The notes under the pieces: generated by a model
Seen by the model: only the letters and a program-made list of their open reading frames with translations
Told to the model about the DNA's origin: nothing
The model's database searches: none
Position numbers and translations under genes: made by a program
Virus record (IMG/VR): IMGVR_UViG_3300025030_000038
Coordinates: 1-64,000 of that record
Length of the DNA: 64,000 bases
Reading direction: 5' to 3' (one strand)
DNA from: a virus
In this document: in pieces, positions 1 through 64,000 of the stretch
Numbering within the stretch: the stretch's first letter is position 1
How the letters are laid out: every line of letters begins with the position of its first letter

Positions 1-1667
1 GATCCAATCTCAGCCAATCTCTTAATGTCCCGGCCCCCAACATCCAGATTCTCAATGATGTCGGCTGTAGGATCCTTGACCCCTTGAATCTGGGATGCCT
101 TGAGCCCTAAGATGTCGGCAATGATTGGATCACTGCCTGACTCTGAGATCAGGAAGTAGGCGGTAACGGAATCCTCTTGGCCATCTCGATACACTCTTCC
201 AATGGCTTGCTCATGGACTCCGGGGGAGTAGTCAATTTCCCCAAACACCACCAGACTGCAATGCCCCTGGAGCCCGTCTAATCCGGCTCCAGCCCGGAGC
301 GACATGATGAGGACCCTAGCATCCCCCTCAATGAAAGCTTTCTTGGAGGCTTCCTTCTGGGTGGTGGATTCACTGCCCGTGTAGAAGACGGGATTGAGGT
401 CCCGGAGCTTCTCTTTCCATATCGCGTACACGTCCCTATGCCAACCATAGAGAACTATCTTCTCGCCACTTTCAGCCAGGATCTTGACGAATTCAGCGAC
501 GTAGGCTGCTTTGGCGATTCCGGTCGCTTGCCGGAGTCTGACGGAGAACTCCTCAGCTGCAAGGAACTTCTGCCCCTTCTCAGTGAACCCCTTTTGAGCC
601 AGGATGATCTTGGCCAGTTCCGTTGCGGAGCTCGATATTTTTTGAATCTCGTCCAGGTCGGCATCGATTGTGTGGATTGCCTTGGTCAACGGGGGAAGTT
701 CCCGTCCCACCTCTTTGCGGGTCCGTCGGAGCATAAGGCCCTGTTCCCGTAGGTACATGCCAAATGCCCTGGGGTCCTTGATGGATACCTTTTCCTGATA
801 GTGGATGTTCCCTCCGCACCATTCCCTGGAAAATTCAGCGGGGGTTCCTAAGCATCCAGGTTGAAGAATCTCCATCACATTGAACATCTCTGCCCCATAA
901 TTATAGAAGGGAGTGGCCGATAACCCACCGCGATAACTACAGTTTTCGGAAATATGCCGGGCGGCAGAATACTTATTGCTACTCCCGTGCCGCAGTTCCT
1001 GGCACTCATCTAGGATAAGGCTCTTGACCCTGAACGTGGATACCAAAGTGTCGGCCCATGTGTTCAACTTGTGGTAATTTATGAGGATTACATCGGGGAA
1101 GGAACCATCCTTGGCACGGATATCATAGAGCTTCCCTGTCTGGATGATATGGGTTTTGAGCTTGGGGGCAAATTTGGCCAGCTCACTCTTCCATTGCGAG
1201 GGGAGGTGAGTCAGGGTCACGACCACTGCGGGGAGGGTTCGGGTATCCGTAAAAGCACAGATGGCGGATACCGTCTTACCTATACCTACATCGTCCGCTA
1301 AAAGTAGCCCCCCACTCTTGAGGAGGAGATCCGCGGCCCTTCGTTGGTAATCCCTGGCAGGAATGGCTAATTCGAATTGCGTTGGTTCATAGTTGAGATC
1401 CAAAGTCCGATGGATCATGGCCTCCCGTTCCCTGTGGGCGTTTGCCCTTTGGGTCAGGTATTCCGGGTCTGCTACCTCCATGGGATAGCGGGCTATGAAC
1501 CACTCTAATTCTCTGGCATTCTCTGGGGTATCCCCCAAAGTCACATACCCGTGCTGGCTCTTGGCAATGCGCTCAAACACTCGTTTGAGCCGAACCATAA
1601 CATGAGGCTCACACGCAATTTTCCAGGTCCGGTCTTTTTCCTGGTAGGATATCTGGCCGACTGTCAT
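1..1667 (-). CDS. SNF2/DEAD-like helicase (C-terminus cut by window edge)
   Basis: The open frame starts with ATG at 1667 and runs off the left edge. The translation has a Walker A motif (DDVGIGKT, about residue 125), a DEAH-box variant (LILDECQEL), a motif III-like LSATPFYN and a C-terminal helicase motif VI (QAIGRVYRDGQ) followed by the tail typical of SNF2-family proteins. It should be an ATP-driven DNA translocase or helicase acting in the cytoplasm. Its ATG overlaps the stop of the PD-(D/E)XK gene upstream, so the two are probably co-translated and may act together on DNA. The domain calls come from motifs read by eye; the exact role (replication, recombination or defence) is not shown. 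Confidence 0.85.
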   Translation of the reverse strand, partial: MTVGQISYQEKDRTWKIACEPHVMVRLKRVFERIAKSQHGYVTLGDTPENARELEWFIARYPMEVADPEYLTQRANAHREREAMIHRTLDLNYEPTQFELAIPARDYQRRAADLLLKSGGLLLADDVGIGKTVSAICAFTDTRTLPAVVVTLTHLPSQWKSELAKFAPKLKTHIIQTGKLYDIRAKDGSFPDVILINYHKLNTWADTLVSTFRVKSLILDECQELRHGSSNKYSAARHISENCSYRGGLSATPFYNYGAEMFNVMEILQPGCLGTPAEFSREWCGGNIHYQEKVSIKDPRAFGMYLREQGLMLRRTRKEVGRELPPLTKAIHTIDADLDEIQKISSSATELAKIILAQKGFTEKGQKFLAAEEFSVRLRQATGIAKAAYVAEFVKILAESGEKIVLYGWHRDVYAIWKEKLRDLNPVFYTGSESTTQKEASKKAFIEGDARVLIMSLRAGAGLDGLQGHCSLVVFGEIDYSPGVHEQAIGRVYRDGQEDSVTAYFLISESGSDPIIADILGLKASQIQGVKDPTADIIENLDVGGRDIKRLAEIG

Positions 1668-2038
1668 AGGTTGACCCCAGATATCCATGCCGATCGAATG
1701 GGCTTCTCATTCAGGAAGTCGGGAAGATTCGTGAGTCTCAGTCGGCTGGTGACCAACAGGAGCCCCTGGACGGAGGACTGCTGGGCATAGCGGTGGAGCT
1801 GCCGAGTCACCTGCGCTAAGTTCCGGTCAATCTTGACCTCTAGCCCCAATCCACCTTCAACCATGAAGTCAATTCGGTCCTTGGCGTCGAATCGGAATTC
1901 ACGAGAGAATGTGTGCCCCTGTTCTCGTAGGACTTTTTCGATCCCATCCTGGAGGTCTCGCTCGCAAACAAAATTGAACCGGATAGCCAGGAGCTGGGAT
2001 GTCACGGTTTGGATAAGGGCAAGGAGGTCGTCGTTCAC
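1664..2038 (-). CDS. small PD-(D/E)XK-type nuclease
   Basis: The product is 124 aa. Residues about 50-72 carry an Asp (RIDFMV) followed after a short beta hairpin by an E-V-K triad (GLEVKID), the layout of the PD-(D/E)XK nuclease core. An upstream Glu (REFRFD) could be another metal ligand. It is the first gene of a minus-strand pair and overlaps the helicase start by 4 nt. A helicase with a small nuclease suggests joint DNA processing or degradation of foreign DNA, which is inference. No promoter was identified with confidence in 2039-2174. Confidence 0.6.
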   Translation of the reverse strand: MNDDLLALIQTVTSQLLAIRFNFVCERDLQDGIEKVLREQGHTFSREFRFDAKDRIDFMVEGGLGLEVKIDRNLAQVTRQLHRYAQQSSVQGLLLVTSRLRLTNLPDFLNEKPIRSAWISGVNL

Positions 2039-2092
2039 ACCGTTACCCTACCGTAGTACAACCTCATATGCATACTCTTTTGTGGGGGAACC

Positions 2093-2145
2093 GATACCCG
2101 CGAAACCTCGCAAAAGGGATAGTTTGCATATAGATTGTCAACGGT
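2093..2145. repeat. relic resembling the right end of the TnpB element
   Basis: Positions 2125-2145 are identical over 21 nt to 48592-48612, which spans the stop codon of tnpB and its downstream flank. Similarity continues leftward with gaps: both copies have CGATACCCG and then GGGAT before the exact block (2093 onward versus 48564 onward). This copy lies in the gap upstream of the HNH gene with no tnpB nearby. The simplest reading is a remnant transposon right end. Confidence 0.55.
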
Positions 2146-2174
2146 ATCAACGAGGATCTACGGTAGAGTGTTAG

Positions 2175-2867
2175 ATGAAGCAAAAGGGACCCATACCCAT
2201 GGAGAAACTGTGCTCCCAATGTGGGATTTTGAAGCCAGCTGTGGAATTTGGTCCAGATAAGCGAGCAACCAGTGGCCTGAGACCTGAGTGCAAAGAATGT
2301 CGTAAAACCTACTACAGGGCAAACAAGACGAGTATTATCGCCAAGGCTACAGATTGGGCCCGGAGGAATAGGGGAAAAGTCAAAGCGAATCATTTAGCTT
2401 GGAGAAGAGCACACCCAGAAGAAATTCGTGTACGGGACCTTGCTTGGAAGGCAGCCAACCCCGAAAAGGCTAGGTCTGTGGCCCGCGCATCTGAGACTCG
2501 TTGGAGAGCCAACCACCCTGTAGCAGCAGCTGCTAAGGATCAGAGATCCCGGGATCGTAGGGACCAATGTGATGCCCATATTACGGATGAGGAGATGCAT
2601 GCCACCCTCCAGGAAGCTTTTGACCAATCCCTGGGTATTTGCACCTATTGCTTGAAACCTTTTGACAACACCCATACAGGTCGGGCAACTGTAGACCACA
2701 TTATTCCTCGGTCTTTGGGAGGCCCAACAGTCTCTGGCAATGTGGTGATCGTTTGCGGGCGCTGTAATTCCAAAAAAGGGAATAGAGGTATCTTCGGGGT
2801 GATCGGTCCCAGGCCCTTGTTGCTAGTAGCCTTGTTGGGGCCAGAAATTGAGGCAATCCCAACATGA
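2175..2867 (+). CDS. free-standing HNH endonuclease
   Basis: The product is 230 aa. The N-terminus has a CxxC...CxxC ribbon (CSQCG, CKECR) common in phage HNH proteins, followed by a basic, repetitive helical region rich in W, R and A. The C-terminal HNH core has CTYC, then a DHIIPRSLGG segment, then CGRCNSKKG. It probably cuts DNA and promotes its own spread. It sits on the plus strand between minus-strand genes, as expected for an inserted homing gene. A second ATG at 2199 (MEKLC) is an alternative start. The stop overlaps the next ATG. Confidence 0.85.
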   Translation: MKQKGPIPMEKLCSQCGILKPAVEFGPDKRATSGLRPECKECRKTYYRANKTSIIAKATDWARRNRGKVKANHLAWRRAHPEEIRVRDLAWKAANPEKARSVARASETRWRANHPVAAAAKDQRSRDRRDQCDAHITDEEMHATLQEAFDQSLGICTYCLKPFDNTHTGRATVDHIIPRSLGGPTVSGNVVIVCGRCNSKKGNRGIFGVIGPRPLLLVALLGPEIEAIPT

Positions 2868-3442
2868 TCCCACCAGCAACCATCTCTCAATCACTACGTC
2901 ATTCGGCCGGGTTTTCGGGAGGTCCCACTTATGAGATCCTCTGCCAAGCAATTGGCAATGCTTTGGTCACATGGCTGCCCACAGTGACCCTTACAGGGGT
3001 CACCACAGGAGTTATTGGGGCTGGGACTGTGACGGGCACGTTGACCTTTACTGGGTTGCTACCAGCGGTGCTGGCAGCATTGACAGGAGCTGGACTCAAT
3101 GGCCAAACCGTTCAAGGTCTAGCCACTGGGCTGGTTAACGGGTTGACCGTTCTTAATGGTCTGACATACCTGGGGACATCCACTGGCGTGGCTACAGGAA
3201 CTGATGCCACGTTCGTGACGGTGGCCAACACTACATCCCTCGCGTCTATCCTCCAGGGGGTCCACGCCTCCCTGTGCTCCCCTCAAGGGGGAACCGGGTC
3301 ATCCGTACCCGGGCTTTACACAGGGATCGCTAATGCCATTGGGACGATAGTCAGTACCGGTATTGGAACTGGGTTGGTCGCTCCCGTGGGCCCGGTAGGA
3401 CCAAGTTCGTCAGCGGGAACCTCCCTAAGCCATCCCGTTTAG
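2864..3442 (+). CDS. Gly/Thr-rich protein, possibly virion associated
   Basis: This 192-aa protein is rich in G, T, V, L and A, with repeated TG/GTG-type stretches. A helical N-terminus (about 20-45, including YEILCQAIGNALVTWL) precedes the repetitive part. It starts inside the HNH stop codon (ATGA). Such composition is common in phage structural or fibre-like proteins, but no domain was recognised and the role is unproven. Its 3' end overlaps the convergent minus-strand gene by 4 nt. Confidence 0.6.
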   Translation: MIPPATISQSLRHSAGFSGGPTYEILCQAIGNALVTWLPTVTLTGVTTGVIGAGTVTGTLTFTGLLPAVLAALTGAGLNGQTVQGLATGLVNGLTVLNGLTYLGTSTGVATGTDATFVTVANTTSLASILQGVHASLCSPQGGTGSSVPGLYTGIANAIGTIVSTGIGTGLVAPVGPVGPSSSAGTSLSHPV

Positions 3443-4101
3443 GTCTGCTTGGCCCAATACATTTCCATGCCTTGAACCAGTTGCCCAGACAGTCCTGTAT
3501 TCAAGGTAATCAGGTAGGTGGCTCGCTCGGTGTTCCCAGTGGGGACGTAGACCTGATAATGCTTGTCCTCCACCTTGTGGAGGACCTTTAGGGCATCCTG
3601 GACATCCTCAAGTGGCACTGGGGTTCCATGTGGGGGAGTTACAAGGCTGCGTCCCAATCGGCGTAGCGAAGGAGCCCGCTTGAACTGAGAGAGAAGTCCC
3701 TTTTCCCGTAGGGCGGCTAGGACCTGTTGGAAGGCTTCCTCGATAGGGTCCCGCCGCTTGAGTCTTCGGAATTCATCCGTCCAGAAATGCTCTGTCAGTG
3801 TGACGATCTTATCTGATTGGGACAGCTGGAGTGTATAGCGGTCAATGAAGGGATCTGGCCCATTGGGAGTGAAGGCTTTCCCTGGGGCTACGTCCACTAC
3901 CGTAGCAAGTAGGCCCTCCTTCCCGACTTGTACCCGATCTGGGCCAATACCAATATCCCTGCGGAGGGTCACGGTATCCCCCACTTTGAAGGGGGGCCAA
4001 GATTTCTCCCCAGCCTGCCTCAGTAGGGGCAGCAATTGGGCCCGAAGGGCGGGATTGGCATGGGCCAACCTAATGAGCCTGGAGCGGAGAGTTGGGGGCA
4101 T
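3439..4101 (-). CDS. hypothetical protein with LIRLAHANPALR N-terminal tag
   Basis: The product is 220 aa. The first 30 residues contain an amphipathic leucine/arginine helix (LIRLAHANPALRAQLLPLL) of a type I recognise at the N-termini of unrelated phage proteins. Residues 38-110 look like a beta-rich KOW/SH3-type segment (FKVGDTVTLRRD, EGLLATVVDV), followed by a helical and beta C-terminal part. The function is unknown. The N-terminal tag may be a packaging or processing signal, which is speculative. Confidence 0.65.
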   Translation of the reverse strand: MPPTLRSRLIRLAHANPALRAQLLPLLRQAGEKSWPPFKVGDTVTLRRDIGIGPDRVQVGKEGLLATVVDVAPGKAFTPNGPDPFIDRYTLQLSQSDKIVTLTEHFWTDEFRRLKRRDPIEEAFQQVLAALREKGLLSQFKRAPSLRRLGRSLVTPPHGTPVPLEDVQDALKVLHKVEDKHYQVYVPTGNTERATYLITLNTGLSGQLVQGMEMYWAKQT

Positions 4102-4124
4102 AACAGGCCCAATTGATAGAACGG

Positions 4125-4406
4125 TTAGGTAGGCTTCTTGGGAAGTGCCCCTCTGACGATTGGGGCTCCAATGCGGTCATCTCTATCGTCCAGGAAGTCC
4201 CGGTACAGTTCGGCTTCACCACAGCATTCACATTCTTCCTCGGGGAGAAGCCAGCATCGGCAGGTCGGGCATTTAGTCCGAAAGGTATCAAGCTCCTTAT
4301 TGAGCTGTTTGGATTCTTCTTGGAGCCCTTTGATGCGGTCTTGTATTTCTACCTTGATCGCTTTGAGACGGCCCTGGATCTCTGTAATGTGCTCTTTAGA
4401 CATCAT
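4125..4406 (-). CDS. coiled-coil protein with a zinc-ribbon
   Basis: The chosen start at 4406 forms an ATGA overlap with the upstream stop; 4403 is an equally good ATG. The 93-aa product has an N-terminal coiled coil (about residues 3-40, heptads of I/L with K/E) and a CPTC...CECC cysteine cluster that could bind zinc. It is part of a run of translationally coupled small minus-strand genes. The function is unknown. Confidence 0.7.
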   Translation of the reverse strand: MMSKEHITEIQGRLKAIKVEIQDRIKGLQEESKQLNKELDTFRTKCPTCRCWLLPEEECECCGEAELYRDFLDDRDDRIGAPIVRGALPKKPT

Positions 4407-4594
4407 CCATCCCCCAGGGGAGGATGGTATTCGCCAGACATCCCCGTACAATACCAATGGCAAACCAAGCACTCTTGGTAGTCGGCTGAGGAGTCCCGTT
4501 CGTGGTCACTGTCCCGACAGTTGTGCTGGGTGTCCCGTTCGCAATGGTCACAGAACCGTTCCGCCAGATAGGGGGCCTTGCGTTCCGGCGTCAT
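4403..4594 (-). CDS. small Cys/His-rich zinc-binding protein
   Basis: The product is 63 aa, with CDHC near residue 15, then C, H and D residues and a second pair CLVCHWYC near residue 43, consistent with a zinc-ribbon. Its ATG overlaps the stop of the 33-aa membrane gene and its stop overlaps the next ATG, so it lies in a coupled operon. The function is unknown. Confidence 0.7.
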   Translation of the reverse strand: MTPERKAPYLAERFCDHCERDTQHNCRDSDHERDSSADYQECLVCHWYCTGMSGEYHPPLGDG

Positions 4595-4692
4595 CGCTGT
4601 AGTTTCTTGCGATCTTCAATGTGGGCACGGACAGCCACATAGAGGGCAAGGAGTATGATGAGGATGAGAACTGATAGGCGCCCCATACTCAT
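4591..4692 (-). CDS. 33-aa single-span membrane protein
   Basis: A short frame from ATG 4692 encodes one strongly hydrophobic helix (LSVLILIILLALYVAV) and a basic C-terminal tail. ATGA overlaps at both ends with the neighbouring genes support it as a real gene. It may be a small inner-membrane peptide, possibly linked to lysis or superinfection, but nothing in the sequence shows which. Confidence 0.65.
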   Translation of the reverse strand: MSMGRLSVLILIILLALYVAVRAHIEDRKKLQR

Positions 4693-5240
4693 GGCCTAGC
4701 GGGAACGCTGAGATGAGAGGGCAGGGTGATGGTGGGGAAGATGGTGGGGTCAAGTGTGGGTTGAAGGGATTCACCCGTGACCGTGAGCCGTCTACGCTCC
4801 ATTCGCTTGGTGATCTCCTCCCGGATCAGGTCTAGCACGGGTCCCGAGTAGTGATACCGGTCCGACCCTTTCTTGCCAGCTGCCCGATAGATTTGACGCT
4901 GGTGGTAGACCGCAAGGGGGCCATTGTGGATCTTGCGGTACACCTGTCGAGAGACCGCTTGCTGTTCCCCCTGTGTGTGGAACTGCTCTGGCACCCCCAT
5001 TTCTGCCTGGAGTTCTTCGACACACATCCAACGAACAGGCGTTGGTTCCGGAGGGGCTTCATCAACAACTTCGACAGATGGGGAGGAGAGTTGGGTAAGT
5101 AGTGCCTCAACTTCTGCCTTCCAGGCCATTTTGGCCAGGGCATCATCCAACTTGAGTTTGTGGGCCCGTTCATATCGCTTCAGTGCTTCCTCTAGGGCGG
5201 TCTTGAGTTCCATGGTTCTTGTTACTCTCTTAGTCATCAT
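4689..5240 (-). CDS. hypothetical protein, 183 aa
   Basis: The N-terminal half is a charged helical region (about 10-55). A central segment (about 75-150) contains basic and aromatic residues (RQVYRKIHNG, GSDRYHYSG) that could form a small nucleic-acid-binding fold. The annotated start gives MMTKRV; an ATG at 5213 (MELKTAL) preceded by TAAGAGAGTAAC is an alternative. It overlaps genes on both sides. The function is unknown. Confidence 0.65.
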   Translation of the reverse strand: MMTKRVTRTMELKTALEEALKRYERAHKLKLDDALAKMAWKAEVEALLTQLSSPSVEVVDEAPPEPTPVRWMCVEELQAEMGVPEQFHTQGEQQAVSRQVYRKIHNGPLAVYHQRQIYRAAGKKGSDRYHYSGPVLDLIREEITKRMERRRLTVTGESLQPTLDPTIFPTITLPSHLSVPARP

Positions 5241-5478
5241 CCTGAGGGGTGGATCGTGTCGACGGTAGTTCCAGCCAATGAAGGGCTTTGGAACGGAAGG
5301 TGCCCCCCTGCCACAGCGGGCCCCAGTAGGAGCCCCACCAACCGGTCAGGGGAACCACCCCGAACAGAAATCGCCAACCAATGTGGATGTTTATGGCCGA
5401 CACCGCGGCCAGACGGATGCCAAACCATTGGAGGAGGAAGAAGTTGAGGGTGCCGAGGCGGGTGGTGGGGAAGTACAT
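5230..5478 (-). CDS. small membrane protein
   Basis: The product is 82 aa, with two hydrophobic aromatic-rich segments (about residues 9-30 and 33-55, containing LLQWFGIRLAAV and FLFGVVPLTGWW) and a hydrophilic tail. This pattern recurs in phage small membrane proteins. It overlaps the downstream gene by 11 nt. The function is unknown. Confidence 0.6.
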   Translation of the reverse strand: MYFPTTRLGTLNFFLLQWFGIRLAAVSAINIHIGWRFLFGVVPLTGWWGSYWGPLWQGGTFRSKALHWLELPSTRSTPQDDD

Positions 5479-5502
5479 GCCTGTACTCTACCGAGGTGAA
5501 TC

Positions 5503-5901
5503 TCAGTTCAGGTGGAGGCACCCGGAGCAATGCGAGGTATCGGGTTCTGACGGCAGCATCAGGGGAGCAAAGGCATCCGTGCTCAACCCGACAGGCTGAC
5601 ACTCCTCCATCAGTTCCCCCATTGGATCCCGCCCAATCATTGCAAAAGGGCTGTTGAGAAGGTTGGGGAGGATGAAAATCTCCAACATGTTGGAGACAGC
5701 AACCGAGAACCCAATTCCCTGGAAGAAGTAGTTGATCTTCTCCGGGCACACATGATCGATGGCAACCAGGATTTTTCCTTCCGGGTTGTATTGCCACAGG
5801 GTCTTGACCAGGGTCATTGGTCCTGGCACCTTCATCTGGGCAGCCTGGAGGGCGAACTTGATGGTTGAGTCAAGGATGCGACGACGGATTGAGGGTCCCA
5901 T
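5503..5901 (-). CDS. hypothetical protein, 132 aa
   Basis: ATG 5901 was chosen because an AAAGG purine tract lies about 10 nt upstream; longer frames exist. The product has an N-terminal basic segment (MGPSIRRR), a hydrophobic middle (about 55-90, ILVAIDH through FILPNLL) and cysteines near the C-terminus (HCSGC). No domain was recognised. Confidence 0.6.
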   Translation of the reverse strand: MGPSIRRRILDSTIKFALQAAQMKVPGPMTLVKTLWQYNPEGKILVAIDHVCPEKINYFFQGIGFSVAVSNMLEIFILPNLLNSPFAMIGRDPMGELMEECQPVGLSTDAFAPLMLPSEPDTSHCSGCLHLN

Positions 5902-6032
5902 AGCACAGCGCCTTTCGGTCAGAATGCACCAACTGCCCCCGGGCACTGGCACTACCCTAACGTGTGATGGCTCTTACCCCGTCTGGCAACCGGGAGGCCA
6001 GAGAATTCGAGGCTGCTGTGTCGATTATGCAG

Positions 6033-6054
6033 TTGAGGCTAGAATTCTAGCCTC
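6033..6054. promoter_or_regulatory. 22-bp perfect palindrome, possible operator
   Basis: The 22 bases equal their own reverse complement, with an AGAATTCT centre. The palindrome lies between two minus-strand genes (6069 and 5901). On the minus strand no T-run follows it, so it is unlikely to be a simple terminator. A binding site for a dimeric regulator is possible. Confidence 0.5.
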
Positions 6055-6068
6055 AGGAGGGGTGTGGG

Positions 6069-6560
6069 CTACTGTAGGTTGATGTCGCGACGCTTCGCAG
6101 CTGGGGACGGCGCAGGTGCAGGGGGGGCAGGCGGGGAGGGTGGGGTTCCCGGGTTTGCAGCCCTGAGCCTGTCGAACAGCATCTCCGCCGTTTCCCCTGG
6201 CTGTCCCACGAACCGCTTGCCCGTCTTCACATCGATCAGCATGGGGGCCTCGGCGGGGGGCACCACTGCCTTCACGGGGGTGCGGGGCTTGTGGCCCTTG
6301 GGAGGCAGGGCAATGTCCACCGTCTTGGCGGGGGCAGATGCTTCCATCCCTGCTTCCAGTGTTACTGGGGTCACGAGTTCTTCGGGCACCGTCCAGAGGG
6401 TCCCCACCGGGTATGCCTTGAAGGTTCCGCGCGACTCCAGCTGCTCGATCTTCAGCTTCTTGCGATTCTTCTTGACGACCTTGCCAAGGGTCTGCTCCCC
6501 ACCCTCGCGACCAAACTTGACCTGCATCCCAACAACAACGTTCTTCTTGTCCATTTTCAT
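6069..6560 (-). CDS. KOW-like N-terminal domain with Pro/Ala-rich tail
   Basis: ATG 6560 was chosen for its AGGAAAC ribosome-binding site. Residues about 8-60 (VVVGMQVKFG... GKVVKKNRKKLKIEQL... YPVGTLWTVP) resemble a small beta-barrel of KOW/SH3 type. A linker follows, then a DVKTGKRFVGQ segment and a Pro/Ala-rich C-terminus. The promoter at 6604-6631 faces it. The function is unknown; a nucleic-acid-binding or structural role is possible. Confidence 0.65.
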   Translation of the reverse strand: MKMDKKNVVVGMQVKFGREGGEQTLGKVVKKNRKKLKIEQLESRGTFKAYPVGTLWTVPEELVTPVTLEAGMEASAPAKTVDIALPPKGHKPRTPVKAVVPPAEAPMLIDVKTGKRFVGQPGETAEMLFDRLRAANPGTPPSPPAPPAPAPSPAAKRRDINLQ

Positions 6561-6603
6561 GTTTCCTGGTTTGTGAGGGCACATGCCCTCGTCCATCGCA
6601 ATC

Positions 6604-6631
6604 AGTATACGCCCCCCTTCGTGTGCCGCAA
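6604..6631 (-). promoter_or_regulatory. sigma70-like promoter for the 6560 gene
   Basis: On the minus strand TTGCGG (6626-6631) is followed after 16 nt by a strong TATACT -10 box (6604-6609), 44 nt before the ATG at 6560. The rest of 6632-6845 is a noncoding gap in which nothing else was recognised. Confidence 0.6.
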
Positions 6632-6845
6632 CCAAGAGGCATGAGCAGGGTCATACCGGGAAACTCGGGAGTTGTTAGAAATTTGAACAGTGCTGTGGGA
6701 TTATCAAAGCATCAAAATCGTGTCGAATTGTGATTTACCCCGATTTCTCAGTGTTTTCGAGCTTAACCGTAGAGGGGTTCAGGTACCGCCACGTACCGAT
6801 GGACCGGGATGCCACTTGGGATTTTCAGGATGGCATGTCGTGGGT

Positions 6846-7682
6846 TTAGGGGAGCGGGCCGAAACAAGCGAGAAGTGCTGGTGGGGGATCGAAGCATGCG
6901 GGAACAGGATCCGGAGAAAGGGCGAGTAGAGGGGTCACCAAGGCTACGGTCTTCATGGCTCCAACGCTGTGGAGGAGGACCCCCAGCGTGGCAGGATCAA
7001 GGAGTCCCGTGGCAGGTAGGCCCTTGCTGGTCTGATACAGCTTGCAAGCCGCCTTAGACTTCGTTCCCCACGCCCCATCGGGAGTCAGTAGGAGCAGGTG
7101 TTGGCACCACATGACCGTGAGGGTCTTGGTGATCTGGGCATGTTCGGCGATGGAAGGTGCAGGGTTGTGTTGACTTACGTCCCCTTTATACCCAGCAGCC
7201 ACCAATTCTGGGAAATAGTCCCCACCGCTCCAGAACTGTTGCCCCGTCTTCCAGTACCGGCCGTTGGGCTTCGAGGCAGGGTTCACCTTGGGGACGAAGG
7301 TCTTGAGCCACTCGTGGAAGAATTCCTCCGGGGAGGTAAAGGCCCGGTAGAAACAGGTCTGGGGGTCGTTCGAGCTCTTATTTCCCAGGGCTCGCCACCA
7401 GCGACGTGGGGTACCGTCAGAGTTCTTGGCCGAGAACTTCCAAATCTTCCACCCACCGAGGTTGAAGGCGTGGTAGAATTGCCCCCAGCCCGTTTCATTC
7501 TGAGTGTTGGCGGCCACTCCTATGGCTTGATCGATGTTGCATCCTTCATTCAGGAGAGCTTGCACACATCGCACGACAAAAGTTCCCCGATCCATCTTGG
7601 GGGGTTCCATTGCAGCGGTGATCTCCATGGTGGGGTCGAGCCAGGAGGGGGGAGGTGCTAGGGGTCCGGTCCATTTCGTCAT
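6846..7682 (-). CDS. endolysin: glucosaminidase-like domain plus peptidoglycan-binding domain
   Basis: The product is 278 aa. Residues about 35-180 contain an ETGWG motif (within AANTQNETGWGQFYHAFNLGG) typical of GH73/glucosaminidase-like muralytic domains, where the Glu is the likely acid. Residues about 210-250 (DGAWGTKSKAACKLYQ, then GLPATGLLDPATLGVLL) match a peptidoglycan-binding domain of PG_binding_1 type. No signal peptide is visible, so release would need a holin or it may be virion borne. ATG 7682 lacks a clear ribosome-binding site; an upstream TTG is possible. It is divergent from the 7749 gene. Confidence 0.75.
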   Translation of the reverse strand: MTKWTGPLAPPPSWLDPTMEITAAMEPPKMDRGTFVVRCVQALLNEGCNIDQAIGVAANTQNETGWGQFYHAFNLGGWKIWKFSAKNSDGTPRRWWRALGNKSSNDPQTCFYRAFTSPEEFFHEWLKTFVPKVNPASKPNGRYWKTGQQFWSGGDYFPELVAAGYKGDVSQHNPAPSIAEHAQITKTLTVMWCQHLLLLTPDGAWGTKSKAACKLYQTSKGLPATGLLDPATLGVLLHSVGAMKTVALVTPLLALSPDPVPACFDPPPALLACFGPLP

Positions 7683-7748
7683 GATGTATGATACCGGCGA
7701 TAGGACGATTTTTCGGGCCCCTCTCAATCAAGGGGGTAACATGGTGGC

Positions 7749-7931
7749 ATGCCAACTTACGAATACGTTTGCCCGAAGTGCGGGCACCAGTTCGAGCAAG
7801 ACCAGAAGATCACGGAAGAACCCCTGAAGGTATGCCCACAGGAAGAGTGCAAGGGGGAGGATCTCAAGAGGCTGGTAGGAAAAACGGGGTTCATCCTCAA
7901 TGGTGGCGGTTGGGCTAAAGATGGTTACTGA
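7749..7931 (+). CDS. FmdB-family zinc ribbon protein
   Basis: The 60-aa product starts MPTYEYVCPKCGHQFE and ends with a GFILNGGGWAKDGY motif, the hallmark of the FmdB/putative regulatory zinc-ribbon family. Four metal-ligand positions are partly kept: CPKC, then C and a further C (CPQEEC). These proteins are common in bacteria and phages with unclear, possibly regulatory, roles. It opens the long plus-strand block and overlaps the next gene. Confidence 0.85.
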   Translation: MPTYEYVCPKCGHQFEQDQKITEEPLKVCPQEECKGEDLKRLVGKTGFILNGGGWAKDGY

Positions 7932-8295
7932 ATTGGACCTTCTCGACCAACTCATTGAACTCAGTCAGGATGAGAGCAAAACGGATGCGTCCTTGGATTT
8001 GTTGCTCCAGCTCTGGGAAGATTGGACTGACGAACAGGTAGATAACATGCTCCAAGAGGCAGTCCCAGAGAAGCTGAGTGACACCCTGTTGGTGTGCATG
8101 TTGATGACCAGTTTGTCTCGTGCCACAACGATGGTCCACCGGGATTCATTCTACACAAGGGTAAGGTCCCACCTGTTGACGAGGATGCCCGAGCAACAGG
8201 TAGAGGGTAACCTTAGGGGGCTGATTGGGGCGAAAGCAATCCAGTCAGCAACAGAGGCCGCGGAAGTACTTAGAGGACTATTGGTGAAACGATGA
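7921..8295 (+). CDS. hypothetical helical protein, 124 aa
   Basis: Starting at ATG 7921 this gene overlaps the FmdB-like gene by 11 nt; an ATG at 7900 is also in frame. The product is predominantly helical and acidic at the N-terminus (LDLLDQLIELSQDE). No domain was recognised. Its stop overlaps the next ATG. Confidence 0.65.
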   Translation: MVTELDLLDQLIELSQDESKTDASLDLLLQLWEDWTDEQVDNMLQEAVPEKLSDTLLVCMLMTSLSRATTMVHRDSFYTRVRSHLLTRMPEQQVEGNLRGLIGAKAIQSATEAAEVLRGLLVKR

Positions 8296-9053
8296 CAACG
8301 GGATCTGAATTCATGGCCGCCCTCGGCACGGTAAAAGACACCGTGAGGGAACAAGCAATTCTCAAGGCATTCACCGAGGGAGACTACCCCTCATTCCTCA
8401 AGTCATGGGTGGATGTGACCACAGCAGGAAAAGGTCCGGACGGGAGGTCTCATACCCTGGTCTATCGAGTCGCTCCAGACTACCTTGCTGTTGGGACCAA
8501 TGAGGACTACGTCTTGATGCCTATGTACCCTGGCACGGCACAGAAGATTGCGGACCAGTGGGGGTGTATCCTTCCCACCTATCAAATGGTGAAACAGATT
8601 TGGCGTGCTGCCCCCAATAAGCTTCACCCATATCCCCAAGATCATGTCAAGTTTGACAACACTGCCAACTCATCGTACCTGACTATCAACACCAAGGTAC
8701 AGGCAGAACGAAAGGCCTTAGGGAGGCCTCTTGGGACCCTTACCGCTGGGCACAAGAAGGACATCATTCTCTCCAAGAAGATCCCCGGTAACCCGGGTAG
8801 GATTTTCATCTATGGGTGGTTCAGCCTTGCAGGTAACCCCATCCAAGGGTTGCCTCTCTACTCAGGTCACTCCAACCACTATGTGGACTACAGCCATGGG
8901 GTTAGGTTGGTGAACACACAAGCAACCCTAGATGGGGAGCCCGTAGACATACGGGAGGTTCTGGGGAATACCCCCCATGGAAAGCGGGACGTTGTTTGCC
9001 AGTTGATCAGCGAGGAAGGCCCACTTGCTGCCACCCGGTATGACGGGCCATGA
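8292..9053 (+). CDS. homologue of a bacterial DYSHG-motif protein family
   Basis: The product is 253 aa. From memory of the family, it keeps these motifs in order: DYLAVGTNEDYVLMPM, GCILPTYQMVKQIW, TAGHKKDIILSKK, RIFIYGW, a PIQGLPLYSGH stretch and YVDYSHGVRLV. I associate this set with bacterial conserved proteins of unknown function. The His/Asp/Tyr-rich motifs suggest a hydrolase-like active site, but no reaction is known to me. It is coupled to both neighbours. Confidence 0.6.
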   Translation: MTTGSEFMAALGTVKDTVREQAILKAFTEGDYPSFLKSWVDVTTAGKGPDGRSHTLVYRVAPDYLAVGTNEDYVLMPMYPGTAQKIADQWGCILPTYQMVKQIWRAAPNKLHPYPQDHVKFDNTANSSYLTINTKVQAERKALGRPLGTLTAGHKKDIILSKKIPGNPGRIFIYGWFSLAGNPIQGLPLYSGHSNHYVDYSHGVRLVNTQATLDGEPVDIREVLGNTPHGKRDVVCQLISEEGPLAATRYDGP

Positions 9054-9220
9054 CTTTCGACACGCAGTTTTTCCTCCTCCTGTTGATTCCTGTCCTGTGT
9101 CTGGGTACCCCTGCGATGCTGATGTGGTCCTCCGTTGTGGAGCATCGGAAGATTGAGGCGGACCTGGAAACCAAAAGGGTGACCTTTTTGCGGGATGTTG
9201 GGGCTGACGAGGAATCGTGA
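9050..9220 (+). CDS. 56-aa membrane protein
   Basis: ATG at 9050 overlaps the previous stop and the TGA at 9218-9220 overlaps the next GTG start. The product has an N-terminal hydrophobic span (about residues 7-28, FFLLLLIPVLCLG followed by PAMLMW) and a charged C-terminal helix. The double coupling supports it as a gene. The function is unknown. Confidence 0.65.
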   Translation: MTFDTQFFLLLLIPVLCLGTPAMLMWSSVVEHRKIEADLETKRVTFLRDVGADEES

Positions 9221-9525
9221 GTGGCCGTCCCTACCGTCCCTGCCCCCAATGTACCTTGGACTCCCTCTGTCACCCCGAGCACATCTATGCGGGTCGCTGT
9301 CCTGTAGGTAACCCATGCGACGGGATGTGCTGTGAGGACGAGCGGTGTACCTGTGTGCGGGAGGCGGACCTCCCTAACGCGGCACCTGTACCTCTGTGCA
9401 TGTGTGGGCATGTCAGGGAAGCTCATATAGGGGCTAAGTTTCGTTGCTGGGAATGCCAAGTGGCAGACCCCGAGGATGGAACTCCCTGCCAGGACTACCG
9501 TCCGAACAGCCACCCCTTGACTTAG
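9217..9525 (+). CDS. cysteine-rich zinc-binding protein
   Basis: The 102-aa product starts with GTG inside the previous stop. It has many cysteines: CPQC, then a Cys-rich centre (GMCCEDERCTC) and a C-terminal CMCGH...H...CWEC...C set ending in YRP, which resembles small phage and actinobacterial zinc fingers. The function is unknown. Confidence 0.7.
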   Translation: MSGRPYRPCPQCTLDSLCHPEHIYAGRCPVGNPCDGMCCEDERCTCVREADLPNAAPVPLCMCGHVREAHIGAKFRCWECQVADPEDGTPCQDYRPNSHPLT

Positions 9526-9545
9526 TTGCATTTCGTTACTATCCT
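9517..9545 (+). promoter_or_regulatory. sigma70-like promoter for the nicotinamidase gene
   Basis: TTGACT (9517-9522), a 17-nt spacer and TATCCT (9540-9545) lie about 110 nt before the 9658 ATG. The leader between them holds a direct repeat (ACAACAAGACCAAGAC twice, about 9597-9635) and a GGGAGA ribosome-binding site. Confidence 0.6.
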
Positions 9546-9657
9546 CTGGTCAAGCCAAGAACGGTCCCCACAAAGTGACCCGAACGGCGTAAGAAACACA
9601 ACAAGACCAAGACAACAACAAGACCAAGACTAAGAATTCTTGGCGGGAGATTGAAAA

Positions 9658-10455
9658 ATGAAGGCGCACCTACTCGTAATCGACCCTCAGCAGGATTTCT
9701 GTTCCCCCAAGGGTTCCCTGTTTGTTCAGGGTGCCGATAAGGACATGTCCCGGTTGGCCCTGATGGTCAAGCGGCTGTCCGGGAAGCTCAACGACATCCA
9801 CGTCACCCTGGACAGCCACCGCAAGGTGGACATTAGCCACCCGATGTGGTGGCGTGACAGCTCGGGCAAGCACCCGTCGCCGTTCACGATGATTTCAGTC
9901 TCGGACATGGTGAACGGTCTCTGGACCACGACACAGCCCGGCGCCTACAAGCGCAGCCTCGCGTATCTCAAGGCTCTGGAGACGGGCAAGCGATACCCCC
10001 ACGTCATCTGGCCGGAGCACTGCCTGATTGGGGACGAGGGGCACAATATCGCCCCAGAACTCTCGGAGGCAATCCACGAGTGGGAGGCCAAGCGGTACGG
10101 GATGGCGGACTTCGTGACCAAGGGTAGCAACCCCTGGACCGAGCACTTCTCGGCTGTTCAGGCTGAGGTGCCAGATCCTGAGGACCCCTCAACCCAGATC
10201 AACGTTGGTTTGATTCGGACCCTGGAGGAGGCGGACTTCATCCTGCTGGCAGGTGAGGCCCTCAGTCACTGCGTAGCAAATTCCGTTAGGGACGTAATTT
10301 CCTCCTTCTCGGACCCTAAGTATGTGGAAAAGATCGTGTTTTTGACCGATGCGAGCTCAAACGTCACTTCGTTCGAGAAGTACGGAGAGGACTTCATGCG
10401 GGACATGGTTGCCAAGGGCATGAAGACTTCCACCACCACAACCGTGCTCACCTGA
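9658..10455 (+). CDS. pncA: nicotinamidase / isochorismatase-family hydrolase
   Basis: The 265-aa product has the isochorismatase fold signatures: Asp at VIDPQQDFC (residue 9), a metal site with DSHRK and a WPEHCLIG motif, a catalytic Lys candidate in VTKGSNPW, and the nucleophile Cys in LAGEALSHCVANSV. In PncA these form the D-K-C triad that deamidates nicotinamide to nicotinate in NAD salvage. It is longer than bacterial PncA (about 210 aa). A promoter and good ribosome-binding site precede it. Together with NadE at 60226 it gives the phage two NAD salvage steps. Confidence 0.8.
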   Translation: MKAHLLVIDPQQDFCSPKGSLFVQGADKDMSRLALMVKRLSGKLNDIHVTLDSHRKVDISHPMWWRDSSGKHPSPFTMISVSDMVNGLWTTTQPGAYKRSLAYLKALETGKRYPHVIWPEHCLIGDEGHNIAPELSEAIHEWEAKRYGMADFVTKGSNPWTEHFSAVQAEVPDPEDPSTQINVGLIRTLEEADFILLAGEALSHCVANSVRDVISSFSDPKYVEKIVFLTDASSNVTSFEKYGEDFMRDMVAKGMKTSTTTTVLT

Positions 10456-10480
10456 GCGGAAACAATAGGAGATACCAGTC

Positions 10481-11221
10481 ATGCCAATCTTGAATGATGC
10501 AACGATGGAGCAGCACCACATTGGTGGTTCGAGCTTCGGATTCTCTGCCAAGAGAGTCCAGGACCTTGGGGCGACCGAATACACCCTGGTGGTGATCGCC
10601 GCCGACGCGACAGGAAGCGTTCACGGCTTCCAGGACAAGATCGAGGACGTGGTCAAGGCAGTGGTGAAGTCCTGTCGCTACTCGCCGCGAGCCGACAACC
10701 TGATGCTTCGATTCGTGACCTTCAACAGCAACGCAATCAGCGAAGTCCACGGATTCAAGCCCCTCTCGGAGTGCAACACGGACGCCTACACAGGCACCGT
10801 CCAGCCCGCTGGGTGCACCAACCTGTACGATGCCGCCTACTCATGTGCGGGTTCCCTGAACCAGTACGGAAAGGACCTCACTGCGCAGGACTTCGGGGCC
10901 AACGGGATCTTTATCGTCATCACGGACGGTGACGACAACACATCCAAGACCACCCCCACGATGCTCCGGACGGAGATCGCCAAGGGTGTGACGGGAGAGC
11001 ACCTGGAAAGCACCGTCTCTATTCTGGTGGGGGTAAACGTATCTGGGCAAATGTCTGTCCGTCTTCAGGAATTTCAGACTGAGGCTGGGTTTACTCAGTA
11101 TGTTGAAATTGACAATGCCAATGAGAAGAAGCTCGCCAAGCTGGCAGACTTTGTTTCCCGCTCAATTAGCGCACAGAGTACTGCTCTTAACTCTGGGACG
11201 AGTCAGACCTTGACTTTTTAG
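10481..11221 (+). CDS. von Willebrand factor A domain protein (TerY-like)
   Basis: The product is 246 aa with a near-complete MIDAS site: DxTxS (DATGS, about residue 41), a Thr in AGCTNLYDA and an Asp in ITDGDDNTS. Beta strands VVIAAD and GIFIVITDG bracket the fold. An AGGAGAT ribosome-binding site precedes the ATG. With the PP2C phosphatase (14035) and kinase (15222) it makes up the three partners of the TerY-P set described in bacterial Ter stress systems. The vWA protein would be a protein-binding scaffold. Confidence 0.8.
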   Translation: MPILNDATMEQHHIGGSSFGFSAKRVQDLGATEYTLVVIAADATGSVHGFQDKIEDVVKAVVKSCRYSPRADNLMLRFVTFNSNAISEVHGFKPLSECNTDAYTGTVQPAGCTNLYDAAYSCAGSLNQYGKDLTAQDFGANGIFIVITDGDDNTSKTTPTMLRTEIAKGVTGEHLESTVSILVGVNVSGQMSVRLQEFQTEAGFTQYVEIDNANEKKLAKLADFVSRSISAQSTALNSGTSQTLTF

Positions 11222-11236
11222 CCTATCCCGCCAGAT

Positions 11237-11279
11237 AAGGTACCATCTCTGCACAATAGCAGGGGTGCTGAGGTACCTT
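11237..11279. repeat. 8-bp inverted repeat before the HNH-repeat gene
   Basis: AAGGTACC at 11237-11244 and GGTACCTT at 11272-11279 form a perfect inverted repeat across a 27-nt spacer containing GCAC/GTGC. It lies between the vWA gene and the TTG start at 11278 and could terminate transcription or hide the start in a hairpin. Confidence 0.45.
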
Positions 11280-13056
11280 GCATCACAAATCCATTCTCGA
11301 CGGCAAGCAACTAGGTGACTGGGAAGTTCTTTACGAGGTTCCCTGTGACCCTGAAGCTAACACCAAATTCAGATACTACCTATGTAGGTGTAAGTGTGGA
11401 ACCGAAAAACGATTCCACGTCCCCTACCTGAACACAGGCAAGCTCACTTGTTGTGAGGGGTGTCGGGAAAAGGATCGCGAGCAGGAGCACCAACAAGTCA
11501 TCCAACAGATGGTGGGTACCAGTCGTGGTGGGTACACTATCATTGGGTTTTCTGGGTTCAATAGCGCCGGATCTCGTACTTGGGTATGCCGGTGCCGATG
11601 TGGGAAGGAAACCATCTACTCAACCGGACAGTTGCAAGGCACCAGTCATAACCGGATGCAGTGTAAGAACTGCCAGTCAGAAGAGATGGAATTATCCAAT
11701 AGGGTGACCACCTTCATTCCAGAGAGATTCTGGAGGAGGCTCAGGGACAACGCAGTACTTCGGGAAATCACCTTCAGTATTACCCAAGAGCAAGCCTATC
11801 AGGTGTTTGCCAATCAGGGGATGTGCTGTGCTTTGACCGGGGAGCCACTGTGGTTCTCCAGGCTTCGTACAAATTACAACCGGTATACAACTGCCTCCGT
11901 AGACCGTATTGACTCGGACGGCGCCTACACGATAGACAACATCCAGTGGGTTCACAAGGTGGTGAACCAGATGAAGTGGTCTTTGCCACAAAAGGATTTC
12001 ATTTCCTGGTGTTCTAAGATAGGTAGGGGGGCACAAGTACTCCCCTTGGCAGGCAACCACCCATATGAGAAGGCTTTGGTGTTAGCAAAGGCTACAGGGC
12101 TTCGGACCCCAGAGGCATACCGGGGATGGATTGCTCAGGTACATCCAGTTGGGTTACCCCCCGACCCTGATGTGGTGTACAAGGACTCTGGCTGGGAAGG
12201 CTGGGAGAAGTTCCTGGGGACCTGGATCCGTCATAGTGAATCGGGGAAACGTGGCATTGAGTTCCTGCCCTACGAGAAGGCCCGAGAGATGGCAAGGGCC
12301 TCTGGGGCTATGAATAAGAGTCTCTATCTGGAGTGGGCTAAGACAAACCGGGTAACGGGGATCCCACACAACCCAGAACATTACTACAGCCGGAAGGGCT
12401 GGGTCAATTGGGGGGACTTCTTGGGAACGTGGGTTGAGAAACAGGGATGGTTGCCCGTATTCCCGACCTATGAGGAAGCACGAAAAATTGTCCTGGGGGC
12501 AAGGATTCGTACTAGCATGGAGTACGATCGGTGGAACCCAATTTCCCACGGGATGCCATCTAGCCCTAGCTATACATACAAGGGCAAGGGTTGGCAGGGT
12601 TGGGGGGAGTTCTTGGCGACTGGGAATGTGTCTATGAGCGTGAAGACTTTTCTGCCCTATGGAGAGGCCAGGAAGGTGGCCAGAGCAGCTGGGATCCAGA
12701 CCGTGGCAGCCTACAGGCGATGGGTCAAGGCAACCCACCCAGAAGGAATGCCATACAACCCTTCCCTCATCTACGATTCTTGGACAACTTGGACAGAATT
12801 TTTGGGGGCGGAAGTTGTTGCCCCCCAAGAGAAGGTGTTCCTTCCCTACGAGGAGGCCAAGAAGGTGGCTCGGGCAGCTGGTATCCGGGGGCAGGCACAT
12901 TACCAAGAGTGGTTCAAGAAGGAAAGACCGAAGATGCTGCCCTCTAGCCCAGACCGGATCTACAAGGGCAAGGGGTGGGTCAATTGGAAGGATTTCCTCG
13001 GAACTGTACGGGTTGGCAAAGCTTCGGTGATTGTCCCTGCGGGGAGCCACGGTTGA
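11278..13056 (+). CDS. HNH-type endonuclease fused to phage-integrase repeat units
   Basis: The product is 592 aa from a TTG start (a later ATG would lose the first cysteine ribbon). Residues 35-60 and 95-135 hold two CxCG...CxxC ribbons. Residues about 180-235 contain CALTGEPL, a VDRIDSDGAYTIDNIQWVH core and NQMKWSL, typical of HNH/NUMOD-type homing enzymes. From about 260 to the end there are five copies of an approximately 55-residue unit (YEKA..A, WxxxxxPxGxPxxP, YKGKGWxxWxxFLGT), which I recognise as the phage-integrase repeat unit. It probably binds DNA through the repeats and cuts with the HNH core. It interrupts the vWA-PP2C-kinase block. Confidence 0.8.
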   Translation: MHHKSILDGKQLGDWEVLYEVPCDPEANTKFRYYLCRCKCGTEKRFHVPYLNTGKLTCCEGCREKDREQEHQQVIQQMVGTSRGGYTIIGFSGFNSAGSRTWVCRCRCGKETIYSTGQLQGTSHNRMQCKNCQSEEMELSNRVTTFIPERFWRRLRDNAVLREITFSITQEQAYQVFANQGMCCALTGEPLWFSRLRTNYNRYTTASVDRIDSDGAYTIDNIQWVHKVVNQMKWSLPQKDFISWCSKIGRGAQVLPLAGNHPYEKALVLAKATGLRTPEAYRGWIAQVHPVGLPPDPDVVYKDSGWEGWEKFLGTWIRHSESGKRGIEFLPYEKAREMARASGAMNKSLYLEWAKTNRVTGIPHNPEHYYSRKGWVNWGDFLGTWVEKQGWLPVFPTYEEARKIVLGARIRTSMEYDRWNPISHGMPSSPSYTYKGKGWQGWGEFLATGNVSMSVKTFLPYGEARKVARAAGIQTVAAYRRWVKATHPEGMPYNPSLIYDSWTTWTEFLGAEVVAPQEKVFLPYEEAKKVARAAGIRGQAHYQEWFKKERPKMLPSSPDRIYKGKGWVNWKDFLGTVRVGKASVIVPAGSHG

Positions 13057-13067
13057 GAGTAAGGATA

Positions 13068-13085
13068 TATGCTAGAGAAAGCATA
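13068..13085. other. short hairpin after the HNH-repeat gene
   Basis: TATGCT and AGCATA pair across a 6-nt loop, 12 nt after the stop codon. No T-run follows, so a factor-independent terminator is not supported. Confidence 0.35.
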
Positions 13086-13145
13086 CCGAGAAAAGACGTT
13101 CTGACATCCCATTCCCAAGCAGCCTAAAAAGGGAGTAACTTGAAC

Positions 13146-13775
13146 ATGCATCCCCACACTCACATTGAAGGCTCCCAAACAGCGTGCATTGAGTGTGGGG
13201 GGCATCGTACCCTTGTCAATCAGTACAGGGAAGCTGAGGGTCTGGATGGGCCGGTGGTTGTTCGCCGGTTCGTCTGTCTTCCCTGTTATGATGCCCTGCC
13301 CCTGGGGGCAAAGCTGTTTGACCAGAGCTTCAAGGCCCAATCGCAGGAGGAGTCTCCTGCCAAGACCCATGTGGCCAAGAGGTCCCTCCCAAAGGTTCCC
13401 AAGCAGGTCACTAAGACCACCCTCACCACGCCCCCAGAGCAGCCAGTGGCCGCAAGTCCTGCCAGGAAGCTCCTGGACTACATTCTCAAGCAGTCCAGGA
13501 AGGGCAATGCTCGTCAAGGCATCCAGCATGTACTGGAGGTCACTGACGATTGGATGCGGGAGGCCCGTTGGGGGGACTGCGGTGCTCTCCTGAATGATGC
13601 CGACCCAGCGCAATTCAGTGTCACCATGTCGCTGGGGCTGCTGGCGGCATGCTATCCCTGTCGGGCACTCACGAAGGAACCCAGACAGCGGTTCATTGAG
13701 GCTCTCCGTACGCACCTGAGTAGGACTCGGCCACAGGACATGGAGATTTTGATGCAGGGCTTGGAGGGGCCATGA
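13146..13775 (+). CDS. hypothetical protein with N-terminal zinc-ribbon
   Basis: ATG 13146 follows a GGGAG ribosome-binding site; a TTG at 13140 is in frame. The 209-aa product has CIEC (about 15) and CLPC (about 48) pairs forming a ribbon, a Lys/Pro-rich linker (about 65-100) and a helical C-terminal domain. It lies between the vWA gene and the phosphatase/kinase genes. Function unknown. Confidence 0.65.
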   Translation: MHPHTHIEGSQTACIECGGHRTLVNQYREAEGLDGPVVVRRFVCLPCYDALPLGAKLFDQSFKAQSQEESPAKTHVAKRSLPKVPKQVTKTTLTTPPEQPVAASPARKLLDYILKQSRKGNARQGIQHVLEVTDDWMREARWGDCGALLNDADPAQFSVTMSLGLLAACYPCRALTKEPRQRFIEALRTHLSRTRPQDMEILMQGLEGP

Positions 13776-14038
13776 AGTTTGCACCCCACCAAAAATACGG
13801 GTTTGAGATTCTTGACCTGTGTAGCCGGATTCACGGCTCCGTGATCCATTCTGGTAATTCCTATCCCAATGCCGCCCTCCAGTTGTGGGCTGACTGGTTG
13901 GCATGGCGAGTCCAGGATGGAGTATGGGGCAAGACAAAGCCAGATGGCAATGAACGATACGACAATGCCATACGGGCACTAGCCGAGGCCACAATGGCTA
14001 TGGCATACGACCACATTCGCAAGGAGACCACTCCGTGA
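13772..14038 (+). CDS. hypothetical protein, 88 aa
   Basis: The small, mostly helical protein is coupled to both neighbours by ATGA-type overlaps. Trp and Ala residues are frequent (ALQLWADWLAWRV). It sits directly before the PP2C gene and may belong to that unit. No domain was recognised. Confidence 0.65.
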   Translation: MKFAPHQKYGFEILDLCSRIHGSVIHSGNSYPNAALQLWADWLAWRVQDGVWGKTKPDGNERYDNAIRALAEATMAMAYDHIRKETTP

Positions 14039-14844
14039 ACACGAACGCTTACTTCGCTCTTGGTAAGTCCCACACAGTCTGTCAGGACTATGCCGAGTCC
14101 CGTCTTGAGGGGGTAGACCCTATTCAGGTCATGGCAGCGGTATCCGATGGTTGTTCATCCAGCCCTGATACGGACTTCGGGTCTCGGTTCATGGCACGGG
14201 CTGCTATGGTGGCTGGCGTGCATGGGACCCCTACGGCTATCTGGAATAGAGCCAAGGCATCGGCCCAATCGCTGATGTTGATGCCAGAGAGCCTCGATGC
14301 GACCCTCCTCACAGCGCGTGTACTGGGAGACCGGCTATGGCTCTCCGCCTATGGAGACGGGGTAATTGCGGTCCAGTTCAAGGACGGTAGCAGACAGACG
14401 TGGTCCATCTCGTTCCCTGGGGATGCCCCGGCGTACATGAATTACCTGTACAATGAGCGACGGCTCAAAGCGTACCTCAACCAGTATGGGGTGCGGGTGG
14501 TGGATTGCAGGATCACTGATCCCAAAGCTAACCCCGTGTCTTGGGCAGAGGAGCGACAGGTTACGGAGTCCGAATACTCGTGGGCTACCGACATGCCCAT
14601 GGCTGACATCCAGAGTGTCACCATCTGCTCGGATGGGGTCAGGTCATTCAGGCGGACCACCCCTACGGGGGCCACCGAGTCTGTGCCCCTCCAGGATGTA
14701 CTGGACCAGATCATGGCAATCAAGAGTTCCGCAGGGGAGTTTGTAGTGCGGCGGATGCGCCGGTTCCTGTATGACTTCTGCCCCAAGAACGGGTGGGTCC
14801 ATGACGACGACGTGGCGGTTGCTACGATCTTGAATGGAGTATAG
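14035..14844 (+). CDS. PP2C-family Ser/Thr phosphatase
   Basis: The product is 269 aa from a GTG start overlapping the previous stop. PP2C motifs appear in order: VSDGCSSSPDTDFGS (metal-binding Asp and Gly), AYGDGV, ICSDGVRSF and the C-terminal HDDDVAVATI (the usual DDxT/S metal site). It should dephosphorylate Ser/Thr residues with Mn or Mg. The kinase gene 377 nt downstream is the likely opposing enzyme. Confidence 0.85.
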   Translation: MNTNAYFALGKSHTVCQDYAESRLEGVDPIQVMAAVSDGCSSSPDTDFGSRFMARAAMVAGVHGTPTAIWNRAKASAQSLMLMPESLDATLLTARVLGDRLWLSAYGDGVIAVQFKDGSRQTWSISFPGDAPAYMNYLYNERRLKAYLNQYGVRVVDCRITDPKANPVSWAEERQVTESEYSWATDMPMADIQSVTICSDGVRSFRRTTPTGATESVPLQDVLDQIMAIKSSAGEFVVRRMRRFLYDFCPKNGWVHDDDVAVATILNGV

Positions 14845-14847
14845 CCA

Positions 14848-15219
14848 ATGCAAAAAGACTACATCAACGAAAAATCCGAATACCTTCTGGTCATGGTTCA
14901 GAGGGACCGAGAGACCGGCCAAGAGTTTGTCATTGACAGCGGGATTAAGGTGGAGTCTCTCAAAGCAACCACCCTTGAGGAAGCCGATGCGGAGGCCCAG
15001 TTGTGCCTCCTAGGGGATGAGCGTGGCTATAGGGGGTACTTGAACGATGACGGTGAATATTCTCTGGAGTCAGCCTTCCTCGTCAAGAATATTGGGCCCA
15101 TGCCAATAGCTGCCATGAAGAGTGCATACCGGCATTCCCTTGAGTTGGAACGTCGAGCCAGTCAGGAAAACAAGGAGCGGGCTGAGTTTGAGCGTCTCAA
15201 GGCCAAGTTTGGGGGCTGA
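14848..15219 (+). CDS. hypothetical protein, 123 aa
   Basis: It lies between the PP2C and kinase genes with gaps of 3 and 2 nt, so it is probably in the same operon. The N-terminal half is beta-rich (YLLVMVQRD, FVIDSGIKV) and the C-terminus is a charged helix (ASQENKERAEFERLKAKF). It could be a substrate or adaptor of the phosphatase/kinase pair. No domain was recognised. Confidence 0.65.
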   Translation: MQKDYINEKSEYLLVMVQRDRETGQEFVIDSGIKVESLKATTLEEADAEAQLCLLGDERGYRGYLNDDGEYSLESAFLVKNIGPMPIAAMKSAYRHSLELERRASQENKERAEFERLKAKFGG

Positions 15220-15221
15220 CG

Positions 15222-16907
15222 ATGAAGGTCCAAATCCAAGGCGGTAACCTAGTCTCACTGACCCAGAAGGATTTTCTGGCGTCCGGAGGTGAGGGCAACA
15301 TTTTCGTCATTGGTGGGACCACCTACAAGGTCTACTCGGATCCCACGAAGATGATTCCTGTGGGCAAGATCCAGGAACTTGCAGAGATCAAGGACCCACG
15401 GGTCATCAAGCCCGAGAAGGTCTTGCTTGACCCCAAAAACAGCAAACCCATTGGGTTCACATCGAAGTTTGTCCACAACTCGGGTGCCCTCTGCCAAGTG
15501 TTCCCCCGAGCTTTTCGGGACCGGAATGGCATCACCCCTGGAGACATTGGGGAGCTGGTCAATAAACTCCGATCCCTTGTCTCGAATGTGCACGCTGCCA
15601 AGTCCCTGATTGTGGACCTGAATGAGATGAACTTCCTGCTTGGGCAGCGGATGGAGGACATTTACGCCATTGACGTGGCGTCCTACCAGACCCCGCACTA
15701 TCGGGCTACGGCTCTCATGGAGTCAGTCAGAGACCGTCACATGAAGCCCGGGGAGTTCACGGAGGGGACGGACTGGTTTGCCTTCGGGATTCTGAGCTTC
15801 CAGATGTTCATTGGCATTCATCCCTACAAGGGGACCCACCCATCCGTGAAGGGCCTTGAGGAGCGGATGCAGAACAATCTGTCCGTCCTAAACAAGGATG
15901 TGCGGGTACCCCAGACCTGCTATGCCTTCAGTGCCATCCCCAAGGCGTATATGGACTGGTACAGGGCCATCTTCGAGAAGGGGCAGAGGGTTGCCCCACC
16001 CGGAGAGCAGGGGGTTGTGGTGGCGGTCATGGTGCCAACCAATGCAACCCTTGGCACAAAGGTACTGGACATTCAAGAGATGCACTCCTTCCCCTTCGAC
16101 GGCGATATTCTTGGTGTGTGGGATGACGTGGTGGTCACGGAGAAGACCGTGTACTACAAGGGCAGGCAGATTGGCCCCTCCGCCAAGAACACTCGTGGGG
16201 TGGGTTTCACTAAGGGGGGGAAGCCCGTGGTAGCCTCCCTCCAGGGGGTCACCCCTACGTTGTTCGATGCTGGGGCCAAGGTCAACGTGCCTTGTGGTCT
16301 TGTGGGGGATGGGCTGACATCCTATGATGGGCGCCTCTACCTGAAGAATGGGGACAAGATCGTCACGATGAGCCTCATGGAAGTAGGGGCGGACCAGAAG
16401 GTACTGGCAGCCCCAGAGATTGTCGCCCACACGTTGGAGCATGCTACCAAGTTGTTTGACGGTGTGGCAGTGCAGAACCTCCTGGGGTCTACCTACGTCT
16501 CGGTGTTCCCGACAGCGGGAGCCAGTTACCAGATTAGGATTCCGGAGCTGGATGGTACGAAGCTCCTTGATGCCAAGTTCGACCGTGGTGTGCTCATGGT
16601 TCTGTGTGCCAGAAATGGTGTCTATGAGCGGGACATTTTCCGTCTGGACGAAACGATGACATCCTATGATATCCGAGTGGTGCCCGATGTCACTCCCTCT
16701 GGATTGAATTTTGTGACCCTGGATTCTGGGGTATGTGTGTGCCTGACTGAGGAGGAGAAACTGGAAATGTTCTCGGCCCGTATGGGTTCCACAGGCATCC
16801 GAGTTGTGGAGGATGCCGTTCTCGGAGGGGATATGAAGCTCTTCAAGCGTAACGGGAAGGTCCTGTTCGCTCGTGGGAGACGTCTCTACAGCCTGTCTCT
16901 CAAGTAG
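15222..16907 (+). CDS. protein kinase-like protein with C-terminal beta-propeller-like region
   Basis: The product is 561 aa. The N-terminal third has a glycine loop (ASGGEGNIF, about 20-28), an ATP-binding Lys (YKVYSD, about 36), a catalytic-loop equivalent with Asp and Asn (VDLNEMNFLL, about 133-142), a DFG-position Asp (IDVASYQ) and the kinase motif TDWFAFGILSFQM. Residues about 265-561 are repeating beta strands that could form a propeller sensor. This architecture matches kinases of TerY-P triads (vWA, PP2C, kinase). Substrates are unknown. Confidence 0.75.
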   Translation: MKVQIQGGNLVSLTQKDFLASGGEGNIFVIGGTTYKVYSDPTKMIPVGKIQELAEIKDPRVIKPEKVLLDPKNSKPIGFTSKFVHNSGALCQVFPRAFRDRNGITPGDIGELVNKLRSLVSNVHAAKSLIVDLNEMNFLLGQRMEDIYAIDVASYQTPHYRATALMESVRDRHMKPGEFTEGTDWFAFGILSFQMFIGIHPYKGTHPSVKGLEERMQNNLSVLNKDVRVPQTCYAFSAIPKAYMDWYRAIFEKGQRVAPPGEQGVVVAVMVPTNATLGTKVLDIQEMHSFPFDGDILGVWDDVVVTEKTVYYKGRQIGPSAKNTRGVGFTKGGKPVVASLQGVTPTLFDAGAKVNVPCGLVGDGLTSYDGRLYLKNGDKIVTMSLMEVGADQKVLAAPEIVAHTLEHATKLFDGVAVQNLLGSTYVSVFPTAGASYQIRIPELDGTKLLDAKFDRGVLMVLCARNGVYERDIFRLDETMTSYDIRVVPDVTPSGLNFVTLDSGVCVCLTEEEKLEMFSARMGSTGIRVVEDAVLGGDMKLFKRNGKVLFARGRRLYSLSLK

Positions 16908-16914
16908 GAATCAA

Positions 16915-17298
16915 ATGAGTCTCATTCATGCTCGTTTTCGAGATGGCACCTGGGTATATCGACTCTGGTCTAGTACCGCCGACGCCTATTTCACTGGGGA
17001 CTTGAGTGATGTAGATGTCAAGCGCATTCTCTTGGATGACTGCACCGTTCGGGACATCCGGGAGGGTCGAGCCGATCAGGCAATCGAGGAACGGCTGGCA
17101 CGAACCCGCATAAATGGAACCTCTTCCTTCAGGGGGGACACCCAGGATATTGGTGGGTCTTGGGAGACCGAGAGATGTACCTGTGGTGATTTTCACCACA
17201 CGTTTCAACCCGGCAGCGACTTGGATGGGTTGTGCGAGCAATGTGGAGAGCAGGGAGAGGACTCCTCTCATGGCCCCCCGTGTGGGACCCATGATTGA
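16915..17298 (+). CDS. hypothetical protein with C-terminal zinc-binding region
   Basis: ATG 16915 follows a GTAGGAA ribosome-binding site 7 nt after the kinase stop. The 127-aa product has a beta-rich N-terminus (LIHARFRDGTWVYRLW) and a C-terminal Cys/His cluster (CTCGDFHH...CEQCG...C). Function unknown. Confidence 0.65.
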   Translation: MSLIHARFRDGTWVYRLWSSTADAYFTGDLSDVDVKRILLDDCTVRDIREGRADQAIEERLARTRINGTSSFRGDTQDIGGSWETERCTCGDFHHTFQPGSDLDGLCEQCGEQGEDSSHGPPCGTHD

Positions 17299-17722
17299 GG
17301 TGGTGGCAGGCATATTGATTGAAGACGGCCGGGTCCTTCTAACCCAACGGAGCCGAAACAGCCCCATGCCTTGGACCTGGAACTGCCCGGGAGGCAAAGT
17401 GGAACCTGGGGAGACCCATCAACAGGCATTGGCTCGGGAATGGTTGGAAGAGATCGGATGCTACGTGGGGGTAGGAAACTACGTTTTCCAAAGTGATTTC
17501 GAGGGCTATCGAGTTAGTCACTTCACTGTCCACCATTCTCCAGCCGGGCAACTACCCAAGGCATTGGTGGATGAGGGGATCGGGTGGTTCACGGCACAGG
17601 ATTTGGCGGGGTTAACTTGTACCCGCTCCCTAAACCACTGGAAGAAGACAGTAATCCAGATCCTGGAGACATACGGGGTCGGGTGCATCATTGGTGTTTC
17701 GGACGATTTCCCTAAAAAGTAG
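17291..17722 (+). CDS. Nudix hydrolase (MutT-like)
   Basis: The product is 143 aa with a complete Nudix box, GGKVEPGETHQQALAREWLE followed by EIG (about residues 32-55), fitting Gx5Ex7REUxEExGU. It should hydrolyse a nucleoside diphosphate linked to another moiety, such as an oxidised dNTP. ATG 17291 gives the usual MutT start (EVVAGILIEDGRVLL) and overlaps the previous stop. The substrate cannot be told from sequence. Confidence 0.85.
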   Translation: MIEVVAGILIEDGRVLLTQRSRNSPMPWTWNCPGGKVEPGETHQQALAREWLEEIGCYVGVGNYVFQSDFEGYRVSHFTVHHSPAGQLPKALVDEGIGWFTAQDLAGLTCTRSLNHWKKTVIQILETYGVGCIIGVSDDFPKK

Positions 17723-17732
17723 CAGCTTCGTG

Positions 17733-17747
17733 CCGATAGGGTGTGTA
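17733..17747 (+). promoter_or_regulatory. conserved CCGATAGGGTGTGTA element
   Basis: This 15-nt string is identical to 32840-32854 and similar to 21459-21470. In all three cases a start codon on the same strand follows closely (9-14 nt after the element). It may be part of a phage promoter or a leader with a purine-rich ribosome-binding site. Confidence 0.5.
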
Positions 17748-17760
17748 AGGAATAGGACCC

Positions 17761-18336
17761 ATGACCAAGCTCTACTCGGCCTACCCGGACATCGCGGACA
17801 TGATTGGTCCGAACACCAACATCAACGAGGTCCCGAAGTTCCCACATTCCTCTTACGAGGTGCATGTGCCGTGGACCAGCCTGGAGCGAACCATCCTGGA
17901 TCACACCACGGAGTATGGGCTCGATCTCAATCCTGATTTCCAGCGGGAGCATGTCTGGACCACACGTCAGCAGATCGCGTATGTCGAATACATGCTCATG
18001 GGGGGAGAGGTCTCCAAGACCCTGGTGTTCGGGGCGGACAACTGGACCGGGGGCAAGCTGGGTAACTACCAGCTCCTGGACGGCAAGCAGCGGCTTGAAG
18101 CCGTTCGCGCATTCCTCCGAGATGAGATTCCTGCGTTCCGCCGCACCAAGAGTGAGTTCCTGGGGAAGCTGAATTTCACCTCCCACGGTTTCAACTGGCG
18201 GGTGGTGGACCTCCGGACTCGGGCCGACGTGCTCAAGCTGTATCTGGCCCTGAACTCGGGGGGTACCCCCCATCAGCCTGAGGAACTCCAGCGGGTCCAG
18301 GGCCTCCTGGCCATCGAGCTCAAGGGGGGCAAGTAA
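17761..18336 (+). CDS. DUF262 (ParB-like fold) protein, copy 1
   Basis: The product is 191 aa. It has DUF262 motifs: LNPDFQREHVWTTRQQIAYVE (about 56-76), a GG with a nucleotide-binding-like loop, LLDGKQRLEAVRAFL (about 112-126) and a C-terminal LNSGGTPH motif. DUF262 is the N-terminal nucleotide-binding/hydrolase domain of GmrSD-type restriction enzymes. Here it stands alone, without the HNH (DUF1524) half. It is followed directly by a related copy. Confidence 0.8.
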   Translation: MTKLYSAYPDIADMIGPNTNINEVPKFPHSSYEVHVPWTSLERTILDHTTEYGLDLNPDFQREHVWTTRQQIAYVEYMLMGGEVSKTLVFGADNWTGGKLGNYQLLDGKQRLEAVRAFLRDEIPAFRRTKSEFLGKLNFTSHGFNWRVVDLRTRADVLKLYLALNSGGTPHQPEELQRVQGLLAIELKGGK

Positions 18337-19146
18337 ATGGCCAAGACCAACTTCGGACAGATTCCAGACACCCGAACCCCTACTGAGCAGTACCTTGCCC
18401 TCCTGGACCGGGAACGGATGGAACGTCGCCGTTTGGGGGATCGCCCCATCCTGAGTACAAACAAGGACTTTGCTGAGATCCAGGCAGGTTACAAAAACCT
18501 CCGGAAGCTCGTCACGGAAGATGAGTTCAAGGCCATCGAGGCTCAGGGGTGGCGGGCCATCCCTGAGGCATACGACGCCAAAGAGGCGGAGTACGATGCC
18601 TGTGGGGCTCCCCTCTCCGAGAGGGCCCCCAAGTACTTCTGGGACCTCAAGCAGTTTCCACATGCAAACTATGCGATAGATGTGGACTGGGGTTCCCTGG
18701 AGGAGCAACTTGCTCGGTGGTCCAAGTCGCACAGCCTGAACCTGGATCCGGACTTCCAGCGTGCCCATGTCTGGACCGTGGACCAGCAGAGTGCCTATGT
18801 GGGATACCAGCTACAAGGTGGGGAGGTGGGTAAGAACATCATCTTCAACTGTCCCTCCTGGGATACAACAGCTGACGGTTCCATGGAGATCGTGGATGGC
18901 AAGCAGCGCATGGAGGCGGTGCGGAAGTTCATGCGGAACGAGCTCCCGGTGTTTGGTCGCACTCTCTCCCAGTGGTCGGGTCGGTTGCGCTACATGGCAG
19001 GCTTCAAGTTCCATGTGGTCGCGTTGCATACCAGGGCCGAGTTGCTCCAGCTGTACCTCAACATCAACGCGGGAGGCACTCCCCACACGGACATCGAACT
19101 GAATCGGGTCCGGGCCATGCTGGCAAAGGAAATGGGCACCAAATGA
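18337..19146 (+). CDS. DUF262 (ParB-like fold) protein, copy 2
   Basis: The product is 269 aa and starts immediately after copy 1 stops. The C-terminal 180 residues repeat the same motifs (LDPDFQRAHVW, YQLQGGEVGKNIIF, IVDGKQRMEAVRKFM, LNINAGGTPH). An N-terminal extension of about 85 residues is new and helical. The pair is a tandem duplication. The lack of a nuclease domain suggests a regulatory or dominant-negative role, or an NTP-dependent function; this is inference. Confidence 0.8.
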   Translation: MAKTNFGQIPDTRTPTEQYLALLDRERMERRRLGDRPILSTNKDFAEIQAGYKNLRKLVTEDEFKAIEAQGWRAIPEAYDAKEAEYDACGAPLSERAPKYFWDLKQFPHANYAIDVDWGSLEEQLARWSKSHSLNLDPDFQRAHVWTVDQQSAYVGYQLQGGEVGKNIIFNCPSWDTTADGSMEIVDGKQRMEAVRKFMRNELPVFGRTLSQWSGRLRYMAGFKFHVVALHTRAELLQLYLNINAGGTPHTDIELNRVRAMLAKEMGTK

Positions 19147-19478
19147 GACTCTTCTCGTTCAAGCACACCGGCCCCATCCCGGGCCATGATGACCTGTACA
19201 AGACTCACATTGCAGGTCGCCGCTGGACTGTGGACTTGGGGTGGTGGAAGGAACGAAGAGGGTTCCTCCTTGAGGCGGCACAGGAATGCCTGTATGGGGG
19301 TCCCAAGGGGGGCCCTGATGGAGCCGGGGAATGGGGTCTTGGGGGCGGGTACTATTCCGCGGCCCTCATCCTGGACCCAAGGGAGTGGTTTCACCTATTC
19401 GGGCACGAAATGATCTACTACGATGGTGAGAACCATTGCGTTCAACTGGGGCCATTTCAGGTCTCCTGGTTGAGTTAG
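19143..19478 (+). CDS. hypothetical protein, 111 aa
   Basis: ATG 19143 overlaps the stop of DUF262 copy 2. The product is rich in Gly, Trp and Tyr (WWKERRG, GGGYYSAALIL) and seems to be a single small beta-rich domain. No family was recognised. Confidence 0.65.
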   Translation: MRLFSFKHTGPIPGHDDLYKTHIAGRRWTVDLGWWKERRGFLLEAAQECLYGGPKGGPDGAGEWGLGGGYYSAALILDPREWFHLFGHEMIYYDGENHCVQLGPFQVSWLS

Positions 19479-19489
19479 GGGCCAAGGGG

Positions 19490-19924
19490 ATGAAGCGGTT
19501 TCAAGTAGAGTTCTCGGGCGACGATGGCGAGTGTGCCGATAGCTTCGCTACGTTGCAGGGTGCAGCTCAGTATGTGGTCTCCAATTATGGGGACGAAAGT
19601 GATGACCTCAAGTTATCCGTGATGCAGGACGCGGACGAGGAGCAACGGGCCAGTTTCGCGGCTGCCCTCCAACAGGCCAAATGTGATTTGAAACGGATTC
19701 AGGGCCTGGAGATGGCTATCTACAGGAGCCGAGGGGAGTTGCAGCTGGCTACCGCTGATCACAAACACATTCAGGGGATTTTGGCAGCCGCGGGTGAGCA
19801 TATGTCCGAAACGGGAAAAGCCCATTGGGTGGATAAACTCAACAGAGCCACTGAGATACTTGCGGCCCGCAGGCAGGCAACCCAGCAACTTGAGCAAGAG
19901 CAACAGAGTTTGATCGGAAAGTGA
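19490..19924 (+). CDS. hypothetical coiled-coil protein, 144 aa
   Basis: ATG 19490 follows AAGGGG. The N-terminal 40 residues are beta-like (MKRFQVEFSG). Residues about 60-144 are a long helix rich in Q, A, E and L, probably a coiled coil. Function unknown. Confidence 0.65.
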   Translation: MKRFQVEFSGDDGECADSFATLQGAAQYVVSNYGDESDDLKLSVMQDADEEQRASFAAALQQAKCDLKRIQGLEMAIYRSRGELQLATADHKHIQGILAAAGEHMSETGKAHWVDKLNRATEILAARRQATQQLEQEQQSLIGK

Positions 19925-19946
19925 CGGAGATGGGTGTAAAGTGGGC

Positions 19947-21158
19947 ATGCCCCTCCAACTCGTCTACGCACCAGAACAGCCCCCCAAGCAGTTCACCAAG
20001 GCTATCTTCCTAGCGGGCCCCTCCCCCAGGAACCCCACGCATCCCAATTGGCGCATTGAGGCCCTCAAGATCCTGACTGCCCAAGGCTACGATGGGGCAG
20101 TGTTCATTCCCCTTACCAGGAATGGGACTGGGTATAACTACGATGCCCAGGTCAACTGGGAAACCGAGTGCCTGAACCTGTCGGATGTGATTGCCTTCTG
20201 GGTTCCCAGGGACATGGAGTCTCTTCCTGGTTTGACCACGAATGTGGAGTTCGGGTTGTGGTGTAATTCAGGGAAGGCTGTGCTGGGATACCCTACGGAT
20301 GCAGAGCATATGAGGTATCTGGCGTACCACGCAGGTCTGGAGGGCATGCCAGTACACGAAACCCTGGAAGACACCCTGCGTGCGGCCGTCAAGCGCATTG
20401 GGGAGGGTGCTACACGGGTAGGGGGGGAAAGGAACGTCCCCATCCACATTTGGAACCTGCCCCACTTCCAAAATTGGTTCCGGATGCAGAAAGCCGCCGG
20501 GAATAGGCTTGATGGGGCCAAGCTCCTATGGTCGTTCCGGACGGGCCCCAAGAAGAGCTTCACCTTCTGTTTCGCTCTCAAGGTGGATGTCCATGTGGCC
20601 ATCGAGGGGAGGAACAAGACCAACGAAATCATATTGTCACGACCAGATGTGTCCTCAGTGATTGCGTACCGAAGAGGGGCAAGTTACTTGGACACCGAGG
20701 TGGTCCTGGTACGGGAGTTCCGGAGTCCCGCCAGCACCATGGATGGGATGATCCATGAGGTTCCCTCAGGCTCTTCCAAGGTCAAAGAGGACGAGCTTGT
20801 TGTGGCCAGCCATGAGCTAGAAGAGGAGGCCGGGCTGGTTGTGGATCCTACGCGGCTTCGCCGGATTGGGTCCCGTCAGTTGTGTGGGACCTTCTCAACG
20901 CATCAAGCTCAGGTATACGCCTGTGAGCTTACGGAGGAGGAAATGGCAGCCTTGCGTCAGCAATCCCAGGACGGGGTCATGCATGGCGTGGTTGGGGACT
21001 CCGAGCAGACTTATGTGGAGATTCGCAAGGTTAGAGACCTTTGCGAGTCAAATGATGTTGACTGGTCCTGTATGGGCATGATTCTCACCACGCTCCGGGA
21101 CTCCTACCCTGCCAGTGCCAGTTCGATTGTGGCCCGGTTGCTTGGGCCTTCCCGCTAA
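19947..21158 (+). CDS. nucleoside 2-deoxyribosyltransferase-like domain fused to a Nudix domain
   Basis: The product is 403 aa. Residues about 10-130 match a nucleoside deoxyribosyltransferase-like fold: IFLAGPSPR, NWRIEALKIL, YDAQVNWETECLNLSDVIAFWVPR (read as separate motifs) and TTNVEFGLW with a Glu. Residues about 235-380 form a Nudix domain with a G-x5-E-x7-HELEEEAG box (Arg replaced by His), resembling ADP-ribose pyrophosphatases. The fusion could cleave a nucleoside-like bond and a pyrophosphate in one molecule. A GTG at 19941 is an alternative start. The link to NAD or defence signals is inference. Confidence 0.75.
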   Translation: MPLQLVYAPEQPPKQFTKAIFLAGPSPRNPTHPNWRIEALKILTAQGYDGAVFIPLTRNGTGYNYDAQVNWETECLNLSDVIAFWVPRDMESLPGLTTNVEFGLWCNSGKAVLGYPTDAEHMRYLAYHAGLEGMPVHETLEDTLRAAVKRIGEGATRVGGERNVPIHIWNLPHFQNWFRMQKAAGNRLDGAKLLWSFRTGPKKSFTFCFALKVDVHVAIEGRNKTNEIILSRPDVSSVIAYRRGASYLDTEVVLVREFRSPASTMDGMIHEVPSGSSKVKEDELVVASHELEEEAGLVVDPTRLRRIGSRQLCGTFSTHQAQVYACELTEEEMAALRQQSQDGVMHGVVGDSEQTYVEIRKVRDLCESNDVDWSCMGMILTTLRDSYPASASSIVARLLGPSR

Positions 21159-21436
21159 TGCCTGTATCACCCGAGCCGGGCATGGTGGACGAACTTCTCA
21201 CAGCCAATCAAGAACTCAGGGCCATTGTTCTTGCCCTAGCAGCCCAGAAACCCAACTGCAATGCGATGGGCTCTGAGTGCCATTTCTGTGGTGAAAACGA
21301 TTGGGACCCCGATGGGGCCATTGTTCGCCAACCACACTTGGCCGATTGCCTATGGGTAAAAGCCAAGAAAATCCTTGAGCGGGATACCACTCCCCAAGAG
21401 AAGCTGCCAGGGCCCTACGGACGGGCAGGGATCTAG
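21158..21436 (+). CDS. small zinc-finger protein, 92 aa
   Basis: The start overlaps the previous stop (TAATG). An N-terminal helix (ELLTANQELRAIVLALAAQ) is followed by CHFCG...H...C ligands, a pattern seen in phage small zinc fingers with coiled coils. Function unknown. Confidence 0.65.
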   Translation: MPVSPEPGMVDELLTANQELRAIVLALAAQKPNCNAMGSECHFCGENDWDPDGAIVRQPHLADCLWVKAKKILERDTTPQEKLPGPYGRAGI

Positions 21437-21458
21437 AGTTTGTGCTGGTGGAGTCGTC

Positions 21459-21470
21459 CCGATAGGCGTA
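21459..21470 (+). promoter_or_regulatory. variant CCGATAGG element
   Basis: CCGATAGGCGTA lies 8 nt before the ATG at 21479, followed by AGAGGGG. It resembles the 17733 and 32840 elements. Confidence 0.4.
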
Positions 21471-21478
21471 AGAGGGGA

Positions 21479-21709
21479 ATGGACCGCCAGCCCCTCAGCT
21501 ATTACCTCGCCTTGAGGTACCCCATCACGTTCACCCCATGTGAAGAGGGGGGGTTCTTCGTAGAGATTGTAGACCTTCCAGGGTGCTACTCCCAGGGGGA
21601 GACCCTCTATGAGGCATACCAGATGATCGAGAACGCACGGCACTTGTGGCTTACGGTGGCCTACGACTGTGGGGTTAAGATTCCTGAACCTACAGGTTTG
21701 CGGGTATGA
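21479..21709 (+). CDS. HicB-like antitoxin-fold protein
   Basis: The product is 76 aa. It has the HicB partial RNase H fold signature: YPITFTPCEEGGFFVEIVDLPGCYSQGET with AY...IENAR...WL (motifs at about 13-60). No HicA toxin gene is adjacent, and the DNA-binding C-terminus usual in HicB is missing. Such solo phage HicB proteins may neutralise host toxins, which is inference. An AGAGGGG ribosome-binding site precedes the ATG. Confidence 0.75.
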   Translation: MDRQPLSYYLALRYPITFTPCEEGGFFVEIVDLPGCYSQGETLYEAYQMIENARHLWLTVAYDCGVKIPEPTGLRV

Positions 21710-21993
21710 GTCACATTTTACCGGCTACGGACTGGCACGACTGTGGATTCCCCAGGACGCCAATGCATGCCAAGCAGTATGCAAATCTCGATATTGCGGA
21801 GGCCCAGGTGTATGGCATTCGCTGCCATCGGGGACCGTATTGCTGGCATGCCTCTTTTACGATTGCAGATGTCACCATTAGCCTGGACAGGCACTACATG
21901 GAGGACATTGATAAAGCTAAACAGGCAGCGGAATGGTTGGCTGCCCAGTGGTTGCGGGGGGTCGGGGCCCATGACGTACCGGTAGTGCTATAA
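21706..21993 (+). CDS. hypothetical protein, 95 aa
   Basis: ATG overlaps the HicB-like stop. The product has several His, Cys and Trp residues (DWHDCGFP, GIRCHRGPYCWHASF) and a C-terminal helix with AAEWLAAQWL. It may be a single mixed alpha/beta domain. Function unknown. Confidence 0.6.
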   Translation: MSHILPATDWHDCGFPRTPMHAKQYANLDIAEAQVYGIRCHRGPYCWHASFTIADVTISLDRHYMEDIDKAKQAAEWLAAQWLRGVGAHDVPVVL

Positions 21994-21997
21994 GCCG

Positions 21998-22144
21998 ATG
22001 ATCCTCCTTGTCGCACTGGGCCTTATTGTCCTACTCAGGACAACCTGGACCTACAGACAAGGGTACCGGTGTGGATATGATCGTGGATATAGGAACGGGG
22101 CGACAATGATGCACCACTACCAGGAAAAGGATAGCCATGAGTGA
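21998..22144 (+). CDS. 48-aa membrane protein
   Basis: The short frame starts at ATG 21998 and its TGA overlaps the next gene start by 8 nt. It encodes an N-terminal membrane span (ILLVALGLIVLL) and a Tyr/Gly/Arg-rich cytoplasmic tail. Function unknown. Confidence 0.6.
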   Translation: MILLVALGLIVLLRTTWTYRQGYRCGYDRGYRNGATMMHHYQEKDSHE

Positions 22145-22832
22145 GGTTGAAGAGATTGAACTCGATACACAGGAACAGTTTGATGCCATGGTCAAAAAGC
22201 TTCATGCGGTGTCAAGTCTGGACCGTGACAAGACCATGCTGGCACAGTCCCTTGAGTCCTTCAAAGACCACCAGATCCAGCATCAATCTGACAACCGATG
22301 GGTGATTGCCCGCAAGCATGAGGGTGGCGGATGGTCTTCCATATACCTTGCGGAGATCATTATCCTCTGGGGTGGCTCCATTCTGGTTCACGGGGATATT
22401 GACCACGTCATCTTCAGCAGCTACGGGGATAGCACCAAGCCCTTGCATGTCCTGGAGTGGATGGCCCGCCATACGGATATTCGCTCTTATGTCCACCAGA
22501 AGGCAACCATTGGGACAGGTCACCAGTTGATTGATGAGATTGATCCCTCTGTGTTCGCCTACGATGTGCTGTCTAGGGCTTTCGAATGTGTTCAGGATTG
22601 GCGGGAAACTGGGGATCACCCTGGGGAGCACTACGAAGAGAAAAACCTGTGGCTTGATGCGGTGTATGACATCTATTGTGGGAACCACCATGAGGAGGTC
22701 AAAAAGACCCTCTATGAGGAGGGGGTGGAATCAGAACTGCTGGGGGGATTGGGCGAGGTGGTGACACCCAGGGTTTATTTCGCACACGCAGCTATCAGGA
22801 AGCTATGCTCCCTTTTGGGTGGTACCACATGA
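22137..22832 (+). CDS. hypothetical protein, 231 aa
   Basis: The product mixes an N-terminal acidic helix, a beta-rich middle (WVIARKHEGGGWSSIYLAEIIIL, read at about 53-77) and a helical C-terminus with His/Tyr/Cys residues. It is coupled to the macro-domain gene by ATGA. No known family was recognised; context with ADP-ribose enzymes is suggestive only. Confidence 0.65.
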   Translation: MSEVEEIELDTQEQFDAMVKKLHAVSSLDRDKTMLAQSLESFKDHQIQHQSDNRWVIARKHEGGGWSSIYLAEIIILWGGSILVHGDIDHVIFSSYGDSTKPLHVLEWMARHTDIRSYVHQKATIGTGHQLIDEIDPSVFAYDVLSRAFECVQDWRETGDHPGEHYEEKNLWLDAVYDIYCGNHHEEVKKTLYEEGVESELLGGLGEVVTPRVYFAHAAIRKLCSLLGGTT

Positions 22833-23356
22833 TTGAGTTCATTGAGGGAGACTTGTTCGCCGACACTACTTTGGACGCAATTGGCCATGGGGTCAATTGC
22901 GAAGGTGCCATGGGCAAAGGGATCGCCGTGGAGTTCAAGAAGCGTTGGCCCACCATGTATGAGGACTATTGGAGGCTATGCCGGAATGGCTATTTGCGTC
23001 CGGGTGGGGTGTTCATTTGGGACTCGACTGACAGGCTTGTTTGGGATCAAGATGGGGAGCTGCTGCCCCCCACTACTGGCATCATGAAGAGCAGCAATGT
23101 GGATACCCGCACCATTTTCAATCTAGCCACTCAGGCATCCTGGAGGACCAAAGCGACCCTCAATGCTATTCGGGAGTCCGTCCGTAAGATGCTAGAGATT
23201 GCGGAGGGCCAGAAGTTTCACACCATTGGCATCCCACGGATAGGGGCAGGCCTTGGTGGGCTCAACTGGGAAGACGTGAAGGAAGTCCTGATTGAAGAGG
23301 CCAAGGACTCTCCGGTGCTTCTGATTGTGTTCTCGGTCCCTGGAGCCAAGCCGTGA
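22829..23356 (+). CDS. macro domain protein (TARG1/DarG-like)
   Basis: The product is 175 aa. Macro-domain motifs are clear: EGDLFADTTLDAIGHGVNCEG then AMGKGIAVEFKKRWP (about 5-42), FNLATQ (about 95) and the GIPRIGAGLGGLNWEDV loop (about 133-150). Members bind ADP-ribose and some remove ADP-ribose from protein or DNA; DarG reverses DarT modification of DNA. A phage copy could undo host ADP-ribosylation. The catalytic activity is not proven. It overlaps genes on both sides. Confidence 0.85.
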   Translation: MIEFIEGDLFADTTLDAIGHGVNCEGAMGKGIAVEFKKRWPTMYEDYWRLCRNGYLRPGGVFIWDSTDRLVWDQDGELLPPTTGIMKSSNVDTRTIFNLATQASWRTKATLNAIRESVRKMLEIAEGQKFHTIGIPRIGAGLGGLNWEDVKEVLIEEAKDSPVLLIVFSVPGAKP

Positions 23357-24201
23357 GGATCACTTGGTGCACAGATATTCACCTTGATTTGGTGTTTGAC
23401 CTTGTGGGGAACGAGAGGTTCATCTCTGAGTCCAAGGTCCAGGCATTCTGTGCTAAGGTCATGGCCACCAAGCCAGACTGCGTGGTAATCACTGGCGACA
23501 TCTCACAGGCGTCCTCCCTAGAGATTCACCTCATGTGGTTGGAGATGTATTTGCCGGGCATTAAGGTGTTTTTCGTTTTGGGGAACCACGATTTTTATTC
23601 TGGCTCCATTCTGTCAGTTAGGGCCATGGTTGACAAGTATGACGGGACAATGACCCGTACTTGCTGGCTCAACAAGATGGGCGTAGTCAAGCTGACCGAC
23701 AAGACCGCATTGGTAGGCCATGATGGCTGGTATGATGGTGGATACGCCAACTGGTTCCGATCCCTCCCCAATCTGAAGATCGGGGACTACGATTTGATTG
23801 CAGACTTCCGGTTTCAGCCCCCCCTTCTGATGCACAAGCTCATGAATGACCTGTCCCAACAAGCCGCTGACCATATTGACGAGCATGTTGTGGCAGCCGC
23901 CAAGGCTGGGTTCCCGCATGTCCTATTTGCCACCCATGTCCCCCCCTTCCGAGAGAACTCCCGGAGCCCGGACGGGTCCATGAGTCCCGAGCACTCTTGG
24001 CTCCCTGTAATGGCCTCCAGGAGGGCCGGGGATGCCCTCAAGCTCACGGCCCAGGACTTCCCCGAGACCAAGTTTCTCTGCCTCTCCGGGCACACCCACA
24101 CGGCATGGGAGCAGGACTACGGTCCTAACCTGAAGTGCCTGACGGGGAAGTCCGTTTATGGGTCACCGCACCTGTCCATCCGAGTCCTAGAAATCGAGTA
24201 G
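23353..24201 (+). CDS. calcineurin-like metallophosphoesterase
   Basis: The product is 282 aa from a GTG start overlapping the previous stop. All metal-binding blocks are present: DIHLD (D and H), ITGDIS, LGNHDFY, FATHVPP and SGHTHTAW. It should cleave phosphoester bonds, in nucleic acid or a small nucleotide, with two metal ions. Location after the macro domain suggests a nucleotide-processing unit. Confidence 0.88.
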   Translation: MRITWCTDIHLDLVFDLVGNERFISESKVQAFCAKVMATKPDCVVITGDISQASSLEIHLMWLEMYLPGIKVFFVLGNHDFYSGSILSVRAMVDKYDGTMTRTCWLNKMGVVKLTDKTALVGHDGWYDGGYANWFRSLPNLKIGDYDLIADFRFQPPLLMHKLMNDLSQQAADHIDEHVVAAAKAGFPHVLFATHVPPFRENSRSPDGSMSPEHSWLPVMASRRAGDALKLTAQDFPETKFLCLSGHTHTAWEQDYGPNLKCLTGKSVYGSPHLSIRVLEIE

Positions 24202-24205
24202 CCCC

Positions 24206-24634
24206 ATGGTACCTGACAAGCATCGCAAGCTTACCCACAAGAAACGTCGTATCCGTAAGAAATGGCGCATTCAGGAGTACCTGGAGTTGGGGTTCACGGT
24301 GGCTGGGTACATGCCTATGGAACTATCCGACTATGAGGGAGGGTTTCTGGACCCGATCATTGAGTTCGTGGAGGCCAGGAATATTGGGCTTGCAGGGGGG
24401 GCCAATGCTGCACCTAAAGATGCGGTTCTGAATGTGGAGCATGGGGTGGGTCAAGTCCTGGCCATGTTCTTCTTCTACGTCACCAAGAACGATGGCCCCC
24501 ATCCTGAACGTCAGAAGTGCCGTTGGTCCAGCATCACTGAGGAAGATCGCCTCGCTGTCATTGGGGAGCTAGAACGCCTGGGTGCCTTGTATGTGAGTGC
24601 TTCAGAATTGAAGGACAGTCACCGTGGATATTGA
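24206..24634 (+). CDS. YggL-like 50S ribosome-binding family protein
   Basis: The product is 142 aa. It opens with KKRRIRKKWRIQEYLELGF, continues with a beta strand and YEGGFLDPIIEFVEARNIGLAGG, and ends with ITEEDR...IGELERLGALYVSASEL, matching the layout of E. coli YggL (basic start, EF.E.GF, DFI.E..GL..GG). YggL binds the large ribosomal subunit. A phage copy could affect host ribosomes. The match is from motif memory. Confidence 0.65.
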   Translation: MVPDKHRKLTHKKRRIRKKWRIQEYLELGFTVAGYMPMELSDYEGGFLDPIIEFVEARNIGLAGGANAAPKDAVLNVEHGVGQVLAMFFFYVTKNDGPHPERQKCRWSSITEEDRLAVIGELERLGALYVSASELKDSHRGY

Positions 24635-25022
24635 GGACACTGAGGATAGGCTTGAGGGCTACGTCTACGATGGTGACATTGTGGAATGCCCCTGGTGCAA
24701 AGGCAAGGGAGCATTCAGACGCCATGTGCCAAGAAGGCGCCTCAAGAAGTGGCTGCGTCGGGCCAACAGGCATGCCGACCAATACGGGAAGTACCTGAGG
24801 GACAAGAGCATTCAGGGGATGGTACTCAATCATCTTGATCCCACCCGAAGCTACCCCCCACAATGTCTTCAAGAGCAAGGCATGAACCTAGCTGGACTGA
24901 CTGCTTACGCGAAGGTTTTTGCCTTTGTCTGTTGGAGAGACAAGCAGCTTTTCATCCCCTGTGCGAAATGCCACGGTGAGGGGGAGATGACAGTTCGGAT
25001 TCCAGATGGGGTGGGACAATGA
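24624..25022 (+). CDS. DnaJ-type zinc-finger protein
   Basis: The 132-aa product starts with GTG. It has two CxxCxGxG repeats (CPWCKGKGA near 22 and CAKCHGEGE near 113), the DnaJ central zinc-finger type, separated by a basic helix. No J domain is present. It may be a small zinc-binding adaptor. Confidence 0.7.
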   Translation: MDIEDTEDRLEGYVYDGDIVECPWCKGKGAFRRHVPRRRLKKWLRRANRHADQYGKYLRDKSIQGMVLNHLDPTRSYPPQCLQEQGMNLAGLTAYAKVFAFVCWRDKQLFIPCAKCHGEGEMTVRIPDGVGQ

Positions 25023-25453
25023 GTATCGGCATGGGTGGTGATTGGGATGACAATGGGGATGATGATTGGGAACCTCTCCACATTGGTATGAGCAGTTGGG
25101 GGGAAGGAGGGGAGGACGACCCCATGGGTCAAGAAACCGACGCCACCCTTCTGGCCCAATGTTACCTGGACAGTGCCAATAAGCCAATTGCTGCTGTTGA
25201 CAGGCTGGTAGATCGACTTGACAGGCTTCTATTGGTTGGCAACCTCTACCGGGCACGAAACCTACTGGACGCCCTAGATACAGATCGCTTAGCTCCCAAT
25301 GTGCTAACCGGGGTTTTGTCCATAACCTATCATGCCAAAGGGGTAGTTGACCATACAGGTTTTCTTCGGCGAGCACTCCATTCCCTCAGGCACACTTGGA
25401 AACTGGACGAGAACCGACTGCATCGGATAGAGGAAAGGTTTAGCCATGAGTGA
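25019..25453 (+). CDS. hypothetical protein, 144 aa
   Basis: The N-terminal 40 residues are very acidic and Gly-rich (GGDWDDNGDDDW). The remainder is helical, with repeated LD/RL residues (VDRLVDRLDRLLLVGNLYRA). It overlaps both neighbours. Function unknown. Confidence 0.6.
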   Translation: MSIGMGGDWDDNGDDDWEPLHIGMSSWGEGGEDDPMGQETDATLLAQCYLDSANKPIAAVDRLVDRLDRLLLVGNLYRARNLLDALDTDRLAPNVLTGVLSITYHAKGVVDHTGFLRRALHSLRHTWKLDENRLHRIEERFSHE

Positions 25454-25778
25454 CAATTCTTACGCCAAATTCTTCCTGGGGTCAATCCTCCCTACCGGAG
25501 TCCTCAGGGCCCCGGAGATGGAAGAGAAGTTCGATCAGACCATTGCGAAGATTAGGGCAGCAGGGTTCATCTGGACCTATTATGGTTACTGCCATGGGGA
25601 GATGGGGGATGCCATCTCAATTGAAGAGACCACGGTAGCAGAGGTAGAGGACCCCGTTGAGATCCTCGCTTTGGGCCACTATCCAGATAGGGTGCGTGAC
25701 TTGAAGGAATTCCTCCTCAAGGAATTCGGAATTCAGGACGCCAAAGTCGGCTGGTACCTTGCGGCGGTGTACAACTAG
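25446..25778 (+). CDS. hypothetical protein, 110 aa
   Basis: The product is a small alpha/beta protein (AKIRAAGFIWTYYGYCHGEMG) ending with KVGWYLAAVYN. It starts inside the previous stop region by an 8-nt overlap. No family was recognised. Confidence 0.6.
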   Translation: MSDNSYAKFFLGSILPTGVLRAPEMEEKFDQTIAKIRAAGFIWTYYGYCHGEMGDAISIEETTVAEVEDPVEILALGHYPDRVRDLKEFLLKEFGIQDAKVGWYLAAVYN

Positions 25779-25780
25779 CT

Positions 25781-26518
25781 ATGAAACCATACGTAGGAGT
25801 CACCGCATTTATGTCCCGGGAACAAGTCCTGGAAGCTCTTGACAATATGCCCCAGGAATCAAGTCACCTACTCATGGTAGGATTGCTAGCTAGCTCCAAG
25901 ACTCTCAGGGGAGAGACAAACAAGTACCCAAACCGGTTCCCTATCATTGGGGAGCTGCCACTCATTGCCCCGCTGGACGCAGACCCTCGGGAACTCAGGC
26001 TCATTCATTTTTCAACTGGGGATGAGGGTCAGGGACAGCTGACATCTTCCATGCGTCAGATTCGGGACATCCTGGGATGGCGTGGATTTGTTCACGGGTT
26101 CCAACTCAATATGGTTTGGCCGAATGCCAAGGCGATCAAAGATGGATCTCGTCTGGGGGACCGAATAGTCCTACAAATTGGACCGCGGGCCATGAGGGTA
26201 GGTGGGGGCTATACAGAGACCGCCAAGCGGGTGGCCGACTACGGGGATGCCATTACGGATGTACTGGTTGATGGCAGTGGTGGGAAAGGGGTTCCTCTAG
26301 ATACCGACCTGTGTTTGAGGTACCTAGAGGCCATTGCAGAACGGTCCCCGAACATTGGGCTGGGTGTGGCTGGCGGTCTCTGCCAGGAAACTCTTCACCT
26401 GATCCATCCCATCCGCGCCCGGTTCCCCGAGGTCAACATTGATGCGGAGGGGTGCTTGAGAACCAATGACCAGTTGGATAGAATGAAGGTCCAACGCTAC
26501 CTGAGGGATGCCCTATGA
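25781..26518 (+). CDS. TIM-barrel enzyme, TrpF-like
   Basis: The product is 245 aa. Beta-strand motifs read as a (beta/alpha)8 barrel: HLLMVGLLAS, GFVHGFQLNM, DVLVDGSGGKGVPLD (phosphate-binding-like Gly loop), IGLGVAGGL and VNIDAEGCLR near the end. The Gly-loop and final strands resemble phosphoribosylanthranilate isomerase (TrpF). Whether it keeps that reaction is unknown. A second, BtpA-like barrel lies at 36362. Confidence 0.6.
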   Translation: MKPYVGVTAFMSREQVLEALDNMPQESSHLLMVGLLASSKTLRGETNKYPNRFPIIGELPLIAPLDADPRELRLIHFSTGDEGQGQLTSSMRQIRDILGWRGFVHGFQLNMVWPNAKAIKDGSRLGDRIVLQIGPRAMRVGGGYTETAKRVADYGDAITDVLVDGSGGKGVPLDTDLCLRYLEAIAERSPNIGLGVAGGLCQETLHLIHPIRARFPEVNIDAEGCLRTNDQLDRMKVQRYLRDAL

Positions 26519-27033
26519 TGACCCAACAAGAGACCTTGGATACCTTCCTGCCTCTGATTGATATCAAAGGAGAGGATTACCAGAAGTTCACAATCGTGGA
26601 AGCTAGACGGGCCACTCCCGGGGAGGTCATTATCACCGAAACCTCCGATGGTGTGGAGACTACCAATACCGCCAAAGGGGATGACTATGTGGTCCGCAAC
26701 TCCACGGGGGCACAGGAACTCTATTTGCTCGGCGGGGAAAAGCTTCATGCCCGATACACGAGAATCCATGGGTCCACCTATGAGGTCACTAAGTTTCCAT
26801 GGGAAAAACCCGACTTGGGTACCGGAGTCGTCCAGACATGGTGTCATTACCAAGCTACAGGTAAGTGCCGTGCCGTCAAGTACAATGGTCGAGAGGTCCA
26901 GTTCATGGCATCCTGGGGAGAGCCCATGGCTCTCAAGCCGGGGGACATGCTCTGCACTCCTCTCCCACAGAAGGGGGAAGTCTATCGGATCGCTGCCAGG
27001 GAATTCTCAGAGACCTACCGGTTGGCCACATGA
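26515..27033 (+). CDS. PGDYG-like domain protein
   Basis: The product is 172 aa. Two related units are visible: ATPGEVIITET followed by KGDDYVVRNSTGAQELYLL and HARYTRI, and a second PGDMLCTPLPQKGEVYRI. This resembles the PGDYG family of small beta domains in bacteria and phages. Function unknown. Confidence 0.55.
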   Translation: MMTQQETLDTFLPLIDIKGEDYQKFTIVEARRATPGEVIITETSDGVETTNTAKGDDYVVRNSTGAQELYLLGGEKLHARYTRIHGSTYEVTKFPWEKPDLGTGVVQTWCHYQATGKCRAVKYNGREVQFMASWGEPMALKPGDMLCTPLPQKGEVYRIAAREFSETYRLAT

Positions 27034-27284
27034 CAATCGAGATTGTCTGTCGTGACTATGGGAATCCAGGTTGCTTAGGAGTCCCGGACGAGCGGTACAC
27101 AATGGACTTCAGTGACGTGGAGCCAGGAGCCAAGATTTATTGGTGTACCCACTGTGGACCAGAAGCCCATGCCATGGCGGACATCCTAGAGAATACCATT
27201 GCTACACGGGGCAAGGAGTTTACGGACAAGCTCGATGGGCTTATCCAAGATGCCGAGGAGGCACTGAGGCGGGAACGGAACTGA
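27030..27284 (+). CDS. small Cys-containing protein, 84 aa
   Basis: ATG 27030 overlaps the previous stop. It has a CRDYGNPGC segment, a YWCTHCGPEAH motif (possible half zinc-ribbon) and a C-terminal charged helix. Similar short proteins are common in phages. Function unknown. Confidence 0.65.
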   Translation: MTIEIVCRDYGNPGCLGVPDERYTMDFSDVEPGAKIYWCTHCGPEAHAMADILENTIATRGKEFTDKLDGLIQDAEEALRRERN

Positions 27285-27316
27285 GCCTAACGCTTCTATC
27301 CCCCTACCAGAATGAC

Positions 27317-28444
27317 ATGTCCCAAGTTCCCCAAGCCGACCGGGTAGCCTCCCGGTTCCTCCAAGCCAAAGGGGTATCCCTCCTCCCAGACTTCAAGAAA
27401 GCCCAGGAAGCCTTCGAGAAGAAGGATATGGACCCTATGGCGAAGTTTGGGAAGACCGTTCTGAGCCTGATCTTCCCAACTGATAGGACCACTGGGGATT
27501 TTGGGGCGCCAGTACCTGCGGATTGGTACTTGGCCCTTGGAACCGCCAAGCGCAATGCAATCAATGCCCTCCAGAAGGATGTCCGTGAATTCTTGGACAT
27601 GCGTCATGGGATCCTCAATTCGGACATGTTCCAATCCGTTTGGATCAGAAGGTTCGAGACCTGGGCCAAACCCCTACGCACCTTGGAAATTGCCAGTGCA
27701 GCAACGGATGAAGACCGGATCATCAAACGGGGACCTTTCGAGATCGTCCCGATGCCAGGAGTCCCAGTCTCAAAAATTGAGGGGGCCCTCAAAGCTCTCG
27801 ATGAGGCAACTGGAAAAATCCAGAGGGTCTTCCCTGAGGTTCTGTATGGTAAGGTACACCTTTCCACACACCTGAATAGCAAATCAGCGGCTTGGTATAC
27901 CCCCTCTGGAGATCAGTTCTATGTAAGTGTGAACGCCCAATCTAGGTTTGGGGATGTCCACACAATAGCTCATGAACTGGGGCACCGGTACCAACACCGG
28001 TTCCTCAGCGCAGAGCTGACCCGAGAGTTTTTTGACCTGTCCACCCGCACGGTCTACGAGGAAGTGCTGTTCGACAAGGACTTACGCAATCGGATGGCTG
28101 ATGAGGTAGTGTCGCTCACCAAGGCCCGCGGACTAGGTAAGCCCATGGTCCCCATGTCCCCAGAACTGGTCATGTGGTTGAAGTCCCCTGACGGTCCCCG
28201 AGAGGCCCGGCAACTCACCACTGAGTTCCTCTCCGGGAAGATCGATGAGAAGGAACTCCACGAAGGCATTGCTGGCAAGAAGGACGTGACCCTCATGACT
28301 GGCAAGGTCCTACGGGAACCCATTGCCGTCACACCCTATGGAGCCACCAAATGGACCGAAAACTTCGCCGAAGCCTTCGCCCATCTGGTCTTAGGAATGC
28401 CCCTGCCAAACGAGATTGTTGAATTCATGGCCAAGTTGAAGTAG
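27317..28444 (+). CDS. zincin-type metalloprotease
   Basis: The product is 375 aa. The active-site helix HTIAHELGHRYQHRF (about 220-234) contains HExxH. The N-terminus has the tag DRVASRFLQAK seen in other phage proteins. A C-terminal region (about 300-375) is rich in acidic and helical residues and includes WTENFAEAFAHLVLG, which could give the third zinc ligand. It may process phage proteins or act in the virion. It is the last gene of the long plus-strand block. Confidence 0.75.
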   Translation: MSQVPQADRVASRFLQAKGVSLLPDFKKAQEAFEKKDMDPMAKFGKTVLSLIFPTDRTTGDFGAPVPADWYLALGTAKRNAINALQKDVREFLDMRHGILNSDMFQSVWIRRFETWAKPLRTLEIASAATDEDRIIKRGPFEIVPMPGVPVSKIEGALKALDEATGKIQRVFPEVLYGKVHLSTHLNSKSAAWYTPSGDQFYVSVNAQSRFGDVHTIAHELGHRYQHRFLSAELTREFFDLSTRTVYEEVLFDKDLRNRMADEVVSLTKARGLGKPMVPMSPELVMWLKSPDGPREARQLTTEFLSGKIDEKELHEGIAGKKDVTLMTGKVLREPIAVTPYGATKWTENFAEAFAHLVLGMPLPNEIVEFMAKLK

Positions 28445-28533
28445 CCGTTTGATGAGCTGGTGAATCCGCTAGTTAGCCAATTGATAGCCCTTCGGTAGAG
28501 GCTGCCCATTGACCAAGCCCCACCGGAGGCAAA

Positions 28534-29181
28534 ATGTCAAGAACATGGACCGACACTCAGCTAATTCAGGCCGTAACCACGAAGTTTTCCATGTCAGAGG
28601 TGCTGAGGGAATTGGGGCTTTACCCCAATAGCAGTAATGCGAAGACTATCCAAACGCATATGGGGCGCTTAGGGTTAAAGTCCGAGCATTGGGCGGTACA
28701 CTTCAAGAAATGGTCAGAGGAACAACTCACACGGGCCGTGGCTACCCAATTTACCATGGCCATGGTCTTAAGGGAATTGGGGTTGTCCCCTGTTGGGGGG
28801 AACTACAAGACCATTCGGCAACATATTCTCCGGTTGGGTTTGAGTACCACGCACTGGACAGGACAGGGACACTTGAAGGGGAAAACCCACTCGTGGTCAG
28901 TTAAGATGCCATTGTCAGAGTTATTGGTTGAGAATAGCACCTATGGGACCAACCACCTTAGTAAACGTCTTGTCAAAGAGGGAGTACTAAGATATGAATG
29001 CTCTGACCCGGACTGCCTTTTGACCACATGGAAGGGGAAGCCAATTTCCTTGCACCTAGACCACAAGAATGGGGTCCCCACGGACCATCGCCTGGAAAAC
29101 CTGAGGTTACTGTGCCCCAACTGCCACTCACAGACTCCCACGTACTGTGGAAAAAATATAGGTGGCCCTACCGGGACTTGA
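28534..29181 (+). CDS. HNH endonuclease with two N-terminal repeats, ending in a tRNA gene
   Basis: The product is 215 aa. Residues about 4-53 and 60-108 are two similar units (WTDTQLIQAV / WSEEQLTRAV, SEVLRELGL / AMVLRELGL, KTI, RLGL...HW), probably DNA-binding helices. The C-terminal HNH core has CSDPDC, HLDHKNG, ENLRLLCPNCHSQ. The last 19 nt lie within the 3' end of the opposite-strand tRNA-Leu(TAA), and the TGA stop is the T-loop sequence in reverse. The same layout occurs at 61476-62096. Confidence 0.85.
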   Translation: MSRTWTDTQLIQAVTTKFSMSEVLRELGLYPNSSNAKTIQTHMGRLGLKSEHWAVHFKKWSEEQLTRAVATQFTMAMVLRELGLSPVGGNYKTIRQHILRLGLSTTHWTGQGHLKGKTHSWSVKMPLSELLVENSTYGTNHLSKRLVKEGVLRYECSDPDCLLTTWKGKPISLHLDHKNGVPTDHRLENLRLLCPNCHSQTPTYCGKNIGGPTGT

Positions 29182-29245
29182 ACCCGGATGCCTCGCGGCC
29201 TCCCGTTTTAAGTGGGAGAATGTCTGCCAATTCCATCACAGGGCC
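29163..29245 (-). tRNA. tRNA-Leu (anticodon TAA)
   Basis: On the minus strand the 7-bp acceptor stem (GGCCCTG with TAGGGCC), a loop CTTAAAA, long variable arm and T-arm with TTCAAGT are clear. The discriminator is A and no CCA is encoded. It is the 3'-most gene of the Leu array and its 3' end is overlapped by an HNH gene on the other strand. The anticodon stem has one A/C mismatch. Confidence 0.85.
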
Positions 29246-29249
29246 GTAG

Positions 29250-29331
29250 TGGGTTATAACGGACTTGAACCGATACCCCTTGCGGGACACCATTTTGAAT
29301 GGTGCGTGGCTGCCAATTTCACCAATAACCC
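29250..29331 (-). tRNA. tRNA-Leu (anticodon CAA)
   Basis: Acceptor GGGTTAT pairs with ATAACCC; anticodon stem CACCA/TGGTG encloses TTCAAAA. A long variable arm (TCCCGCAAGGGG) fits leucine. CCA is not encoded. Confidence 0.88.
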
Positions 29332-29373
29332 AGGAAATCATTGTTGTTTTAGTCTTCACCTACTTCCAGCTGT

Positions 29374-29458
29374 TGGTGCGAGAAAGGGGACTTGAACCCC
29401 TACACCTTGCGGTACCGGATCCTAAGTCCGGCGCGTCTGCCAATTCCGCCATCCTCGC
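29374..29458 (-). tRNA. tRNA-Leu (anticodon TAG)
   Basis: Acceptor GCGAGGA pairs with TTCTCGC; stem CCGGA/TCCGG encloses CTTAGGA. The variable arm is long and CCA is encoded. Confidence 0.9.
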
Positions 29459-29477
29459 GAAAACATTAAAGAAACAG

Positions 29478-29559
29478 TGCATGAGACAGGGATCGAACCT
29501 GCACGTCTTTCGACATAGGACTCTCATTCCTACGTGGCTACCAGTTACACCACTCATGC
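29478..29559 (-). tRNA. tRNA-Leu (anticodon GAG)
   Basis: Acceptor GCATGAG pairs with CTCATGC; stem TAGGA/TCCTA encloses ATGAGAG. The variable arm TGTCGAAAGACG is long. CCA is not encoded. Confidence 0.87.
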
Positions 29560-29563
29560 AGAG

Positions 29564-29651
29564 TGGCCGGGAAGGGCATCGAACCCTCACGGGAAGTTAC
29601 TCCCACTGGCTTCTGAGACCAGCATGTCTTCCAAAATTCCATCACCCGGCC
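29564..29651 (-). tRNA. tRNA-Leu (anticodon CAG)
   Basis: Acceptor GGCCGGG pairs with CCCGGCC; stem CTGGT/GCCAG encloses CTCAGAA. A long variable arm is present. With the four preceding genes it completes the set of five Leu anticodons. Confidence 0.88.
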
Positions 29652-29666
29652 AAGCTACCTACTTGC

Positions 29667-29714
29667 TGCCGGGGACCTCAGACCTACGCACGAGTGCATA
29701 AATCCACCCCGGCA
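29667..29714 (-). ncRNA. structured leader hairpin upstream of the Leu array
   Basis: TGCCGGGG (29667-29674 on plus) and CCCCGGCA (29707-29714) form a perfect 8-bp stem; the 32-nt loop contains a smaller GCAC/GTGC stem. It lies between the promoter and the first tRNA and overlaps the possible leader ORF. Confidence 0.4.
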
Positions 29715-29773
29715 CAGCTAAGCAATAGCTCTAGCTTCAGGCTCGGAATGGAGTTGGTTGCACGATCGAACAT
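29684..29773 (-). CDS. possible 29-aa leader peptide of the Leu array
   Basis: ATG 29773 lies 12 nt downstream of the -10 box and the frame reads to TAG at 29684. It has six leucines (LKLELLL), which is notable before a tRNA-Leu array. No ribosome-binding site is clear and the reading may be fortuitous. Confidence 0.25.
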   Translation of the reverse strand: MFDRATNSIPSLKLELLLSCAGVDLCTRA

Positions 29774-29785
29774 GGTGTCCTGTGT

Positions 29786-29814
29786 AGTCTAAAGACGAAT
29801 TACCGAGGTGTCAA
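29786..29814 (-). promoter_or_regulatory. sigma70-like promoter of the Leu tRNA array
   Basis: TTGACA (29809-29814), 17-nt spacer, TAGACT (29786-29791) on the minus strand, facing the tRNA genes. Confidence 0.75.
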
Positions 29815-29826
29815 GGGGTGGCTGTA

Positions 29827-30195
29827 CTATTCGATCTCCAGGGCCACCATGAAGTCAGCCAGGGCCTTCTCAAAGGCTCCCCGGGTGTACGTCTTCTGGG
29901 AGTCTGTTCCCCGGCGTCGGGCCTGCTCCATGGCCACGGCTGTTTCGAGCACCACATCTCGGAGGCCAAGGTTGAACTGGTGCCTTGCGAAGGCCCGCTC
30001 CTGTTCGATTAGGGACTGGTCCTTGATCTCCCAAGGACGAGTAATCTCATTCAATGAGCGAAGCCAGTGACGGGCCGGATCATCGGGCCCTTGTACCTTG
30101 CCTGAAGAGAACTTTCGGGACTCTCGGACCCCCACCAAATCGATAGGGATGTCCCGCTTCACATTCTCGGGCAGCTTGTTTTTGAGTTCCCTCAT
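29827..30195 (-). CDS. hypothetical protein, 122 aa
   Basis: The helical, charged protein contains a segment PDDPARHWLRSLNEI and a helix rich in R, Q and A (ERAFARHQFNLGLRDVVLE). It ends just before the Leu promoter and is coupled to the next gene upstream. No family was recognised. Confidence 0.65.
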   Translation of the reverse strand: MRELKNKLPENVKRDIPIDLVGVRESRKFSSGKVQGPDDPARHWLRSLNEITRPWEIKDQSLIEQERAFARHQFNLGLRDVVLETAVAMEQARRRGTDSQKTYTRGAFEKALADFMVALEIE

Positions 30196-30503
30196 CCTAT
30201 CCTCTTGAATTCACGCCAGTGGGCGAGGTCTTCCTTACAGAAAACGTGAACCCCTGAATGCTCAGCCATCAACCACAGGTACCCATCGTCTTCAGGATCA
30301 GTAATCAAAAAGGCGCAGGCGAGAACGAACCTAGAACCGTCCTGGTGTTCGACTGTCGCCCAATGGTTGAATCGTTTGTCAGTGGCCAACAGCACAGAAT
30401 TATACACCAATGCCCGTGCATAGGACTTCCTCATTTCCACGCTCATTCCCATCATGGCTAGCAGCCCAATTTGGGATTTGGATAGACTCCTGGGATTACT
30501 CAT
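30192..30503 (-). CDS. hypothetical protein, 103 aa
   Basis: A helical N-terminus (LSKSQIGLLAMMGMS) precedes a beta-rich region (WATVEHQDGSRFVLACAFLI, DDGYLWLMAEHSGVHVF). It overlaps both neighbours. Function unknown. Confidence 0.65.
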   Translation of the reverse strand: MSNPRSLSKSQIGLLAMMGMSVEMRKSYARALVYNSVLLATDKRFNHWATVEHQDGSRFVLACAFLITDPEDDGYLWLMAEHSGVHVFCKEDLAHWREFKRIG

Positions 30504-31092
30504 CGGGCTGAATCTCCTTCAGGTACTTCTCACAGGCGTCAATGTCCTTTTGCATCTCTTGGGCACACGAAGTGTCGCGACTGAGGTTTTTCTGAGCCTT
30601 CTCCAGGGAGGTCAGGTCTGCCTGATCCCCTGTGATAACAGCAGAAATCGTGGAAGACCAGAAGGCGTCTGAGATAGTCTTCTTGTTCTTCTCAATACTC
30701 ACCAAGGTCTCGGCCAGATCCACCTTGCACTCCTCGATATACTTGGTGAGGCTCTTGGCATAACAGCCTTTGCACCAGCACGTCCACCAACCCCGAGGGG
30801 ATTCCAGGATCTCGCCTGGAGCGCCACATTCATCACAGGTACGGGCAGCGACCTCTTCCGCTACCCGAATGCGCTCCTTGACGCTTGCGGAGGACACGCC
30901 AATATACACCCTGAGACCGCCGAATTTTTCCTTCAGCTGGTGTAGGTCCCGGTCCCATCCCAGAGCAATCATGTCAGCGAACAGCTGATCCACAAGGGGA
31001 ACCCAGCCATCTCCCACGTAGGCCCTACAACGTGGGTTGGGGATGTTGTACTTCTGGAGGAGGGCCTCTACCTTGTCGTCCTTGTCATTCAT
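30496..31092 (-). CDS. zinc-binding phage protein with KFGGLRVY motif
   Basis: The product is 198 aa. The segment VGDGWVPLVDQLFADMIALG, then DLHQLKEKFGGLRVYIG and a CDECGAPG...GWWTCWCKGC ribbon (about 88-112) is common in bacterial and phage proteins of unknown function. A C-terminal coiled coil follows. It probably binds zinc. Confidence 0.7.
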   Translation of the reverse strand: MNDKDDKVEALLQKYNIPNPRCRAYVGDGWVPLVDQLFADMIALGWDRDLHQLKEKFGGLRVYIGVSSASVKERIRVAEEVAARTCDECGAPGEILESPRGWWTCWCKGCYAKSLTKYIEECKVDLAETLVSIEKNKKTISDAFWSSTISAVITGDQADLTSLEKAQKNLSRDTSCAQEMQKDIDACEKYLKEIQPDE

Positions 31093-31098
31093 TCATCG

Positions 31099-31548
31099 CT
31101 AACCCTTCAGGGTAGGGGTGAGTATACCCATCACATCGATGACCATGAGTATCATATTGGCCACATCGATCCCCTCCCAGGCAATCGCCGCCGGGGAATT
31201 ACGGAGGGCAACCTCTCCTAGGGTGTTGGGGTTTTCAAAAGCCAGCCGGAACTCTTCCATCTCCTCTTGGACTCTCTTGAAGAGTTCTACAGGGCTGCAT
31301 TCCTTCCATCCATCCTTGTGGTCGTTAGCTCGAAGCTTCCGTTCCATCAATTGGGCAAACACCTGAACTTCAGGTCGTAGGGATCTCCATTGGGATGCAT
31401 CATGGCCCAATCCCTCTACCGTCTCACCAACCCCACGGAGCAAATTGGCTGCCTCAGTGACCCTATTGGCCGTTGTGCTGAGGGGGATTTTGGGGAGGGC
31501 AGGAACGGTCTTGTAGACGGCCCAATTCGGGTCACTTTTGGATTTCAT
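31099..31548 (-). CDS. MazG-like nucleoside triphosphate pyrophosphohydrolase
   Basis: The product is 149 aa from ATG 31548. The segment FAQLMERKLRANDHKDGW with EEMEEFRLAF and, further on, EGIDVANMILMVIDVMG matches the all-alpha NTP pyrophosphohydrolase (MazG/dUTPase-like) fold with acidic metal ligands (E-E-x-E and E/D-x-x-D). It should convert an NTP or dNTP to NMP and pyrophosphate; phage copies are common. The substrate is unknown. Confidence 0.75.
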   Translation of the reverse strand: MKSKSDPNWAVYKTVPALPKIPLSTTANRVTEAANLLRGVGETVEGLGHDASQWRSLRPEVQVFAQLMERKLRANDHKDGWKECSPVELFKRVQEEMEEFRLAFENPNTLGEVALRNSPAAIAWEGIDVANMILMVIDVMGILTPTLKG

Positions 31549-31555
31549 GGCCTGA

Positions 31556-31855
31556 TTACTCAATTTCAAGCCCCGCGGCCCGGAACATCGCTAGGCCATC
31601 GACAGGCGGAACGCCAGCTTCAAACTGACGCTTCATTTGGGTAACTGCCTTCAACAGTTCCTCAATGCTCATGGTGAGCACAGCTTTTCCTAGTTCGGTG
31701 ACTTCGTCCTGTGGGTGATGACCCACTTGGCCGACTTGAGCCATACCGTTCTTGTGCCGGTATTCCCATTTTCGGCCATCCACCGCTATCACGAGATGGA
31801 GCTGCTGGATTTGGAAGGAATGGGGCTCTTCAATTGGCGGGGTCTTGGCTGTCAT
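31556..31855 (-). CDS. hypothetical protein, 99 aa
   Basis: A small alpha/beta protein with HLVIAVDGRKWEYRHKNG and a C-terminal helical part (MSIEELLKAVTQMKRQF). It is followed by the MazG-like gene. No family was recognised. Confidence 0.6.
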   Translation of the reverse strand: MTAKTPPIEEPHSFQIQQLHLVIAVDGRKWEYRHKNGMAQVGQVGHHPQDEVTELGKAVLTMSIEELLKAVTQMKRQFEAGVPPVDGLAMFRAAGLEIE

Positions 31856-31872
31856 TCCCCTTTTACCCCAAG

Positions 31873-32073
31873 CTAGGGATTTTCGAGGGGAACAATCTGG
31901 AGATACTCATCCAGGACTTCCCAGTTCCGCTCGTCATTGTTAGGGGGTGGAGCCACGCTAGGCTGGTCAGGATGCTTCGGGTCCAGGCAATCGTAGCAAA
32001 GTCGGGTGCTTCCAACGGTTGGTGAGATCCCACAACCTGTGCAGTAGTCGAAAATGTCTAGAGTTGGCGCCAT
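31873..32073 (-). CDS. 66-aa zinc-ribbon protein
   Basis: CTGCG and CYDCL pairs lie about 15 residues apart near the N-terminus, as in small zinc ribbons. The tail is acidic. Function unknown. Confidence 0.65.
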   Translation of the reverse strand: MAPTLDIFDYCTGCGISPTVGSTRLCYDCLDPKHPDQPSVAPPPNNDERNWEVLDEYLQIVPLENP

Positions 32074-32168
32074 GTTCGTGTACCCCCTGATATTGGGTGT
32101 ACCATCGGGCGAATACCGCCAAGTGTGGCAACCTGGGACACACTGTATCTTTTCTCCTGGAAACGGGT

Positions 32169-32786
32169 CTACAGGAGTTCTGCCAAGACGGCCGGATCCG
32201 TGTAGAGGGACTTCACCCGAGCTATCCAGGCTTGGCTCTTGAGCTTGAACATGTGAGGAGGATAGCCCTTTTTGAGGGGGGCCCCCTTACAGACAACTCC
32301 CTCGAATGTCATTCCAGGTAGGGTTCCGTCCCAGACCGCTTGGGTGAGGTCCTCGGTGACATTCCCCATGTAGAGCAGCGGAGCTGTTGGAACATGCCCC
32401 TCGAAAGTCTTCACAAATTCCTTGGGCCCCATGAAGCCTCTTCGATGGATCGACACGTCAATTAGGTCTACCCGGTGCCCCGCTTCCTGGTAGTCGTGGA
32501 CTCCGGCAAACGAAGAGGGGCCCCAGAACTCGAAGAAACAGGTGGCTTCTCGTTCTCGGAGGGATTGGAAGAGGGCTGCAAAAGCTGCCTCTTGGGCCTG
32601 AATCAGTGGAAGGGCAAGTTTCCCAATAGGATCCGATAGATCCGTGAGACGGGTCCGGGTGCCGAATTTCCAGAATCCTTTCTTGGCCGAAAAATCTGCA
32701 CGCAAATTGCTGCCATCAAGTTTGTCGAAGACGTAGAAGGGGACTCCATGGATGTGGTCCTTGGAGATCGACGGATATTGTTTCAT
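32169..32786 (-). CDS. RNA ligase (nucleotidyltransferase superfamily)
   Basis: The product is 205 aa. Motif I is DKLDGSN (about residues 21-27, Lys the adenylated residue), with motif III-like FFEFWGP, motif IV EGVVCKG and motif V FKLKSQAW. It should seal RNA nicks using ATP. In T4-like phages such ligases repair host-cleaved tRNAs. A second, different ligase is at 51264. It is divergent from 32869. Confidence 0.85.
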   Translation of the reverse strand: MKQYPSISKDHIHGVPFYVFDKLDGSNLRADFSAKKGFWKFGTRTRLTDLSDPIGKLALPLIQAQEAAFAALFQSLREREATCFFEFWGPSSFAGVHDYQEAGHRVDLIDVSIHRRGFMGPKEFVKTFEGHVPTAPLLYMGNVTEDLTQAVWDGTLPGMTFEGVVCKGAPLKKGYPPHMFKLKSQAWIARVKSLYTDPAVLAELL

Positions 32787-32839
32787 GGCAGCAACCTTAC
32801 ACCTTTGGGTCGATTTTGCTAAAGATCCCCTCGCTCATA

Positions 32840-32854
32840 CCGATAGGGTGTGTA
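32840..32854 (+). promoter_or_regulatory. conserved CCGATAGGGTGTGTA element
   Basis: Identical over 15 nt to 17733-17747 and placed 14 nt before the ATG at 32869, followed by an AGGAG-like GGAGA. Confidence 0.5.
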
Positions 32855-32868
32855 GGAGATCCCTAGCC

Positions 32869-33066
32869 ATGAACATGACGGAAGAAGAGTACGAGGCGGA
32901 ATCTGGCAACTACGCCGGGTATTGCCAAGCCTGTGATGACATCACGGCGGATGGGGTGGAGCCCGATGCCCAGGGCTACAAGTGCCCCAAGTGTGGGCAG
33001 ATGCAGGTGATGGGGCTGGAGAATGCCCTGCTGGCAGGCCACATCAATCTGGGAGACGAATCATGA
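32869..33066 (+). CDS. 65-aa zinc-ribbon protein
   Basis: Starts MNMTEEEYEAESG and carries CQACDD and CPKCGQ pairs about 22 residues apart. It begins a short plus-strand operon with a lipoprotein and peptidase. Function unknown. Confidence 0.7.
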   Translation: MNMTEEEYEAESGNYAGYCQACDDITADGVEPDAQGYKCPKCGQMQVMGLENALLAGHINLGDES

Positions 33067-33707
33067 AGCCCATCGTTTTCATTACATTTCTTCTCATGGC
33101 CTGTGGGCTTCCGGAACTCCGGATCGCGGATTCCGGGACCCCGGAGGATGCCGGTACAGAAACGGGCCGTGAGGACGCCCAGCTTCCGGGAGACACTCAA
33201 GATGCTGCCTCGGAGGTTGCTTCCGAGGATGTGGTAACTCCGGATGTTGTATCCGATGCCCCCCAGGGAGAGGATGTGACTCCCGATGTGGTGGCCCCTC
33301 CGGATGTAGCTCCCCTATGCGGGGTCGAGGGTGGTGCCTGCTGTCATACCAGCCCGGTCTGCGGCCCGGCCCTCACCTGTGTAAGCGATGGGGCGGGTGG
33401 TGCCACCTGCCGTCGAAACACGACCTGCGGGGCAGGGGGTATCAACTATGGCTACCGTGTGGATAGTGGTACTGCCCAGCCTTGTTGTCCAGGCAACGTC
33501 TGCCTTGCGGGGTCCATCTGTATGAACCGCGACCTTTACGGGACCGTGTGCTCTCCTGGGTCATGTGCCGGAGCATGTTACCTGTGCGGGGGTCTCCAGC
33601 AACCTTGCTGTATGGACAACCTGGGTGCCCGGACGTGTGCCCCTGGTTTTACCTGCCATCTGAGCACAAACCCGGCTGTTGAGGAGACTGGTTTCTGTCG
33701 TCCCTGA
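33063..33707 (+). CDS. Cys-rich lipoprotein with Myxococcota-like composition
   Basis: The product is 214 aa. A lipobox L-M-A-C at residues 11-14 after a hydrophobic stretch marks a lipoprotein signal. Residues 25-95 are Asp/Val/Pro/Glu-rich (DVVTPDVVSDAPQ type), followed by Cys-rich modules (GGACC...C..LTC, PCCPGNVCLAG, QPCCMD, CAPGFTC). This resembles secreted proteins of Myxococcota. A phage-made surface lipoprotein could change the host envelope; this is inference. ATG overlaps the previous stop. Confidence 0.75.
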   Translation: MKPIVFITFLLMACGLPELRIADSGTPEDAGTETGREDAQLPGDTQDAASEVASEDVVTPDVVSDAPQGEDVTPDVVAPPDVAPLCGVEGGACCHTSPVCGPALTCVSDGAGGATCRRNTTCGAGGINYGYRVDSGTAQPCCPGNVCLAGSICMNRDLYGTVCSPGSCAGACYLCGGLQQPCCMDNLGARTCAPGFTCHLSTNPAVEETGFCRP

Positions 33708-33720
33708 AAGGAGCCTCGCC

Positions 33721-34458
33721 ATGCAAGTTGAAATCTCGGCCTACCAGAGCAAGATCCTCAATCAGGTCATTAGTTCCTTCAGGGGCAGGGGCAGCAAGCC
33801 CCCATTTCTGGATTCTCTGGCTTTAGACAGCTTGGGGAGGCTGGACGACACGTTGATGGGACGGGTCGAACGGCTCTACAGCTCCTCCTCCCAGGAGGTT
33901 GGATTCCTGGCGTCGGGGGGGAAGCTCTTCCACCATGAGCACTCACAGTGGTGGTCTGATTGTCAGCTGGTTACAGCCACCAATGCGGCAATTTTCCTGG
34001 GACTACCCACGCTCAGCCCGCACTTGGACTGCAAGGCCTACAAGGCGTGGGTCAGGTACACGGGCACCTTGAAGGATGGCACCATCAATGAAGACCGAAT
34101 TGCCCAGATGCACAGGCATCTTCGCATTCGAGCCGTGCGGGTTCCCTGTACCCTTCCCCGAATCAAGCAGGAGTTGGCGCGTGGATACCCGGTTGAACTC
34201 AGTCTCCAGTGGGAGGACGCTTACGACACTTCTCACAGCGTCCTGGTCGTGGATGTGAAGGGGAACAAGATCCAGGCCACGAATTCATGTCACGGTGCCG
34301 ATGGGTGGGAGGCATGGAGTGCTGTGTTTGCGCGAGCTAAGACCTACGGGACCAATTGCTGCCATGATGGCAAGCCTCTCGCCAGAAGCTTTCGACCCAT
34401 CGGAAAATGCAACAAGGTTAGTGCCCGGTGGCGGGACCGAACTGGATCGGTCGAATGA
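33721..34458 (+). CDS. C39-like papain-fold cysteine peptidase
   Basis: The product is 245 aa with a strong ribosome-binding site (AAGGAG) 8 nt before ATG. The DCQLVTATNAAIFLG segment (about residue 84) fits the C39-like catalytic Cys, HSVLVVDV (about 172) the catalytic His and ATNSCH the Asn/Asp position. No signal sequence is visible. The role may be in virion or host-protein processing. Confidence 0.7.
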   Translation: MQVEISAYQSKILNQVISSFRGRGSKPPFLDSLALDSLGRLDDTLMGRVERLYSSSSQEVGFLASGGKLFHHEHSQWWSDCQLVTATNAAIFLGLPTLSPHLDCKAYKAWVRYTGTLKDGTINEDRIAQMHRHLRIRAVRVPCTLPRIKQELARGYPVELSLQWEDAYDTSHSVLVVDVKGNKIQATNSCHGADGWEAWSAVFARAKTYGTNCCHDGKPLARSFRPIGKCNKVSARWRDRTGSVE

Positions 34459-34481
34459 CCTCTACGGTCTCGATTGTCATT

Positions 34482-34883
34482 TCAATCCCCCACTTGAGGA
34501 TCCTGCCATTGGCCCAACTCATCCTTGATCGTAGATAGCCACTTCGCTGAGATACGGGCATAGGTTCCAGTCAAGAGTTCCTCAGGGGTGACCCAGACAG
34601 CCTCCCCCTCAGGACCGGACTCCAGATCCCCCTCGTGGATGCGGGCCAAGTACACGTAGCACTGGTATCCATGTCCATCATCCTCCTCAACGTGCAGGCA
34701 CCGAACCAAGTAGGGGTGCACTCCCACCTCCTCGATGCACTCCCGGATTGCGGTCTCCTCCGGCTTCTCTCCGGGCTCTGATTTTCCCCCTGGCAGCTCA
34801 ATGGCCCCGTTGTGCTTCCTGGACCGGATTGCTGCGATCTTCCCGTAACGGATGAGGACCACACAAGCACTTGTAGGGAGCAT
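34482..34883 (-). CDS. Nudix hydrolase
   Basis: The product is 133 aa, coupled to the upstream stop (TGATG). The Nudix box is GGKSEPGEKPEETAIRECIE plus EVG (about 30-52), complete. Beta strands CVVLIRYGKIAAI and CYVYLARIH fit. The substrate is unknown; a nucleotide or dNTP is likely. Confidence 0.85.
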   Translation of the reverse strand: MLPTSACVVLIRYGKIAAIRSRKHNGAIELPGGKSEPGEKPEETAIRECIEEVGVHPYLVRCLHVEEDDGHGYQCYVYLARIHEGDLESGPEGEAVWVTPEELLTGTYARISAKWLSTIKDELGQWQDPQVGD

Positions 34884-35494
34884 CAAAGCACCTTCTTTTT
34901 GAAGTCCCAACCCATCCCATCGAAGGTCAGTTCAATCTCTCGGGACCACTGGGCACACCGCCGGTCATTGTAACTCCTGTAGGTCCCATCGGGTAGCATG
35001 GCCCCAAGATCCACCGGGAAGGGGTCAATTGGGGACAGGTTGGCGTCGAAGAAGTTGCGGGCACACCCATTAACTTCGCTGATGTCCCCTGCCAGTTTGT
35101 CCGCCACTCCACGTGCCCATCTGACAAACAGGTCTCTCTCAATGTCACAGTGCATTTTCCGGTATGCCTCACGGGAGGTCTCATCCGCAGTCGCATATGC
35201 CCCCTGTAGGTCGGGGCCCACTTCGGTGTAGTCGATGACTGCCTTGGGATCATCGAGGATGTCCGATATCCCCAGGGTGTGGATTTGGATCTTGAACCCG
35301 GTTCGCACATATTTGCCACCCACAACATCGTAGTAGGGGGCTTTGGCCGGGTCCCGAATCAGAACTTGAAGGGAGCCGTCGTAGTAAGCTGGGTCCTTGG
35401 AAACAAAAAAGATGTCTTGGTTCCCACAACAGCACTCTTCCTCCCCCGAGGGGTCCTGTTCCTGAAGTTGACGAACCAGTTCCTTGGTTTTCAT
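34883..35494 (-). CDS. hypothetical protein, 203 aa
   Basis: ATG 35494 overlaps the previous stop. The N-terminal ELVRQLQEQDPSGE motif is common in phage small proteins; then a Cys-rich ECCCGN and beta-rich segments follow. The C-terminal half is mixed. No family was recognised. Confidence 0.6.
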   Translation of the reverse strand: MKTKELVRQLQEQDPSGEEECCCGNQDIFFVSKDPAYYDGSLQVLIRDPAKAPYYDVVGGKYVRTGFKIQIHTLGISDILDDPKAVIDYTEVGPDLQGAYATADETSREAYRKMHCDIERDLFVRWARGVADKLAGDISEVNGCARNFFDANLSPIDPFPVDLGAMLPDGTYRSYNDRRCAQWSREIELTFDGMGWDFKKKVL

Positions 35495-36162
35495 CAGCAC
35501 GGTTCCTTCGCAGTTGTGGGTAGTTCTCGCATCTTGTCAACTCGCTCTGTCAGTACCCGGCGCATCTCGCGCCCCTCAGCCAACAGAACCCGCACCGTTT
35601 CAGGGGTGAGCGGGGGGGAGTTTTCATCGAGGATGCCCTTGTCAATGAATACGATTTCCCCGGACTCATCGGAAATGATCTCATGGGCATGGGGTTTTGC
35701 CTGACTGCACGGGGTCTCACAGATTGGGCAGAGGGACTCTGTGGGGGGCTTCACATCCACACCATGGGAGCGGCCCCCGTTGGCAGTGTAGTAATCCACA
35801 TCGAGCTCCTCAAGGGTCTCTGGAGTCGGCGGAAGCTCTGGCCAGGGTGCCAGGACGTCCTCCATAGCTGCGACCCGTCCTGGTAGGTCCAGGGCTCGCT
35901 GTTGACGGGTGGCGTCCAGATGTAGGTCTCGTGTGGAATTTTCCTCCAAATAGGCCGCGTCCAGATTCTCACGCAGCTGTAATTGGGCGTTGGTCTCTGC
36001 AACCTCTTGGGTTTGAACAGCCTCAAGTTCCGCAATCCTGGCAAGCAGGACCGTCACGTCCTCAACATACCGTTGAGCCGTCACGTTGCACTTGAACAAG
36101 GGGCCCTGATACTTGGCTAGGGTTTCCAAGATCGTCGGCTCGGTGGTGCGCTTGCGGGTCAT
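35494..36162 (-). CDS. hypothetical protein with zinc-ribbon, 222 aa
   Basis: ATG 36162 was chosen for its strong AAGGAGGA ribosome-binding site. The N-terminal part is coiled coil-like (about 35-95), a CPICETPC motif lies near residue 146 with two His residues after it, and the tail is helical. Function unknown. Confidence 0.65.
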   Translation of the reverse strand: MTRKRTTEPTILETLAKYQGPLFKCNVTAQRYVEDVTVLLARIAELEAVQTQEVAETNAQLQLRENLDAAYLEENSTRDLHLDATRQQRALDLPGRVAAMEDVLAPWPELPPTPETLEELDVDYYTANGGRSHGVDVKPPTESLCPICETPCSQAKPHAHEIISDESGEIVFIDKGILDENSPPLTPETVRVLLAEGREMRRVLTERVDKMRELPTTAKEPC

Positions 36163-36365
36163 GGTCTCCTCCTTACTCCCGGGGGCACACCCGGCGGAGC
36201 CCACCCATGCCCCTGTTTGATTTCAACATACTTCTTGAGGGCCTCGGCGATGCGAGCTCGTTCGTGTTGAGTAGGGGGAATCATTGGTCGCAGCTCAAAT
36301 GCTGCACGAACGACATCATCCATCTCGTCTTCTGTAAGGCCCCAAGCCTCCGCTGGCGTTCTCAT
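36159..36365 (-). CDS. small helical protein, 68 aa
   Basis: ATG 36365 overlaps the barrel gene stop (ATGA). The helical product has WGLTEDEMDDVVRAAFEL and RARIAEALKKYVEI and a Pro-rich end. Function unknown. Confidence 0.6.
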   Translation of the reverse strand: MRTPAEAWGLTEDEMDDVVRAAFELRPMIPPTQHERARIAEALKKYVEIKQGHGWAPPGVPPGVRRRP

Positions 36366-37108
36366 GGTCCCGGAGCCCACCCATGAATTGCTTCCGCAAG
36401 TGCTCGGGTACGTTCAGGGTCCAGGACCCCGAAGTCAGATTCAATACCGGTAGCCACCAAGTAGGCATCCACGTAGGGCAGATATTGGTGGACATTCTCG
36501 GGGGTGACGCCACTGGCCAGGGCCATCGGATGGTTCCCGATAGCCTCTCGGATTGCACGTACTTTGGATAGCTGGGCGGCAACCCCTGTCCCACGACCTG
36601 AGGTGGTCACCACATCCACGAAGCCCATTGCAGCTCTGGCCGTTTCAGCAAGGTCCGCAAGTTCAACTTCCGTCTGTGTCTTGAAGGCAGTTCCTCCAAA
36701 GTACAGGCCCCCCCAGTTGTGGCGATTCCTGGTCTCAAGGAAGGTACTCCCTGCGGCATACCGTTCATCCGCAGTTCGATGGTCTACCCCTGCATCATCG
36801 GACCAGACTCCATCAATCCCATACAGGGCTGCTAGCCCCACGGCCTCCTCGGGGGTGTACGAAAGGGCATTGAGGCCCGTCCACATCCCTGGATAGCCTG
36901 CCAGGAGGGGGAGCCGTGGCAACAGGTCTCCCATAATGGCCTTAACGGTCATCCCCTGGTTGATCAGGATGACACCATCCGCCCCTGCCTCAATGGCCAC
37001 TTCCACGGACGACAATGCCTCTTGGAGGGTAGGCGTGTGAATGACCGGTAGGAAGACCCGGGGGCGCTTGAAGACCCTCAGGATGGCGTTAGGCTTAAGG
37101 GCCTTCAT
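36362..37108 (-). CDS. TIM-barrel protein, BtpA-like
   Basis: The product is 248 aa from ATG 37108, coupled to the stop upstream. The order of strands (VFLPVIHTP, GADGVILIN, GYPGMWTGLNALS, GIDGVWSDDAGVD, GLYFGGTAFKTQTEV, VDVVTTSGRGTG, MALASGVTPENV, AYLVATGIESDFGVLD) fits a BtpA/SgcQ-type barrel. It may bind a phosphorylated sugar or base. Function in a phage is unknown. Confidence 0.6.
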   Translation of the reverse strand: MKALKPNAILRVFKRPRVFLPVIHTPTLQEALSSVEVAIEAGADGVILINQGMTVKAIMGDLLPRLPLLAGYPGMWTGLNALSYTPEEAVGLAALYGIDGVWSDDAGVDHRTADERYAAGSTFLETRNRHNWGGLYFGGTAFKTQTEVELADLAETARAAMGFVDVVTTSGRGTGVAAQLSKVRAIREAIGNHPMALASGVTPENVHQYLPYVDAYLVATGIESDFGVLDPERTRALAEAIHGWAPGP

Positions 37109-37428
37109 CCTATGACATCCAAACCAGCCGAATAATGGCCGTTTCCACCCCTCACGTCCACTAGCTTCAGGAATAGACCACCCAGGTCCTTCTGCAAAGA
37201 TGCCATCAGGTTCTCGTAGGTGATGTTCCACTCATACCACATCAAGTACACAGGCTTCCCATGCTGGAAGATAACGGTCCCATTACCCTCATTCTCAGGA
37301 CCCTCCCACCGAAGGTCCCGTGAGGTGATCCCCTTTTCGGACCACAGCTTGGCCCGAGCCTCTTTGTCTGTGGGGCCCCCATCAATTTCTGCCATCATGT
37401 CCCGGTAGGCTAGGTATCCACTAGGCAT
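37105..37428 (-). CDS. hypothetical protein, 107 aa
   Basis: The start is ATG 37428 (TGATG) or GTG 37431. The protein is alpha/beta with WYEWNITYENLMASLQKDLG. Coupled to the barrel gene. No family was recognised. Confidence 0.6.
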   Translation of the reverse strand: MPSGYLAYRDMMAEIDGGPTDKEARAKLWSEKGITSRDLRWEGPENEGNGTVIFQHGKPVYLMWYEWNITYENLMASLQKDLGGLFLKLVDVRGGNGHYSAGLDVIG

Positions 37429-37679
37429 CACTTGCCCTCGATCTGGTCCGCTACCTTGGTGAACATGGCAGCCAGCTCTCGAAGATCAGAGGCATGGACT
37501 CCACAATAGTCCCCACCCCTTCCCCCAATCACCATTTCAGTTGAGCCAAGCCCAAAAAACCCGCTCTCTATGTATATCTCGTGACCTATGGCCCCTTTAC
37601 GGTCTCGGACCCCGATGGTGGTTCCACTGTTGCAGACGTGGATGTAGTAGGAGCCCAAAATCTTGTCCTTTTTGTTCAT
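37428..37679 (-). CDS. hypothetical protein, 83 aa
   Basis: A small beta-rich protein with GSYYIHVCNSGTTIGVRDRKG and GGRGGDYCG, ending in a helix. Gap of 4 nt to the next gene upstream. Function unknown. Confidence 0.6.
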   Translation of the reverse strand: MNKKDKILGSYYIHVCNSGTTIGVRDRKGAIGHEIYIESGFFGLGSTEMVIGGRGGDYCGVHASDLRELAAMFTKVADQIEGK

Positions 37680-37683
37680 GGTC

Positions 37684-38463
37684 TTACGATACCTTGGGGT
37701 TCTTGAGTTGTTCTCGCTTCAGGTCCAAGAAACGGCGGATCGTAGACATAGTTTGTGGGGGCACCGTGGCGGCCACCCTAATCAGGGCTTCCTGATATGT
37801 GTCATCCTGTAAGCCTTCCATAGTGGCCAGGACATTGACCAGCAGGGCAGAGTAACCCGCACGGGTCTGATAGTCAGTCTCACTGCCCCTCGCGGACGTT
37901 GGGGCGGCCAACAGGAACTCAAGTCTCTCCCTGACCACACCTTGGAGGACCTTTTGACTGGCTGGGGTGAGCACATCATGGGTAGTCCTCCCCCCCAAGG
38001 TGTTCTGGATGCCCTGTAGGACACATTGCTGAATGGAGTAGACCCCACTTGCAATACCAGACTGAAGGACGGGCAGAAAATCAGTGAGGCGGTCTATTGG
38101 GTCTACAATAGAGGCTGCCCGGCGTACTGCTGACCAGATTAAAGTCTCCCGTCCTCGTAGGCGTTCCAGATCCTCACATACCCACAGGGCTTGACGCAAT
38201 AGGCCCTGATAGAGTTGCATCCTGGCATAGGGGTCAAATACTTGAGTGGTCTCTGCAATGTACAGCAGGTGCCTTAACCAAGTATCTTCTGGCTCATCCT
38301 CGAAGTCCTTCGAGAGTTCCCGGATCACATATTGAAGGGCTTCCTGGTTCGCGGGATCCGCATCAAGAATTTCGTCCAGGGCATCGCATTTAGCCTCCGT
38401 AGAAGCCTTGGGCTTGTTCAAGACGCCTCCGTAGAAGCCTTGGGCTTGTTCAAGACGGTCCAT
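37684..38463 (-). CDS. hypothetical helical-repeat protein, 259 aa
   Basis: The product is mostly helical, with LRHLLYIAETTQVF, RETLIWSAVRRAASIV and TYQEALIRVAATV segments. The first 20 residues come from an out-of-frame tandem duplication. ATG 38463 is the only ATG that keeps frame. The older start was probably ATG 38468, coupled to the previous stop. Function unknown. Confidence 0.6.
   Translation of the reverse strand: MDRLEQAQGFYGGVLNKPKASTEAKCDALDEILDADPANQEALQYVIRELSKDFEDEPEDTWLRHLLYIAETTQVFDPYARMQLYQGLLRQALWVCEDLERLRGRETLIWSAVRRAASIVDPIDRLTDFLPVLQSGIASGVYSIQQCVLQGIQNTLGGRTTHDVLTPASQKVLQGVVRERLEFLLAAPTSARGSETDYQTRAGYSALLVNVLATMEGLQDDTYQEALIRVAATVPPQTMSTIRRFLDLKREQLKNPKVS
38393..38457. 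repeat. 32-nt exact tandem duplication at the start of the 38463 gene
   Basis: 38394-38425 and 38426-38457 are identical (period 32, not a multiple of 3). The duplication shifts the reading frame of the gene start. Confidence 0.9.
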
Positions 38464-38467
38464 GGCA

Positions 38468-38674
38468 TCAGAGAAACTCCCGGTAGCCCTGCTTGTCCAG
38501 GACCTTGCAGAGCCGTTGGATCTTGATCTCTGCCCTCTTGTAGTCAGCTTGGACCGCCTTGAGAGCATCCGGGCTAAGGCTGGCGCCATAGTAGATAAGG
38601 GCAGCCTTCAAGTCATCCGTCTTCTTGGCCTGCTTGGAAAACTCAGGGTGGTTCGCGATGTTCTTGTACCGCAT
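38468..38674 (-). CDS. small helical protein, 68 aa
   Basis: The helical protein has KKTDDLKAALIYYGASLSPD. ATG 38674 was chosen as the first ATG. No clear ribosome-binding site is present. Its stop overlaps the old start of the next gene (TGATG). Function unknown. Confidence 0.55.
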   Translation of the reverse strand: MRYKNIANHPEFSKQAKKTDDLKAALIYYGASLSPDALKAVQADYKRAEIKIQRLCKVLDKQGYREFL

Positions 38675-38756
38675 AGAGGACGTTACACCATGAGGGGGCA
38701 GCAGAAGGTGGAAAACGAGAACGGGCAGCGGAACCTTTTCGGATCCTGCCCCCAAA

Positions 38757-38830
38757 TGGAGTGACTGGCTGGTTACGATCCAGCACTTCCGGGTTCACAG
38801 CCCAGCGGGCAACCACTACCCCACAGCCAC
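38757..38830 (-). tRNA. tRNA-His (anticodon GTG)
   Basis: Acceptor GTGGCTG pairs with CAGTCAC; stem CTGGG/CCCGG encloses CTGTGAA. The T-arm is GCTGG/CCAGC with loop ATCGTAA. CCA is encoded. The usual extra G at -1 is not evident. Confidence 0.8.
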
Positions 38831-38933
38831 AAACAAAGAGCCAGGGATTAACCGCCGGGTGCTCGTTACCGGCGGCAGGTCCTATGGGGTCGATGGGGGT
38901 TCGTGGTCTTCATGGTCGTCTTTCAGAAACACT

Positions 38934-39007
38934 TGGAGAATCCTGTGGAAGTCGAATCCACTTAGAGAGCTTTGCAGGCTCCTCCCTGGCCGTTCGGGCA
39001 AGGATTC
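38934..39007 (-). tRNA. tRNA-Cys (anticodon GCA)
   Basis: Acceptor GAATCCT pairs with AGGATTC; GGAGC/GCTCT encloses CTGCAAA; T-arm GTGGA/TCCAC with TTCGACT; CCA encoded. The tRNA-His to Cys gap (38831-38933) contains a CCGCCGG/CCGGCGG hairpin (minus strand). Confidence 0.88.
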
Positions 39008-39009
39008 AT

Positions 39010-39094
39010 TGGTGGAGTGTCCGGAAATCGAAGCCGGGCTGGCAGTGCCTCCCGGTTTACAGCCGGGACCCTTTCCACTCAGGTGCAACACTCC
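39010..39094 (-). tRNA. tRNA-Tyr (anticodon GTA)
   Basis: Acceptor GGAGTGT pairs with ACACTCC; CCCGG/CCGGG encloses CTGTAAA; long variable arm and CCA encoded. The T-arm inner pair is mismatched, so it may be slightly degenerate. Confidence 0.8.
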
Positions 39095-39468
39095 GTATAT
39101 CGCGAAACTCGGCCGTCAGCCGACGCGATCAATAACAGTGGTGATGCAGATGCTGGTTCATTTGAGGCTTGTACCTATACTACGCTTCTAGAGGACGATT
39201 AGCCAGGGAAATCGACAGGGGGCTAACGATTGGTCATGGGACCGCTGTAGGAGCACACTGCCCTACCTGAGCCCCACCATGCTCTATGAGCTCACGTCGA
39301 GCCCAGCAACTTGTCTGGGTGGGCTCACATACCCGCACTTCGGCCCGTTGCAAGACTGTGACGAAACACCATAAATGTCTGACCCTCGGTGGTGGCCTAT
39401 GTGAGACATGATGGTTGTTGGGAAGAGAGGCAAGGAAGAGAAGGAAGCCTGTAAGGAACGTCATACCA
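39095..39468. other. 374-nt noncoding region before the methyltransferase gene end
   Basis: No convincing gene was found. The 149-aa frame across 39234-39683 lies mostly opposite to and beyond the methyltransferase end and has unusual composition. On the minus strand there is a GAGCCCA/TGGGCTC hairpin (about 39313-39340), and weak -10-like boxes near 39100 and 39180 that could serve the His-Cys-Tyr array. Confidence 0.4.
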
Positions 39469-40095
39469 CTACTGTACCAAGAGGTCACACACATTGAAGG
39501 GAACCTCATAGTCTGCCATGTGGAAAGGCTTCCTGTTGGCAGGGGGTACGGGATCCAGGACATGCAGGATACCTCGGCGCCGATTTTGATTGGCATGCCA
39601 GACAAACCAAGCATAGTCACTGCTATCTCGATTCGTTCCTGCGAATTGGGGTCGGTCGGGTAGGACATACATATCCGGGGCATTGTGGCCCATCAAGTGA
39701 AACCGTCCTTTGGTGCTCACGAATGACAGGCGCAGCAACATGACTACGATATTGGCAAGACCCAGAGATCGTTCAACGAATTGGGGAGCCTTGGAAAACG
39801 GTGGGTTCCCAATGACCACATCGAAGGTGCCAAGTTGGGTTTCCAAGAAGTCACCCATGTAGACATTGGCCACTAGGGGGCGAAGGGTGGCCTCATGGGT
39901 CGGGTCGATCTCCACCGCGGACCAGTGCACATCACTTCGGTTGACAGCTCGAATGATGGCCCCTTGCCCGGCTGAAGGCTCTAGCCAATTCCCCGGTGGC
40001 AGGGAGAGGGCACCTGTTAGGGATTGGACACACCAGGGAGGTGTTGGATAGGTGTCTAGAGAGGTACGGTCCCCACCCCTAACAGTCGCCGTCAT
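39469..40095 (-). CDS. N6-adenine DNA methyltransferase-like
   Basis: The product is 208 aa. Motif I is WLEPSAGQGAI (about 37-47) and motif IV is NPPF (about 96-99), the signature of amino-methyltransferases acting on adenine. The AdoMet-binding acidic residue VEIDPTHE follows. It could protect phage DNA from restriction or regulate it. A restriction partner is not adjacent. Confidence 0.85.
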   Translation of the reverse strand: MTATVRGGDRTSLDTYPTPPWCVQSLTGALSLPPGNWLEPSAGQGAIIRAVNRSDVHWSAVEIDPTHEATLRPLVANVYMGDFLETQLGTFDVVIGNPPFSKAPQFVERSLGLANIVVMLLRLSFVSTKGRFHLMGHNAPDMYVLPDRPQFAGTNRDSSDYAWFVWHANQNRRRGILHVLDPVPPANRKPFHMADYEVPFNVCDLLVQ

Positions 40096-40319
40096 CTATC
40101 CGTCCTATTGTCATAGTCCTCTAGGTGTTTTCTGGCAATGGGTAGGGTCTCGATGATTTCCCTCTCTCGGGACTCCTTGGAGGGCTGTTCCCAGGGGATG
40201 CCATTCGCTCGGAACATTCGTTCAAAGATGACGTGGTCCGCGTCCACCCACACTTCAGCCATCATCCGAACCCGTAGGTCGAACCACTCCTCAGGGGTAT
40301 AGCCGTTTGCTCCTGACAT
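40092..40319 (-). CDS. hypothetical protein, 75 aa
   Basis: ATG 40319 follows the HNH stop by 1 nt. The product has EEWFDLRVRMMAEVWVDADH and a charged helix. Coupled to the methyltransferase start. Function unknown. Confidence 0.6.
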   Translation of the reverse strand: MSGANGYTPEEWFDLRVRMMAEVWVDADHVIFERMFRANGIPWEQPSKESREREIIETLPIARKHLEDYDNRTDR

Positions 40320-40320
40320 G

Positions 40321-40632
40321 TCACCAGCCCCGCCTCCGTTTGGATTCTCGGGACCTGATTGTCTCGCCGGGTTTGACCTTCTGGATGAACTTCCTGGCAG
40401 CCAAGAACTTCTCATTGGCCAGGAGTCCCTCAACGCTATCTAGGTTGAGAGCTTCGTTCCTCAGGTCCCGCTGGGGGAACAGGGCATGAATTTGTTTGTG
40501 GCACTCCTTACATATCAGCTCAATCAGGTCCTTGTCCTCACGACGTGTCTTGAGGTGGTGCCTCTCCAGGACCAGTTGAGGACCCACTCGGTCACAGAGG
40601 GGGCAGGGTGTTGTGGGTTGGGTTGAGTTCAT
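40321..40632 (-). CDS. small HNH nuclease-like protein
   Basis: The 103-aa product has CPLCDR, a VLERHHLKTRREDKDLIELI core with paired histidines and CKECHKQIHALF, the HNH pattern with zinc ligands. It is shorter than homing enzymes and is inside the operon rather than in an inserted position, so it may be a resident nuclease. Confidence 0.75.
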   Translation of the reverse strand: MNSTQPTTPCPLCDRVGPQLVLERHHLKTRREDKDLIELICKECHKQIHALFPQRDLRNEALNLDSVEGLLANEKFLAARKFIQKVKPGETIRSRESKRRRGW

Positions 40633-40638
40633 TCTAGG

Positions 40639-41019
40639 TTACTCCCAATCCACATCTTCCACGTCTTCCTCATTGCTGAATCCAAAGGCCCCGAACTGTC
40701 GCTCCCGGGCCTTCCAAGACCAGTCTGGATCCCTTCCACGTCGTGCACTGATCACCATGCATGTCAAGCAGGCATATCCCTGCCATTCGGGCATACACCC
40801 GTAGTCCGCAACAATGAGCACTTTTGTGGTGGGCTTCCCACAGGTGCAAGTAACTTTGCCTTGATCCTTACGCCAACAGGCAGACATCTCATCCTGGGTG
40901 GGGAATATCTTGGGCCGAGCAAAATCGCTGGTCCCGTCATACTCAAACCAGCCAACCAGCTCCCGTTCCGGATCTGGCTGGTCCGTATCCAAATAGACGC
41001 GTCCGCTTGAATGGCTCAT
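40639..41019 (-). CDS. zinc-binding hypothetical protein, 126 aa
   Basis: ATG 41019. A CTCGKPTTKVLIV and C..C (CLTC) set forms a likely ribbon near the middle, with Trp- and acidic-rich regions around it (FSNEEDVEDVDW). Function unknown. Confidence 0.65.
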   Translation of the reverse strand: MSHSSGRVYLDTDQPDPERELVGWFEYDGTSDFARPKIFPTQDEMSACWRKDQGKVTCTCGKPTTKVLIVADYGCMPEWQGYACLTCMVISARRGRDPDWSWKARERQFGAFGFSNEEDVEDVDWE

Positions 41020-41049
41020 GGTACCTATGGATTCTGGATCATTTGAGGG

Positions 41050-41122
41050 TGGAGCCAGCGAAATTCGAATTCGCAACTTCCAGCTTGCAAGGCTAGCACT
41101 CTGCCAATTGAGTTATGGCCCC
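41050..41122 (-). tRNA. tRNA-Ala (anticodon TGC)
   Basis: Acceptor GGGGCCA pairs with TGGCTCC; CTAGC/GCTGG encloses CTTGCAA; T-loop TTCGAAT. No full CCA. Confidence 0.88.
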
Positions 41123-41145
41123 AAACGAAACGAGAAACGAAACAG

Positions 41146-41220
41146 TCGGGGAGACTGGATTCGAACCAGCGACCCTCCGGTTCCAAGCCGGATACTCTAA
41201 CCAGACTGAGCTACTCCCCG
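41146..41220 (-). tRNA. tRNA-Pro (anticodon TGG)
   Basis: Acceptor CGGGGAG pairs with CTCCCCG; TCCGG/CCGGA encloses CTTGGAA; T-arm CTGGT with TTCGAAT. No CCA encoded. Confidence 0.9.
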
Positions 41221-41270
41221 TGAGTCAAACCTGTTTTCAGTCGCATCCACTGGTTGAGGGTGCAACGACG

Positions 41271-41366
41271 TTAGGCTGCGGGCGGGGCGGCTGGACCCAC
41301 GCACGCCACCACGCAAGCGGCTGTCGCCGCTGGTGCTGTGTTGGTGCTGTGGGTCGAGAGGTTCAT
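41271..41366 (-). CDS. possible 31-aa leader peptide upstream of Ala/Pro tRNAs
   Basis: ATG 41366 lies 9 nt after the -10 box, so the transcript would be almost leaderless. The product is Ala/Pro-rich (APAATAA, VGPAAPPAA), in front of tRNA-Ala and tRNA-Pro genes. No ribosome-binding site. Low confidence. Confidence 0.3.
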   Translation of the reverse strand: MNLSTHSTNTAPAATAACVVACVGPAAPPAA

Positions 41367-41375
41367 GGTCCGTTC

Positions 41376-41403
41376 AGTATAGTGACAGGTTATAGGATGT
41401 CAA
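41376..41403 (-). promoter_or_regulatory. sigma70-like promoter of the Ala/Pro tRNA array
   Basis: TTGACA (41398-41403), 16-nt spacer, TATACT (41376-41381). It overlaps the end of the 41390 gene. Confidence 0.75.
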
Positions 41404-41734
41404 GTGGACTCCCCCCTACCTTACCCCCTCTGAGCCCCTCCGTGGAAGAAATCGTCCTTGTCGAACGTTCTTTGACAGGGCGGGTGTCTGGGTCTGCCTG
41501 CCCCAACTCGATCCTCTCCACCCGAAGATCCCGGGGCTCCACGCCTTCCTGGAGTCCTACGGCCAACCGAAGATCCGGGAGGTCCTGTACCGCCTCACCG
41601 TGGGTGTGGTAGTTAGCCGGGGTCCTTGTTCGCGGGTCCACGATGGGTGCCCAGATGTCCAGGCCTTTGCAGTTACAGACGGTGTGCCCACAACGGTGTT
41701 CCTGGTGGCCCATGAATCGCCGGATCTGGTACAT
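41390..41734 (-). CDS. hypothetical protein, 114 aa
   Basis: ATG 41734 is coupled to the upstream stop (TAATG). It contains a CGHTVCNCKG cysteine group and a DPRTRTPANYHTHGEA segment. The stop lies within the downstream tRNA promoter. Function unknown. Confidence 0.6.
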   Translation of the reverse strand: MYQIRRFMGHQEHRCGHTVCNCKGLDIWAPIVDPRTRTPANYHTHGEAVQDLPDLRLAVGLQEGVEPRDLRVERIELGQADPDTRPVKERSTRTISSTEGLRGGKVGGSPLDIL

Positions 41735-42210
41735 TATCTTCCCCATCCAATTACACCTTGGCTAAGATCGTTGGCTAGTTCCAGCCTGGATTCAGGAGAC
41801 CGGAACCTAGAAGCGTAACGGCGGGATTCCTTGACCGCACTCATGGTGGTCCACCACTCCTGGCCTGTTTCCACGCACCGGAAACCAAACCGACGGGCGA
41901 ACACGTCTTCTAGAGGCTCAATTCGGCAACCATCGTGGTTGGTATCCTCATAGGCGGACACCTGTTCCAGGATCGTATCTAGCATGTCGCTCACATCGGA
42001 GTAGGTAGGGTTCCCGGAGCCCGGCTGCCTGTCCTGAACGGACTCGATGACGGGCTCATAGATACCGGCCCGGATTTCCAAAGTACGGATGTTGCCATCT
42101 CGGCTGAGGGTGAGTTTGGCTGGACCCCCTTCCCGTCCCCTCCCAGGCTCCACATTGGTGATGGCCCATCCCACCGTAAGGGATGCTAGTGTCTCATGGA
42201 AGGTCTTCAT
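41734..42210 (-). CDS. hypothetical protein, 158 aa
   Basis: The product has a beta-rich N-terminus (TVGWAITNVEPG, KLTLSRDGNIRTLEIRAG) and helical later part. Coupled at both ends by TAATG overlaps. No family was recognised. Confidence 0.6.
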   Translation of the reverse strand: MKTFHETLASLTVGWAITNVEPGRGREGGPAKLTLSRDGNIRTLEIRAGIYEPVIESVQDRQPGSGNPTYSDVSDMLDTILEQVSAYEDTNHDGCRIEPLEDVFARRFGFRCVETGQEWWTTMSAVKESRRYASRFRSPESRLELANDLSQGVIGWGR

Positions 42211-42371
42211 TAGTTTTCCTTACACGGATGCCGGAATGTCCTACATGCCTCAGCATTGAGAGACTCGGATACCTTGGCCGGGGTAACCCCTACTACAACG
42301 CCCGCAATGGAGTTCACGTTGTAGAAGGGTCCATGCTCTACTTCTACCTGCCGCCACACGACCTTTTTCAT
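42210..42371 (-). CDS. 53-aa protein (VWRQVEVEHG)
   Basis: Starting at ATG 42371, which overlaps the methyltransferase stop (ATGA), it reads to a TAA that overlaps the next ATG (TAATG). A GAGGAG ribosome-binding site precedes it. It begins MKKVVWRQVEVEHGPFYN. The double coupling and RBS support it. Function unknown. Confidence 0.75.
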   Translation of the reverse strand: MKKVVWRQVEVEHGPFYNVNSIAGVVVGVTPAKVSESLNAEACRTFRHPCKEN

Positions 42372-42892
42372 CCGAGTCTCCTCAATGCTCCACAGATGAC
42401 CCTACCCCTGCGTTCAACCAGTTGGAACACCTGTTCGACTTCGGGCATGTAGGAGGCAGTTTTGCGGTTCTCTTGCCAGCCATCCCGGGTAGGTTTGCCA
42501 ACTCCAGACATGTCCCCACAATGGACCCAGATGTAAACGGCCCCTCCAGGCTTCACGGCATTGGCTGCTCGACGCAAAACATCCAGTCGCTCTTCCAGAG
42601 TGGGTATGACGTTCAGGACATTGGCGATAGTGGCGGTATCGGCCCCCGCTGTTCTTCCGTGGCTATCATCAAGGATTGCCCGAAGGACAGCCCTGTTGTG
42701 ATCTTCACTTCGATTGCCGGGGTCCCAGACGTAGTTGGTGACCCCGTGTTCGGCCAGATACTCGGTGGCAATGTCGTACTTGCCCCCGCCGATATCGGCA
42801 TTCACGTCACCGGGCTTCCAGACACCATGCTCCATAAGGTAGCGGTGCAGCTGGGGGCGGATTGGGCGGGTAGTCCTAGCAGAGTATGTCAT
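42368..42892 (-). CDS. SAM-dependent methyltransferase-like protein
   Basis: The product is 174 aa. Motif I VNADIGGGKYDIATEYLAEHG (read in parts at about 29-49) and a WDPGNRS acidic loop fit a class I Rossmann methyltransferase. The N-terminal PIRPQLHRYL is seen in some DNA phosphorothioation-associated methyltransferases. The target is unknown. ATGA overlap with the gene upstream. Confidence 0.65.
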   Translation of the reverse strand: MTYSARTTRPIRPQLHRYLMEHGVWKPGDVNADIGGGKYDIATEYLAEHGVTNYVWDPGNRSEDHNRAVLRAILDDSHGRTAGADTATIANVLNVIPTLEERLDVLRRAANAVKPGGAVYIWVHCGDMSGVGKPTRDGWQENRKTASYMPEVEQVFQLVERRGRVICGALRRLG

Positions 42893-43224
42893 TTTCGTAG
42901 GTCCCTGTAATGCTCGGTAGCCCAATGAAAAGGGGCCCCTTCCAGGGCATACCTCATCATGTCTGACATCTCTTCCTGGCGCTTGAACGCGCACCAATGA
43001 CATGAGCCAGAAGACATGCCAATCAGGTTCTCTACGATGACCCACAGTGCAGGTTTCCCATCAATCGTTGGGTGCTCCTTGTGGCCTGCCTCACAGTAGG
43101 ACAGCCCATCCTTGTTGAGCGCCAGTATATCGCAGGACCCCACGATGATGTCCCCATACCCAGCCTCACGGCACCTATGCCTCAATTCGTTTGAGAGTAT
43201 GGTGAACGCTAGGGATTGGCTCAC
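42889..43224 (-). CDS. hypothetical Cys-rich protein, 111 aa
   Basis: The protein has an N-terminal helical part and cysteines spaced C...C...C..C (GSCDIL, YCEAGH, SCHWC). It is in the same coupled operon as the methyltransferase. Function unknown. Confidence 0.6.
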   Translation of the reverse strand: MSQSLAFTILSNELRHRCREAGYGDIIVGSCDILALNKDGLSYCEAGHKEHPTIDGKPALWVIVENLIGMSSGSCHWCAFKRQEEMSDMMRYALEGAPFHWATEHYRDLRK

Positions 43225-43490
43225 GATACGATCCTTGGTTCACCGATAGGAACTGTTTCATCCGTGAAGATACGAGCACCCAGGAACAGAAACTCATCTA
43301 GGGTGATGCGTGACGTGAAACTCCAGATGTGTGGGTCCCCATAGAGGCGGAACCAATCTGTTGGGTTAACAAAAATCGTCATCCCTCCCCGGGGGTAGAA
43401 ATGATCGATTATCTGGGCTAATTTGTGCGCGGTCAGAGGTTCGGCTAGGGGTCCTGGATCCCCGAGCTGCCTGTAGTTGGGTTCAATCAT
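43221..43490 (-). CDS. hypothetical protein, 89 aa
   Basis: ATG 43490 overlaps the previous stop. It includes MTIFVNPTDWFRLYGDPHIW and a C-terminal beta/alpha part. The first 30 residues may form a helix. Function unknown. Confidence 0.6.
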   Translation of the reverse strand: MIEPNYRQLGDPGPLAEPLTAHKLAQIIDHFYPRGGMTIFVNPTDWFRLYGDPHIWSFTSRITLDEFLFLGARIFTDETVPIGEPRIVS

Positions 43491-44059
43491 GCTATGACCC
43501 CCGTAGGACAGGGACTGATGATCTGGTTTCCAAACACCTTGACTCCGGCATCTGCAAGTCGACGCCCCCATGCCCATTCATAGCCAATTCGTTTGGTATC
43601 GCAGAACAGCCCCAGGTCCTCAATAGTTCGGGTTATGGCCGCAAACTCCTCATAGCGGGGGTGATCCTTGGCGAGGAAGAGTTCCTTACGGTGAAGGATT
43701 GGCTTGTTGGTGTACTTGGAGTAGTCTCGCTCTTTGACCGTTCCTGCCTTCAGGTCCACCGTGTAGGCATGGTTGATGGCCGGGAAGGCATCCTCGAAAA
43801 ACGTAGGGTAGCACAGCAAAGAGACCACAGGCTTCCGCTGTGAAAATTTCACGATGTCAATGACCCTCTCCTGGGAGGCCGGGAGTTGGCGGTCAACAAA
43901 CCCCATTGCTTGGTCCACAATGTCCCCAAGAGGTCTCCCCTCTTGGGCTGGCCACAAGGCTGAGTTGTGTAAGTACACGGACTCCCCTACCCGCTTGCCA
44001 ATGGGGATGGCTTTGATGGTGGCCTTCCACACAGAGTCAGAGGGGACCCGCCTAGTCAT
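43487..44059 (-). CDS. hypothetical protein resembling part of phosphorothioation-associated methyltransferases
   Basis: The product is 190 aa. A central region (VVSLLCYPTFFEDAFPAINH, then VDLKAGTVKERDYSKYTNKP and ILHRKELFLAKDHPRYEEF) resembles, from memory, the C-terminal domain of DNA phosphorothioation-associated putative methyltransferases. The Rossmann half would be the gene at 42368, giving a split version. Similarity is weak. Confidence 0.4.
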   Translation of the reverse strand: MTRRVPSDSVWKATIKAIPIGKRVGESVYLHNSALWPAQEGRPLGDIVDQAMGFVDRQLPASQERVIDIVKFSQRKPVVSLLCYPTFFEDAFPAINHAYTVDLKAGTVKERDYSKYTNKPILHRKELFLAKDHPRYEEFAAITRTIEDLGLFCDTKRIGYEWAWGRRLADAGVKVFGNQIISPCPTGVIA

Positions 44060-44624
44060 GGTCGCTCTCTTTGGGCTGTTCGTAGCCTACCGCCAGCAGT
44101 AACTGGTTGGTGGACTCAATGCAGGCGTCACAGGTGCTGGACACCACATCCAGGGCGGCATCCTTGGACTCGTGGGTGGAAGCTTCTTCCCATGCTCTAA
44201 TGGCCTCATGGTGTACCTTGGTGTCATCTCGATACCGGAGGACACGCAACTCAATGAGTCTGAGGCGCATGTTCTCGTCCTGAAGCCTCTCGTTCTCTTG
44301 GGCAACATCCTTCAGGTTCTCGTAGTTCAGTTCGAGGACGTGAGCATCAAAAGCCCAGGGGTGGCGGTCACACTTCCGGGGGTGGGCACCACTGCCACAA
44401 TGACAGGGGACATCCTTGGCTCCAATGGAGCTCATGTATGCCTGTAATCCAAGGAGCTTGTTCAGGCTCTCCATTGAGGGGGACGCCTTCAACCCCCGTT
44501 GGTATGCCTCATGGAGGGCATCTTTGATGTCTTCCTCGTAGTGCTCTGGTTTCTCAACCAAGATGTCTCGGGCTTCCTGGAGGGCCCAGTCTTCTCGGTT
44601 GGCATATATGTATCGGTCAGTCAT
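44052..44624 (-). CDS. hypothetical coiled-coil protein with zinc site, 190 aa
   Basis: A CHCGSG with later CDRH near the middle and a coiled coil (about 100-135, ELNYENLKDVAQENERLQDE) are visible. ATG 44624 overlaps the 21-aa ORF upstream. Function unknown. Confidence 0.65.
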   Translation of the reverse strand: MTDRYIYANREDWALQEARDILVEKPEHYEEDIKDALHEAYQRGLKASPSMESLNKLLGLQAYMSSIGAKDVPCHCGSGAHPRKCDRHPWAFDAHVLELNYENLKDVAQENERLQDENMRLRLIELRVLRYRDDTKVHHEAIRAWEEASTHESKDAALDVVSSTCDACIESTNQLLLAVGYEQPKESDHD

Positions 44625-44682
44625 CGTAGAACCAGGGCCCCCAGTCCTCTTCGGGCTGTGGTTCGGGTTGCTTCGTGGTCAT
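44617..44682 (-). CDS. 21-aa acidic peptide ORF
   Basis: ATG 44682 forms ATGA with the upstream stop and its TGA overlaps the next ATG. A GAGGAAACC ribosome-binding site precedes it. The peptide is MTTKQPEPQPEEDWGPWFYD plus D. The two coupled junctions make a random ORF unlikely. Confidence 0.5.
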   Translation of the reverse strand: MTTKQPEPQPEEDWGPWFYDD

Positions 44683-44936
44683 GGTTTCCTCGCCTTAATC
44701 CGGTCCGCAATTGCATGGGCGGCGACTTCTTTGGCTAGGTTGATTAGGGCAGCTTCCATTGTCGAGTGGGTTTTGTTCTCACTACAGGCTAGGGCATACT
44801 CTGTTGCAATCTCGGCACAGGCCTCTCGTTCCCTGAGACCTTGTGAGCGTATGGCAATGGCGAGATTACTGGCCCGTTCTTTCGGGTCGCCGATGTCGGC
44901 AATGGCGTTTGCCACCTCGTCGATTAGATCACTCAT
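44679..44936 (-). CDS. small helical protein, 85 aa
   Basis: ATG 44936. The product is alanine-rich and helical (IDEVANAIADIGDPKERASN, NLAKEVAAHAIADRI). It is coupled to both neighbours. Function unknown. Confidence 0.65.
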   Translation of the reverse strand: MSDLIDEVANAIADIGDPKERASNLAIAIRSQGLREREACAEIATEYALACSENKTHSTMEAALINLAKEVAAHAIADRIKARKP

Positions 44937-45504
44937 TGGAGTCTTCCCAAACCTGCTCATAGGGGGCGAGGGCCTGTTTGCATTTCTGACAGGTAACTTC
45001 GCGGTTGTGGCTCAGGGTATAGCCATCCCGACGGTCTGGGTTCATTTCCGAGTGCTTACCACAGGCAGTGATATAGTGCCCAGTAATGTGATTGGCGGAT
45101 ACTACCGCATGGCTCTTATAGGTATGTCTCCGGCGGCTCCATTGAGTGTTGGTAATCCCACCGATGCTGATGGTCAGAAGATGTTTGCATGAGATGGGGC
45201 ACCATGGGGTTCTGCTGGGATCCGAGTCCACAAATTGGTACTGTGGTTTCTTGGTTCCCTTTGACTTGGGGGCACCACTCACCTCAAGGTCCTCACCGGA
45301 TAGTTCCTTACGAATATCCTCTGCCCCAATCCTACGATCCGCGGTATGGGTGGCTTTTTTGATCCCATGCCTCTCATGCTGTTTTTCCCGCTGGGACATA
45401 CAGGAGCCCCAAGAGCTGCCTTTTCTGGCACTGGGTAGGGAGTTGGCCATACTCCCGGTCTTTTTTCGACGGGCTGCTGTGTCCGTAGCAAACTTGGCAC
45501 TCAT
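44929..45504 (-). CDS. hypothetical protein with C-terminal zinc ribbon
   Basis: The 191-aa product has a basic, Ser-rich N-terminus (RRKKTG, KSKGTKKP), a region with SRRRHTYKSHAVV and a CGKHSEM...TCQKCKQ ribbon near the C-terminus. It starts in an ATGA overlap. Function unknown. Confidence 0.6.
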   Translation of the reverse strand: MSAKFATDTAARRKKTGSMANSLPSARKGSSWGSCMSQREKQHERHGIKKATHTADRRIGAEDIRKELSGEDLEVSGAPKSKGTKKPQYQFVDSDPSRTPWCPISCKHLLTISIGGITNTQWSRRRHTYKSHAVVSANHITGHYITACGKHSEMNPDRRDGYTLSHNREVTCQKCKQALAPYEQVWEDSNE

Positions 45505-46223
45505 CGTCCCCCCAGCCTATCCCAGAGTCCATCTATGGCCCTCTGGAGTAGGCCCCGTTCCCTAGTGGCCTCTGCCAGTTGGGTAACCGCCACATCCCGT
45601 TCCTTCTCGGCTTTGATGGCAGCCTTCGTGAGAAATTCGGAGTTGGCAACCAGTCTTTTGATGGCTTCCATGGGAGGGTCTCCATGCTCCAAGAGCTCGG
45701 CAACTATTGCCTCACACTCTACCGGGGTGAGGGTGGCGGGGACATTATGGCGGGATAGGACGACCCGAGGCCTCGCTCGCTCCCATTCGAGAACTGCTAT
45801 TGCGGCATTGCGGTAATTGCGCGCCATAGAAGGATCCTCTTGGACAAGATCCTCCCACTCAGCGTCAATTTCTGCTATGCTGTCATGCGCCCCCGTCTGG
45901 CACCAATAGCCCCTATAGGCCATCTTCGATGCCTCCATGATCTCTGGGGTACACTTCTGGGCGAGCTGGGCCCGTTCACGGAGGATGAGTTGGGCAACCC
46001 GTGGGGTAGTCTCCCAGCAATGGAACACCTCATTGCGATCTACGTGTAAACAGTCACCTGAGATATAGTCATTGATTCGACGTATCCATGACTCCCGGGT
46101 CCCCCAAGCAGCTCCAATATTGGCCAGCCAATCGGCAAGGCTCTCAATGGTATCCTCCTGTGGTGGCTGAGAAACGTAGTTGTGCTTCCCGCCGGGCTCC
46201 CCGTCATCCATTCCCCCACTCAT
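45501..46223 (-). CDS. hypothetical protein, 240 aa
   Basis: ATG 46223 overlaps the previous stop. The protein is largely helical, with SLADWLANIGAAWGTRESW, an Asp/Glu-rich centre and a C-terminal coiled coil (AAIKAEKERDVAVTQLAEA). No family was recognised. Confidence 0.6.
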   Translation of the reverse strand: MSGGMDDGEPGGKHNYVSQPPQEDTIESLADWLANIGAAWGTRESWIRRINDYISGDCLHVDRNEVFHCWETTPRVAQLILRERAQLAQKCTPEIMEASKMAYRGYWCQTGAHDSIAEIDAEWEDLVQEDPSMARNYRNAAIAVLEWERARPRVVLSRHNVPATLTPVECEAIVAELLEHGDPPMEAIKRLVANSEFLTKAAIKAEKERDVAVTQLAEATRERGLLQRAIDGLWDRLGGR

Positions 46224-46717
46224 TTGATTCCGTCCATTTGATTGGGTAGCTCTTCCATTGGGATGCCTAGAGATCGGGCCAGGACCACAAATGCACATCC
46301 CCATTCGTGGTTTCCCTCTGTGTCAAGGCAGAAGGTACACTGGTAGCTGCCTCCGTCCTGTGAGAACTCAAAAGGTGATTCCTTGCAGAGGGCACGCGCA
46401 GCCTTCTCGATTCCCTGGAGCCTCTCGGTCTCATCGAAGGACAAGGCACGAGCGGCCTGTTCGATTTGCTGTAACCGGTCCAGTTCATTGAGGGCGGCAC
46501 ATATGGTCCTGCCATTGGCGTCCATCTGTTCCATGCTGGGGATTCCACTTGAACGGCTGCCTCCGTTTTCATCCCCGTAGAGTTCCGCAACAAGTACCGA
46601 CCCAATGTAGATGGAGGGCGGTTTACCGCGCTCCTCCCCATCGGTGCGGCCATCATCATACGCCGCCTTCCCTGGGGTTCTGGCATCATTGAGGGCACTC
46701 AATTCCTCAAGGGTCAT
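46220..46717 (-). CDS. Ead/Ea22-like phage protein
   Basis: The product is 165 aa. The N-terminal MTLEELSALNDARTPGKAAY and GRTICAALNELDRLQQIEQA pattern resembles Ead/Ea22-like phage proteins (repeated A/L helices after a TPG motif). A C-terminal C..C (CTFCLDTEG) follows. Function unknown. Confidence 0.5.
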   Translation of the reverse strand: MTLEELSALNDARTPGKAAYDDGRTDGEERGKPPSIYIGSVLVAELYGDENGGSRSSGIPSMEQMDANGRTICAALNELDRLQQIEQAARALSFDETERLQGIEKAARALCKESPFEFSQDGGSYQCTFCLDTEGNHEWGCAFVVLARSLGIPMEELPNQMDGIK

Positions 46718-47058
46718 TCAGGGTCCTGCGCGAATGCCTGCCACCAAGCCCAGTGACCTGACACAACTCTTAGCAGACACCAAGTGGTGGCTACAAACGA
46801 AGTGTATAGGATCACCGAAGTCCACCAGGGGGCGCTACCTGTGGTAATCCCAGCCGCAGCAATCAGGACAATACTCGTGAGTCCAAGGAGGATGCTCAGG
46901 AATATATGAGCCGCGTCCCGTTGGTCTTCTGTCCAGGGCTTGGGGAGCTTTGCCTTCTTGGCCTCAAGGGCGGTCAGGGCCGCTTGGAGCCTTTGGTTTT
47001 CGGCCTCAAGGTTTGGTTTTCGGTAGGGGTAGCCTACAGCTTGTTGTTGAAGCATCAT
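46714..47058 (-). CDS. membrane protein with N-terminal coiled coil
   Basis: Residues about 15-40 form a coiled coil (LEAENQRLQAALTALEAKKAK) and two membrane spans follow (FLSILLGLTSIVLIAAAG, SVILYTSFVATTWCLL). The GAGGA ribosome-binding site lies just upstream. The TnpB element lies directly upstream of its start. Function unknown. Confidence 0.65.
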   Translation of the reverse strand: MMLQQQAVGYPYRKPNLEAENQRLQAALTALEAKKAKLPKPWTEDQRDAAHIFLSILLGLTSIVLIAAAGITTGSAPWWTSVILYTSFVATTWCLLRVVSGHWAWWQAFAQDPE

Positions 47059-47059
47059 A

Positions 47060-48612
47060 TTTTGTCCTCATCCACACTCGATTGGAAGAAATCGACCTGG
47101 AGTATCCGCTAACGACCTTATGGGTGGTACTATAAGGTATACCCTATGAAGTCGAGGCTTACATTACCGGATCCGGAAACCAACTTGGGGAAGTTGGCTC
47201 AGTTGGACTTACTCCACAGGGAGTACATCAAGTACCTACAATCGTGTATTGAGAAGATGGTCTCCGACCGGATTATCAGCCTCGCCCCATCAGCTCGACG
47301 GACATACTTCGCTAAATCGGAGTCCCTCTCGTCACAAATCGTCAAGAATGCTCAAATGCAGGCTCAAGCGATGATGCTTACTTGGGCTTCTGGGGTCTAC
47401 GGTCGAGTCCTCAAAGGAAAGATCTCCTCGGAGAGAGTCACTGAAAAGAACCCTGATGGCATTTACAGTGAATTGGAGGCTATTCAGCTCTACACGATTG
47501 GGAAGTACCATCTGACCCACGGAGGGAAATTCGGGAAGGGGTCCATCAGCCAAGAATTGGTTGACCTATATTGGTCGTGGATGTGGGATCCCGAGTTGGT
47601 GGGAAATCCTCCAACGATCAGTGAACGGTTTCCCATGCAACTCTCGGAGATGACTTGCTCTATCGAGGAATCCAAGTCCTTACACTTCAAGGGTTGGTGG
47701 CTCCGTTTCTCCACCCTCACTCGATACAAAACCGTCGTAATACCACTCAAGGCATCTCCGTTCCTTCGTAGTCCCAAGGATGTCCAGTTGACGGTCATGG
47801 CCCAAAAAACGCCAGTTGGGAGTTGGGTCTTCCAGTTCTCCGAGAAGTCTGAGGACCCTATCTTCGATGGTTCGGCCGGTAAGTTGGGGGTTGACGTTGG
47901 ACTGAATGTCTTAGCGGCCACTTCAAGTGGAACCCTTTATGGTCAACGGTTTAAGACCAAGTTCAATAGGCTCCACAAACGAGTTCAGTCTATTCGAGCT
48001 AACAGGAAACGACAGGGCTTCTTGGAGGACTCCAGGCGTCTTTGGGCCTTGGAGCGAAGGCTCTCTGGCCAGATCAAGACGGCCACTAATACAATAGCCA
48101 ATCAGCTAGTTAAGAGCCACCCGAGCACGACCTTCGTGGTTGAGGACTTGGACCTATCGGAAACCAAAGGGTCGAAGAGGTTTGCCTACCGAGCCCTCCA
48201 ATTAAGCCTCGAATGCAAAGCAGTCACCGAGAAGGTGAACCCGGCTTACACGAGTCAGGAATGCCCCTCGTGTCACTATGTCTCCCGGAGTAACCGCAAG
48301 GGAGTCAAGTTTGTCTGCCAGAGTTGTGGCAGGAAGAGTCATGCGGATTTCATTGGAGGATCCAATCTGCTCGGACGTTCCGAGGACAAACAGATTGGGT
48401 TGAAAACCCCAGTGAAATCGGTGAAAGCGATCTTGGAGGAAAGGCACCGCTTGCGGTTCAGATCACCAAGATCCCTGTTAGTTGGAGCTCAAACCGATGA
48501 GCCCGGAGCTTACTGTGGGGGTATTGATCGAAAGGTCATCACCCGCATAGCTCCAAAACAATCGATACCCGTTCGTCCCTCACGGGATGGATGCATATAG
48601 ATTGTCAACGGT
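47060..48612 (+). mobile_element. solo TnpB element of IS200/IS605 type (boundaries approximate)
   Basis: The element consists of a left part with a perfect 6-bp hairpin (TCGATT/AATCGA at 47078-47095), the tnpB gene and a right end whose last 21 nt (48592-48612) recur at 2125-2145. No tnpA was found. A CCCGT/ACGGG stem near 48570-48585 may be the right-end or omega-RNA hairpin. The true left edge was not located. Confidence 0.6.
47146..48600 (+). CDS. tnpB: TnpB RNA-guided nuclease (IS605 family)
   Basis: The product is 484 aa, longer than many TnpB (about 400). RuvC residues are present: D in GVDVGLN, E in FVVEDLDL and D in HADFIGGSNLL. A zinc finger CPSCHY...CQSCGRK lies in front. It is the ancestor type of Cas12 and cuts DNA with an omega-RNA guide that reads from the 3' end of the gene. 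It is on the plus strand between minus-strand genes. An imperfect palindrome (GGGTGG...ATACCC) overlaps the start. The protein appears intact. Confidence 0.85.
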   Translation: MKSRLTLPDPETNLGKLAQLDLLHREYIKYLQSCIEKMVSDRIISLAPSARRTYFAKSESLSSQIVKNAQMQAQAMMLTWASGVYGRVLKGKISSERVTEKNPDGIYSELEAIQLYTIGKYHLTHGGKFGKGSISQELVDLYWSWMWDPELVGNPPTISERFPMQLSEMTCSIEESKSLHFKGWWLRFSTLTRYKTVVIPLKASPFLRSPKDVQLTVMAQKTPVGSWVFQFSEKSEDPIFDGSAGKLGVDVGLNVLAATSSGTLYGQRFKTKFNRLHKRVQSIRANRKRQGFLEDSRRLWALERRLSGQIKTATNTIANQLVKSHPSTTFVVEDLDLSETKGSKRFAYRALQLSLECKAVTEKVNPAYTSQECPSCHYVSRSNRKGVKFVCQSCGRKSHADFIGGSNLLGRSEDKQIGLKTPVKSVKAILEERHRLRFRSPRSLLVGAQTDEPGAYCGGIDRKVITRIAPKQSIPVRPSRDGCI

Positions 48613-48850
48613 CCTGTTCCTCACTGCATTGGACAGAGCAATACAGATACCGTCTCAAGACGGGTTTGCAGCAATAGCCACAGAGATAGTCTTCATTGTG
48701 GTCCCACTCCTCAACGAACAGGGGCCGGATGATATCGTAGAACCGGGACAACAACCTATATCGGAGAGAGGAGTCAGGGTGGTTGGGCATCCTGGGGTCA
48801 TGTTTGGGCCAGGGTCGGGATCGGAACGCGAAGCTGAGATGGCCAATCAT
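48605..48850 (-). CDS. small protein with CxxC zinc-ribbon
   Basis: ATG 48850 lies 6 nt after the upstream stop. The product ends with CGYCCKPVLRRYLYCSVQC, a zinc-ribbon. Its last codons lie within the right end of the TnpB element, so the C-terminus may have been changed by insertion. Function unknown. Confidence 0.6.
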   Translation of the reverse strand: MIGHLSFAFRSRPWPKHDPRMPNHPDSSLRYRLLSRFYDIIRPLFVEEWDHNEDYLCGYCCKPVLRRYLYCSVQCSEEQDR

Positions 48851-48855
48851 GGTTC

Positions 48856-49266
48856 TCACGTGAACTCCCAACCTTCAATACGGTCCTTGGATTTGGGTCT
48901 TGACAATTCCAGGATCTTGGTCAAGGAGGCATCTGAAAGCCTGTAGGCCCCTTCCTTCCAGTGACCCAAGCACCCATACAGCAACCTCCCACGGTTATCC
49001 CACACAGCATAGCAGCACTCGTAGATGGTCACTGCAATGTAGCCATCTGTGTAGATCAGGGCATGGGTCTCTTCCCCCATGGGGTTGACATCAAGGTTCT
49101 GTGTGGGAGCCACGTCCACCGGGAACTTGTAGTCCGGGTGGTCCGCATGCTCATCTTCCAAGAGGAGGTTCCCTCTAATGCAACGAACGGGTAGCCCATT
49201 GGGGGAGATGACAATCCCACCTTGGGCAATAGCCTTGGCGACAATTACCTCCCAAGTATCATACAT
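48856..49266 (-). CDS. hypothetical protein, 136 aa
   Basis: ATG 49266 follows the previous stop (GAGAAGTAAC). A beta-rich protein with IVISPNGLPVRCIRGNLLL and YIAVTIYECCYAVWDNRG. No family was recognised. Confidence 0.6.
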   Translation of the reverse strand: MYDTWEVIVAKAIAQGGIVISPNGLPVRCIRGNLLLEDEHADHPDYKFPVDVAPTQNLDVNPMGEETHALIYTDGYIAVTIYECCYAVWDNRGRLLYGCLGHWKEGAYRLSDASLTKILELSRPKSKDRIEGWEFT

Positions 49267-49267
49267 G

Positions 49268-49495
49268 TTACTTCTCAGAGACCAGCTGTTCAATGACCCA
49301 ATTGACGACCCATCCCACTAGCCCAATCAGGACGGACAATCCCCAAACCTGGAGGAATGTGTAGGGGCCATGAAACGAATGGGGCATTAGCGTGGTCAGG
49401 ATCATCCAACAGATTAGGGCTGTAAGGGCGGACACCCCTACAATATAAGCCAATATGAGGAGGATCATTACGAGACCTGCGAAGATATCAGCCAT
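49268..49495 (-). CDS. membrane protein, 75 aa
   Basis: From ATG 49495 the product has two or three membrane spans (IFAGLVMILLILAYIVGV, ALTALICWMILTTL, GLSVLIGLVGWVVNWV). Function unknown. Confidence 0.6.
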   Translation of the reverse strand: MADIFAGLVMILLILAYIVGVSALTALICWMILTTLMPHSFHGPYTFLQVWGLSVLIGLVGWVVNWVIEQLVSEK

Positions 49496-49500
49496 GGTGC

Positions 49501-49833
49501 CTAGTCCTCTCGCTTCGACAGAGCCGCACAGGCCACATAGCCCGGAACCCCGTCCACAAATACCACCCAATCCTGGTCAGGATAGGGCTGGAAGGGAGTG
49601 TCCCTGACCGTCACCTCGCTGGTTACAGGTCCGCCAATCATGGCGTGGTAGTTGGCTAAAGCCCCGAGTTTGATCCAAGGGGCAGGCTTCTTGACCTTGT
49701 GCTTCTTCATGTCCTCTTTACTCTCACGGGCAGGTTTGGGTCCCGCCATTAGGTAGTCCACCAATATCGAGTAGCCGTTGGGGTCGTACAGTTCCAGGGT
49801 GAATCCCGGAAGCAACTTCTTGGCAGACTTCAT
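49501..49833 (-). CDS. hypothetical protein, 110 aa
   Basis: The small alpha/beta protein contains LELYDPNGYSILVDYLMAG and ends with WVVFVDGVPGYVACAALS. It directly follows the CYTH gene. Function unknown. Confidence 0.6.
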   Translation of the reverse strand: MKSAKKLLPGFTLELYDPNGYSILVDYLMAGPKPARESKEDMKKHKVKKPAPWIKLGALANYHAMIGGPVTSEVTVRDTPFQPYPDQDWVVFVDGVPGYVACAALSKRED

Positions 49834-50316
49834 CTAGATGTCCAAAGGAAGTACAAGCGTCTTCGCCAGATTGCTGTTGGTGAAGCGTTTGTCTGCGGTG
49901 ACCTCATTCCCAAGCCATGTCGGGATCTCAAAGGTCTCTTGTTCGTGGGTGAGTTCGATCTCGGCCAGCCACAGGCCAACGTGTGCCCCCGTGAACTGGT
50001 CGATCTCCCAGGTATGCTGGCCCACTTGGACTTTGCGACGGACTTTCGTGAGAGACGTGGGGCACAGCTTCAGCAGCTCCTCAGCATCTCGGGGTGGGAT
50101 CTCATACTCGAATTCACTTCGTGTCATAAGCCCAGGCCCCTTGATGGTGATCCATGCCTTGGCGTGGTCCGTTCCCCCATCGGCAAGTCTTACCCGCACT
50201 GCGGGTTTCGATGACAAGTACCCCTGGGCAAAACAGGACCCGCCCGTTTTGGCTTCCGGTGGGAGCCTGTCAATGTGAACCAGGAACTTGCGCTCAATCT
50301 CTTGGGGGATAGTCAC
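49834..50316 (-). CDS. CYTH-domain triphosphatase (TTM family)
   Basis: The product is 160 aa. CYTH motifs: EIERKFLV near the start, VRVRLADGG, KAWITIKGPGL, SEFEYEIP, KVRRKVQ, WEIDQF and LAEIEL. These Lys/Arg/Glu residues line a tunnel for triphosphate. Possible substrates are inorganic triphosphate or a nucleotide 5'-triphosphate such as an RNA end. Neighbours include an RNA ligase downstream in the same operon direction. Confidence 0.85.
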   Translation of the reverse strand: MTIPQEIERKFLVHIDRLPPEAKTGGSCFAQGYLSSKPAVRVRLADGGTDHAKAWITIKGPGLMTRSEFEYEIPPRDAEELLKLCPTSLTKVRRKVQVGQHTWEIDQFTGAHVGLWLAEIELTHEQETFEIPTWLGNEVTADKRFTNSNLAKTLVLPLDI

Positions 50317-50648
50317 TTGGGGTCTCTATTCTTGTGGCAAACCATGTGCAGAAGTCCCTGGTCCTCCAAGATACGGAGTTCTTGCTCCTCCCATGTAGGA
50401 CCGGATTCAACGTACCACTTGAAGGGCTGTGGCTCCTTGGGCCACACCTTTGATTTCTGTGGGGCCTGGAAGGAGTCATGTAGGAGTAGCATCTTGACAG
50501 GATATTGTTTGAGTGTTTCTTGGATGTCCTCAAGCACCTTCTGAAGATGGGCAGGGTCCACCAATGGGACCTTCACTGGTTCCTCACGTGCTGTATGGTC
50601 CAGGAAGCATATGATTTTGCCCGTGGGGTGTTTCACTTGGACCACCAC
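50313..50648 (-). CDS. hypothetical protein, 111 aa
   Basis: The protein has a VKHPTGKIICFLDHTA beta region, helices (LQKVLEDIQETLKQYPVKML) and a basic/aromatic end. ATGA-like overlap with the CYTH gene. Function unknown. Confidence 0.55.
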   Translation of the reverse strand: MVVQVKHPTGKIICFLDHTAREEPVKVPLVDPAHLQKVLEDIQETLKQYPVKMLLLHDSFQAPQKSKVWPKEPQPFKWYVESGPTWEEQELRILEDQGLLHMVCHKNRDPK

Positions 50649-50839
50649 TTCGCCAGATAGCGAACCACTCTACGCCAAAGGGTGACCTTACCGTACTCCT
50701 CTTGGCAGTACCTCTCCAACCGGGCTATCTCCCGTTTGGAGAGAGCCCGGTTGAACACCATGACTTCGTGGATCTTAATGTCTTGGTGGGTGCTCACCTG
50801 GATACCCACTTGGTCAATGTGATGGTTACTAGGCGCCAA
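50633..50839 (-). CDS. LamG/concanavalin-like C-terminal fragment
   Basis: The 68-aa product has IHEVMVFNRALSKREIARLE, the end motif of LamG/concanavalin A-like domains, followed by a basic Trp tail. The rest of the domain is missing, so it is a truncated or relic gene. Confidence 0.5.
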   Translation of the reverse strand: MAPSNHHIDQVGIQVSTHQDIKIHEVMVFNRALSKREIARLERYCQEEYGKVTLWRRVVRYLAKWWSK

Positions 50840-50882
50840 TAGAATGCTAGTGTATCATGGATACGAGAACTGAGACTGCGTT

Positions 50883-51260
50883 TCATTTGAGTCCGCGTTC
50901 CCTTGTAGCCAATTCCGTTGACACCGCCAACTTGTATGGGATGACCCGGTCGCAATCCCACCGGTCTTTCGTCACTGTCGCGGATCCATCAGGATGGACC
51001 ATCTCCAAGTACCCGGCCGTGTGAAGCACCTGTACTGGAAAATAACGGTCATTCGGAGTTTTTAGGGGGGTATCTCGATAGATGGCGAGCTCGTAACAAC
51101 CCGCCCGTTCAATCAGATACACACGAAGATGGTCCCCCCACTCCTCACGAAATGTGTCCCGTAGCTTCTCAAGGTATCCCTTGAGTTTGTCTGGCCGGTC
51201 TGCGTTCTGACCAATGGCCGAGCATAGCAGGCCTATCGTTTGGGCCCAGTTAGCACTCAT
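50883..51260 (-). CDS. hypothetical protein, 125 aa
   Basis: An alpha/beta protein: helical N-terminus (IGLLCSAIGQNADRPDKLKG), strands LRVYLIERAGCYELAIYR and VQVLHTAGYLEMV. It directly follows the RNA ligase stop by 3 nt. Function unknown. Confidence 0.6.
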   Translation of the reverse strand: MSANWAQTIGLLCSAIGQNADRPDKLKGYLEKLRDTFREEWGDHLRVYLIERAGCYELAIYRDTPLKTPNDRYFPVQVLHTAGYLEMVHPDGSATVTKDRWDCDRVIPYKLAVSTELATRERGLK

Positions 51261-51263
51261 AGC

Positions 51264-52421
51264 TCAATGACCATCCTTGGCATCCTTGCGTTCAAGGTAG
51301 GCGTCCGAGATGTACTTGAGGATCTTGCGGCCCTGGAAGCCAGATGCCAGCTGCTGGCCCTGATAGAAGTCCACTCTGGTCTCCGGTTCAGAGGTCACAA
51401 CCACACCTTCCCGGACATGCTTAGCCCCAGGAAGGGTAGAGGCGCCGTCCCGCAATGCCTGGACAGATTCCTTGTTGAAGGGACCCCGGTATAGGACCGG
51501 GACTGTCTGAAGACCCAGGACCTCGGCCACCTTCTCAATGACCTCCCGTCCCTGGTACCGCCCATCAACTAGAACGTCGATGATCCGGACCTGCTGCACA
51601 TTGGCTTCACAGCCATAGGTCAGATCCTGAATGCCACTTCCAAAAAGCTCGGCGAAGATGATGTAGTGCTCCGTCATCGGCCATGAGCCATTATCGTTCT
51701 GGACTAAAGCACGAACCTTGTCCTCAGGAAGGAACTTGGCAGCCGCCAATGAATAGGCATTGGTTCCCTTGGGGTCCCTGGCCGTGTTGTGGGTTCCCAC
51801 CATGTAGGTTGGCGTAGCCACCCCATCGGTGACCATGCCATCAACTACCAGGGCCACCCTGAAGTTGGTTCCATGAATCTTCTCGGTCACACGCACCGGA
51901 TCCCCTTCCGCAAACACGTCGGGGAAGTTCTTGGCATTCTCGATGTGGGTGTAGGACTGGAATGCCCCGGGACACCGGATCATGTCTCCAGACATGTTCG
52001 AGGGGATCGGTGGCTCATACCGCTCAATCCCAAGAGCCTCTGTCCAGGTCCCCCAATGTCCCCCAAGAGGGGCAATCTCCACCCCTGTTTCGCCTGGAAG
52101 CATACCGGGCAGGGACTCGGGAACCGGGATCAGAAGACCCTGGCTCAACGCACCCCGGAGGCGGATTGTCTTGAGCTTGTGTGCAGGGCGACCATTAGAA
52201 AGCTTCTTGGTGGCTTTGTCCTTGAGGAAATCAAAGCTGGGAAGCGACACGTCAAGCAGCGCGTCAATGGCGATGTAGATGCCCTCTCGGACATCCCCCC
52301 ACTGTTCCGTCTGGGTCACGCACTGCCAATCCATCCCATCAATTGTGGCGATGGACAGCTTGTCCGCGTTCGGGTGCTTATTGAGGGTGAATTTGACTTG
52401 TCGTGCTAGTTCTGTGGCCAT
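51264..52421 (-). CDS. RNA ligase, DraRnl (Rnl5)-like
   Basis: The product is 385 aa. Residues about 1-110 form an OB-like domain (HPNADKLSIATIDG, YIAIDALLDVSLPSFDFL), then the ligase core: motif I TEKIHGTNFR (Lys about 184), VGTHNTARD (motif Ia/III area), FAELFGSGI (motif III), EGVVVTS (motif IV) and KILKYIS (motif V). This matches the Deinococcus RNA ligase type that seals 3'-OH RNA to DNA/RNA. A second, smaller RNA ligase is at 32169. Confidence 0.85.
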   Translation of the reverse strand: MATELARQVKFTLNKHPNADKLSIATIDGMDWQCVTQTEQWGDVREGIYIAIDALLDVSLPSFDFLKDKATKKLSNGRPAHKLKTIRLRGALSQGLLIPVPESLPGMLPGETGVEIAPLGGHWGTWTEALGIERYEPPIPSNMSGDMIRCPGAFQSYTHIENAKNFPDVFAEGDPVRVTEKIHGTNFRVALVVDGMVTDGVATPTYMVGTHNTARDPKGTNAYSLAAAKFLPEDKVRALVQNDNGSWPMTEHYIIFAELFGSGIQDLTYGCEANVQQVRIIDVLVDGRYQGREVIEKVAEVLGLQTVPVLYRGPFNKESVQALRDGASTLPGAKHVREGVVVTSEPETRVDFYQGQQLASGFQGRKILKYISDAYLERKDAKDGH

Positions 52422-52438
52422 GATGGGTTACCTTACTC

Positions 52439-52963
52439 TCAGACTGGGGCAGGTTCGGGGGAATACAACAGCTCTTCGATCTTCCGGTCAAACCCCTCCC
52501 ACTTCGGAATCCACACATCAAATCCCCGCTTGATCTGCTTGGCCTTGGCATACGGAAGCAAGAAGGGGGCATCCTTGTGGTAGTCAATATGCCGGATCTC
52601 AATGAAGCCCTTCTTGGCCAAGTTGTTGTGGATCCGCTTCTCCATAGGATGGACTGTTTGGTCCAGGCGGAAAGGAACAGCCTGCTGGCTGACGGTCCAC
52701 TCCTGAGCATCCTCGATGGTAGGTTGCGCAATCCCTCTCCAACTCCGTACATGGATCATGGAATCAATAAGGTGGTGCCGATGCCACCCCACCATCGTGT
52801 ATAGCAATAGGGCCTGAGGGTGGGTGAGGTTGAACTTAGCCCGGAGTTTGAAGAGGTCATAGCGAATCTCCACCTCTTCCCAGGGAGGGTCGAAAGGCGG
52901 GAGCTTCTCGTAGGGCAATTGACGCGGTGGATACTTGGCGACGTACTCTTCCCAAAGGGTCAT
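52439..52963 (-). CDS. hypothetical protein, possible winged-helix
   Basis: The 174-aa product has a helical, basic middle (FKLRAKFNLTHPQALLLYTMV, KKGFIEIRHIDYHKDAPFLL) that could be a winged-helix DNA-binding fold. GAGAGTAA follows its stop before the next ATG. Function unknown. Confidence 0.6.
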   Translation of the reverse strand: MTLWEEYVAKYPPRQLPYEKLPPFDPPWEEVEIRYDLFKLRAKFNLTHPQALLLYTMVGWHRHHLIDSMIHVRSWRGIAQPTIEDAQEWTVSQQAVPFRLDQTVHPMEKRIHNNLAKKGFIEIRHIDYHKDAPFLLPYAKAKQIKRGFDVWIPKWEGFDRKIEELLYSPEPAPV

Positions 52964-52977
52964 GGTTGGTGTTACTC

Positions 52978-53082
52978 TTACAGGAGACCCTCCCGTGCCC
53001 GCACGATTTTTTTCACGGCTGCCCCGGATATCCCAAACTCCCTACCCACAGCTTCGTAGTTGTATAGTTCGAGGTACCGCAA
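52978..53082 (-). CDS. possible small HTH protein (34 aa)
   Basis: From a TTG at 53082 the product reads LRYLELYNYEAVGREFG and SGAAVKKIVRAREG, a helix-turn-helix pattern (sigma-like). The frame opens upstream into a tRNA-Gln gene. No clear ATG or RBS. It may be a remnant. Confidence 0.35.
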   Translation of the reverse strand: MRYLELYNYEAVGREFGISGAAVKKIVRAREGLL

Positions 53083-53118
53083 CCGTACCGCGTCATGGTT
53101 TGATATTGAACCCACATT

Positions 53119-53192
53119 TGGTTCGTGGCGCGGGTATCGATCCCGCCTCTCTAGGGTCAAAGCCTAGCGTCTTGCCAATGGACCAGCCACGA
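53119..53192 (-). tRNA. tRNA-Gln (anticodon TTG)
   Basis: Acceptor TCGTGGC pairs with GCCACGA; CTAGG/CCTAG encloses CTTTGAC; CCA encoded. Confidence 0.87.
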
Positions 53193-53196
53193 ATAG

Positions 53197-53267
53197 TTCG
53201 CGGGCGTGGAGTCGGACCACGATACGAGGCTTCAGAGACCTCTGCTCGGCCGTTGAGCTACCCGCGA
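53197..53267 (-). tRNA. tRNA-Gln (anticodon CTG)
   Basis: Acceptor TCGCGGG pairs with CCCGCGA; GAGGT/GCCTC encloses CTCTGAA; T-arm CGTGG with loop TCCGACT. CCA not encoded. Confidence 0.83.
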
Positions 53268-53319
53268 AAAACTAACAGTCAGAACCGGTTAAGGTCACTG
53301 CTGCTGTTGCTGGGGTTGC

Positions 53320-53391
53320 TGGCGGGGTTGTAGGGTGACGATCCCTAGCGTAGCGGATTTGGAGTTCGCACGGTGCCCTGCACCCAACCCC
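53320..53391 (-). tRNA. tRNA-Trp (anticodon CCA)
   Basis: Acceptor GGGGTTG pairs with CAACCCC, discriminator G and CCA encoded, as for bacterial Trp. The loop is CTCCAAA. The anticodon stem has an A/C mismatch and the D-arm is short, so it may be degenerate. The opposite strand also folds but lacks a T-loop. Confidence 0.68.
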
Positions 53392-53442
53392 GTAAGGGAG
53401 GCATCGGTGCTGCACCAAAGTGGACCAAGGGAATTCATTGAG

Positions 53443-53515
53443 TGCGCCGGACCTGGATCGAACAGGTATGTCTCCCTCTTCAGGGGAGTGCATGGACCAC
53501 CACTGCCACCGACGC
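53443..53515 (-). tRNA. tRNA-Phe (anticodon GAA)
   Basis: Acceptor GCGTCGG pairs with CCGGCGC; CTCCC/GGGAG encloses CTGAAGA; T-arm ACCTG/CAGGT with TTCGATC. Confidence 0.87.
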
Positions 53516-53566
53516 GAACGCCAAGGCGCCGCCCGGTAAACTTGTCTGTGGATCCAGTGCTCATAG

Positions 53567-53638
53567 TGCGCGAGGCCGGGTACGATCCGGCGACTTCTCG
53601 ATTATCGGTCGAGTATTCTTCCACTGAATTACCCGCGC
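53567..53638 (-). tRNA. tRNA-Ile (anticodon GAT), C at position 33
   Basis: Acceptor GCGCGGG pairs with CTCGCGC; CTCGA/TCGAG encloses CCGATAA. The normally universal U33 is C. T-arm GCCGG/CCGGC. CCA not encoded. It is first in its array. Confidence 0.75.
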
Positions 53639-53732
53639 ATGCTGCGTCAGCTGCCATCGTCGAAGCGATGGCGCCGGTAATGCACGGGCTAGCAATGTGG
53701 AGGGAGGGGTTCATGTCAGGTCACTTAGCGGA

Positions 53733-53761
53733 TGTATAGGGACTCTACCGTGGGTTGTCAA
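53733..53761 (-). promoter_or_regulatory. sigma70-like promoter of the Ile-Phe-Trp-Gln-Gln array
   Basis: TTGACA (53756-53761), 17-nt spacer, TATACA (53733-53738). Confidence 0.75.
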
Positions 53762-54087
53762 GGCTTGGATTCGGAATCGACAGGAATGGACGCTATGGGA
53801 TGTTTTTGCAGGATCATCAGGACGGCGGTTTCACCTTCGGCAACCCACACCCAATCGTATTGGTCGCCATTGAGGGAGCCGTTGATGGCTTCCCGAGCTT
53901 GGTCCCAAGACTGATCCAGGATGACCCGGCTCTTCTCTTCACGGCTCTTCCAGGAGGAGGTTTTCCTCTTGACAAACCTGGAAAGGATAATGTAGGCCGT
54001 TCCGTAGGCTACCGCGAACACGATCAATGTGTAGGCGGCGATCCAATTGGGAGAGCCCGTTCCAAGGATGGTGGTGAGCCAGTTCAT
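53758..54087 (-). CDS. membrane protein, 109 aa
   Basis: One membrane span near residues 16-37 (AAYTLIVFAVAYGTAYIIL) is followed by a charged cytoplasmic domain. Its last codons overlap the promoter at 53756. Function unknown. Confidence 0.6.
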   Translation of the reverse strand: MNWLTTILGTGSPNWIAAYTLIVFAVAYGTAYIILSRFVKRKTSSWKSREEKSRVILDQSWDQAREAINGSLNGDQYDWVWVAEGETAVLMILQKHPIASIPVDSESKP

Positions 54088-54242
54088 GGCGTTCCCTCGC
54101 TCGTCAGGGAGTGCCCGGATGTCATGTACCGGTAGGCCCAGCGGAGTCTTTGGACCAGGGGTAGGCCCCCTTGCTTGCTTGTTAGCTGGAAGTGTCGGTA
54201 CCCGGCCACCAACATTTTCCAGGCTGAGATTCTTGATGCCAT
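54084..54242 (-). CDS. small protein, 52 aa
   Basis: ATG 54242 follows a GAGAGTAAGCTAACC leader. A basic, aromatic peptide (KMLVAGYRHFQLTSKQG, RLRWAYRYM). It overlaps the next gene by 4 nt. Function unknown. Confidence 0.5.
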   Translation of the reverse strand: MASRISAWKMLVAGYRHFQLTSKQGGLPLVQRLRWAYRYMTSGHSLTSEGTP

Positions 54243-54267
54243 GGTTAGCTTACTCTCCAAACAGTAG

Positions 54268-54346
54268 TAGGTGGACGGGAATTGAACCCGCACGACCGGG
54301 TGGCTTTCAACCTCGCCCCGGCGCTCTATCCAACGAGCATCCACCT
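54268..54346 (-). tRNA. tRNA-like gene with enlarged anticodon arm, anticodon uncertain
   Basis: Acceptor AGGTGGA pairs with TCCACCT, D-arm GCTC/GAGC and T-arm CGGG/CCCG with TTCAATT are normal, but the anticodon arm is about five nt too long (CCGGG...CCCGG around a GC-rich region containing TTGAAAG). If TTGAAAG is the loop the anticodon would be GAA (Phe) with two stem mismatches. It may be a pseudogene or carry a small insertion. No promoter was clear. Confidence 0.5.
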
Positions 54347-54449
54347 TGCCACCCCATTGTCACCCTGGGGGCCGGGCTCGCAAACCGTGTGGGACTCCGT
54401 CAATGGGTCAACTCGCAAACCCATTTGACTTAGACCCTTCGGCCTGACA

Positions 54450-54701
54450 CTAAGACTTCGATTCCTCCCTGGCCTTGTCCGCTAGGTACCTCATTACCGC
54501 CCAATCCATGGTGTAGATGGGGTCCCCTTGGGCAGGGCGTTTGTCACAGTCCTCAGGAGGAAGACCTGCCTGCATGGCCTCAATGAAGGCCCAGTTCTCA
54601 TCGGTGTTGGGCATCTTGAAGTCATTGCAGCCATGGTTGCTGAATTGGTCCGCTGCCACATCCAGCATCTGGCCAACGAGTTCAAGTTCCTTCTTGGTCA
54701 T
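54450..54701 (-). CDS. hypothetical protein, 83 aa
   Basis: The helical N-terminus (KKELELVGQMLDVAADQFSN) precedes an acidic region with CN and CDKR. Function unknown. The 54702-54860 gap before the Thr array shows only short frames (16-18 aa) without a ribosome-binding site. Confidence 0.6.
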   Translation of the reverse strand: MTKKELELVGQMLDVAADQFSNHGCNDFKMPNTDENWAFIEAMQAGLPPEDCDKRPAQGDPIYTMDWAVMRYLADKAREESKS

Positions 54702-54860
54702 GCTACAAGTTACCCCTGGCTCTGACCTTGGGGGAGGAAAAAGCGGGTCACAGGATCCTCCTGCATCTCAGGGGGGAAGGGCTCCCACAGGCCCACCCGT
54801 GGCTTCGGTCCCCTGCATACTACTTGTACGACACCCGCAAGGTACAGTACCCAGAAAATT

Positions 54861-54935
<75 letters not shown>

Positions 54936-54939
54936 CTAG

Positions 54940-55010
54940 AGCCCGCGAAGGGAGTCGAACCCTCTCAGGCCTGCTTACGATGCAGGTGCCTTCCCCAAGG
55001 CGACACGGGC
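54940..55010 (-). tRNA. tRNA-Thr (anticodon CGT)
   Basis: Acceptor GCCCGTG pairs with CGCGGGC; CCTGC/GCAGG encloses ATCGTAA; T-arm with TTCGACT. CCA not encoded. Confidence 0.87.
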
Positions 55011-55015
55011 AGGGA

Positions 55016-55088
55016 AGCTGAGGATCCGACTTGAACGGACAACCCCCGCATTACAAGTGCGGTGCTCTACCAGTTGAGCTACCCCAGC
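55016..55088 (-). tRNA. tRNA-Thr (anticodon TGT)
   Basis: Acceptor GCTGGGG pairs with CCTCAGC; CCGCA/TGCGG encloses CTTGTAA; T-loop TTCAAGT. No CCA. Confidence 0.88.
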
Positions 55089-55115
55089 AAACTACGATCA
55101 GTACAAGGCGCGTGA

Positions 55116-55172
55116 TTAACCCTTTCGGGTCAATCCGGCGGTACGTGTTCGCGTCGTGGTGAAGAATCTCAT
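55116..55172 (-). CDS. possible 18-aa leader peptide of the Thr array
   Basis: ATG 55172 lies 21 nt after the -10 box; the product MRFFTTTRTRTAGLTRKG is Thr-rich, in front of three tRNA-Thr genes. No clear ribosome-binding site. Low confidence. Confidence 0.35.
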   Translation of the reverse strand: MRFFTTTRTRTAGLTRKG

Positions 55173-55193
55173 CGTGGTTACTCTAGAGCGGGC

Positions 55194-55222
55194 AGTATAG
55201 GGATTCCAACGGGACCTGTCAA
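55194..55222 (-). promoter_or_regulatory. sigma70-like promoter of the Thr tRNA array
   Basis: TTGACA (55217-55222), 17-nt spacer, TATACT (55194-55199). Confidence 0.8.
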
Positions 55223-55232
55223 GTCAGTCAAG

Positions 55233-55463
55233 TTACCAGGATACAAGATAGGCGGGCCAGTTGTGAACTTGGGAAGGGGTGCCGCATTTCAAACAGAACT
55301 TGCCAAACCATGGCCTCTCTGGATTCAAGTTTAGGCATTTGACCTGATCCAACGAGAGTGGTTCCAGGCGTTGACTGCGTGTACTGAAGGTATGACCTAG
55401 CAGCCAGCACCAAGTTCGTGTGCGTTTTGAGCTAGTAGGTGGGGAGGGGTGGCGATAGGGCAT
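55233..55463 (-). CDS. hypothetical Cys-containing protein, 76 aa
   Basis: ATG 55463 follows the upstream stop by 4 nt. The product has a VKCLNLN...FCLKCG zinc-ribbon-like end and a basic N-terminus. The stop lies just upstream of the Thr promoter. Function unknown. Confidence 0.5.
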   Translation of the reverse strand: MPYRHPSPPTSSKRTRTWCWLLGHTFSTRSQRLEPLSLDQVKCLNLNPERPWFGKFCLKCGTPSQVHNWPAYLVSW

Positions 55464-55467
55464 GGTC

Positions 55468-55671
55468 TCAGCCGCTTCGGCTGAAGCTCGGGATTTCCTG
55501 GCCCGCACGTAGAGCCGCAAGGGCGACCTGCATTTCCTGCTCATCATATGGATTGAACCAGCCTGTTCGGGCCATATCCTCAAGCTCTGTTTGCCAGAGC
55601 GTTCGGGTAGGAGCATCCAAGTTCTCCTCCTCGTCAAGGGCAGCCTGGATTGGTTTCCTGTCTGTTACCAT
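55468..55671 (-). CDS. hypothetical acidic helical protein, 67 aa
   Basis: ATG 55671 overlaps the end of the frameshifted gene upstream. The product is helical with QAALDEEENLDAP and EDMARTGWFNPYDEQEMQVA. Function unknown. Confidence 0.5.
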   Translation of the reverse strand: MVTDRKPIQAALDEEENLDAPTRTLWQTELEDMARTGWFNPYDEQEMQVALAALRAGQEIPSFSRSG

Positions 55672-56089
55672 CCGGAGGAACTCGTTCTTGTGCCATCTGG
55701 GGTTATGACTTCCAGGTCCACACTCGTGGAGTAGTAGCCATTGGAGGTTCCGTACCAGCGTACGGTGACGGTACCTTTGGATGTTCCGAAGCGGTAGAAT
55801 GTCCACTGGTAGCTAGCCGGAGCATCTGTCAAATGGTTCTGACATTTGCATGGGAGCTCTTCGTCTGAGGAAACCTCTTCGGCCAAGACAAAAGGGGACC
55901 CAAGAGAAGATCTTGAACATCACCAATGATGTCCTCAATACCGACTGATTCACAACATCTCTGACTGTGGTAGAACCGGAAGGTTGTGCCATCGGTGGAC
56001 GTGAATAGCATCCCACCATCCAGGCTCTCCCCATCCAGAATGGAGACCATTGTGTGACCAATCATTGCGGACAGGATATTGACTTCCAT
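55665..56089 (-). pseudogene. DUF7448-like phage protein with a frameshift
   Basis: Two minus-strand reading frames join to one gene. The first (ATG 56089) reads MEVNILSAMIGHTMVS... FTSTDGTTFRFYHSQRCCESVG, a motif I recall from a conserved phage family. It continues in the -1 frame after about 55890 as LAEEVSSDEELPCKC... YQWTFYRFGTSKGTVTVRWYG ... NGYYS, the C-terminal half of that family. The break lies at a CTTCTCTTGGG run, where an extra CT would explain it. It could be a mutation, an assembly error or a programmed frameshift. Confidence 0.65.
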
Positions 56090-56094
56090 TGGCT

Positions 56095-56562
56095 TCACTT
56101 CGCTGGCTTGAATCCGGAACACTCACAAGGATCCCCATTAGGGGCAGTAAGAGCATCACAATGCAGATGACTGAGGAGCCTGTGCCCACAGGTACAAAGG
56201 ACCATGTTGTCCGGGGGAGTCAAACGGCGAAGGGCCTCCATGACTACATCATCACCCCCACATCGGCGGTCCTCGTACCTTGATTGACTGTAATGGTCAT
56301 CGGCACACGCCCTGTCCTTTTTGCGTCGCAATCGGTCTGGCTTTTCTGGGTCGTCCTCCATTGTGTTACATGCCCACACGGTTGGGCCCCCACCGGAGCT
56401 AGCGATGCTGAGTTCCCCACCGCATACCCGACATGGGGGGATGACGGTTGGGGCATACCTCTCTGTGAGGATTAGGACAAGTTCGTCCAGGGTCCAGTCT
56501 GTGACTTCCTTCCCATACAGGGCAGCTCGGGCCTCCCGTTTGCTTTTCGCAGTTGTGGTCAT
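56095..56562 (-). CDS. zinc-binding phage protein, 155 aa
   Basis: A CRVCGGELSIASSGGG motif, an ADDHYSQSRYEDRRCGG stretch and a CTCGHRLLSHLHC...CECSGF C-terminus are visible. The CRVCGG-to-DDHY-SR pattern is frequent in phage proteins of unknown role. Coupled to neighbours. Confidence 0.7.
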   Translation of the reverse strand: MTTTAKSKREARAALYGKEVTDWTLDELVLILTERYAPTVIPPCRVCGGELSIASSGGGPTVWACNTMEDDPEKPDRLRRKKDRACADDHYSQSRYEDRRCGGDDVVMEALRRLTPPDNMVLCTCGHRLLSHLHCDALTAPNGDPCECSGFKPAK

Positions 56563-57173
56563 CCGAATGTTCCTGGTTGGCTATCATTCTCAGACCAGGG
56601 GGACTTCCCTGCCCGGATGGCCACCCACTCTTCCTCGGTAGGCTTCCGGAAGGCTCCTTTGGGGTCAGGCTCAATATCGCAGTCGGTATCGTCGCCCGCA
56701 CTGCGAATTGGTATGATCACGTAGTAGCCCTCCCAGATTGAAATTCCATGCGGGGCATCGTCGAGACAGATCTCGTGGAGCATGCAACCAAAGCTATCAA
56801 TCATGTACTCCAGGTCCCTACCCGTATACCAGATCACAATTCCATTATAGGTAGAATCCTTGGCGATGACTGCCTTGGAATGGCCCTCTAGCTCATTCAA
56901 GAGGACTTCTGGGAGTGGGGTCCATGTCCATCCATGGGGTGGGGTCCACCCTTCCTGTATTGCCCGCTCAATCTCGTCCCGGCTACCAATGGCATTGGCA
57001 TTGAGATACGTGTTCTTGGTTATGGCCGATTCCATGTCCTGGAAGAGGATCCGGACTTCCCCCACCCCGGTATCATCCGATACCAAGACAAGATAGCCTT
57101 CCTGGGGGCGCCATGCCCAAATGGGGCCACAGAATACGCGCCCATCCCTCATTCGCACTGTTGTGTCATGCAT
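56559..57173 (-). CDS. hypothetical protein, 204 aa
   Basis: Beta-rich N-terminus (MHDTTVRMRDGRVFCGPIW, GEVRILF), then a middle with EVLLNELEGHSKAVIAKDS and an acidic C-terminal (GDDTDCDIEPDPKGAF). ATGA overlap with the gene before. Function unknown. Confidence 0.6.
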   Translation of the reverse strand: MHDTTVRMRDGRVFCGPIWAWRPQEGYLVLVSDDTGVGEVRILFQDMESAITKNTYLNANAIGSRDEIERAIQEGWTPPHGWTWTPLPEVLLNELEGHSKAVIAKDSTYNGIVIWYTGRDLEYMIDSFGCMLHEICLDDAPHGISIWEGYYVIIPIRSAGDDTDCDIEPDPKGAFRKPTEEEWVAIRAGKSPWSENDSQPGTFG

Positions 57174-57993
57174 GGCTGGGCCCCTTTAGGAGAGCCAGGA
57201 ATTCATTCCAGTGTTCGTCCTCTTCGCGCTTCCTTTTCTGGGTGTAGCTCTCTCGTTCCCGCCTGTCCTCCTCCTGGAATTTCTTCTTGAGGGTCGTGAT
57301 CAGTTCCTTGGGGCCATTGTCGGGAAGCGACTTCACAATTGTGTAGAAGAACAGTACCTCATTGAGGGCCATGGTGTGGCGATGGGGTTCCGTGGGGACC
57401 TCTGGCATTTTGAACTCATGGAGGAGAACCCCATAGGAGTGATGCCCAAAATCAGCCCCGGCTACCATGAGAGGCTGCCCGTCCTGTGCAGGTGTAGCCC
57501 GGCTCTCGACAAGTCCCTTAACGGGGTGGTGCTGGAGGGTGCTTTCAAACATCCTTTTTCGTTCCTGGTAGAAGGCTTCCTTATCGGGAACATCTATCTG
57601 TATCATGTCCCGGCAGTTTTTGCACCCATAGTGGTACTCAGTGTCTGACTCCCCATTGGGGTCAAGGGGCTCGAATCCCGGACAGGGCTTCAATGGTGGG
57701 GGCAGTTTTCGTCTGGAACTAAACCGGGCTGTGGAGACGATGTGCTGCCAGAAGTCCTCCCGGGCTTCCTGTTCCTCAATGGCGATGGCGCGGGCCTGAA
57801 TCTCCGGTGAAGGCCCCCACACGTCAATCTCCCAATAGCCTTTTATTTCGGCAGCCTCATGCTTGGAGAGTACAGCCTTCATGGCCGCCAGAATACCTTC
57901 AGGACGCTTGGCCATTAGCAGCTGGTGCCCCTCATCCTGCTCATACCACTGGAGCATCCGCCAACGGCCACCGTGTGGGAAGAAGACTTTCAT
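57166..57993 (-). CDS. hypothetical protein with CxxC motifs, 275 aa
   Basis: Mostly helical. A YHYGCKNCRDMIQID ribbon lies near the middle, and a C-terminal coiled coil (KKFQEEDRRERESYTQKRKR). A HHSYGVLLHEFKMPEV stretch is distinctive. No family was recognised. Confidence 0.6.
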   Translation of the reverse strand: MKVFFPHGGRWRMLQWYEQDEGHQLLMAKRPEGILAAMKAVLSKHEAAEIKGYWEIDVWGPSPEIQARAIAIEEQEAREDFWQHIVSTARFSSRRKLPPPLKPCPGFEPLDPNGESDTEYHYGCKNCRDMIQIDVPDKEAFYQERKRMFESTLQHHPVKGLVESRATPAQDGQPLMVAGADFGHHSYGVLLHEFKMPEVPTEPHRHTMALNEVLFFYTIVKSLPDNGPKELITTLKKKFQEEDRRERESYTQKRKREEDEHWNEFLALLKGPSHA

Positions 57994-58001
57994 TGGGTGT
58001 C

Positions 58002-58280
58002 CTAGTAGGAGTTGTAGAACCGGATGATTTTTACACCGGCCGGGAGCTTGGCCATATCAACCTCATAGCCAGCCCGACCCTCATCATTCCATTCCTTGAG
58101 GCAGTCTTTTCCCAGAACAACCTCTACGCCAGCATCATCTGGTGCTTCCCCGTTGAAGAAGCGATCCACTTCGAGGGGTGGTGCTACCCCTGCTACCTTG
58201 CACGCATACCACACGTTCTTCATCTTCTTCCAGGTCTCGTCGGCGGGCTTGAACCCTACCACATGTGTGGACATTCCCAT
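58002..58280 (-). CDS. conserved phage protein (STHVVGFKP family)
   Basis: Starts MGMSTHVVGFKPADETWKKM and ends LPAGVKIIRFYNSY, a small family I recognise from many phages. The product is 92 aa; ATG 58274 is also possible. Function unknown. Confidence 0.75.
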   Translation of the reverse strand: MGMSTHVVGFKPADETWKKMKNVWYACKVAGVAPPLEVDRFFNGEAPDDAGVEVVLGKDCLKEWNDEGRAGYEVDMAKLPAGVKIIRFYNSY

Positions 58281-58282
58281 GG

Positions 58283-58591
58283 CTACAGGGCCGCCCATCC
58301 ACGCTGATGACGACGCTTACCCAGGCTGCGTCGAACGATCTCCATGCCGATCTGGGCATCGCGACCGGCCACCAGCTTGGCTTCGGGCGAGACCACCACA
58401 ACGGGTGTCACCACAACCACTGGGGGGGCCACCGGGGTGGGAGCTGCCTCCGCGTCGGTCACCATGGGTGCTGCCACCATCGTGGTCTGCACGGGTGCCT
58501 GGGGGGCCTTCCCACGCTTGGACGCGGGGGTCTTCTTCTCGGGGGCCGTCATTTCCACAACCACATGCTTCGTATTCTTGGGGGTAGCCAT
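58283..58591 (-). CDS. Ala/Pro/Lys-rich low-complexity protein, 102 aa
   Basis: ATG 58591 follows a CAGGAGA ribosome-binding site. The product is rich in A, P, V, K and T (KKTPASKRGKAPQAPVQTT), probably disordered. It resembles histone H1-like or linker proteins in composition only. Function unknown. Confidence 0.55.
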   Translation of the reverse strand: MATPKNTKHVVVEMTAPEKKTPASKRGKAPQAPVQTTMVAAPMVTDAEAAPTPVAPPVVVVTPVVVVSPEAKLVAGRDAQIGMEIVRRSLGKRRHQRGWAAL

Positions 58592-58639
58592 TTTCAATCT
58601 CCTGCTTTCTCTTGGTGGTTGTTACCCCACCGGGTCATA

Positions 58640-59005
58640 TTAGGAAGGCATATTCTTGGGAAACTTCTCGATGGACCCATCAGGATGACGAACCTCAAGG
58701 TCCCCAACCGACCGCAGCTCTTGAAATTCATCCCCCAAGGTCAAGGGGACGTTTCTTGGAAGTTGGGGCCGGATAGCCCCGAGGATTCCTGTGAGGGCCC
58801 GTTTTGAGTCTGCATCGAAGTTCTTGCTGGCATAGTTCGATGCCCAGATGGTCAGGCAGCGCAACTCATGAAGGTTGATCTTGAGAGTGAAGTCATCCTC
58901 AATGGCCATGGGAACCCCAGTAGTGCCACAAGAAGGACAACAATCCCTAGGGAGATCATCGAACTCGGCCCGACAGGAAGTGCAACGAATGGCGGCAGAC
59001 GGCAT
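58640..59005 (-). CDS. zinc-ribbon phage protein, 121 aa
   Basis: CTSCRAEF and CPSCGTTG form an N-terminal ribbon, followed by DDFTLKINLHELRCLTIWASNYA, a pattern seen in many phage small proteins. Function unknown. Confidence 0.7.
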   Translation of the reverse strand: MPSAAIRCTSCRAEFDDLPRDCCPSCGTTGVPMAIEDDFTLKINLHELRCLTIWASNYASKNFDADSKRALTGILGAIRPQLPRNVPLTLGDEFQELRSVGDLEVRHPDGSIEKFPKNMPS

Positions 59006-59329
59006 CTACCGGACCTTGGCCTTCTTACACACGTTGTCCAGGGCGCTCCGGTATCCTAGTGCAAACTCAAGCATTCTCGTGTAGTCCTGCTGGGTCAGCC
59101 AGGGAGCACTCCCATCGGTAGACAACTGGACCCCTTCCGACTTAGTCACAAATAGCCGGATGCCCATCCCTCCCCCCAAGTAGAACCTGGGGAAGACCGA
59201 GTAGGAGGGGAACCTGTCCTGAAAAGACCGGATGAACCCTCCAATTTTGGCCACAGGAATGGTCACATCAATAGAGGCCACGTCCAAAGTGGTATGCCAA
59301 GTATTGGCCTTGTCATAGGGATCAGTCAT
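59006..59329 (-). CDS. hypothetical protein, 107 aa
   Basis: ATG 59329 overlaps the upstream stop. Beta-rich start (DVASIDVTIPVAKIGGFI) and a Trp/Gln helix near the end. Function unknown. Confidence 0.65.
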   Translation of the reverse strand: MTDPYDKANTWHTTLDVASIDVTIPVAKIGGFIRSFQDRFPSYSVFPRFYLGGGMGIRLFVTKSEGVQLSTDGSAPWLTQQDYTRMLEFALGYRSALDNVCKKAKVR

Positions 59330-59699
59330 GAACTTGGGTTTCCGTGAGCAGGTCCATTGCCGCGTCGATGTGCTCAATTAAGGTCTCACTCGACGTGCTG
59401 TGGTGCCAGTACCCACCAAGCATTCGCTGTACCTCAATCAGTGTTGCTTTGCGGGCTACCAGCTCATCCTTGAGGGCTTTGATGGTGGCGCGATCTGCGT
59501 TGATGGCCTCCAATAGAATGCTCAAGGAGTTAGCAATGGGGTCCCCACAACCGATTTCCCGCATGCGCTCCACAGTGGAGTTGTGTTCTTTGGCATGCCT
59601 CTTGTGCGCCTCTTCATTGAAAAACTCAATGACCTTTGGCAACTCTGCAATTGTGGCTTCTCGGATCTGCTCGCGGGTGTAGGGCTTAGGTTTGCTCAT
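59322..59699 (-). CDS. hypothetical helical protein, 125 aa
   Basis: A helical protein with coiled-coil features (ATIKALKDELVARKATLIEV) and a Cys (GCGDP). Coupled on both sides. Function unknown. Confidence 0.65.
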   Translation of the reverse strand: MSKPKPYTREQIREATIAELPKVIEFFNEEAHKRHAKEHNSTVERMREIGCGDPIANSLSILLEAINADRATIKALKDELVARKATLIEVQRMLGGYWHHSTSSETLIEHIDAAMDLLTETQVHD

Positions 59700-59923
59700 G
59701 GGTTCTCTGCCATTTCCAATGCCTTCGTGATGAGTTCAGACTTCACGGACTCCATGCCATCGCACAGCTGCCAGGGGTTTTCGGTGCCACCCCCATCAAG
59801 CCACCGCATTGCCCCACAGTCAGCACACCACTGCACCCCAGAAGTGGACGAGAGCAACTGGGACCGACGCTGGATGGGGTGTTTGCAGAGGAGCATGGCC
59901 CGCAATGATTCTGTGAGGCTCAT
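59696..59923 (-). CDS. small zinc-binding protein, 75 aa
   Basis: ATG 59923. The product has an N-terminal helix, WCADCGAMRW and a later LCDG, giving a possible ribbon. Function unknown. Confidence 0.6.
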   Translation of the reverse strand: MSLTESLRAMLLCKHPIQRRSQLLSSTSGVQWCADCGAMRWLDGGGTENPWQLCDGMESVKSELITKALEMAENP

Positions 59924-59927
59924 GGGG

Positions 59928-60221
59928 CTACTTCCTCTTCTTAGGGGCTGGGAGGCTCTTCTCGACGAACTGCTGGAGTGCCAGATAGGACAGGTCACCG
60001 AGTTCGCGGGCCTTCTCAATCTTCGCCCAATGGGCCTCTCGATCTTTGAACTTGGGCAAATCCGTGTACCGCTTATTCCACTCCAGGATAAGTCGGTCTG
60101 ACATTTCACGTGCCCGCCAAAGATCATACGAAAGCCTGTGAATCGTCTCAAAAGGCGTTTCTCTGGCTCCGGTAACGGGATTGTGTTGAAGAGTGGCTTT
60201 AGGATGCCCGGTTACGGCCAT
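59928..60221 (-). CDS. hypothetical protein, 97 aa
   Basis: A basic/aromatic protein (IHRLSYDLWRAREMSDRLIL, KRYTDLPKFKDREAHWAKIE) ending in a Lys/Arg tail. It may bind nucleic acid or protein. Function unknown. Confidence 0.6.
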   Translation of the reverse strand: MAVTGHPKATLQHNPVTGARETPFETIHRLSYDLWRAREMSDRLILEWNKRYTDLPKFKDREAHWAKIEKARELGDLSYLALQQFVEKSLPAPKKRK

Positions 60222-60225
60222 GGAA

Positions 60226-61098
60226 CTACTTCCACCACGTGTCGGTTGGGGTCACGGGAGCCGCTCGCTTGTGGCGAGTTGCCAGGAACCGGGCCTCAAT
60301 GATACGGGCTGCCTCCTCCCCTACGTGGGCACCGGGGCAACCATTGCTAATGGGATACCCCTCCAGGTAGTTGTCGATCTCATCGTAGGAGATGCCCAGC
60401 TCGGTCTCGTCAGCCTGTGCGGGGTTGCCGTCCAGGAGGTCCGCTGTGGGGACCTTCAGGTAGATGGCCGGGTCTGCCCCAAGTTCCTTGAGGAGTCGGG
60501 CACCCTGCCTCTTGGTGAGGCCAGCAAGGGGAAGGATGTCTGCCCCACCGTCACCGAACTTAGTGAAGAACCCAGTTACGGACTCAGCCGCATGGTCCGT
60601 ACCAATGACCAGCAGGTTCTTCTGCCCCCCAATAGCATATTGGGCCACCATTCGCATTCGGGCCTTGATGTTGCCCTTGTGATAGTCGGTCAGGTCTTCC
60701 CCCATGGACTTCTGGAAGGTTAGCGTGGCAGAATCCACTGCATCTTTGATGTTGTAGGTGACGGTCACATCGGGCCGGATGAACTGGAGTGCCCGCTGGG
60801 CATCTACTTCATCCTTCTGGGTCCCGTGGGGGAGCCGGACAGCGACGAAAAATGCCTCATAGTCTTTCGTGGGCCCCTGATAGGCTGGGTGGTCAATGAG
60901 GAGGTTGACCGCCATCTGGGCAAGCCTGCCAGCCAGGGACGAGTCCTGGCCTCCGCTGATACCGAGAACGTACCCCCTGGCCTTCGAGGCCACCAAGTAG
61001 TCCCTCAAGAACTGGACTCGCTCCTTGATTTCGGTTGCTGGGTCAATTGTGGGCTTGACCCCGAGTTCTTGGATGATCCGTGCTTGCATTGTTGTCAT
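60226..61098 (-). CDS. nadE: NAD+ synthetase (NadE)
   Basis: The product is 290 aa, typical of ammonia-dependent NadE. The PP-loop is [16 protein letters not shown] (about 44-58), with [21 protein letters not shown] (ATP and NaAD contacts) and [11 protein letters not shown]. It converts nicotinate adenine dinucleotide to NAD with ammonia and ATP. No glutaminase domain is present. With the nicotinamidase (9658) the phage encodes two steps of the deamidated NAD salvage route. Confidence 0.9.
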
Positions 61099-61106
61099 GG
61101 CGGTAC

Positions 61107-61388
61107 TTACTCCTCTACCTGGAGGATCCGCTGGAACACTGCTTCGATTTCCGCCCGCCCCTCAGCGTTGGAAATGGGGCCCTTGAACTCGTTCATGAAG
61201 TTCCAGACGGCTTCGTGGACCTCCCGCATCGTCATTGGCGGCTGCCACGTAGCCTTGTTGGCCTGTAGCTCCTCCAAGCAGTCTCGACAGATGTAGAGCT
61301 GGTAATGGGTGCCATCTACCTTCAATCTCAACAGGCTGTCGCACAAGATATTGTCGCAACCATCACGCTCGCACGCCATAACGCCCAT
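61107..61388 (-). CDS. small zinc-ribbon protein, 93 aa
   Basis: [11 protein letters not shown] and CRDCLEEL ligands form a ribbon; the remainder is helical ([15 protein letters not shown]). It follows a GAGTAAC leader with an AGGAG ribosome-binding site. ATG 61379 is an alternative start. Function unknown. Confidence 0.65.
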
Positions 61389-61475
61389 TGTAAGGTCTCC
61401 TGGGGAAGTTACTCTCGTGGTAGCCTAAAGGGTGCAGAGCCGTGTTGGCTATTCTGGCTATGCTACCCACAGGGT

Positions 61476-62096
61476 ATGAAACTCTGTCAAAAATGTGGTT
61501 CCAGAATCCCAGCCCATATCGTGATTGAGGGTAAGAAAAGGAACCTCAAGAACAGGCTGTACTGCTTTGAATGCTCACCCTTCAAGGCTCACAATACCAA
61601 AGTGTTGGCTCCTAGCCCACACTCTCCTACCCCCACCCCCACGGATAAGCGGCGGCATACATCTGACCACCAACCAATCCAGCAACTTACCTGTGAACGA
61701 TGTGCCAGAGTCTACCTCCACAATGTCAAGCATAGATCCGGGCATACTCTCCGTTACTGTAACAGTTGTATGGTCAACACACGTCGGTTTGAGCGCAAAC
61801 TCAAGTGTATTGAGTATATGGGAGGTGAGTGCCAGAAGTGTGGGTACTCAAAATGTTCACGAGCCTTCCATTTCCACCACCTCGACCCCTCTTTGAAGTC
61901 CTGGCAAATTAGCGGGGGCCATTGTAGAAAATGGGAGCGAGTCAAAGAGGAGCTTGATAAGTGTGTTCTCCTATGTTCCAATTGCCACATGGAGCTTGAG
62001 GAGGAACTGGAGGTACTCAAGCGAGGCCCACGTACAACAGTTCTCAATGCCCTAAAAAAAGCGATCTCTGAAAAAAGTGGGCACACTGGAACTTGA
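61476..62096 (+). CDS. HNH endonuclease ending within the tRNA-Ile(TAT) gene
   Basis: The 206-aa product has three ribbon-like C..C sets (CQKCGS, CERCARV, CNSCM) and an HNH core (CQKCGYSKCSRAFHFHHLDPS..., LLCSNCHMELEE). Its last 19 nt lie inside the 3' end of the opposite-strand tRNA-Ile(TAT), whose T-loop supplies the TGA stop. It could be a homing endonuclease linked to the intron in that tRNA. A weak promoter is possible near 61440. Confidence 0.85.
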   Translation: MKLCQKCGSRIPAHIVIEGKKRNLKNRLYCFECSPFKAHNTKVLAPSPHSPTPTPTDKRRHTSDHQPIQQLTCERCARVYLHNVKHRSGHTLRYCNSCMVNTRRFERKLKCIEYMGGECQKCGYSKCSRAFHFHHLDPSLKSWQISGGHCRKWERVKEELDKCVLLCSNCHMELEEELEVLKRGPRTTVLNALKKAISEKSGHTGT

Positions 62097-62363
62097 ATCC
62101 AGGACCTTCCGCTTATCTTCCTACTCCCAATTTCGTGGGCCGGGGCTCCCCGTTGTAGGCTGGACTATATCTTCACCATCTCAGGTGCCTGGGTATCTAG
62201 TCTCTACGGCGCTCTCCCTTTTCGGAAGTTCCCTCGGTATTGTCTCCAGCATGACCCGCTGAGAGTTCCACCGATATCCCCAGATCCACCTACAGGATTC
62301 ACGTTCCCCTGTAGGGCTCATACACTAAGGCGGATGCTCTGACCAAAACTGAGCTATGTGCCC
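62078..62363 (-). tRNA. tRNA-Ile (anticodon TAT), interrupted by a group I intron
   Basis: The exons 62327-62363 (37 nt) and 62078-62116 (39 nt) join to a full tRNA: acceptor GGGCACA/TGTGCCC, D-arm GCTC/GAGC, TCCGC/GCGGA enclosing CTTATAA, T-arm CTGGA/TCCAG with TTCAAGT. The intron is placed after U34 (CTT|intron|ATAA), consistent with the usual last exon U and a final intron G. CCA is not encoded. Confidence 0.8.
62117..62326 (-). other. group I self-splicing intron (about 210 nt)
   Basis: The minus-strand intron carries the conserved core AAGATATAGTCC (62162-62173) and a P7 partner GACTAG (62197-62202). It starts with AGTG after exon U and ends with G. It has no ORF. Small size and position in an anticodon loop are typical of tRNA group I introns. 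Splicing is inferred from structure only. Confidence 0.8.
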
Positions 62364-62382
62364 GAATTAAGCTAAGAAATCG

Positions 62383-62461
62383 CGCTCCGGGTGGGGCTCG
62401 AACCCACATATAGAGACCTCTTAGAAGGAGGTTGCCTGACTTCCAATTAGGCTACCGGAGC
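62383..62461 (-). tRNA. tRNA-Arg (anticodon TCT)
   Basis: Acceptor GCTCCGG pairs with CCGGAGC; ACCTC/GAGGT encloses CTTCTAA; 8-nt variable region; T-arm GTGGG/CCCAC with TTCGAGC. No CCA. Confidence 0.87.
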
Positions 62462-62494
62462 AAAGTACTCAGACAGATATTCGTCTGAGCCTAG

Positions 62495-62561
62495 TGCCGG
62501 TAGCGGTAACCGAAACCGCGGTGTGCTCCTTATGAGAGAGCAACCCGCCCTGTGTACCGGC
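62495..62561 (-). tRNA. tRNA with CAT anticodon (Met or Ile), D-arm reduced
   Basis: Acceptor GCCGGTA pairs with TACCGGC; GCTCT/GGAGC encloses CTCATAA; T-arm GCGGT/ACCGC with TTCGGTT. Only about 13 nt separate acceptor and anticodon stems, so no D-stem can form. The CAT anticodon could be Met or, if modified to lysidine, Ile. Confidence 0.65.
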
Positions 62562-62596
62562 ATTCAGCAATGCATCGGTGCACATTCGATTTGAGG

Positions 62597-62668
62597 TACG
62601 AGTAGAGAGGTTCGAACTCCCGACGCGCGGGGCGTAGGCCCGCCGCTCTTCCGCTGAGCTATACTCGC
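62597..62668 (-). tRNA. tRNA-Val (anticodon TAC), C at position 33
   Basis: Acceptor GCGAGTA pairs with TACTCGT (G-T first pair); GCGGG/CCCGC encloses CCTACGC, with C in place of U33. T-loop TTCGAAC. CCA not encoded. Confidence 0.72.
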
Positions 62669-62743
62669 GTACAAAACCTTGCTGCCCACCGCACGGGTGA
62701 GCGGGTCGCACGACGAGACCAGCAGTTGAGGTGTAGTGATTCA

Positions 62744-62818
62744 TGGTGCATGCAGAGAGAATCGAACTCTCATTTCGCAGATTAAGAGTCTGGCGACCTG
62801 CCGTTGGCCCATGCATGC
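62744..62818 (-). tRNA. tRNA-Lys (anticodon CTT)
   Basis: Acceptor GCATGCA pairs with TGCATGC; CAGA/TCTG encloses CTCTTAA, with one C/C mismatch; CCA encoded. Confidence 0.83.
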
Positions 62819-62827
62819 GTGTTTGCT

Positions 62828-62846
62828 CCCGAGGTTTTCCCTCGGG
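62828..62846 (-). other. 7-bp hairpin in the leader of the last tRNA array
   Basis: CCCGAGG and CCTCGGG pair around a GAAAA loop, 10 nt upstream of the tRNA-Lys 5' end. It may be a processing or attenuation structure. Confidence 0.45.
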
Positions 62847-62896
62847 GCAACGCTTGAGCATGGATGTGGTCAGGTGGTTCATGGGGGTGATCGCAG

Positions 62897-62925
62897 AGTA
62901 TGGTACGGAATCTATAGGCTGTCAA
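62897..62925 (-). promoter_or_regulatory. sigma70-like promoter of the last tRNA array
   Basis: TTGACA (62920-62925), 17-nt spacer, CATACT (62897-62902). Confidence 0.7.
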
Positions 62926-62995
62926 TTGCCTGCTTGGTTGTTGTCTCTATCTTACGCTCGTGGGGGCTGGGTTGGGGAGGAAATCGACCAGGGAC

Positions 62996-63319
62996 CTACT
63001 GAAACTGGTGGGCCAACCAACCGAGGAGCAGGCTTAGAGTAGATGTAAAAGCTCCCAGCACAAGGATTTCAATCACCCTCTCGGTGGAACCTCGCTCTCG
63101 CTGCTCTTTGGTGGTATTGGGCGTTGGATGCATCATCCCAGCAAGGAGGAGTATCCCATAGGCTACGGGCATGCTGAGTGGTCTCACCCCAAATTGAGGC
63201 ACCGCAAACCACCCCCACAGGACGGTCATGACCCAACTGTTCCACAGGGCCAGAGGAACCCCAATCACCAACCCTAGGAGGGGTGCCATGCAACCAGATT
63301 CCTTGTCGTCAGAACTCAT
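62996..63319 (-). CDS. membrane protein, 107 aa
   Basis: Several hydrophobic spans (LGLVIGVPLALWNSWVMTVLW, AYGILLLAGMM, LGAFTSTLSLLLGWLA) with a W.F.VP.FG.P pattern that is frequent in phage membrane proteins. It ends just downstream of the tRNA promoter. Function unknown. Confidence 0.65.
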   Translation of the reverse strand: MSSDDKESGCMAPLLGLVIGVPLALWNSWVMTVLWGWFAVPQFGVRPLSMPVAYGILLLAGMMHPTPNTTKEQRERGSTERVIEILVLGAFTSTLSLLLGWLAHQFQ

Positions 63320-63343
63320 TGATATCTCCTAAATTGGCGCTCT

Positions 63344-63709
63344 TCACTCTGTCTTTGACCGCTTCCCGGAGACCAAACCTGTTACCTCCAAGTAGTCCGA
63401 GTAACAGTAATCACACATAGCCTTACCATTTATGATGTTTTCATTCCCAGGGGTGCCACCTCGCAGGCCATGACAGACCTCGCAGGCGTCCTGCCTCATC
63501 TCCTGGGACTTTTTCACTCGCTTCGCTGTTAGAGCCGCTTCCAACTGTCCCAGGACCTTGTGTTCCATATCCTGGAGGAGGACCCCAGCTAGGTAGAGGG
63601 CATCATGATCTGGACTTGGCAGGGAATTGACCATCTTCCAGAACTTCTTGGACTTGGGTCCTGAGTAGTGTTTGTGAATCAACACTGGCTTCTTCTTCTT
63701 CTTGGTCAT
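63344..63709 (-). CDS. zinc-binding hypothetical protein, 121 aa
   Basis: A basic start (KKKKKP), a middle helical part, then CEVCHGLRGG and CDYCYSDY forming a ribbon near the C-terminus. Function unknown. Confidence 0.6.
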   Translation of the reverse strand: MTKKKKKPVLIHKHYSGPKSKKFWKMVNSLPSPDHDALYLAGVLLQDMEHKVLGQLEAALTAKRVKKSQEMRQDACEVCHGLRGGTPGNENIINGKAMCDYCYSDYLEVTGLVSGKRSKTE

Positions 63710-63993
63710 GGTTCTTGTCCTGTTAGCCCAGGTGAGGGGTCAACTGGCTTCGTTGGTTTCGATGGCTCCCAATCTGGGGCGACCCACACATAGCCCGTCT
63801 TACGGCCGAAGTTGTGGGTGTCTACGCCTTCTTCAGGGAAAAGGTCGCGCTGGAGGAGGAAGCTGTCTCGCTTGGTGGGCCAGGACCCGTTTTCAACCTG
63901 AAACCCGAGAGCACATACCTCCTTGATGGTCTTACCAATCAGGTCTTCAATCTTCATCCCCCGATCTTCACATTGCTCAGCTAGGGTCATCAT
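63706..63993 (-). CDS. hypothetical protein, 95 aa (may extend beyond window)
   Basis: From ATG 63993 (7 nt from the edge) the product has a helix (IEDLIGKTIKEVCALGF) and beta-rich part (GYVWVAPDWEP). The true start may lie past the edge. It overlaps the next gene by 4 nt. Function unknown. Confidence 0.6.
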   Translation of the reverse strand: MMTLAEQCEDRGMKIEDLIGKTIKEVCALGFQVENGSWPTKRDSFLLQRDLFPEEGVDTHNFGRKTGYVWVAPDWEPSKPTKPVDPSPGLTGQEP

Positions 63994-64000
63994 CCCCGTA

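Follow-up and report, generated by a model that had tools for sequence, protein, structure and literature searches.

TerY-P is a triad of a vWA protein, a PP2C phosphatase and a kinase, and the kinases described for it carry a C-terminal zinc ribbon or OB fold (PMC11090510). Stand-alone TerY-P-like triads are reported to act against phages (PMC7699616; PMC11090510), one form of TerY-P defending against T7-like phages (PMC7699616). Phages are also known to rebuild NAD+, via NARP1 and NARP2 and via the NAPRTase–NMNAT sets of jumbo phages (PMC12774641; PMC13232231; PMC7824862), NARP1/NARP2 being defined by the Adps and Namat or the NAMPT and NMNAT pair. In the survey of jumbo phages, NAD+ synthesis and Ter genes appear as separate topics, and neither nicotinamidase nor PP2C is mentioned (PMC7824862); nicotinamide, NAD, von Willebrand and kinases are unmentioned in the main text of the huge-phage genome paper (PMC7162821). 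The locus described here would share with the NARP1/NARP2 and jumbo-phage sets the restoration of NAD+ by phage-encoded enzymes, whereas its entry point would be the deamidation of nicotinamide, with a kinase and a phosphatase attached. We found no description of the PncA–vWA–PP2C–kinase combination in the open-access literature, although an unseen report is possible, and likewise found there no description of kinase, phosphatase or vWA genes inside NAD+-salvage operons.

The DNA analysed here (hereafter, the window) comprises 64,000 nucleotides of a viral record and has 100% identity to the 485-kb sequence of an uncultured huge phage (LR745208.1), a record that we take to come from the published paper presenting huge-phage genomes. 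A sequence-only reading of the window had proposed that the vWA (10481–11221), PP2C (14035–14844) and kinase (15222–16907) genes form a block resembling TerY-P. All three genes are real, lie at these coordinates and retain their active-site residues. The proposed start of the block did not hold, as it begins one gene earlier, with a predicted nicotinamidase gene (pncA, 9658–10455). The complete block, all on the plus strand, consists of PncA, vWA, an HNH endonuclease gene (11278–13056), two genes of unknown function (13140–13775 and a small one at 13772–14038), PP2C, one more small unknown gene separating PP2C from the kinase (14848–15219), and the kinase.

The fourth member was seen in each of the relatives found by tblastn, i.e., in two more huge phages and one gut fragment, where a gene of the isochorismatase fold precedes the vWA gene. 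Its profile matches solved nicotinamidases (2h0r, the best, at 6.4e-14, and 2wt9 at 6.4e-9), and both the Asp–Lys–Cys catalytic triad (D9, K155, C205) and the metal ligands D52, H54, H61, and H121 are invariant in 45 sequences. In 43 out of 58 loci of stand-alone cellular relatives of this protein, e.g., in Janthinobacterium and Desulfoluna, PncB lies within 500 bp of it.

Taken alone, the vWA protein of the window scores below the cut-off of the Pfam VWA model (E=1.4e-3), which is matched by 20 out of 45 members of its family (best 1.8e-8). Its AlphaFold2 model (pLDDT 90.6) has an integrin I domain as the best PDB match (Z 18.6, 179 residues aligned, 2.4 Å), and the MIDAS positions D42, S46, T113, and D149 are invariant in the family; hence, the assignment as a MIDAS-bearing vWA protein is well founded. 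Such proteins usually mediate metal-dependent contacts. The C-terminal tail is Ser-rich, flexible in the model and conserved from phages to bacteria, and thus is a candidate docking or phosphorylation site. In a gut fragment (L006), a DUF2828/DUF7788 protein with a vWA-type domain of its own is encoded directly upstream of the module (2849–4300, minus strand).

The PP2C-family Ser/Thr phosphatase of the window exceeds the Pfam PP2C_2 cut-off by itself (E=2.8e-10), and its metal-binding Asp/Gly motifs, D38 G39, G107 D108 G109, D200 G201, and D258 D259, are invariant. The kinase alone yields a weak Pfam match, while Pkinase is matched by 40 out of 48 members of its family (best 5.5e-12); thus, the single vWA and kinase proteins of this phage lack cut-off-level matches because they are too divergent. 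In the AlphaFold2 model of the kinase (pLDDT 90.5), the N-terminal domain (residues 1–265, 15222–16016), compared with the PDB separately, matches AMPK and PknB with Z 19.2 over 232 and 238 residues, respectively, at 3.2–3.5 Å. Residues G22 G23, K36, D132, D151, D184, and R256 are invariant, and E52 and N137 are kept at 90% or more, as read from the family alignment, a strict motif regular expression over all kinases being too narrow. These data confirm the kinase domain, on which the sequence-only reading depended. The C-terminal tail (residues 282–561, 280 residues, 16065–16907) has 28 strands in the model, that is, seven blades of four strands, and therefore is predicted to be a seven-bladed β-propeller, in agreement with the propeller-like tail noticed earlier. 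LRRK2, in which a WD40 propeller comes after the kinase domain, was the best Foldseek match by E-value in a search where the propeller was not queried by itself. The LanL/LanKC function suggested by NCBIfam matches was rejected, since the kinase domain alone accounts for them.

The HNH gene, which had been read as splitting vWA from the rest of the block, is likewise real: it contains degenerate repeats, has PHROG endonuclease matches down to 2.6e-18, and has nothing similar at this place in close relatives. HNH-related sequence was found in three of the fetched loci, and in none of the close relatives; on contig L152, vWA and PP2C are separated by approximately 30 bp. The gene reads as a homing-type insertion specific to this lineage and is not a part of the module. 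The three unknown genes inside the block have no homologues in the fetched loci. Thus, the unit has been loosened in this phage, while all four module genes are still open.

Several other features of the window are worth recording. The kinase gene is directly followed by a MutT-type Nudix gene (17114–17722) and then by two adjacent genes (17761–18336 and 18337–19146), each encoding solely a GmrSD_N (DUF262-type) domain, with the nuclease half absent; this pair is possibly a decoy or an inhibitor of GmrSD restriction. A gene with a Nuc_deoxyri_tr2 domain and a long C-terminal part without a Pfam match lies at 19941–21158. The minus strand carries 20 tRNA genes (29161–62818), among them five leucine tRNAs in a row with five different anticodons.

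Viral scans with single proteins retrieved the window's own phage only, and alignments were required for wider matches. Scans with the PncA and kinase alignments yielded 80 and 65 loci, respectively. All four genes were present in 73 out of the 80 loci found via PncA and in 62 out of the 64 analyzed loci found via the kinase, and some of the loci lacking the full set are located at the ends of contigs. Being seeded with PncA or the kinase, these scans gauge cohesion of the unit, not its frequency among phages. Collapsing at 90% kinase identity left 89 distinct four-gene instances, mostly viral, with some contigs of metagenome-assembled genomes (MAGs); in 84 of them, the genes follow the PncA–vWA–PP2C–kinase order on one strand, and the median spacing between PncA and vWA is 44 bp. 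We treated L152, L153, L155, and L156, the MAG contigs whose modules are the closest, as probable pieces of phages and left them aside. Homologous triads therefore occur in many phages, as the earlier reading required.

In the phage loci, the most common neighbors outside the module are PncB (34 loci), Nudix (27), and NadE (25), followed by NADAR (14) and NadD (12). The NADAR genes process ADP-ribose; one example is L063, 3974–4453. When the whole records of 49 module carriers were searched, 32 had NAPRTase, 32 had NAD synthetase, and 34 had adenylyltransferase-fold genes. The distance to the module is at most 10 kb for NAPRTase in 16 out of 30 records, where chance would give 3.6, and for NadE in 19 out of 29, where it would give 3.2; counts this high did not arise in any of 100,000 simulations. 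In the reverse search starting from phage PncB, 15 out of 48 loci of at least 20 kb contained the triad, all 15 with PncA, and 11 loci contained PncA without the triad. This search and the distance test within genomes stand in for a control set of huge phages without the module. Roughly two out of three long phage PncB loci have no triad, so that NAD+ salvage does not strictly require it, and these counts make the triad look like a PncA-associated add-on to NAD+ salvage.

In the window's phage, the NAD+ synthetase gene nadE, for the final step of the salvage route, is confidently assigned (60226–61098, minus strand; 367.6 bits for the NF001979 equivalog at the cut-off of 250, and 7e-65 for PF02540) and lies 43 kb from the module, and the genome has one nucleotidyltransferase-fold gene, at 146.8 kb (position 146821). 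The whole-record search detected no NAPRTase-family gene; hence, this phage would depend on the host PncB. The absence of a detectable NAPRTase and the remote nadE speak against linking the module to salvage.

The unit is found on cellular contigs as well: in Bacteroidota (L177, L191, L256), Patescibacteria (L164, L270–L274), and Gammaproteobacteria (L158, L167). Several of these contigs also carry housekeeping genes, those of ATP synthase among them. In all three groups the unit adjoins the gene for NrtR, the NAD-metabolism repressor, as is the case for most bacterial units, and often pncB; the NrtR DNA-binding domain exceeds the Pfam cut-off in six Nudix genes adjoining bacterial units, and PncB or NadE adjoin L164, L271, L273, and L274. 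Some phages (L027, L131) have kept NrtR. Two patescibacterial loci (L275, L276) carry a divergent, rearranged unit, PP2C–kinase–PncA–vWA, next to PncB. Few of the sampled genomes have a kinase homologue at E<1e-20 (12 out of 247, 2 out of 369, and 11 out of 285 in three groups), and some of these homologues are partial. Three Bacteroidota kinases of the same length (L254, L257, L258) stand alone, without PncA, vWA, or PP2C, and adjoin WD40-repeat-like and glutamate-racemase-like genes. Phage and bacterial units interleave in the kinase tree, where L005 joins the Bacteroidota and L073 the Patescibacteria. More than one transfer between phages and bacteria has therefore occurred, the tree giving no direction. 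The best reading is that the unit has been exchanged between bacteria and huge phages.

Comparison with TerY-P gives a mixed result. The composition (MIDAS vWA, PP2C, Ser/Thr kinase) and the gene order vWA–PP2C–kinase are those of TerY-P, the order being preserved in the same 84 out of 89 instances and, with the insert, in the window. In hhalign comparisons with L259, a bacterial triad of the conventional type, the kinase domain and PP2C matched with probabilities 98.7 and 96.6, respectively, and vWA matched weakly (E 9e-4). The differences are the divergent vWA, the predicted β-propeller in place of the zinc ribbon or OB fold of TerY-P kinases, and the constant nicotinamidase partner in the context of NAD+ salvage and NrtR. 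Given the different tail and the added PncA, the unit is better described as TerY-P-like than as an ordinary TerY-P triad; the resemblance proposed from the sequence thus stands for the trio, its order and its homology, and fails for the type of the kinase tail and the gene content.

What the surroundings of the unit have in common is the deamidation route of NAD+ salvage, i.e., PncA followed by the Preiss–Handler enzymes PncB, NadD, and NadE, together with NrtR. These four enzymes convert nicotinamide to NAD+, and NrtR represses NAD+-salvage genes according to the NAD+ status. A kinase and a PP2C phosphatase in one operon imply reversible protein phosphorylation. We consider it rather probable, with appreciable room for doubt, that the unit is a phosphorylation-controlled NAD+-salvage module; the lone Bacteroidota kinases of the same family argue against it, and the gene neighborhood speaks for a common pathway, not for a particular direction of regulation.

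Under the salvage reading, nicotinamide released when NADases cleave NAD+ would be converted by PncA to nicotinate, from which PncB, NadD, and NadE of the phage or the host would restore NAD+. The kinase would phosphorylate at least one protein of this route, or the conserved vWA tail, and PP2C would remove the phosphorylation. The vWA protein may be a metal-dependent adaptor joining the enzyme, the kinase, and the phosphatase, and the propeller may select the kinase target or sense a ligand, so that the module would set the flux through PncA quickly. In bacteria, where the unit adjoins NrtR, it would supplement transcriptional control with a fast post-translational one. Huge phages would have acquired the unit, mostly without NrtR, and it might keep NAD+ available during infection when host NADases act; it probably is of benefit when NAD+ is depleted by NADase defences of the host or by replication. 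A stronger version, in which an undescribed kinase/PP2C/vWA system directly controls the NAD+-salvage flux in both bacteria and huge phages, the latter switching recovery on in response to NADase immunity of the host, is put forward tentatively, as we hold it somewhat less probable than its negation.

The anti-phage activity reported for stand-alone TerY-P-like triads (PMC7699616; PMC11090510) suggests another reading, a TerY-P-like immune system directed against competing phages, with the kinase arm as the effector and PncA sensing or removing the nicotinamide that NADase defences produce. The NADAR genes nearby would fit it, as would weak PADLOC matches of the kinases to the PD-T4-6, MAD6, and MkoA models; however, the latter reflect the kinase domain in general, and we do not assign the unit to any named defence system. 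Moreover, the neighbors are NAD+ biosynthesis genes and NrtR rather than nucleases or other effectors, and some bacterial copies have housekeeping genes around them, such as those for ATP synthase. We regard an immune role as unlikely.

Kinase folds are able to act on small molecules, and, with NADAR and Nudix genes close by, the kinase-fold protein could modify a small molecule of the pyridine-nucleotide pool or ADP-ribose-type immune signals, PP2C acting on the product. The full set of protein-kinase motifs and the PP2C and vWA partners point to protein phosphorylation instead, which makes such chemistry quite improbable.

The sequence-only reading had favored a phage copy of the phosphorylation switch of Ter stress systems, sensing or altering host stress signalling. 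It draws on the three TerY-P domains in the TerY-P order and on the homology of the kinase and PP2C to the conventional-type triad. However, no ter genes, nor DNA restriction or processing families, were recognized among the recurrent neighbor families, which were not searched for ter by name, the kinase tail differs, and the conserved partner is a nicotinamidase in a conserved neighborhood of PncB, NadE, NadD, and NrtR. The link to Ter stress is thus not supported, and we hold it to be very improbable. Finally, it is hardly credible that nothing but common descent and chance keeps the four genes together: the sequenced records are partly related, but the 89 instances differ at the 90% kinase identity level, span phages and several bacterial phyla, and have different flanks.

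The salvage reading places kinase/phosphatase/vWA triads, whose purpose has otherwise only been guessed, in a concrete pathway, that of NAD+ salvage. It suggests that the bacterial NAD+ supply is subject to post-translational control beside the known transcriptional control by NrtR, and adds to the biology of huge phages a widespread module that may counter NAD+-depleting immunity.

What the first reader, a model, noticed from the sequence alone, without database searches (positions are those of the whole stretch)
28534..29181. HNH gene takes its stop codon from a tRNA T-loop (site 2)
This HNH gene overlaps tRNA-Leu(TAA) by the same 19 nt, and its product ends GPTGT as the other ends GHTGT. 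The two proteins differ in their N-termini, so this is convergent targeting, not simple duplication. The T-arm could act as the homing target.
Basis: partly seen in the sequence, partly recalled or inferred. Interest (0 to 1): 0.7.

Follow-up and report, generated by a model that had tools for sequence, protein, structure and literature searches.

The report
tRNA-hunting selfish endonuclease borrowing tRNA stop
A huge phage carries a selfish DNA-cutting gene that belongs to a family whose members sit beside, inside or in place of particular phage tRNA genes, and it uses the neighbouring tRNA gene's own letters as its stop signal.

Summary
ORF 28534-29181 is an intact HNH endonuclease. Its TGA stop lies in the T-loop of the convergent tRNA-Leu(TAA), overlapping 19 nt of the tRNA body. 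The site-1 gene does the same in a tRNA-Ile(TAT) that carries a group I intron, but the proteins are unrelated. The equal 19 nt follows from tRNA anatomy and frame and is not evidence of T-arm targeting.

The gene belongs to a family (phrog_10822) tied to phage tRNA genes: 126 of 149 non-redundant relatives lie within 150 bp of a tRNA and 43 end inside one. Nearest relatives share the neighbouring isotype (83/127; null 30 ± 5), although side and strand vary. The window's clade is a tRNA-Leu clade.

Filled/empty pairs show genes of this family inserted into the tRNA-Trp anticodon loop (phiSA12), or replacing tRNA-Trp (Pakpunavirus) and tRNA-Leu(UAA) (T5 HegA/F-TflIV). In exactly the window's geometry, an HNH sits tail-to-tail with a foreign tRNA-Gln(TTG) that replaced the native one, leaving its 3' fragment.

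Best reading: a free-standing homing endonuclease aimed at tRNA-Leu genes, probably moving with a cleavage-resistant replacement tRNA. The window itself has no empty relative, so the last step is inferred.

The parts
28534..29181 (+). HNH homing endonuclease gene, 215 aa
   Evidence: phrog_10822 E 2.7e-54, phrog_14736 E 9e-25; Pfam HNH_3/HNH just below cut-off; model pLDDT 88.6
28540..28692 (+). first helix-turn-helix module (residues 3-53), the extra copy of a tandem internal duplication
   Evidence: 51-residue repeat, score 143 versus shuffled maximum 47; three helices in the model
28705..28857 (+). second helix-turn-helix module (residues 58-108), the copy shared by the whole family
   Evidence: family alignment starts here
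28999..29136 (+). HNH nuclease domain with Cys4 zinc site (residues 156-201)
   Evidence: C156, C161, H177, N189, C194, P195, N196, C197, H198 invariant in A6/A7
28487..28530 (+). predicted RNA hairpin that hides the Shine-Dalgarno GGAGG (28525-28529)
   Evidence: fold of 28445-28533: -30 kcal/mol, z -2.5; ribosome-site unpaired probability 0.09 versus 0.25-0.65 for 17 other genes of the window
29163..29181 (.). 19-nt overlap of HNH 3' end and tRNA-Leu(TAA) 3' end (discriminator, acceptor strand, T-stem, part of T-loop)
29179..29181 (+). TGA stop codon = antisense of T-loop U55-C56-A57
29161..29245 (-). tRNA-Leu(TAA), tail-to-tail partner; lowest Rfam tRNA score of the window (36 bits); mismatch A31-C39 closing the anticodon loop
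29249..29651 (-). four further tRNA-Leu genes (CAA, TAG, GAG, CAG) continuing the Leu array
61476..62096 (+). site 1: unrelated HNH endonuclease gene (phrog_2255) with the same overlap type
62077..62363 (-). site 1: tRNA-Ile(TAT) interrupted by a 210-nt group I intron (about 62117-62326) in the anticodon loop

Best explanation
The gene is a free-standing (intronless) HNH homing endonuclease of a family specialised on phage tRNA genes; this clade is aimed at tRNA-Leu, chiefly tRNA-Leu(UAA). Inferred mechanism: in a mixed infection the enzyme cuts the tRNA-Leu gene of a competing phage, most likely in the anticodon arm, which carries the isoacceptor's identity. Repair from the donor copies in the endonuclease gene together with the donor's own tRNA-Leu(TAA), whose diverged sequence escapes cutting and replaces the destroyed gene. 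Donor tRNA and endonuclease are packed tail-to-tail, so the T-loop supplies the stop codon and the two pass on as one unit. A hairpin over the ribosome site probably keeps expression low or late. Shown here: family membership, tRNA and isotype association, insertions into or over tRNA genes, and a replacement-tRNA cassette of the same geometry in relatives. Inferred: cleavage, its position, resistance of the linked tRNA, and that the window pair is such a cassette.
For: Family: phrog_10822. Adjacency: tRNA within 120 bp in 58/70 relatives versus 170/483 control ORFs of the same loci (OR 8.9); 126/149 within 150 bp. Isotype: 14/16 closest relatives next to tRNA-Leu(TAA) versus 3.9 expected; nearest relatives share isotype 83/127 versus 30 +- 5, 50/90 versus 17.5 +- 4.2 after collapsing loci with similar flanks; Leu label 6 changes on the tree versus 18.9 shuffled, while geometry among Leu rows needs at least 20. 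Filled/empty pairs: phiSA12 versus K, inserted in the tRNA-Trp anticodon loop with the stop TAG from the tRNA; LCK69/B8 versus MAG1/PAK_P1, tRNA-Trp replaced; T5 hegA versus HdH2/HildyBeyeler, tRNA-Leu(UAA) replaced, 3' remnant CCTACCA, no other Leu(UAA) in the T5 tRNA region; pSJ21, 5' remnant of one tRNA-Leu(UAG), HNH, then a 62%-identical other tRNA-Leu(UAG). Same geometry as the window: L307/L320 carry a foreign tRNA-Gln plus convergent HNH where close relatives carry the native tRNA-Gln; cassette tRNAs are 75-97% alike and 65-73% like native ones; L320 keeps the native 3' fragment from the anticodon stem on.
Against: No close relative of this phage was found, so there is no empty site for the window. 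No tRNA remnant is detectable upstream of the gene. The window's tRNA-Leu(TAA) is not notably similar to tRNAs next to related HNH genes (best 0.78), so a common cassette tRNA cannot be shown for the Leu clade. In phiSA12, T5 and Pakpunavirus the tRNA is simply lost in the stretch examined. No cleavage was measured. The tree is weakly supported at many inner forks.
Confidence: 0.66

Rival explanations
1. Safe haven: HNH genes settle in tRNA arrays because the gaps there tolerate insertions; the tRNA is not the target and the shared stop codon is an accident of tight packing.
For: tRNA-rich phages have many gaps of this kind; 35% of control ORFs also lie within 120 bp of a tRNA; stops inside tRNAs are expected once a frame runs in.
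Against: Isotype of the neighbour follows the protein's phylogeny far beyond random choice among the tRNAs of the same locus; insertions fall inside tRNA genes or replace them, which is no haven.
Confidence: 0.14
2. The T-arm itself is recognised and cut, as may hold for SegB.
For: SegB cuts within tRNA genes and its motif RAWTSGAAC (PMC13096335) reads as antisense T-arm; the window stop lies in that element.
Against: The T-loop is nearly universal, so a T-arm target would not give isotype preference (SegB shows none), whereas this family does; junctions lie in the anticodon arm or the 5' part; many relatives sit at the tRNA 5' end (25 of 55 Leu rows).
Confidence: 0.1
3. The gene is kept for the phage's benefit, amplifying or exchanging tRNA genes to resist tRNA-targeting host defences, as shown for SegB.
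For: SegB amplifies tRNA-Tyr against Septu (PMC13096335); phage tRNAs counter tRNA-cutting defences (references in PMC12846349).
Against: In several phages the insertion destroys the tRNA; presence is patchy among close relatives (7 of 123 Pakpunavirus records hold at least 80% of the queried HNH-bearing stretch), the mark of a selfish gene. Not exclusive with homing.
Confidence: 0.1

Closest known systems
F-TflIV (HegA) and F-TflI/F-TflII of phage T5
   Same: HegA is in the same family (phrog_14736/10822); a site-specific endonuclease in the tRNA region (Akulenko 2004, cited in PMC3326045); it occupies the place of tRNA-Leu(UAA); F-TflII and F-TflI genes end inside tRNA genes.
   Different: T5 kept no tRNA-Leu(UAA) in its annotated tRNA region; HegA lies in the same orientation as the array; the window gene has two HTH modules and an intact tail-to-tail tRNA-Leu(TAA).
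SegB of T4/T6
   Same: Free-standing homing endonuclease that sits among tRNA genes, cuts in them and spreads or amplifies the tRNA region; hairpin-regulated (PMC2988022, PMC13096335).
   Different: GIY-YIG family, no isotype preference reported, no replacement-tRNA cassette reported.
Free-standing T4 endonucleases with co-converted neighbour allele (SegF/gene 56, SegG/gene 32)
   Same: Nuclease linked to a neighbour gene whose allele is co-inherited (general knowledge; PMC2988022).
   Different: Neighbour is a protein gene; no shared stop codon.
HNH genes in mycobacteriophage tRNA arrays (cluster M, Pope 2014)
   Same: HNH genes suspected of shaping tRNA repertoires (cited in PMC5966550, PMC6409571).
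   Different: Only co-location was reported in the sources read; no isotype specificity or junctions.

Membership tests
phrog_10822 HNH endonucleases | Profile match over the HTH and HNH regions | tested here: met
   E 2.7e-54, residues 58-209
HNH (beta-beta-alpha-metal) nuclease | Conserved His/Asn/His and zinc cysteines | tested here: met
   C156, C161, H177, N189, C194, C197, H198 invariant in A6/A7; Pfam HNH_3 and HNH just below cut-offs; no confident PDB match, predicted viral HNH proteins match
Free-standing homing endonuclease | Stand-alone gene, not inside an intron or intein | tested here: met
   No intron match around 28400-29260; own start and Shine-Dalgarno
Free-standing homing endonuclease | Patchy presence with empty relatives at the same site | tested here: inconclusive
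   Met for relatives; no relatives of this phage available
Free-standing homing endonuclease | Site-specific DNA cleavage of alleles lacking the gene and biased inheritance | not testable with these tools
   needs enzyme assay and phage cross
tRNA-isoacceptor-associated clade (defined here) | Neighbouring tRNA isotype follows protein phylogeny; window in the Leu clade | tested here: met
HNH plus replacement-tRNA cassette (defined here from L307/L320/pSJ21) | Linked tRNA differs from the native tRNA at the same site in close relatives | not testable with these tools
   no close relative of this phage; no remnant found
Recent duplication of site 1 | Protein and flank similarity between sites | tested here: not met
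   12-residue match, E 0.045; different PHROGs
SegB family | GIY-YIG nuclease domain | tested here: not met
   Only HNH and HTH families match

The most novel reading that the evidence does not exclude
HNH gene plus overlapping tRNA is a natural cut-and-replace element: the nuclease destroys one tRNA isoacceptor gene in rival phages while a linked, diverged, cut-resistant tRNA of the same isoacceptor takes its place, the two being locked together by the shared stop codon. Such elements would drive tRNA turnover in phages, and the window carries one for tRNA-Leu(UAA).
Probability: 0.42. Interest if true: 0.8.

Novelty: new variant of a known kind. Interest (0 to 1): 0.66.

Why it matters
Why phages carry, lose and swap tRNA genes is an old question, usually answered by codon usage or defence evasion. 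A widespread nuclease family that picks tRNA genes by isoacceptor, breaks or replaces them, and can bring its own substitute tRNA gives a third, selfish cause that can be tested directly. It also gives a concrete reading of T5: its F-TflIV gene sits on the grave of a tRNA-Leu(UAA) gene. And it explains the odd observation that nuclease genes end inside tRNA genes.

Tried and rejected
tRNA remnant upstream of the window HNH (28445-28533): best local match 30 versus shuffled mean 29, maximum 37, rejected; Rfam found none. Relatives of this phage by flank proteins: only 30-39% hits without shared context. A negative-control HNH family (phrog_9645): only one locus found, so no control from it. Solved structures: no sequence match better than E 0.5 and no confident fold match. 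A common Leu cassette tRNA: not found. A possible anticodon-stem peculiarity of linked tRNA-Leu(TAA) genes: stems of linked and unlinked genes look alike, so resistance cannot be read from stem mismatches. Hairpin over the ribosome site is strong in the window but not consistent among relatives. SegB 2008 paper not held.

Full report
What was checked. The stretch searched (28400-29700, and 16000-40000) is 100% identical to part of LR745208.1, a 485-kb uncultured phage from a metagenome (G000 = 485,040 nt). ORF 28534-29181 is real and intact, and its TGA lies in the T-loop of the convergent tRNA-Leu(TAA). The overlap with the tRNA body is 19 nt. The site-1 gene ends in the same way in a tRNA-Ile(TAT) that ordinary scans miss because a 210-nt group I intron splits its anticodon loop.

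Is the coincidence meaningful? A frame running antisense into a tRNA with T-loop TTCAA meets this TGA in about 29% of frames (7.3% over all tRNAs), and then the overlap is always 19 nt of tRNA body and the last residues are read from conserved tRNA letters. The match of the two sites is therefore mild. The proteins are unrelated (E 0.045 over 12 residues; phrog_10822 and phrog_2255), so duplication is excluded.

What the protein is. Two tandem helix-turn-helix modules (a 51-residue internal duplication) precede a zinc-bound HNH domain with all catalytic and zinc residues conserved; AlphaFold2 gives pLDDT 88.6. A hairpin covers its Shine-Dalgarno, which is by far the most hidden ribosome site among the genes tested in the window, an arrangement known from T4 homing endonucleases (PMC2988022).

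The family lives at tRNA genes. Of 70 de-duplicated close relatives, 58 have a tRNA within 120 bp, against 170 of 483 other ORFs in the same loci. In a larger set 126 of 149 have one within 150 bp, and 43 of 149 end inside a tRNA gene, either at U8-A9-G10 of a downstream tRNA or, as in the window, in the T-arm of a convergent one (window-like T-loop TGA in L166, L185, L197, L167, L213). The site-1 family behaves alike: 16 of 17 relatives lie by a tRNA. T5 shows it too: hegC and hegD end inside tRNA-Ser and a pseudo-tRNA-Gln.

The association is isotype-specific. The window's closest relatives sit by tRNA-Leu(TAA) in 14 of 16 usable cases, against 3.9 expected from random tRNAs of the same loci. 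Nearest relatives share the isotype in 83 of 127 cases, null 30 ± 5; after collapsing loci with similar flanks, 50 of 90, null 17.5 ± 4.2. Trees show Leu, Gln, Trp, Gly and Asn clusters, while side and strand relative to tRNA-Leu change at least 20 times. So the identity of the tRNA is kept while the position wanders, which points to the tRNA gene itself as the target.

Empty sites. (i) Staphylococcus phage phiSA12 against phage K: the gene is inserted in the anticodon loop of tRNA-Trp, and its stop TAG is the tRNA's own. (ii) Pseudomonas Pakpunaviruses: the gene replaces tRNA-Trp, leaving its 3' end; its nearest relative in the tree abuts tRNA-Trp. (iii) T5 HegA/F-TflIV stands where relatives have tRNA-Leu(UAA), leaving CCTACCA. 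(iv) Felixounavirus pSJ21: ten nucleotides of one tRNA-Leu(UAG), the HNH gene, then a different tRNA-Leu(UAG) of 62% identity that also occurs alone in KEP2. (v) PAK_P4: a site-1-type gene sits exactly at the 5' end of tRNA-Lys and stops in its anticodon loop.

The window's own geometry. In small phages related to L185, the terminase gene is followed by a native tRNA-Gln(TTG) and no HNH (L309, L312-L316, L319), or by a foreign tRNA-Gln(TTG) with a convergent HNH that ends in its T-arm, followed by leftovers of the native tRNA (L307: AGCCA; L320: the 3' part from the anticodon stem, 38 nt of it identical to L315, with a small indel at the anticodon). Cassette tRNAs are 75-97% alike between phages, and 65-73% like the native gene of close relatives. 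This is a replacement cassette of tail-to-tail HNH and tRNA.

Reading for the window. By family, clade and geometry the pair HNH + tRNA-Leu(TAA) is most likely such a unit: a homing endonuclease aimed at tRNA-Leu with its own spared copy. This last step is by analogy: no relative of this phage was found, no remnant is visible, and no shared Leu cassette tRNA was found. Cleavage and resistance are untested.

Relation to known systems. It works like SegB and other free-standing phage endonucleases, and T5 F-TflIV is a characterised relative. It is not SegB (GIY-YIG; no isotype preference reported, PMC13096335). Isotype specificity, insertion in the anticodon loop and the replacement-tRNA cassette were not met in the papers searched; subscription literature, including Akulenko 2004 and Brok-Volchanskaya 2008, could not be read.

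Noticed in passing
62077-62363 (-): tRNA-Ile(TAT) with a 210-nt group I intron in the anticodon loop, missed by default tRNA scans; the intron carries no ORF, and an HNH gene overlaps the downstream exon.
   Followed up: partly
47146-48600 (+): TnpB/OrfB-like protein (Pfam Cas12f1-like_TNB E 4e-11) in the tRNA-rich region; no guide RNA or TnpA searched for.
   Followed up: no
G000 222464-222540 and 87763-87837 (L107, L101): ARAGORN calls a tRNA with anticodon TTA (would read UAA stop) and one with a four-base anticodon TTTA elsewhere in the phage genome; possible suppressor tRNAs.
   Followed up: no
AY543070 (T5) 29344-29419, 30942-31035, 36379-37062 (L305): In T5, F-TflII ends inside a pseudo-tRNA-Gln(CUG), F-TflI inside tRNA-Ser(GGA), and F-TflIV occupies the site of a lost tRNA-Leu(UAA).
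   Followed up: partly
L290 905-1315 (PAK_P4): Site-1-type HNH gene inserted at the 5' end of tRNA-Lys, reading to a TAA in its anticodon loop; PaoP5 Orf50, an HNH described as needed for packaging (PMC12846349), may be a gene of the same region.
   Followed up: partly
L018, L039, L048, L058, L132, L149, L171, L190 and others: Many phage tRNA-Leu(UAA) genes next to HNH genes lack the long variable arm typical of leucine tRNAs.
   Followed up: no
L301 (SHSML-45) 60-300: A different tRNA(CAU) stands where T5 has tRNA-Ile(CAU), another case of same-anticodon tRNA replacement at one site.
   Followed up: no
27140-28444 (+): Gene upstream of the HNH encodes a protein with an HEXXH-like motif (HTIAHELGHRYQHRF), perhaps a zinc metalloprotease; only 30% relatives found.
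   Followed up: no
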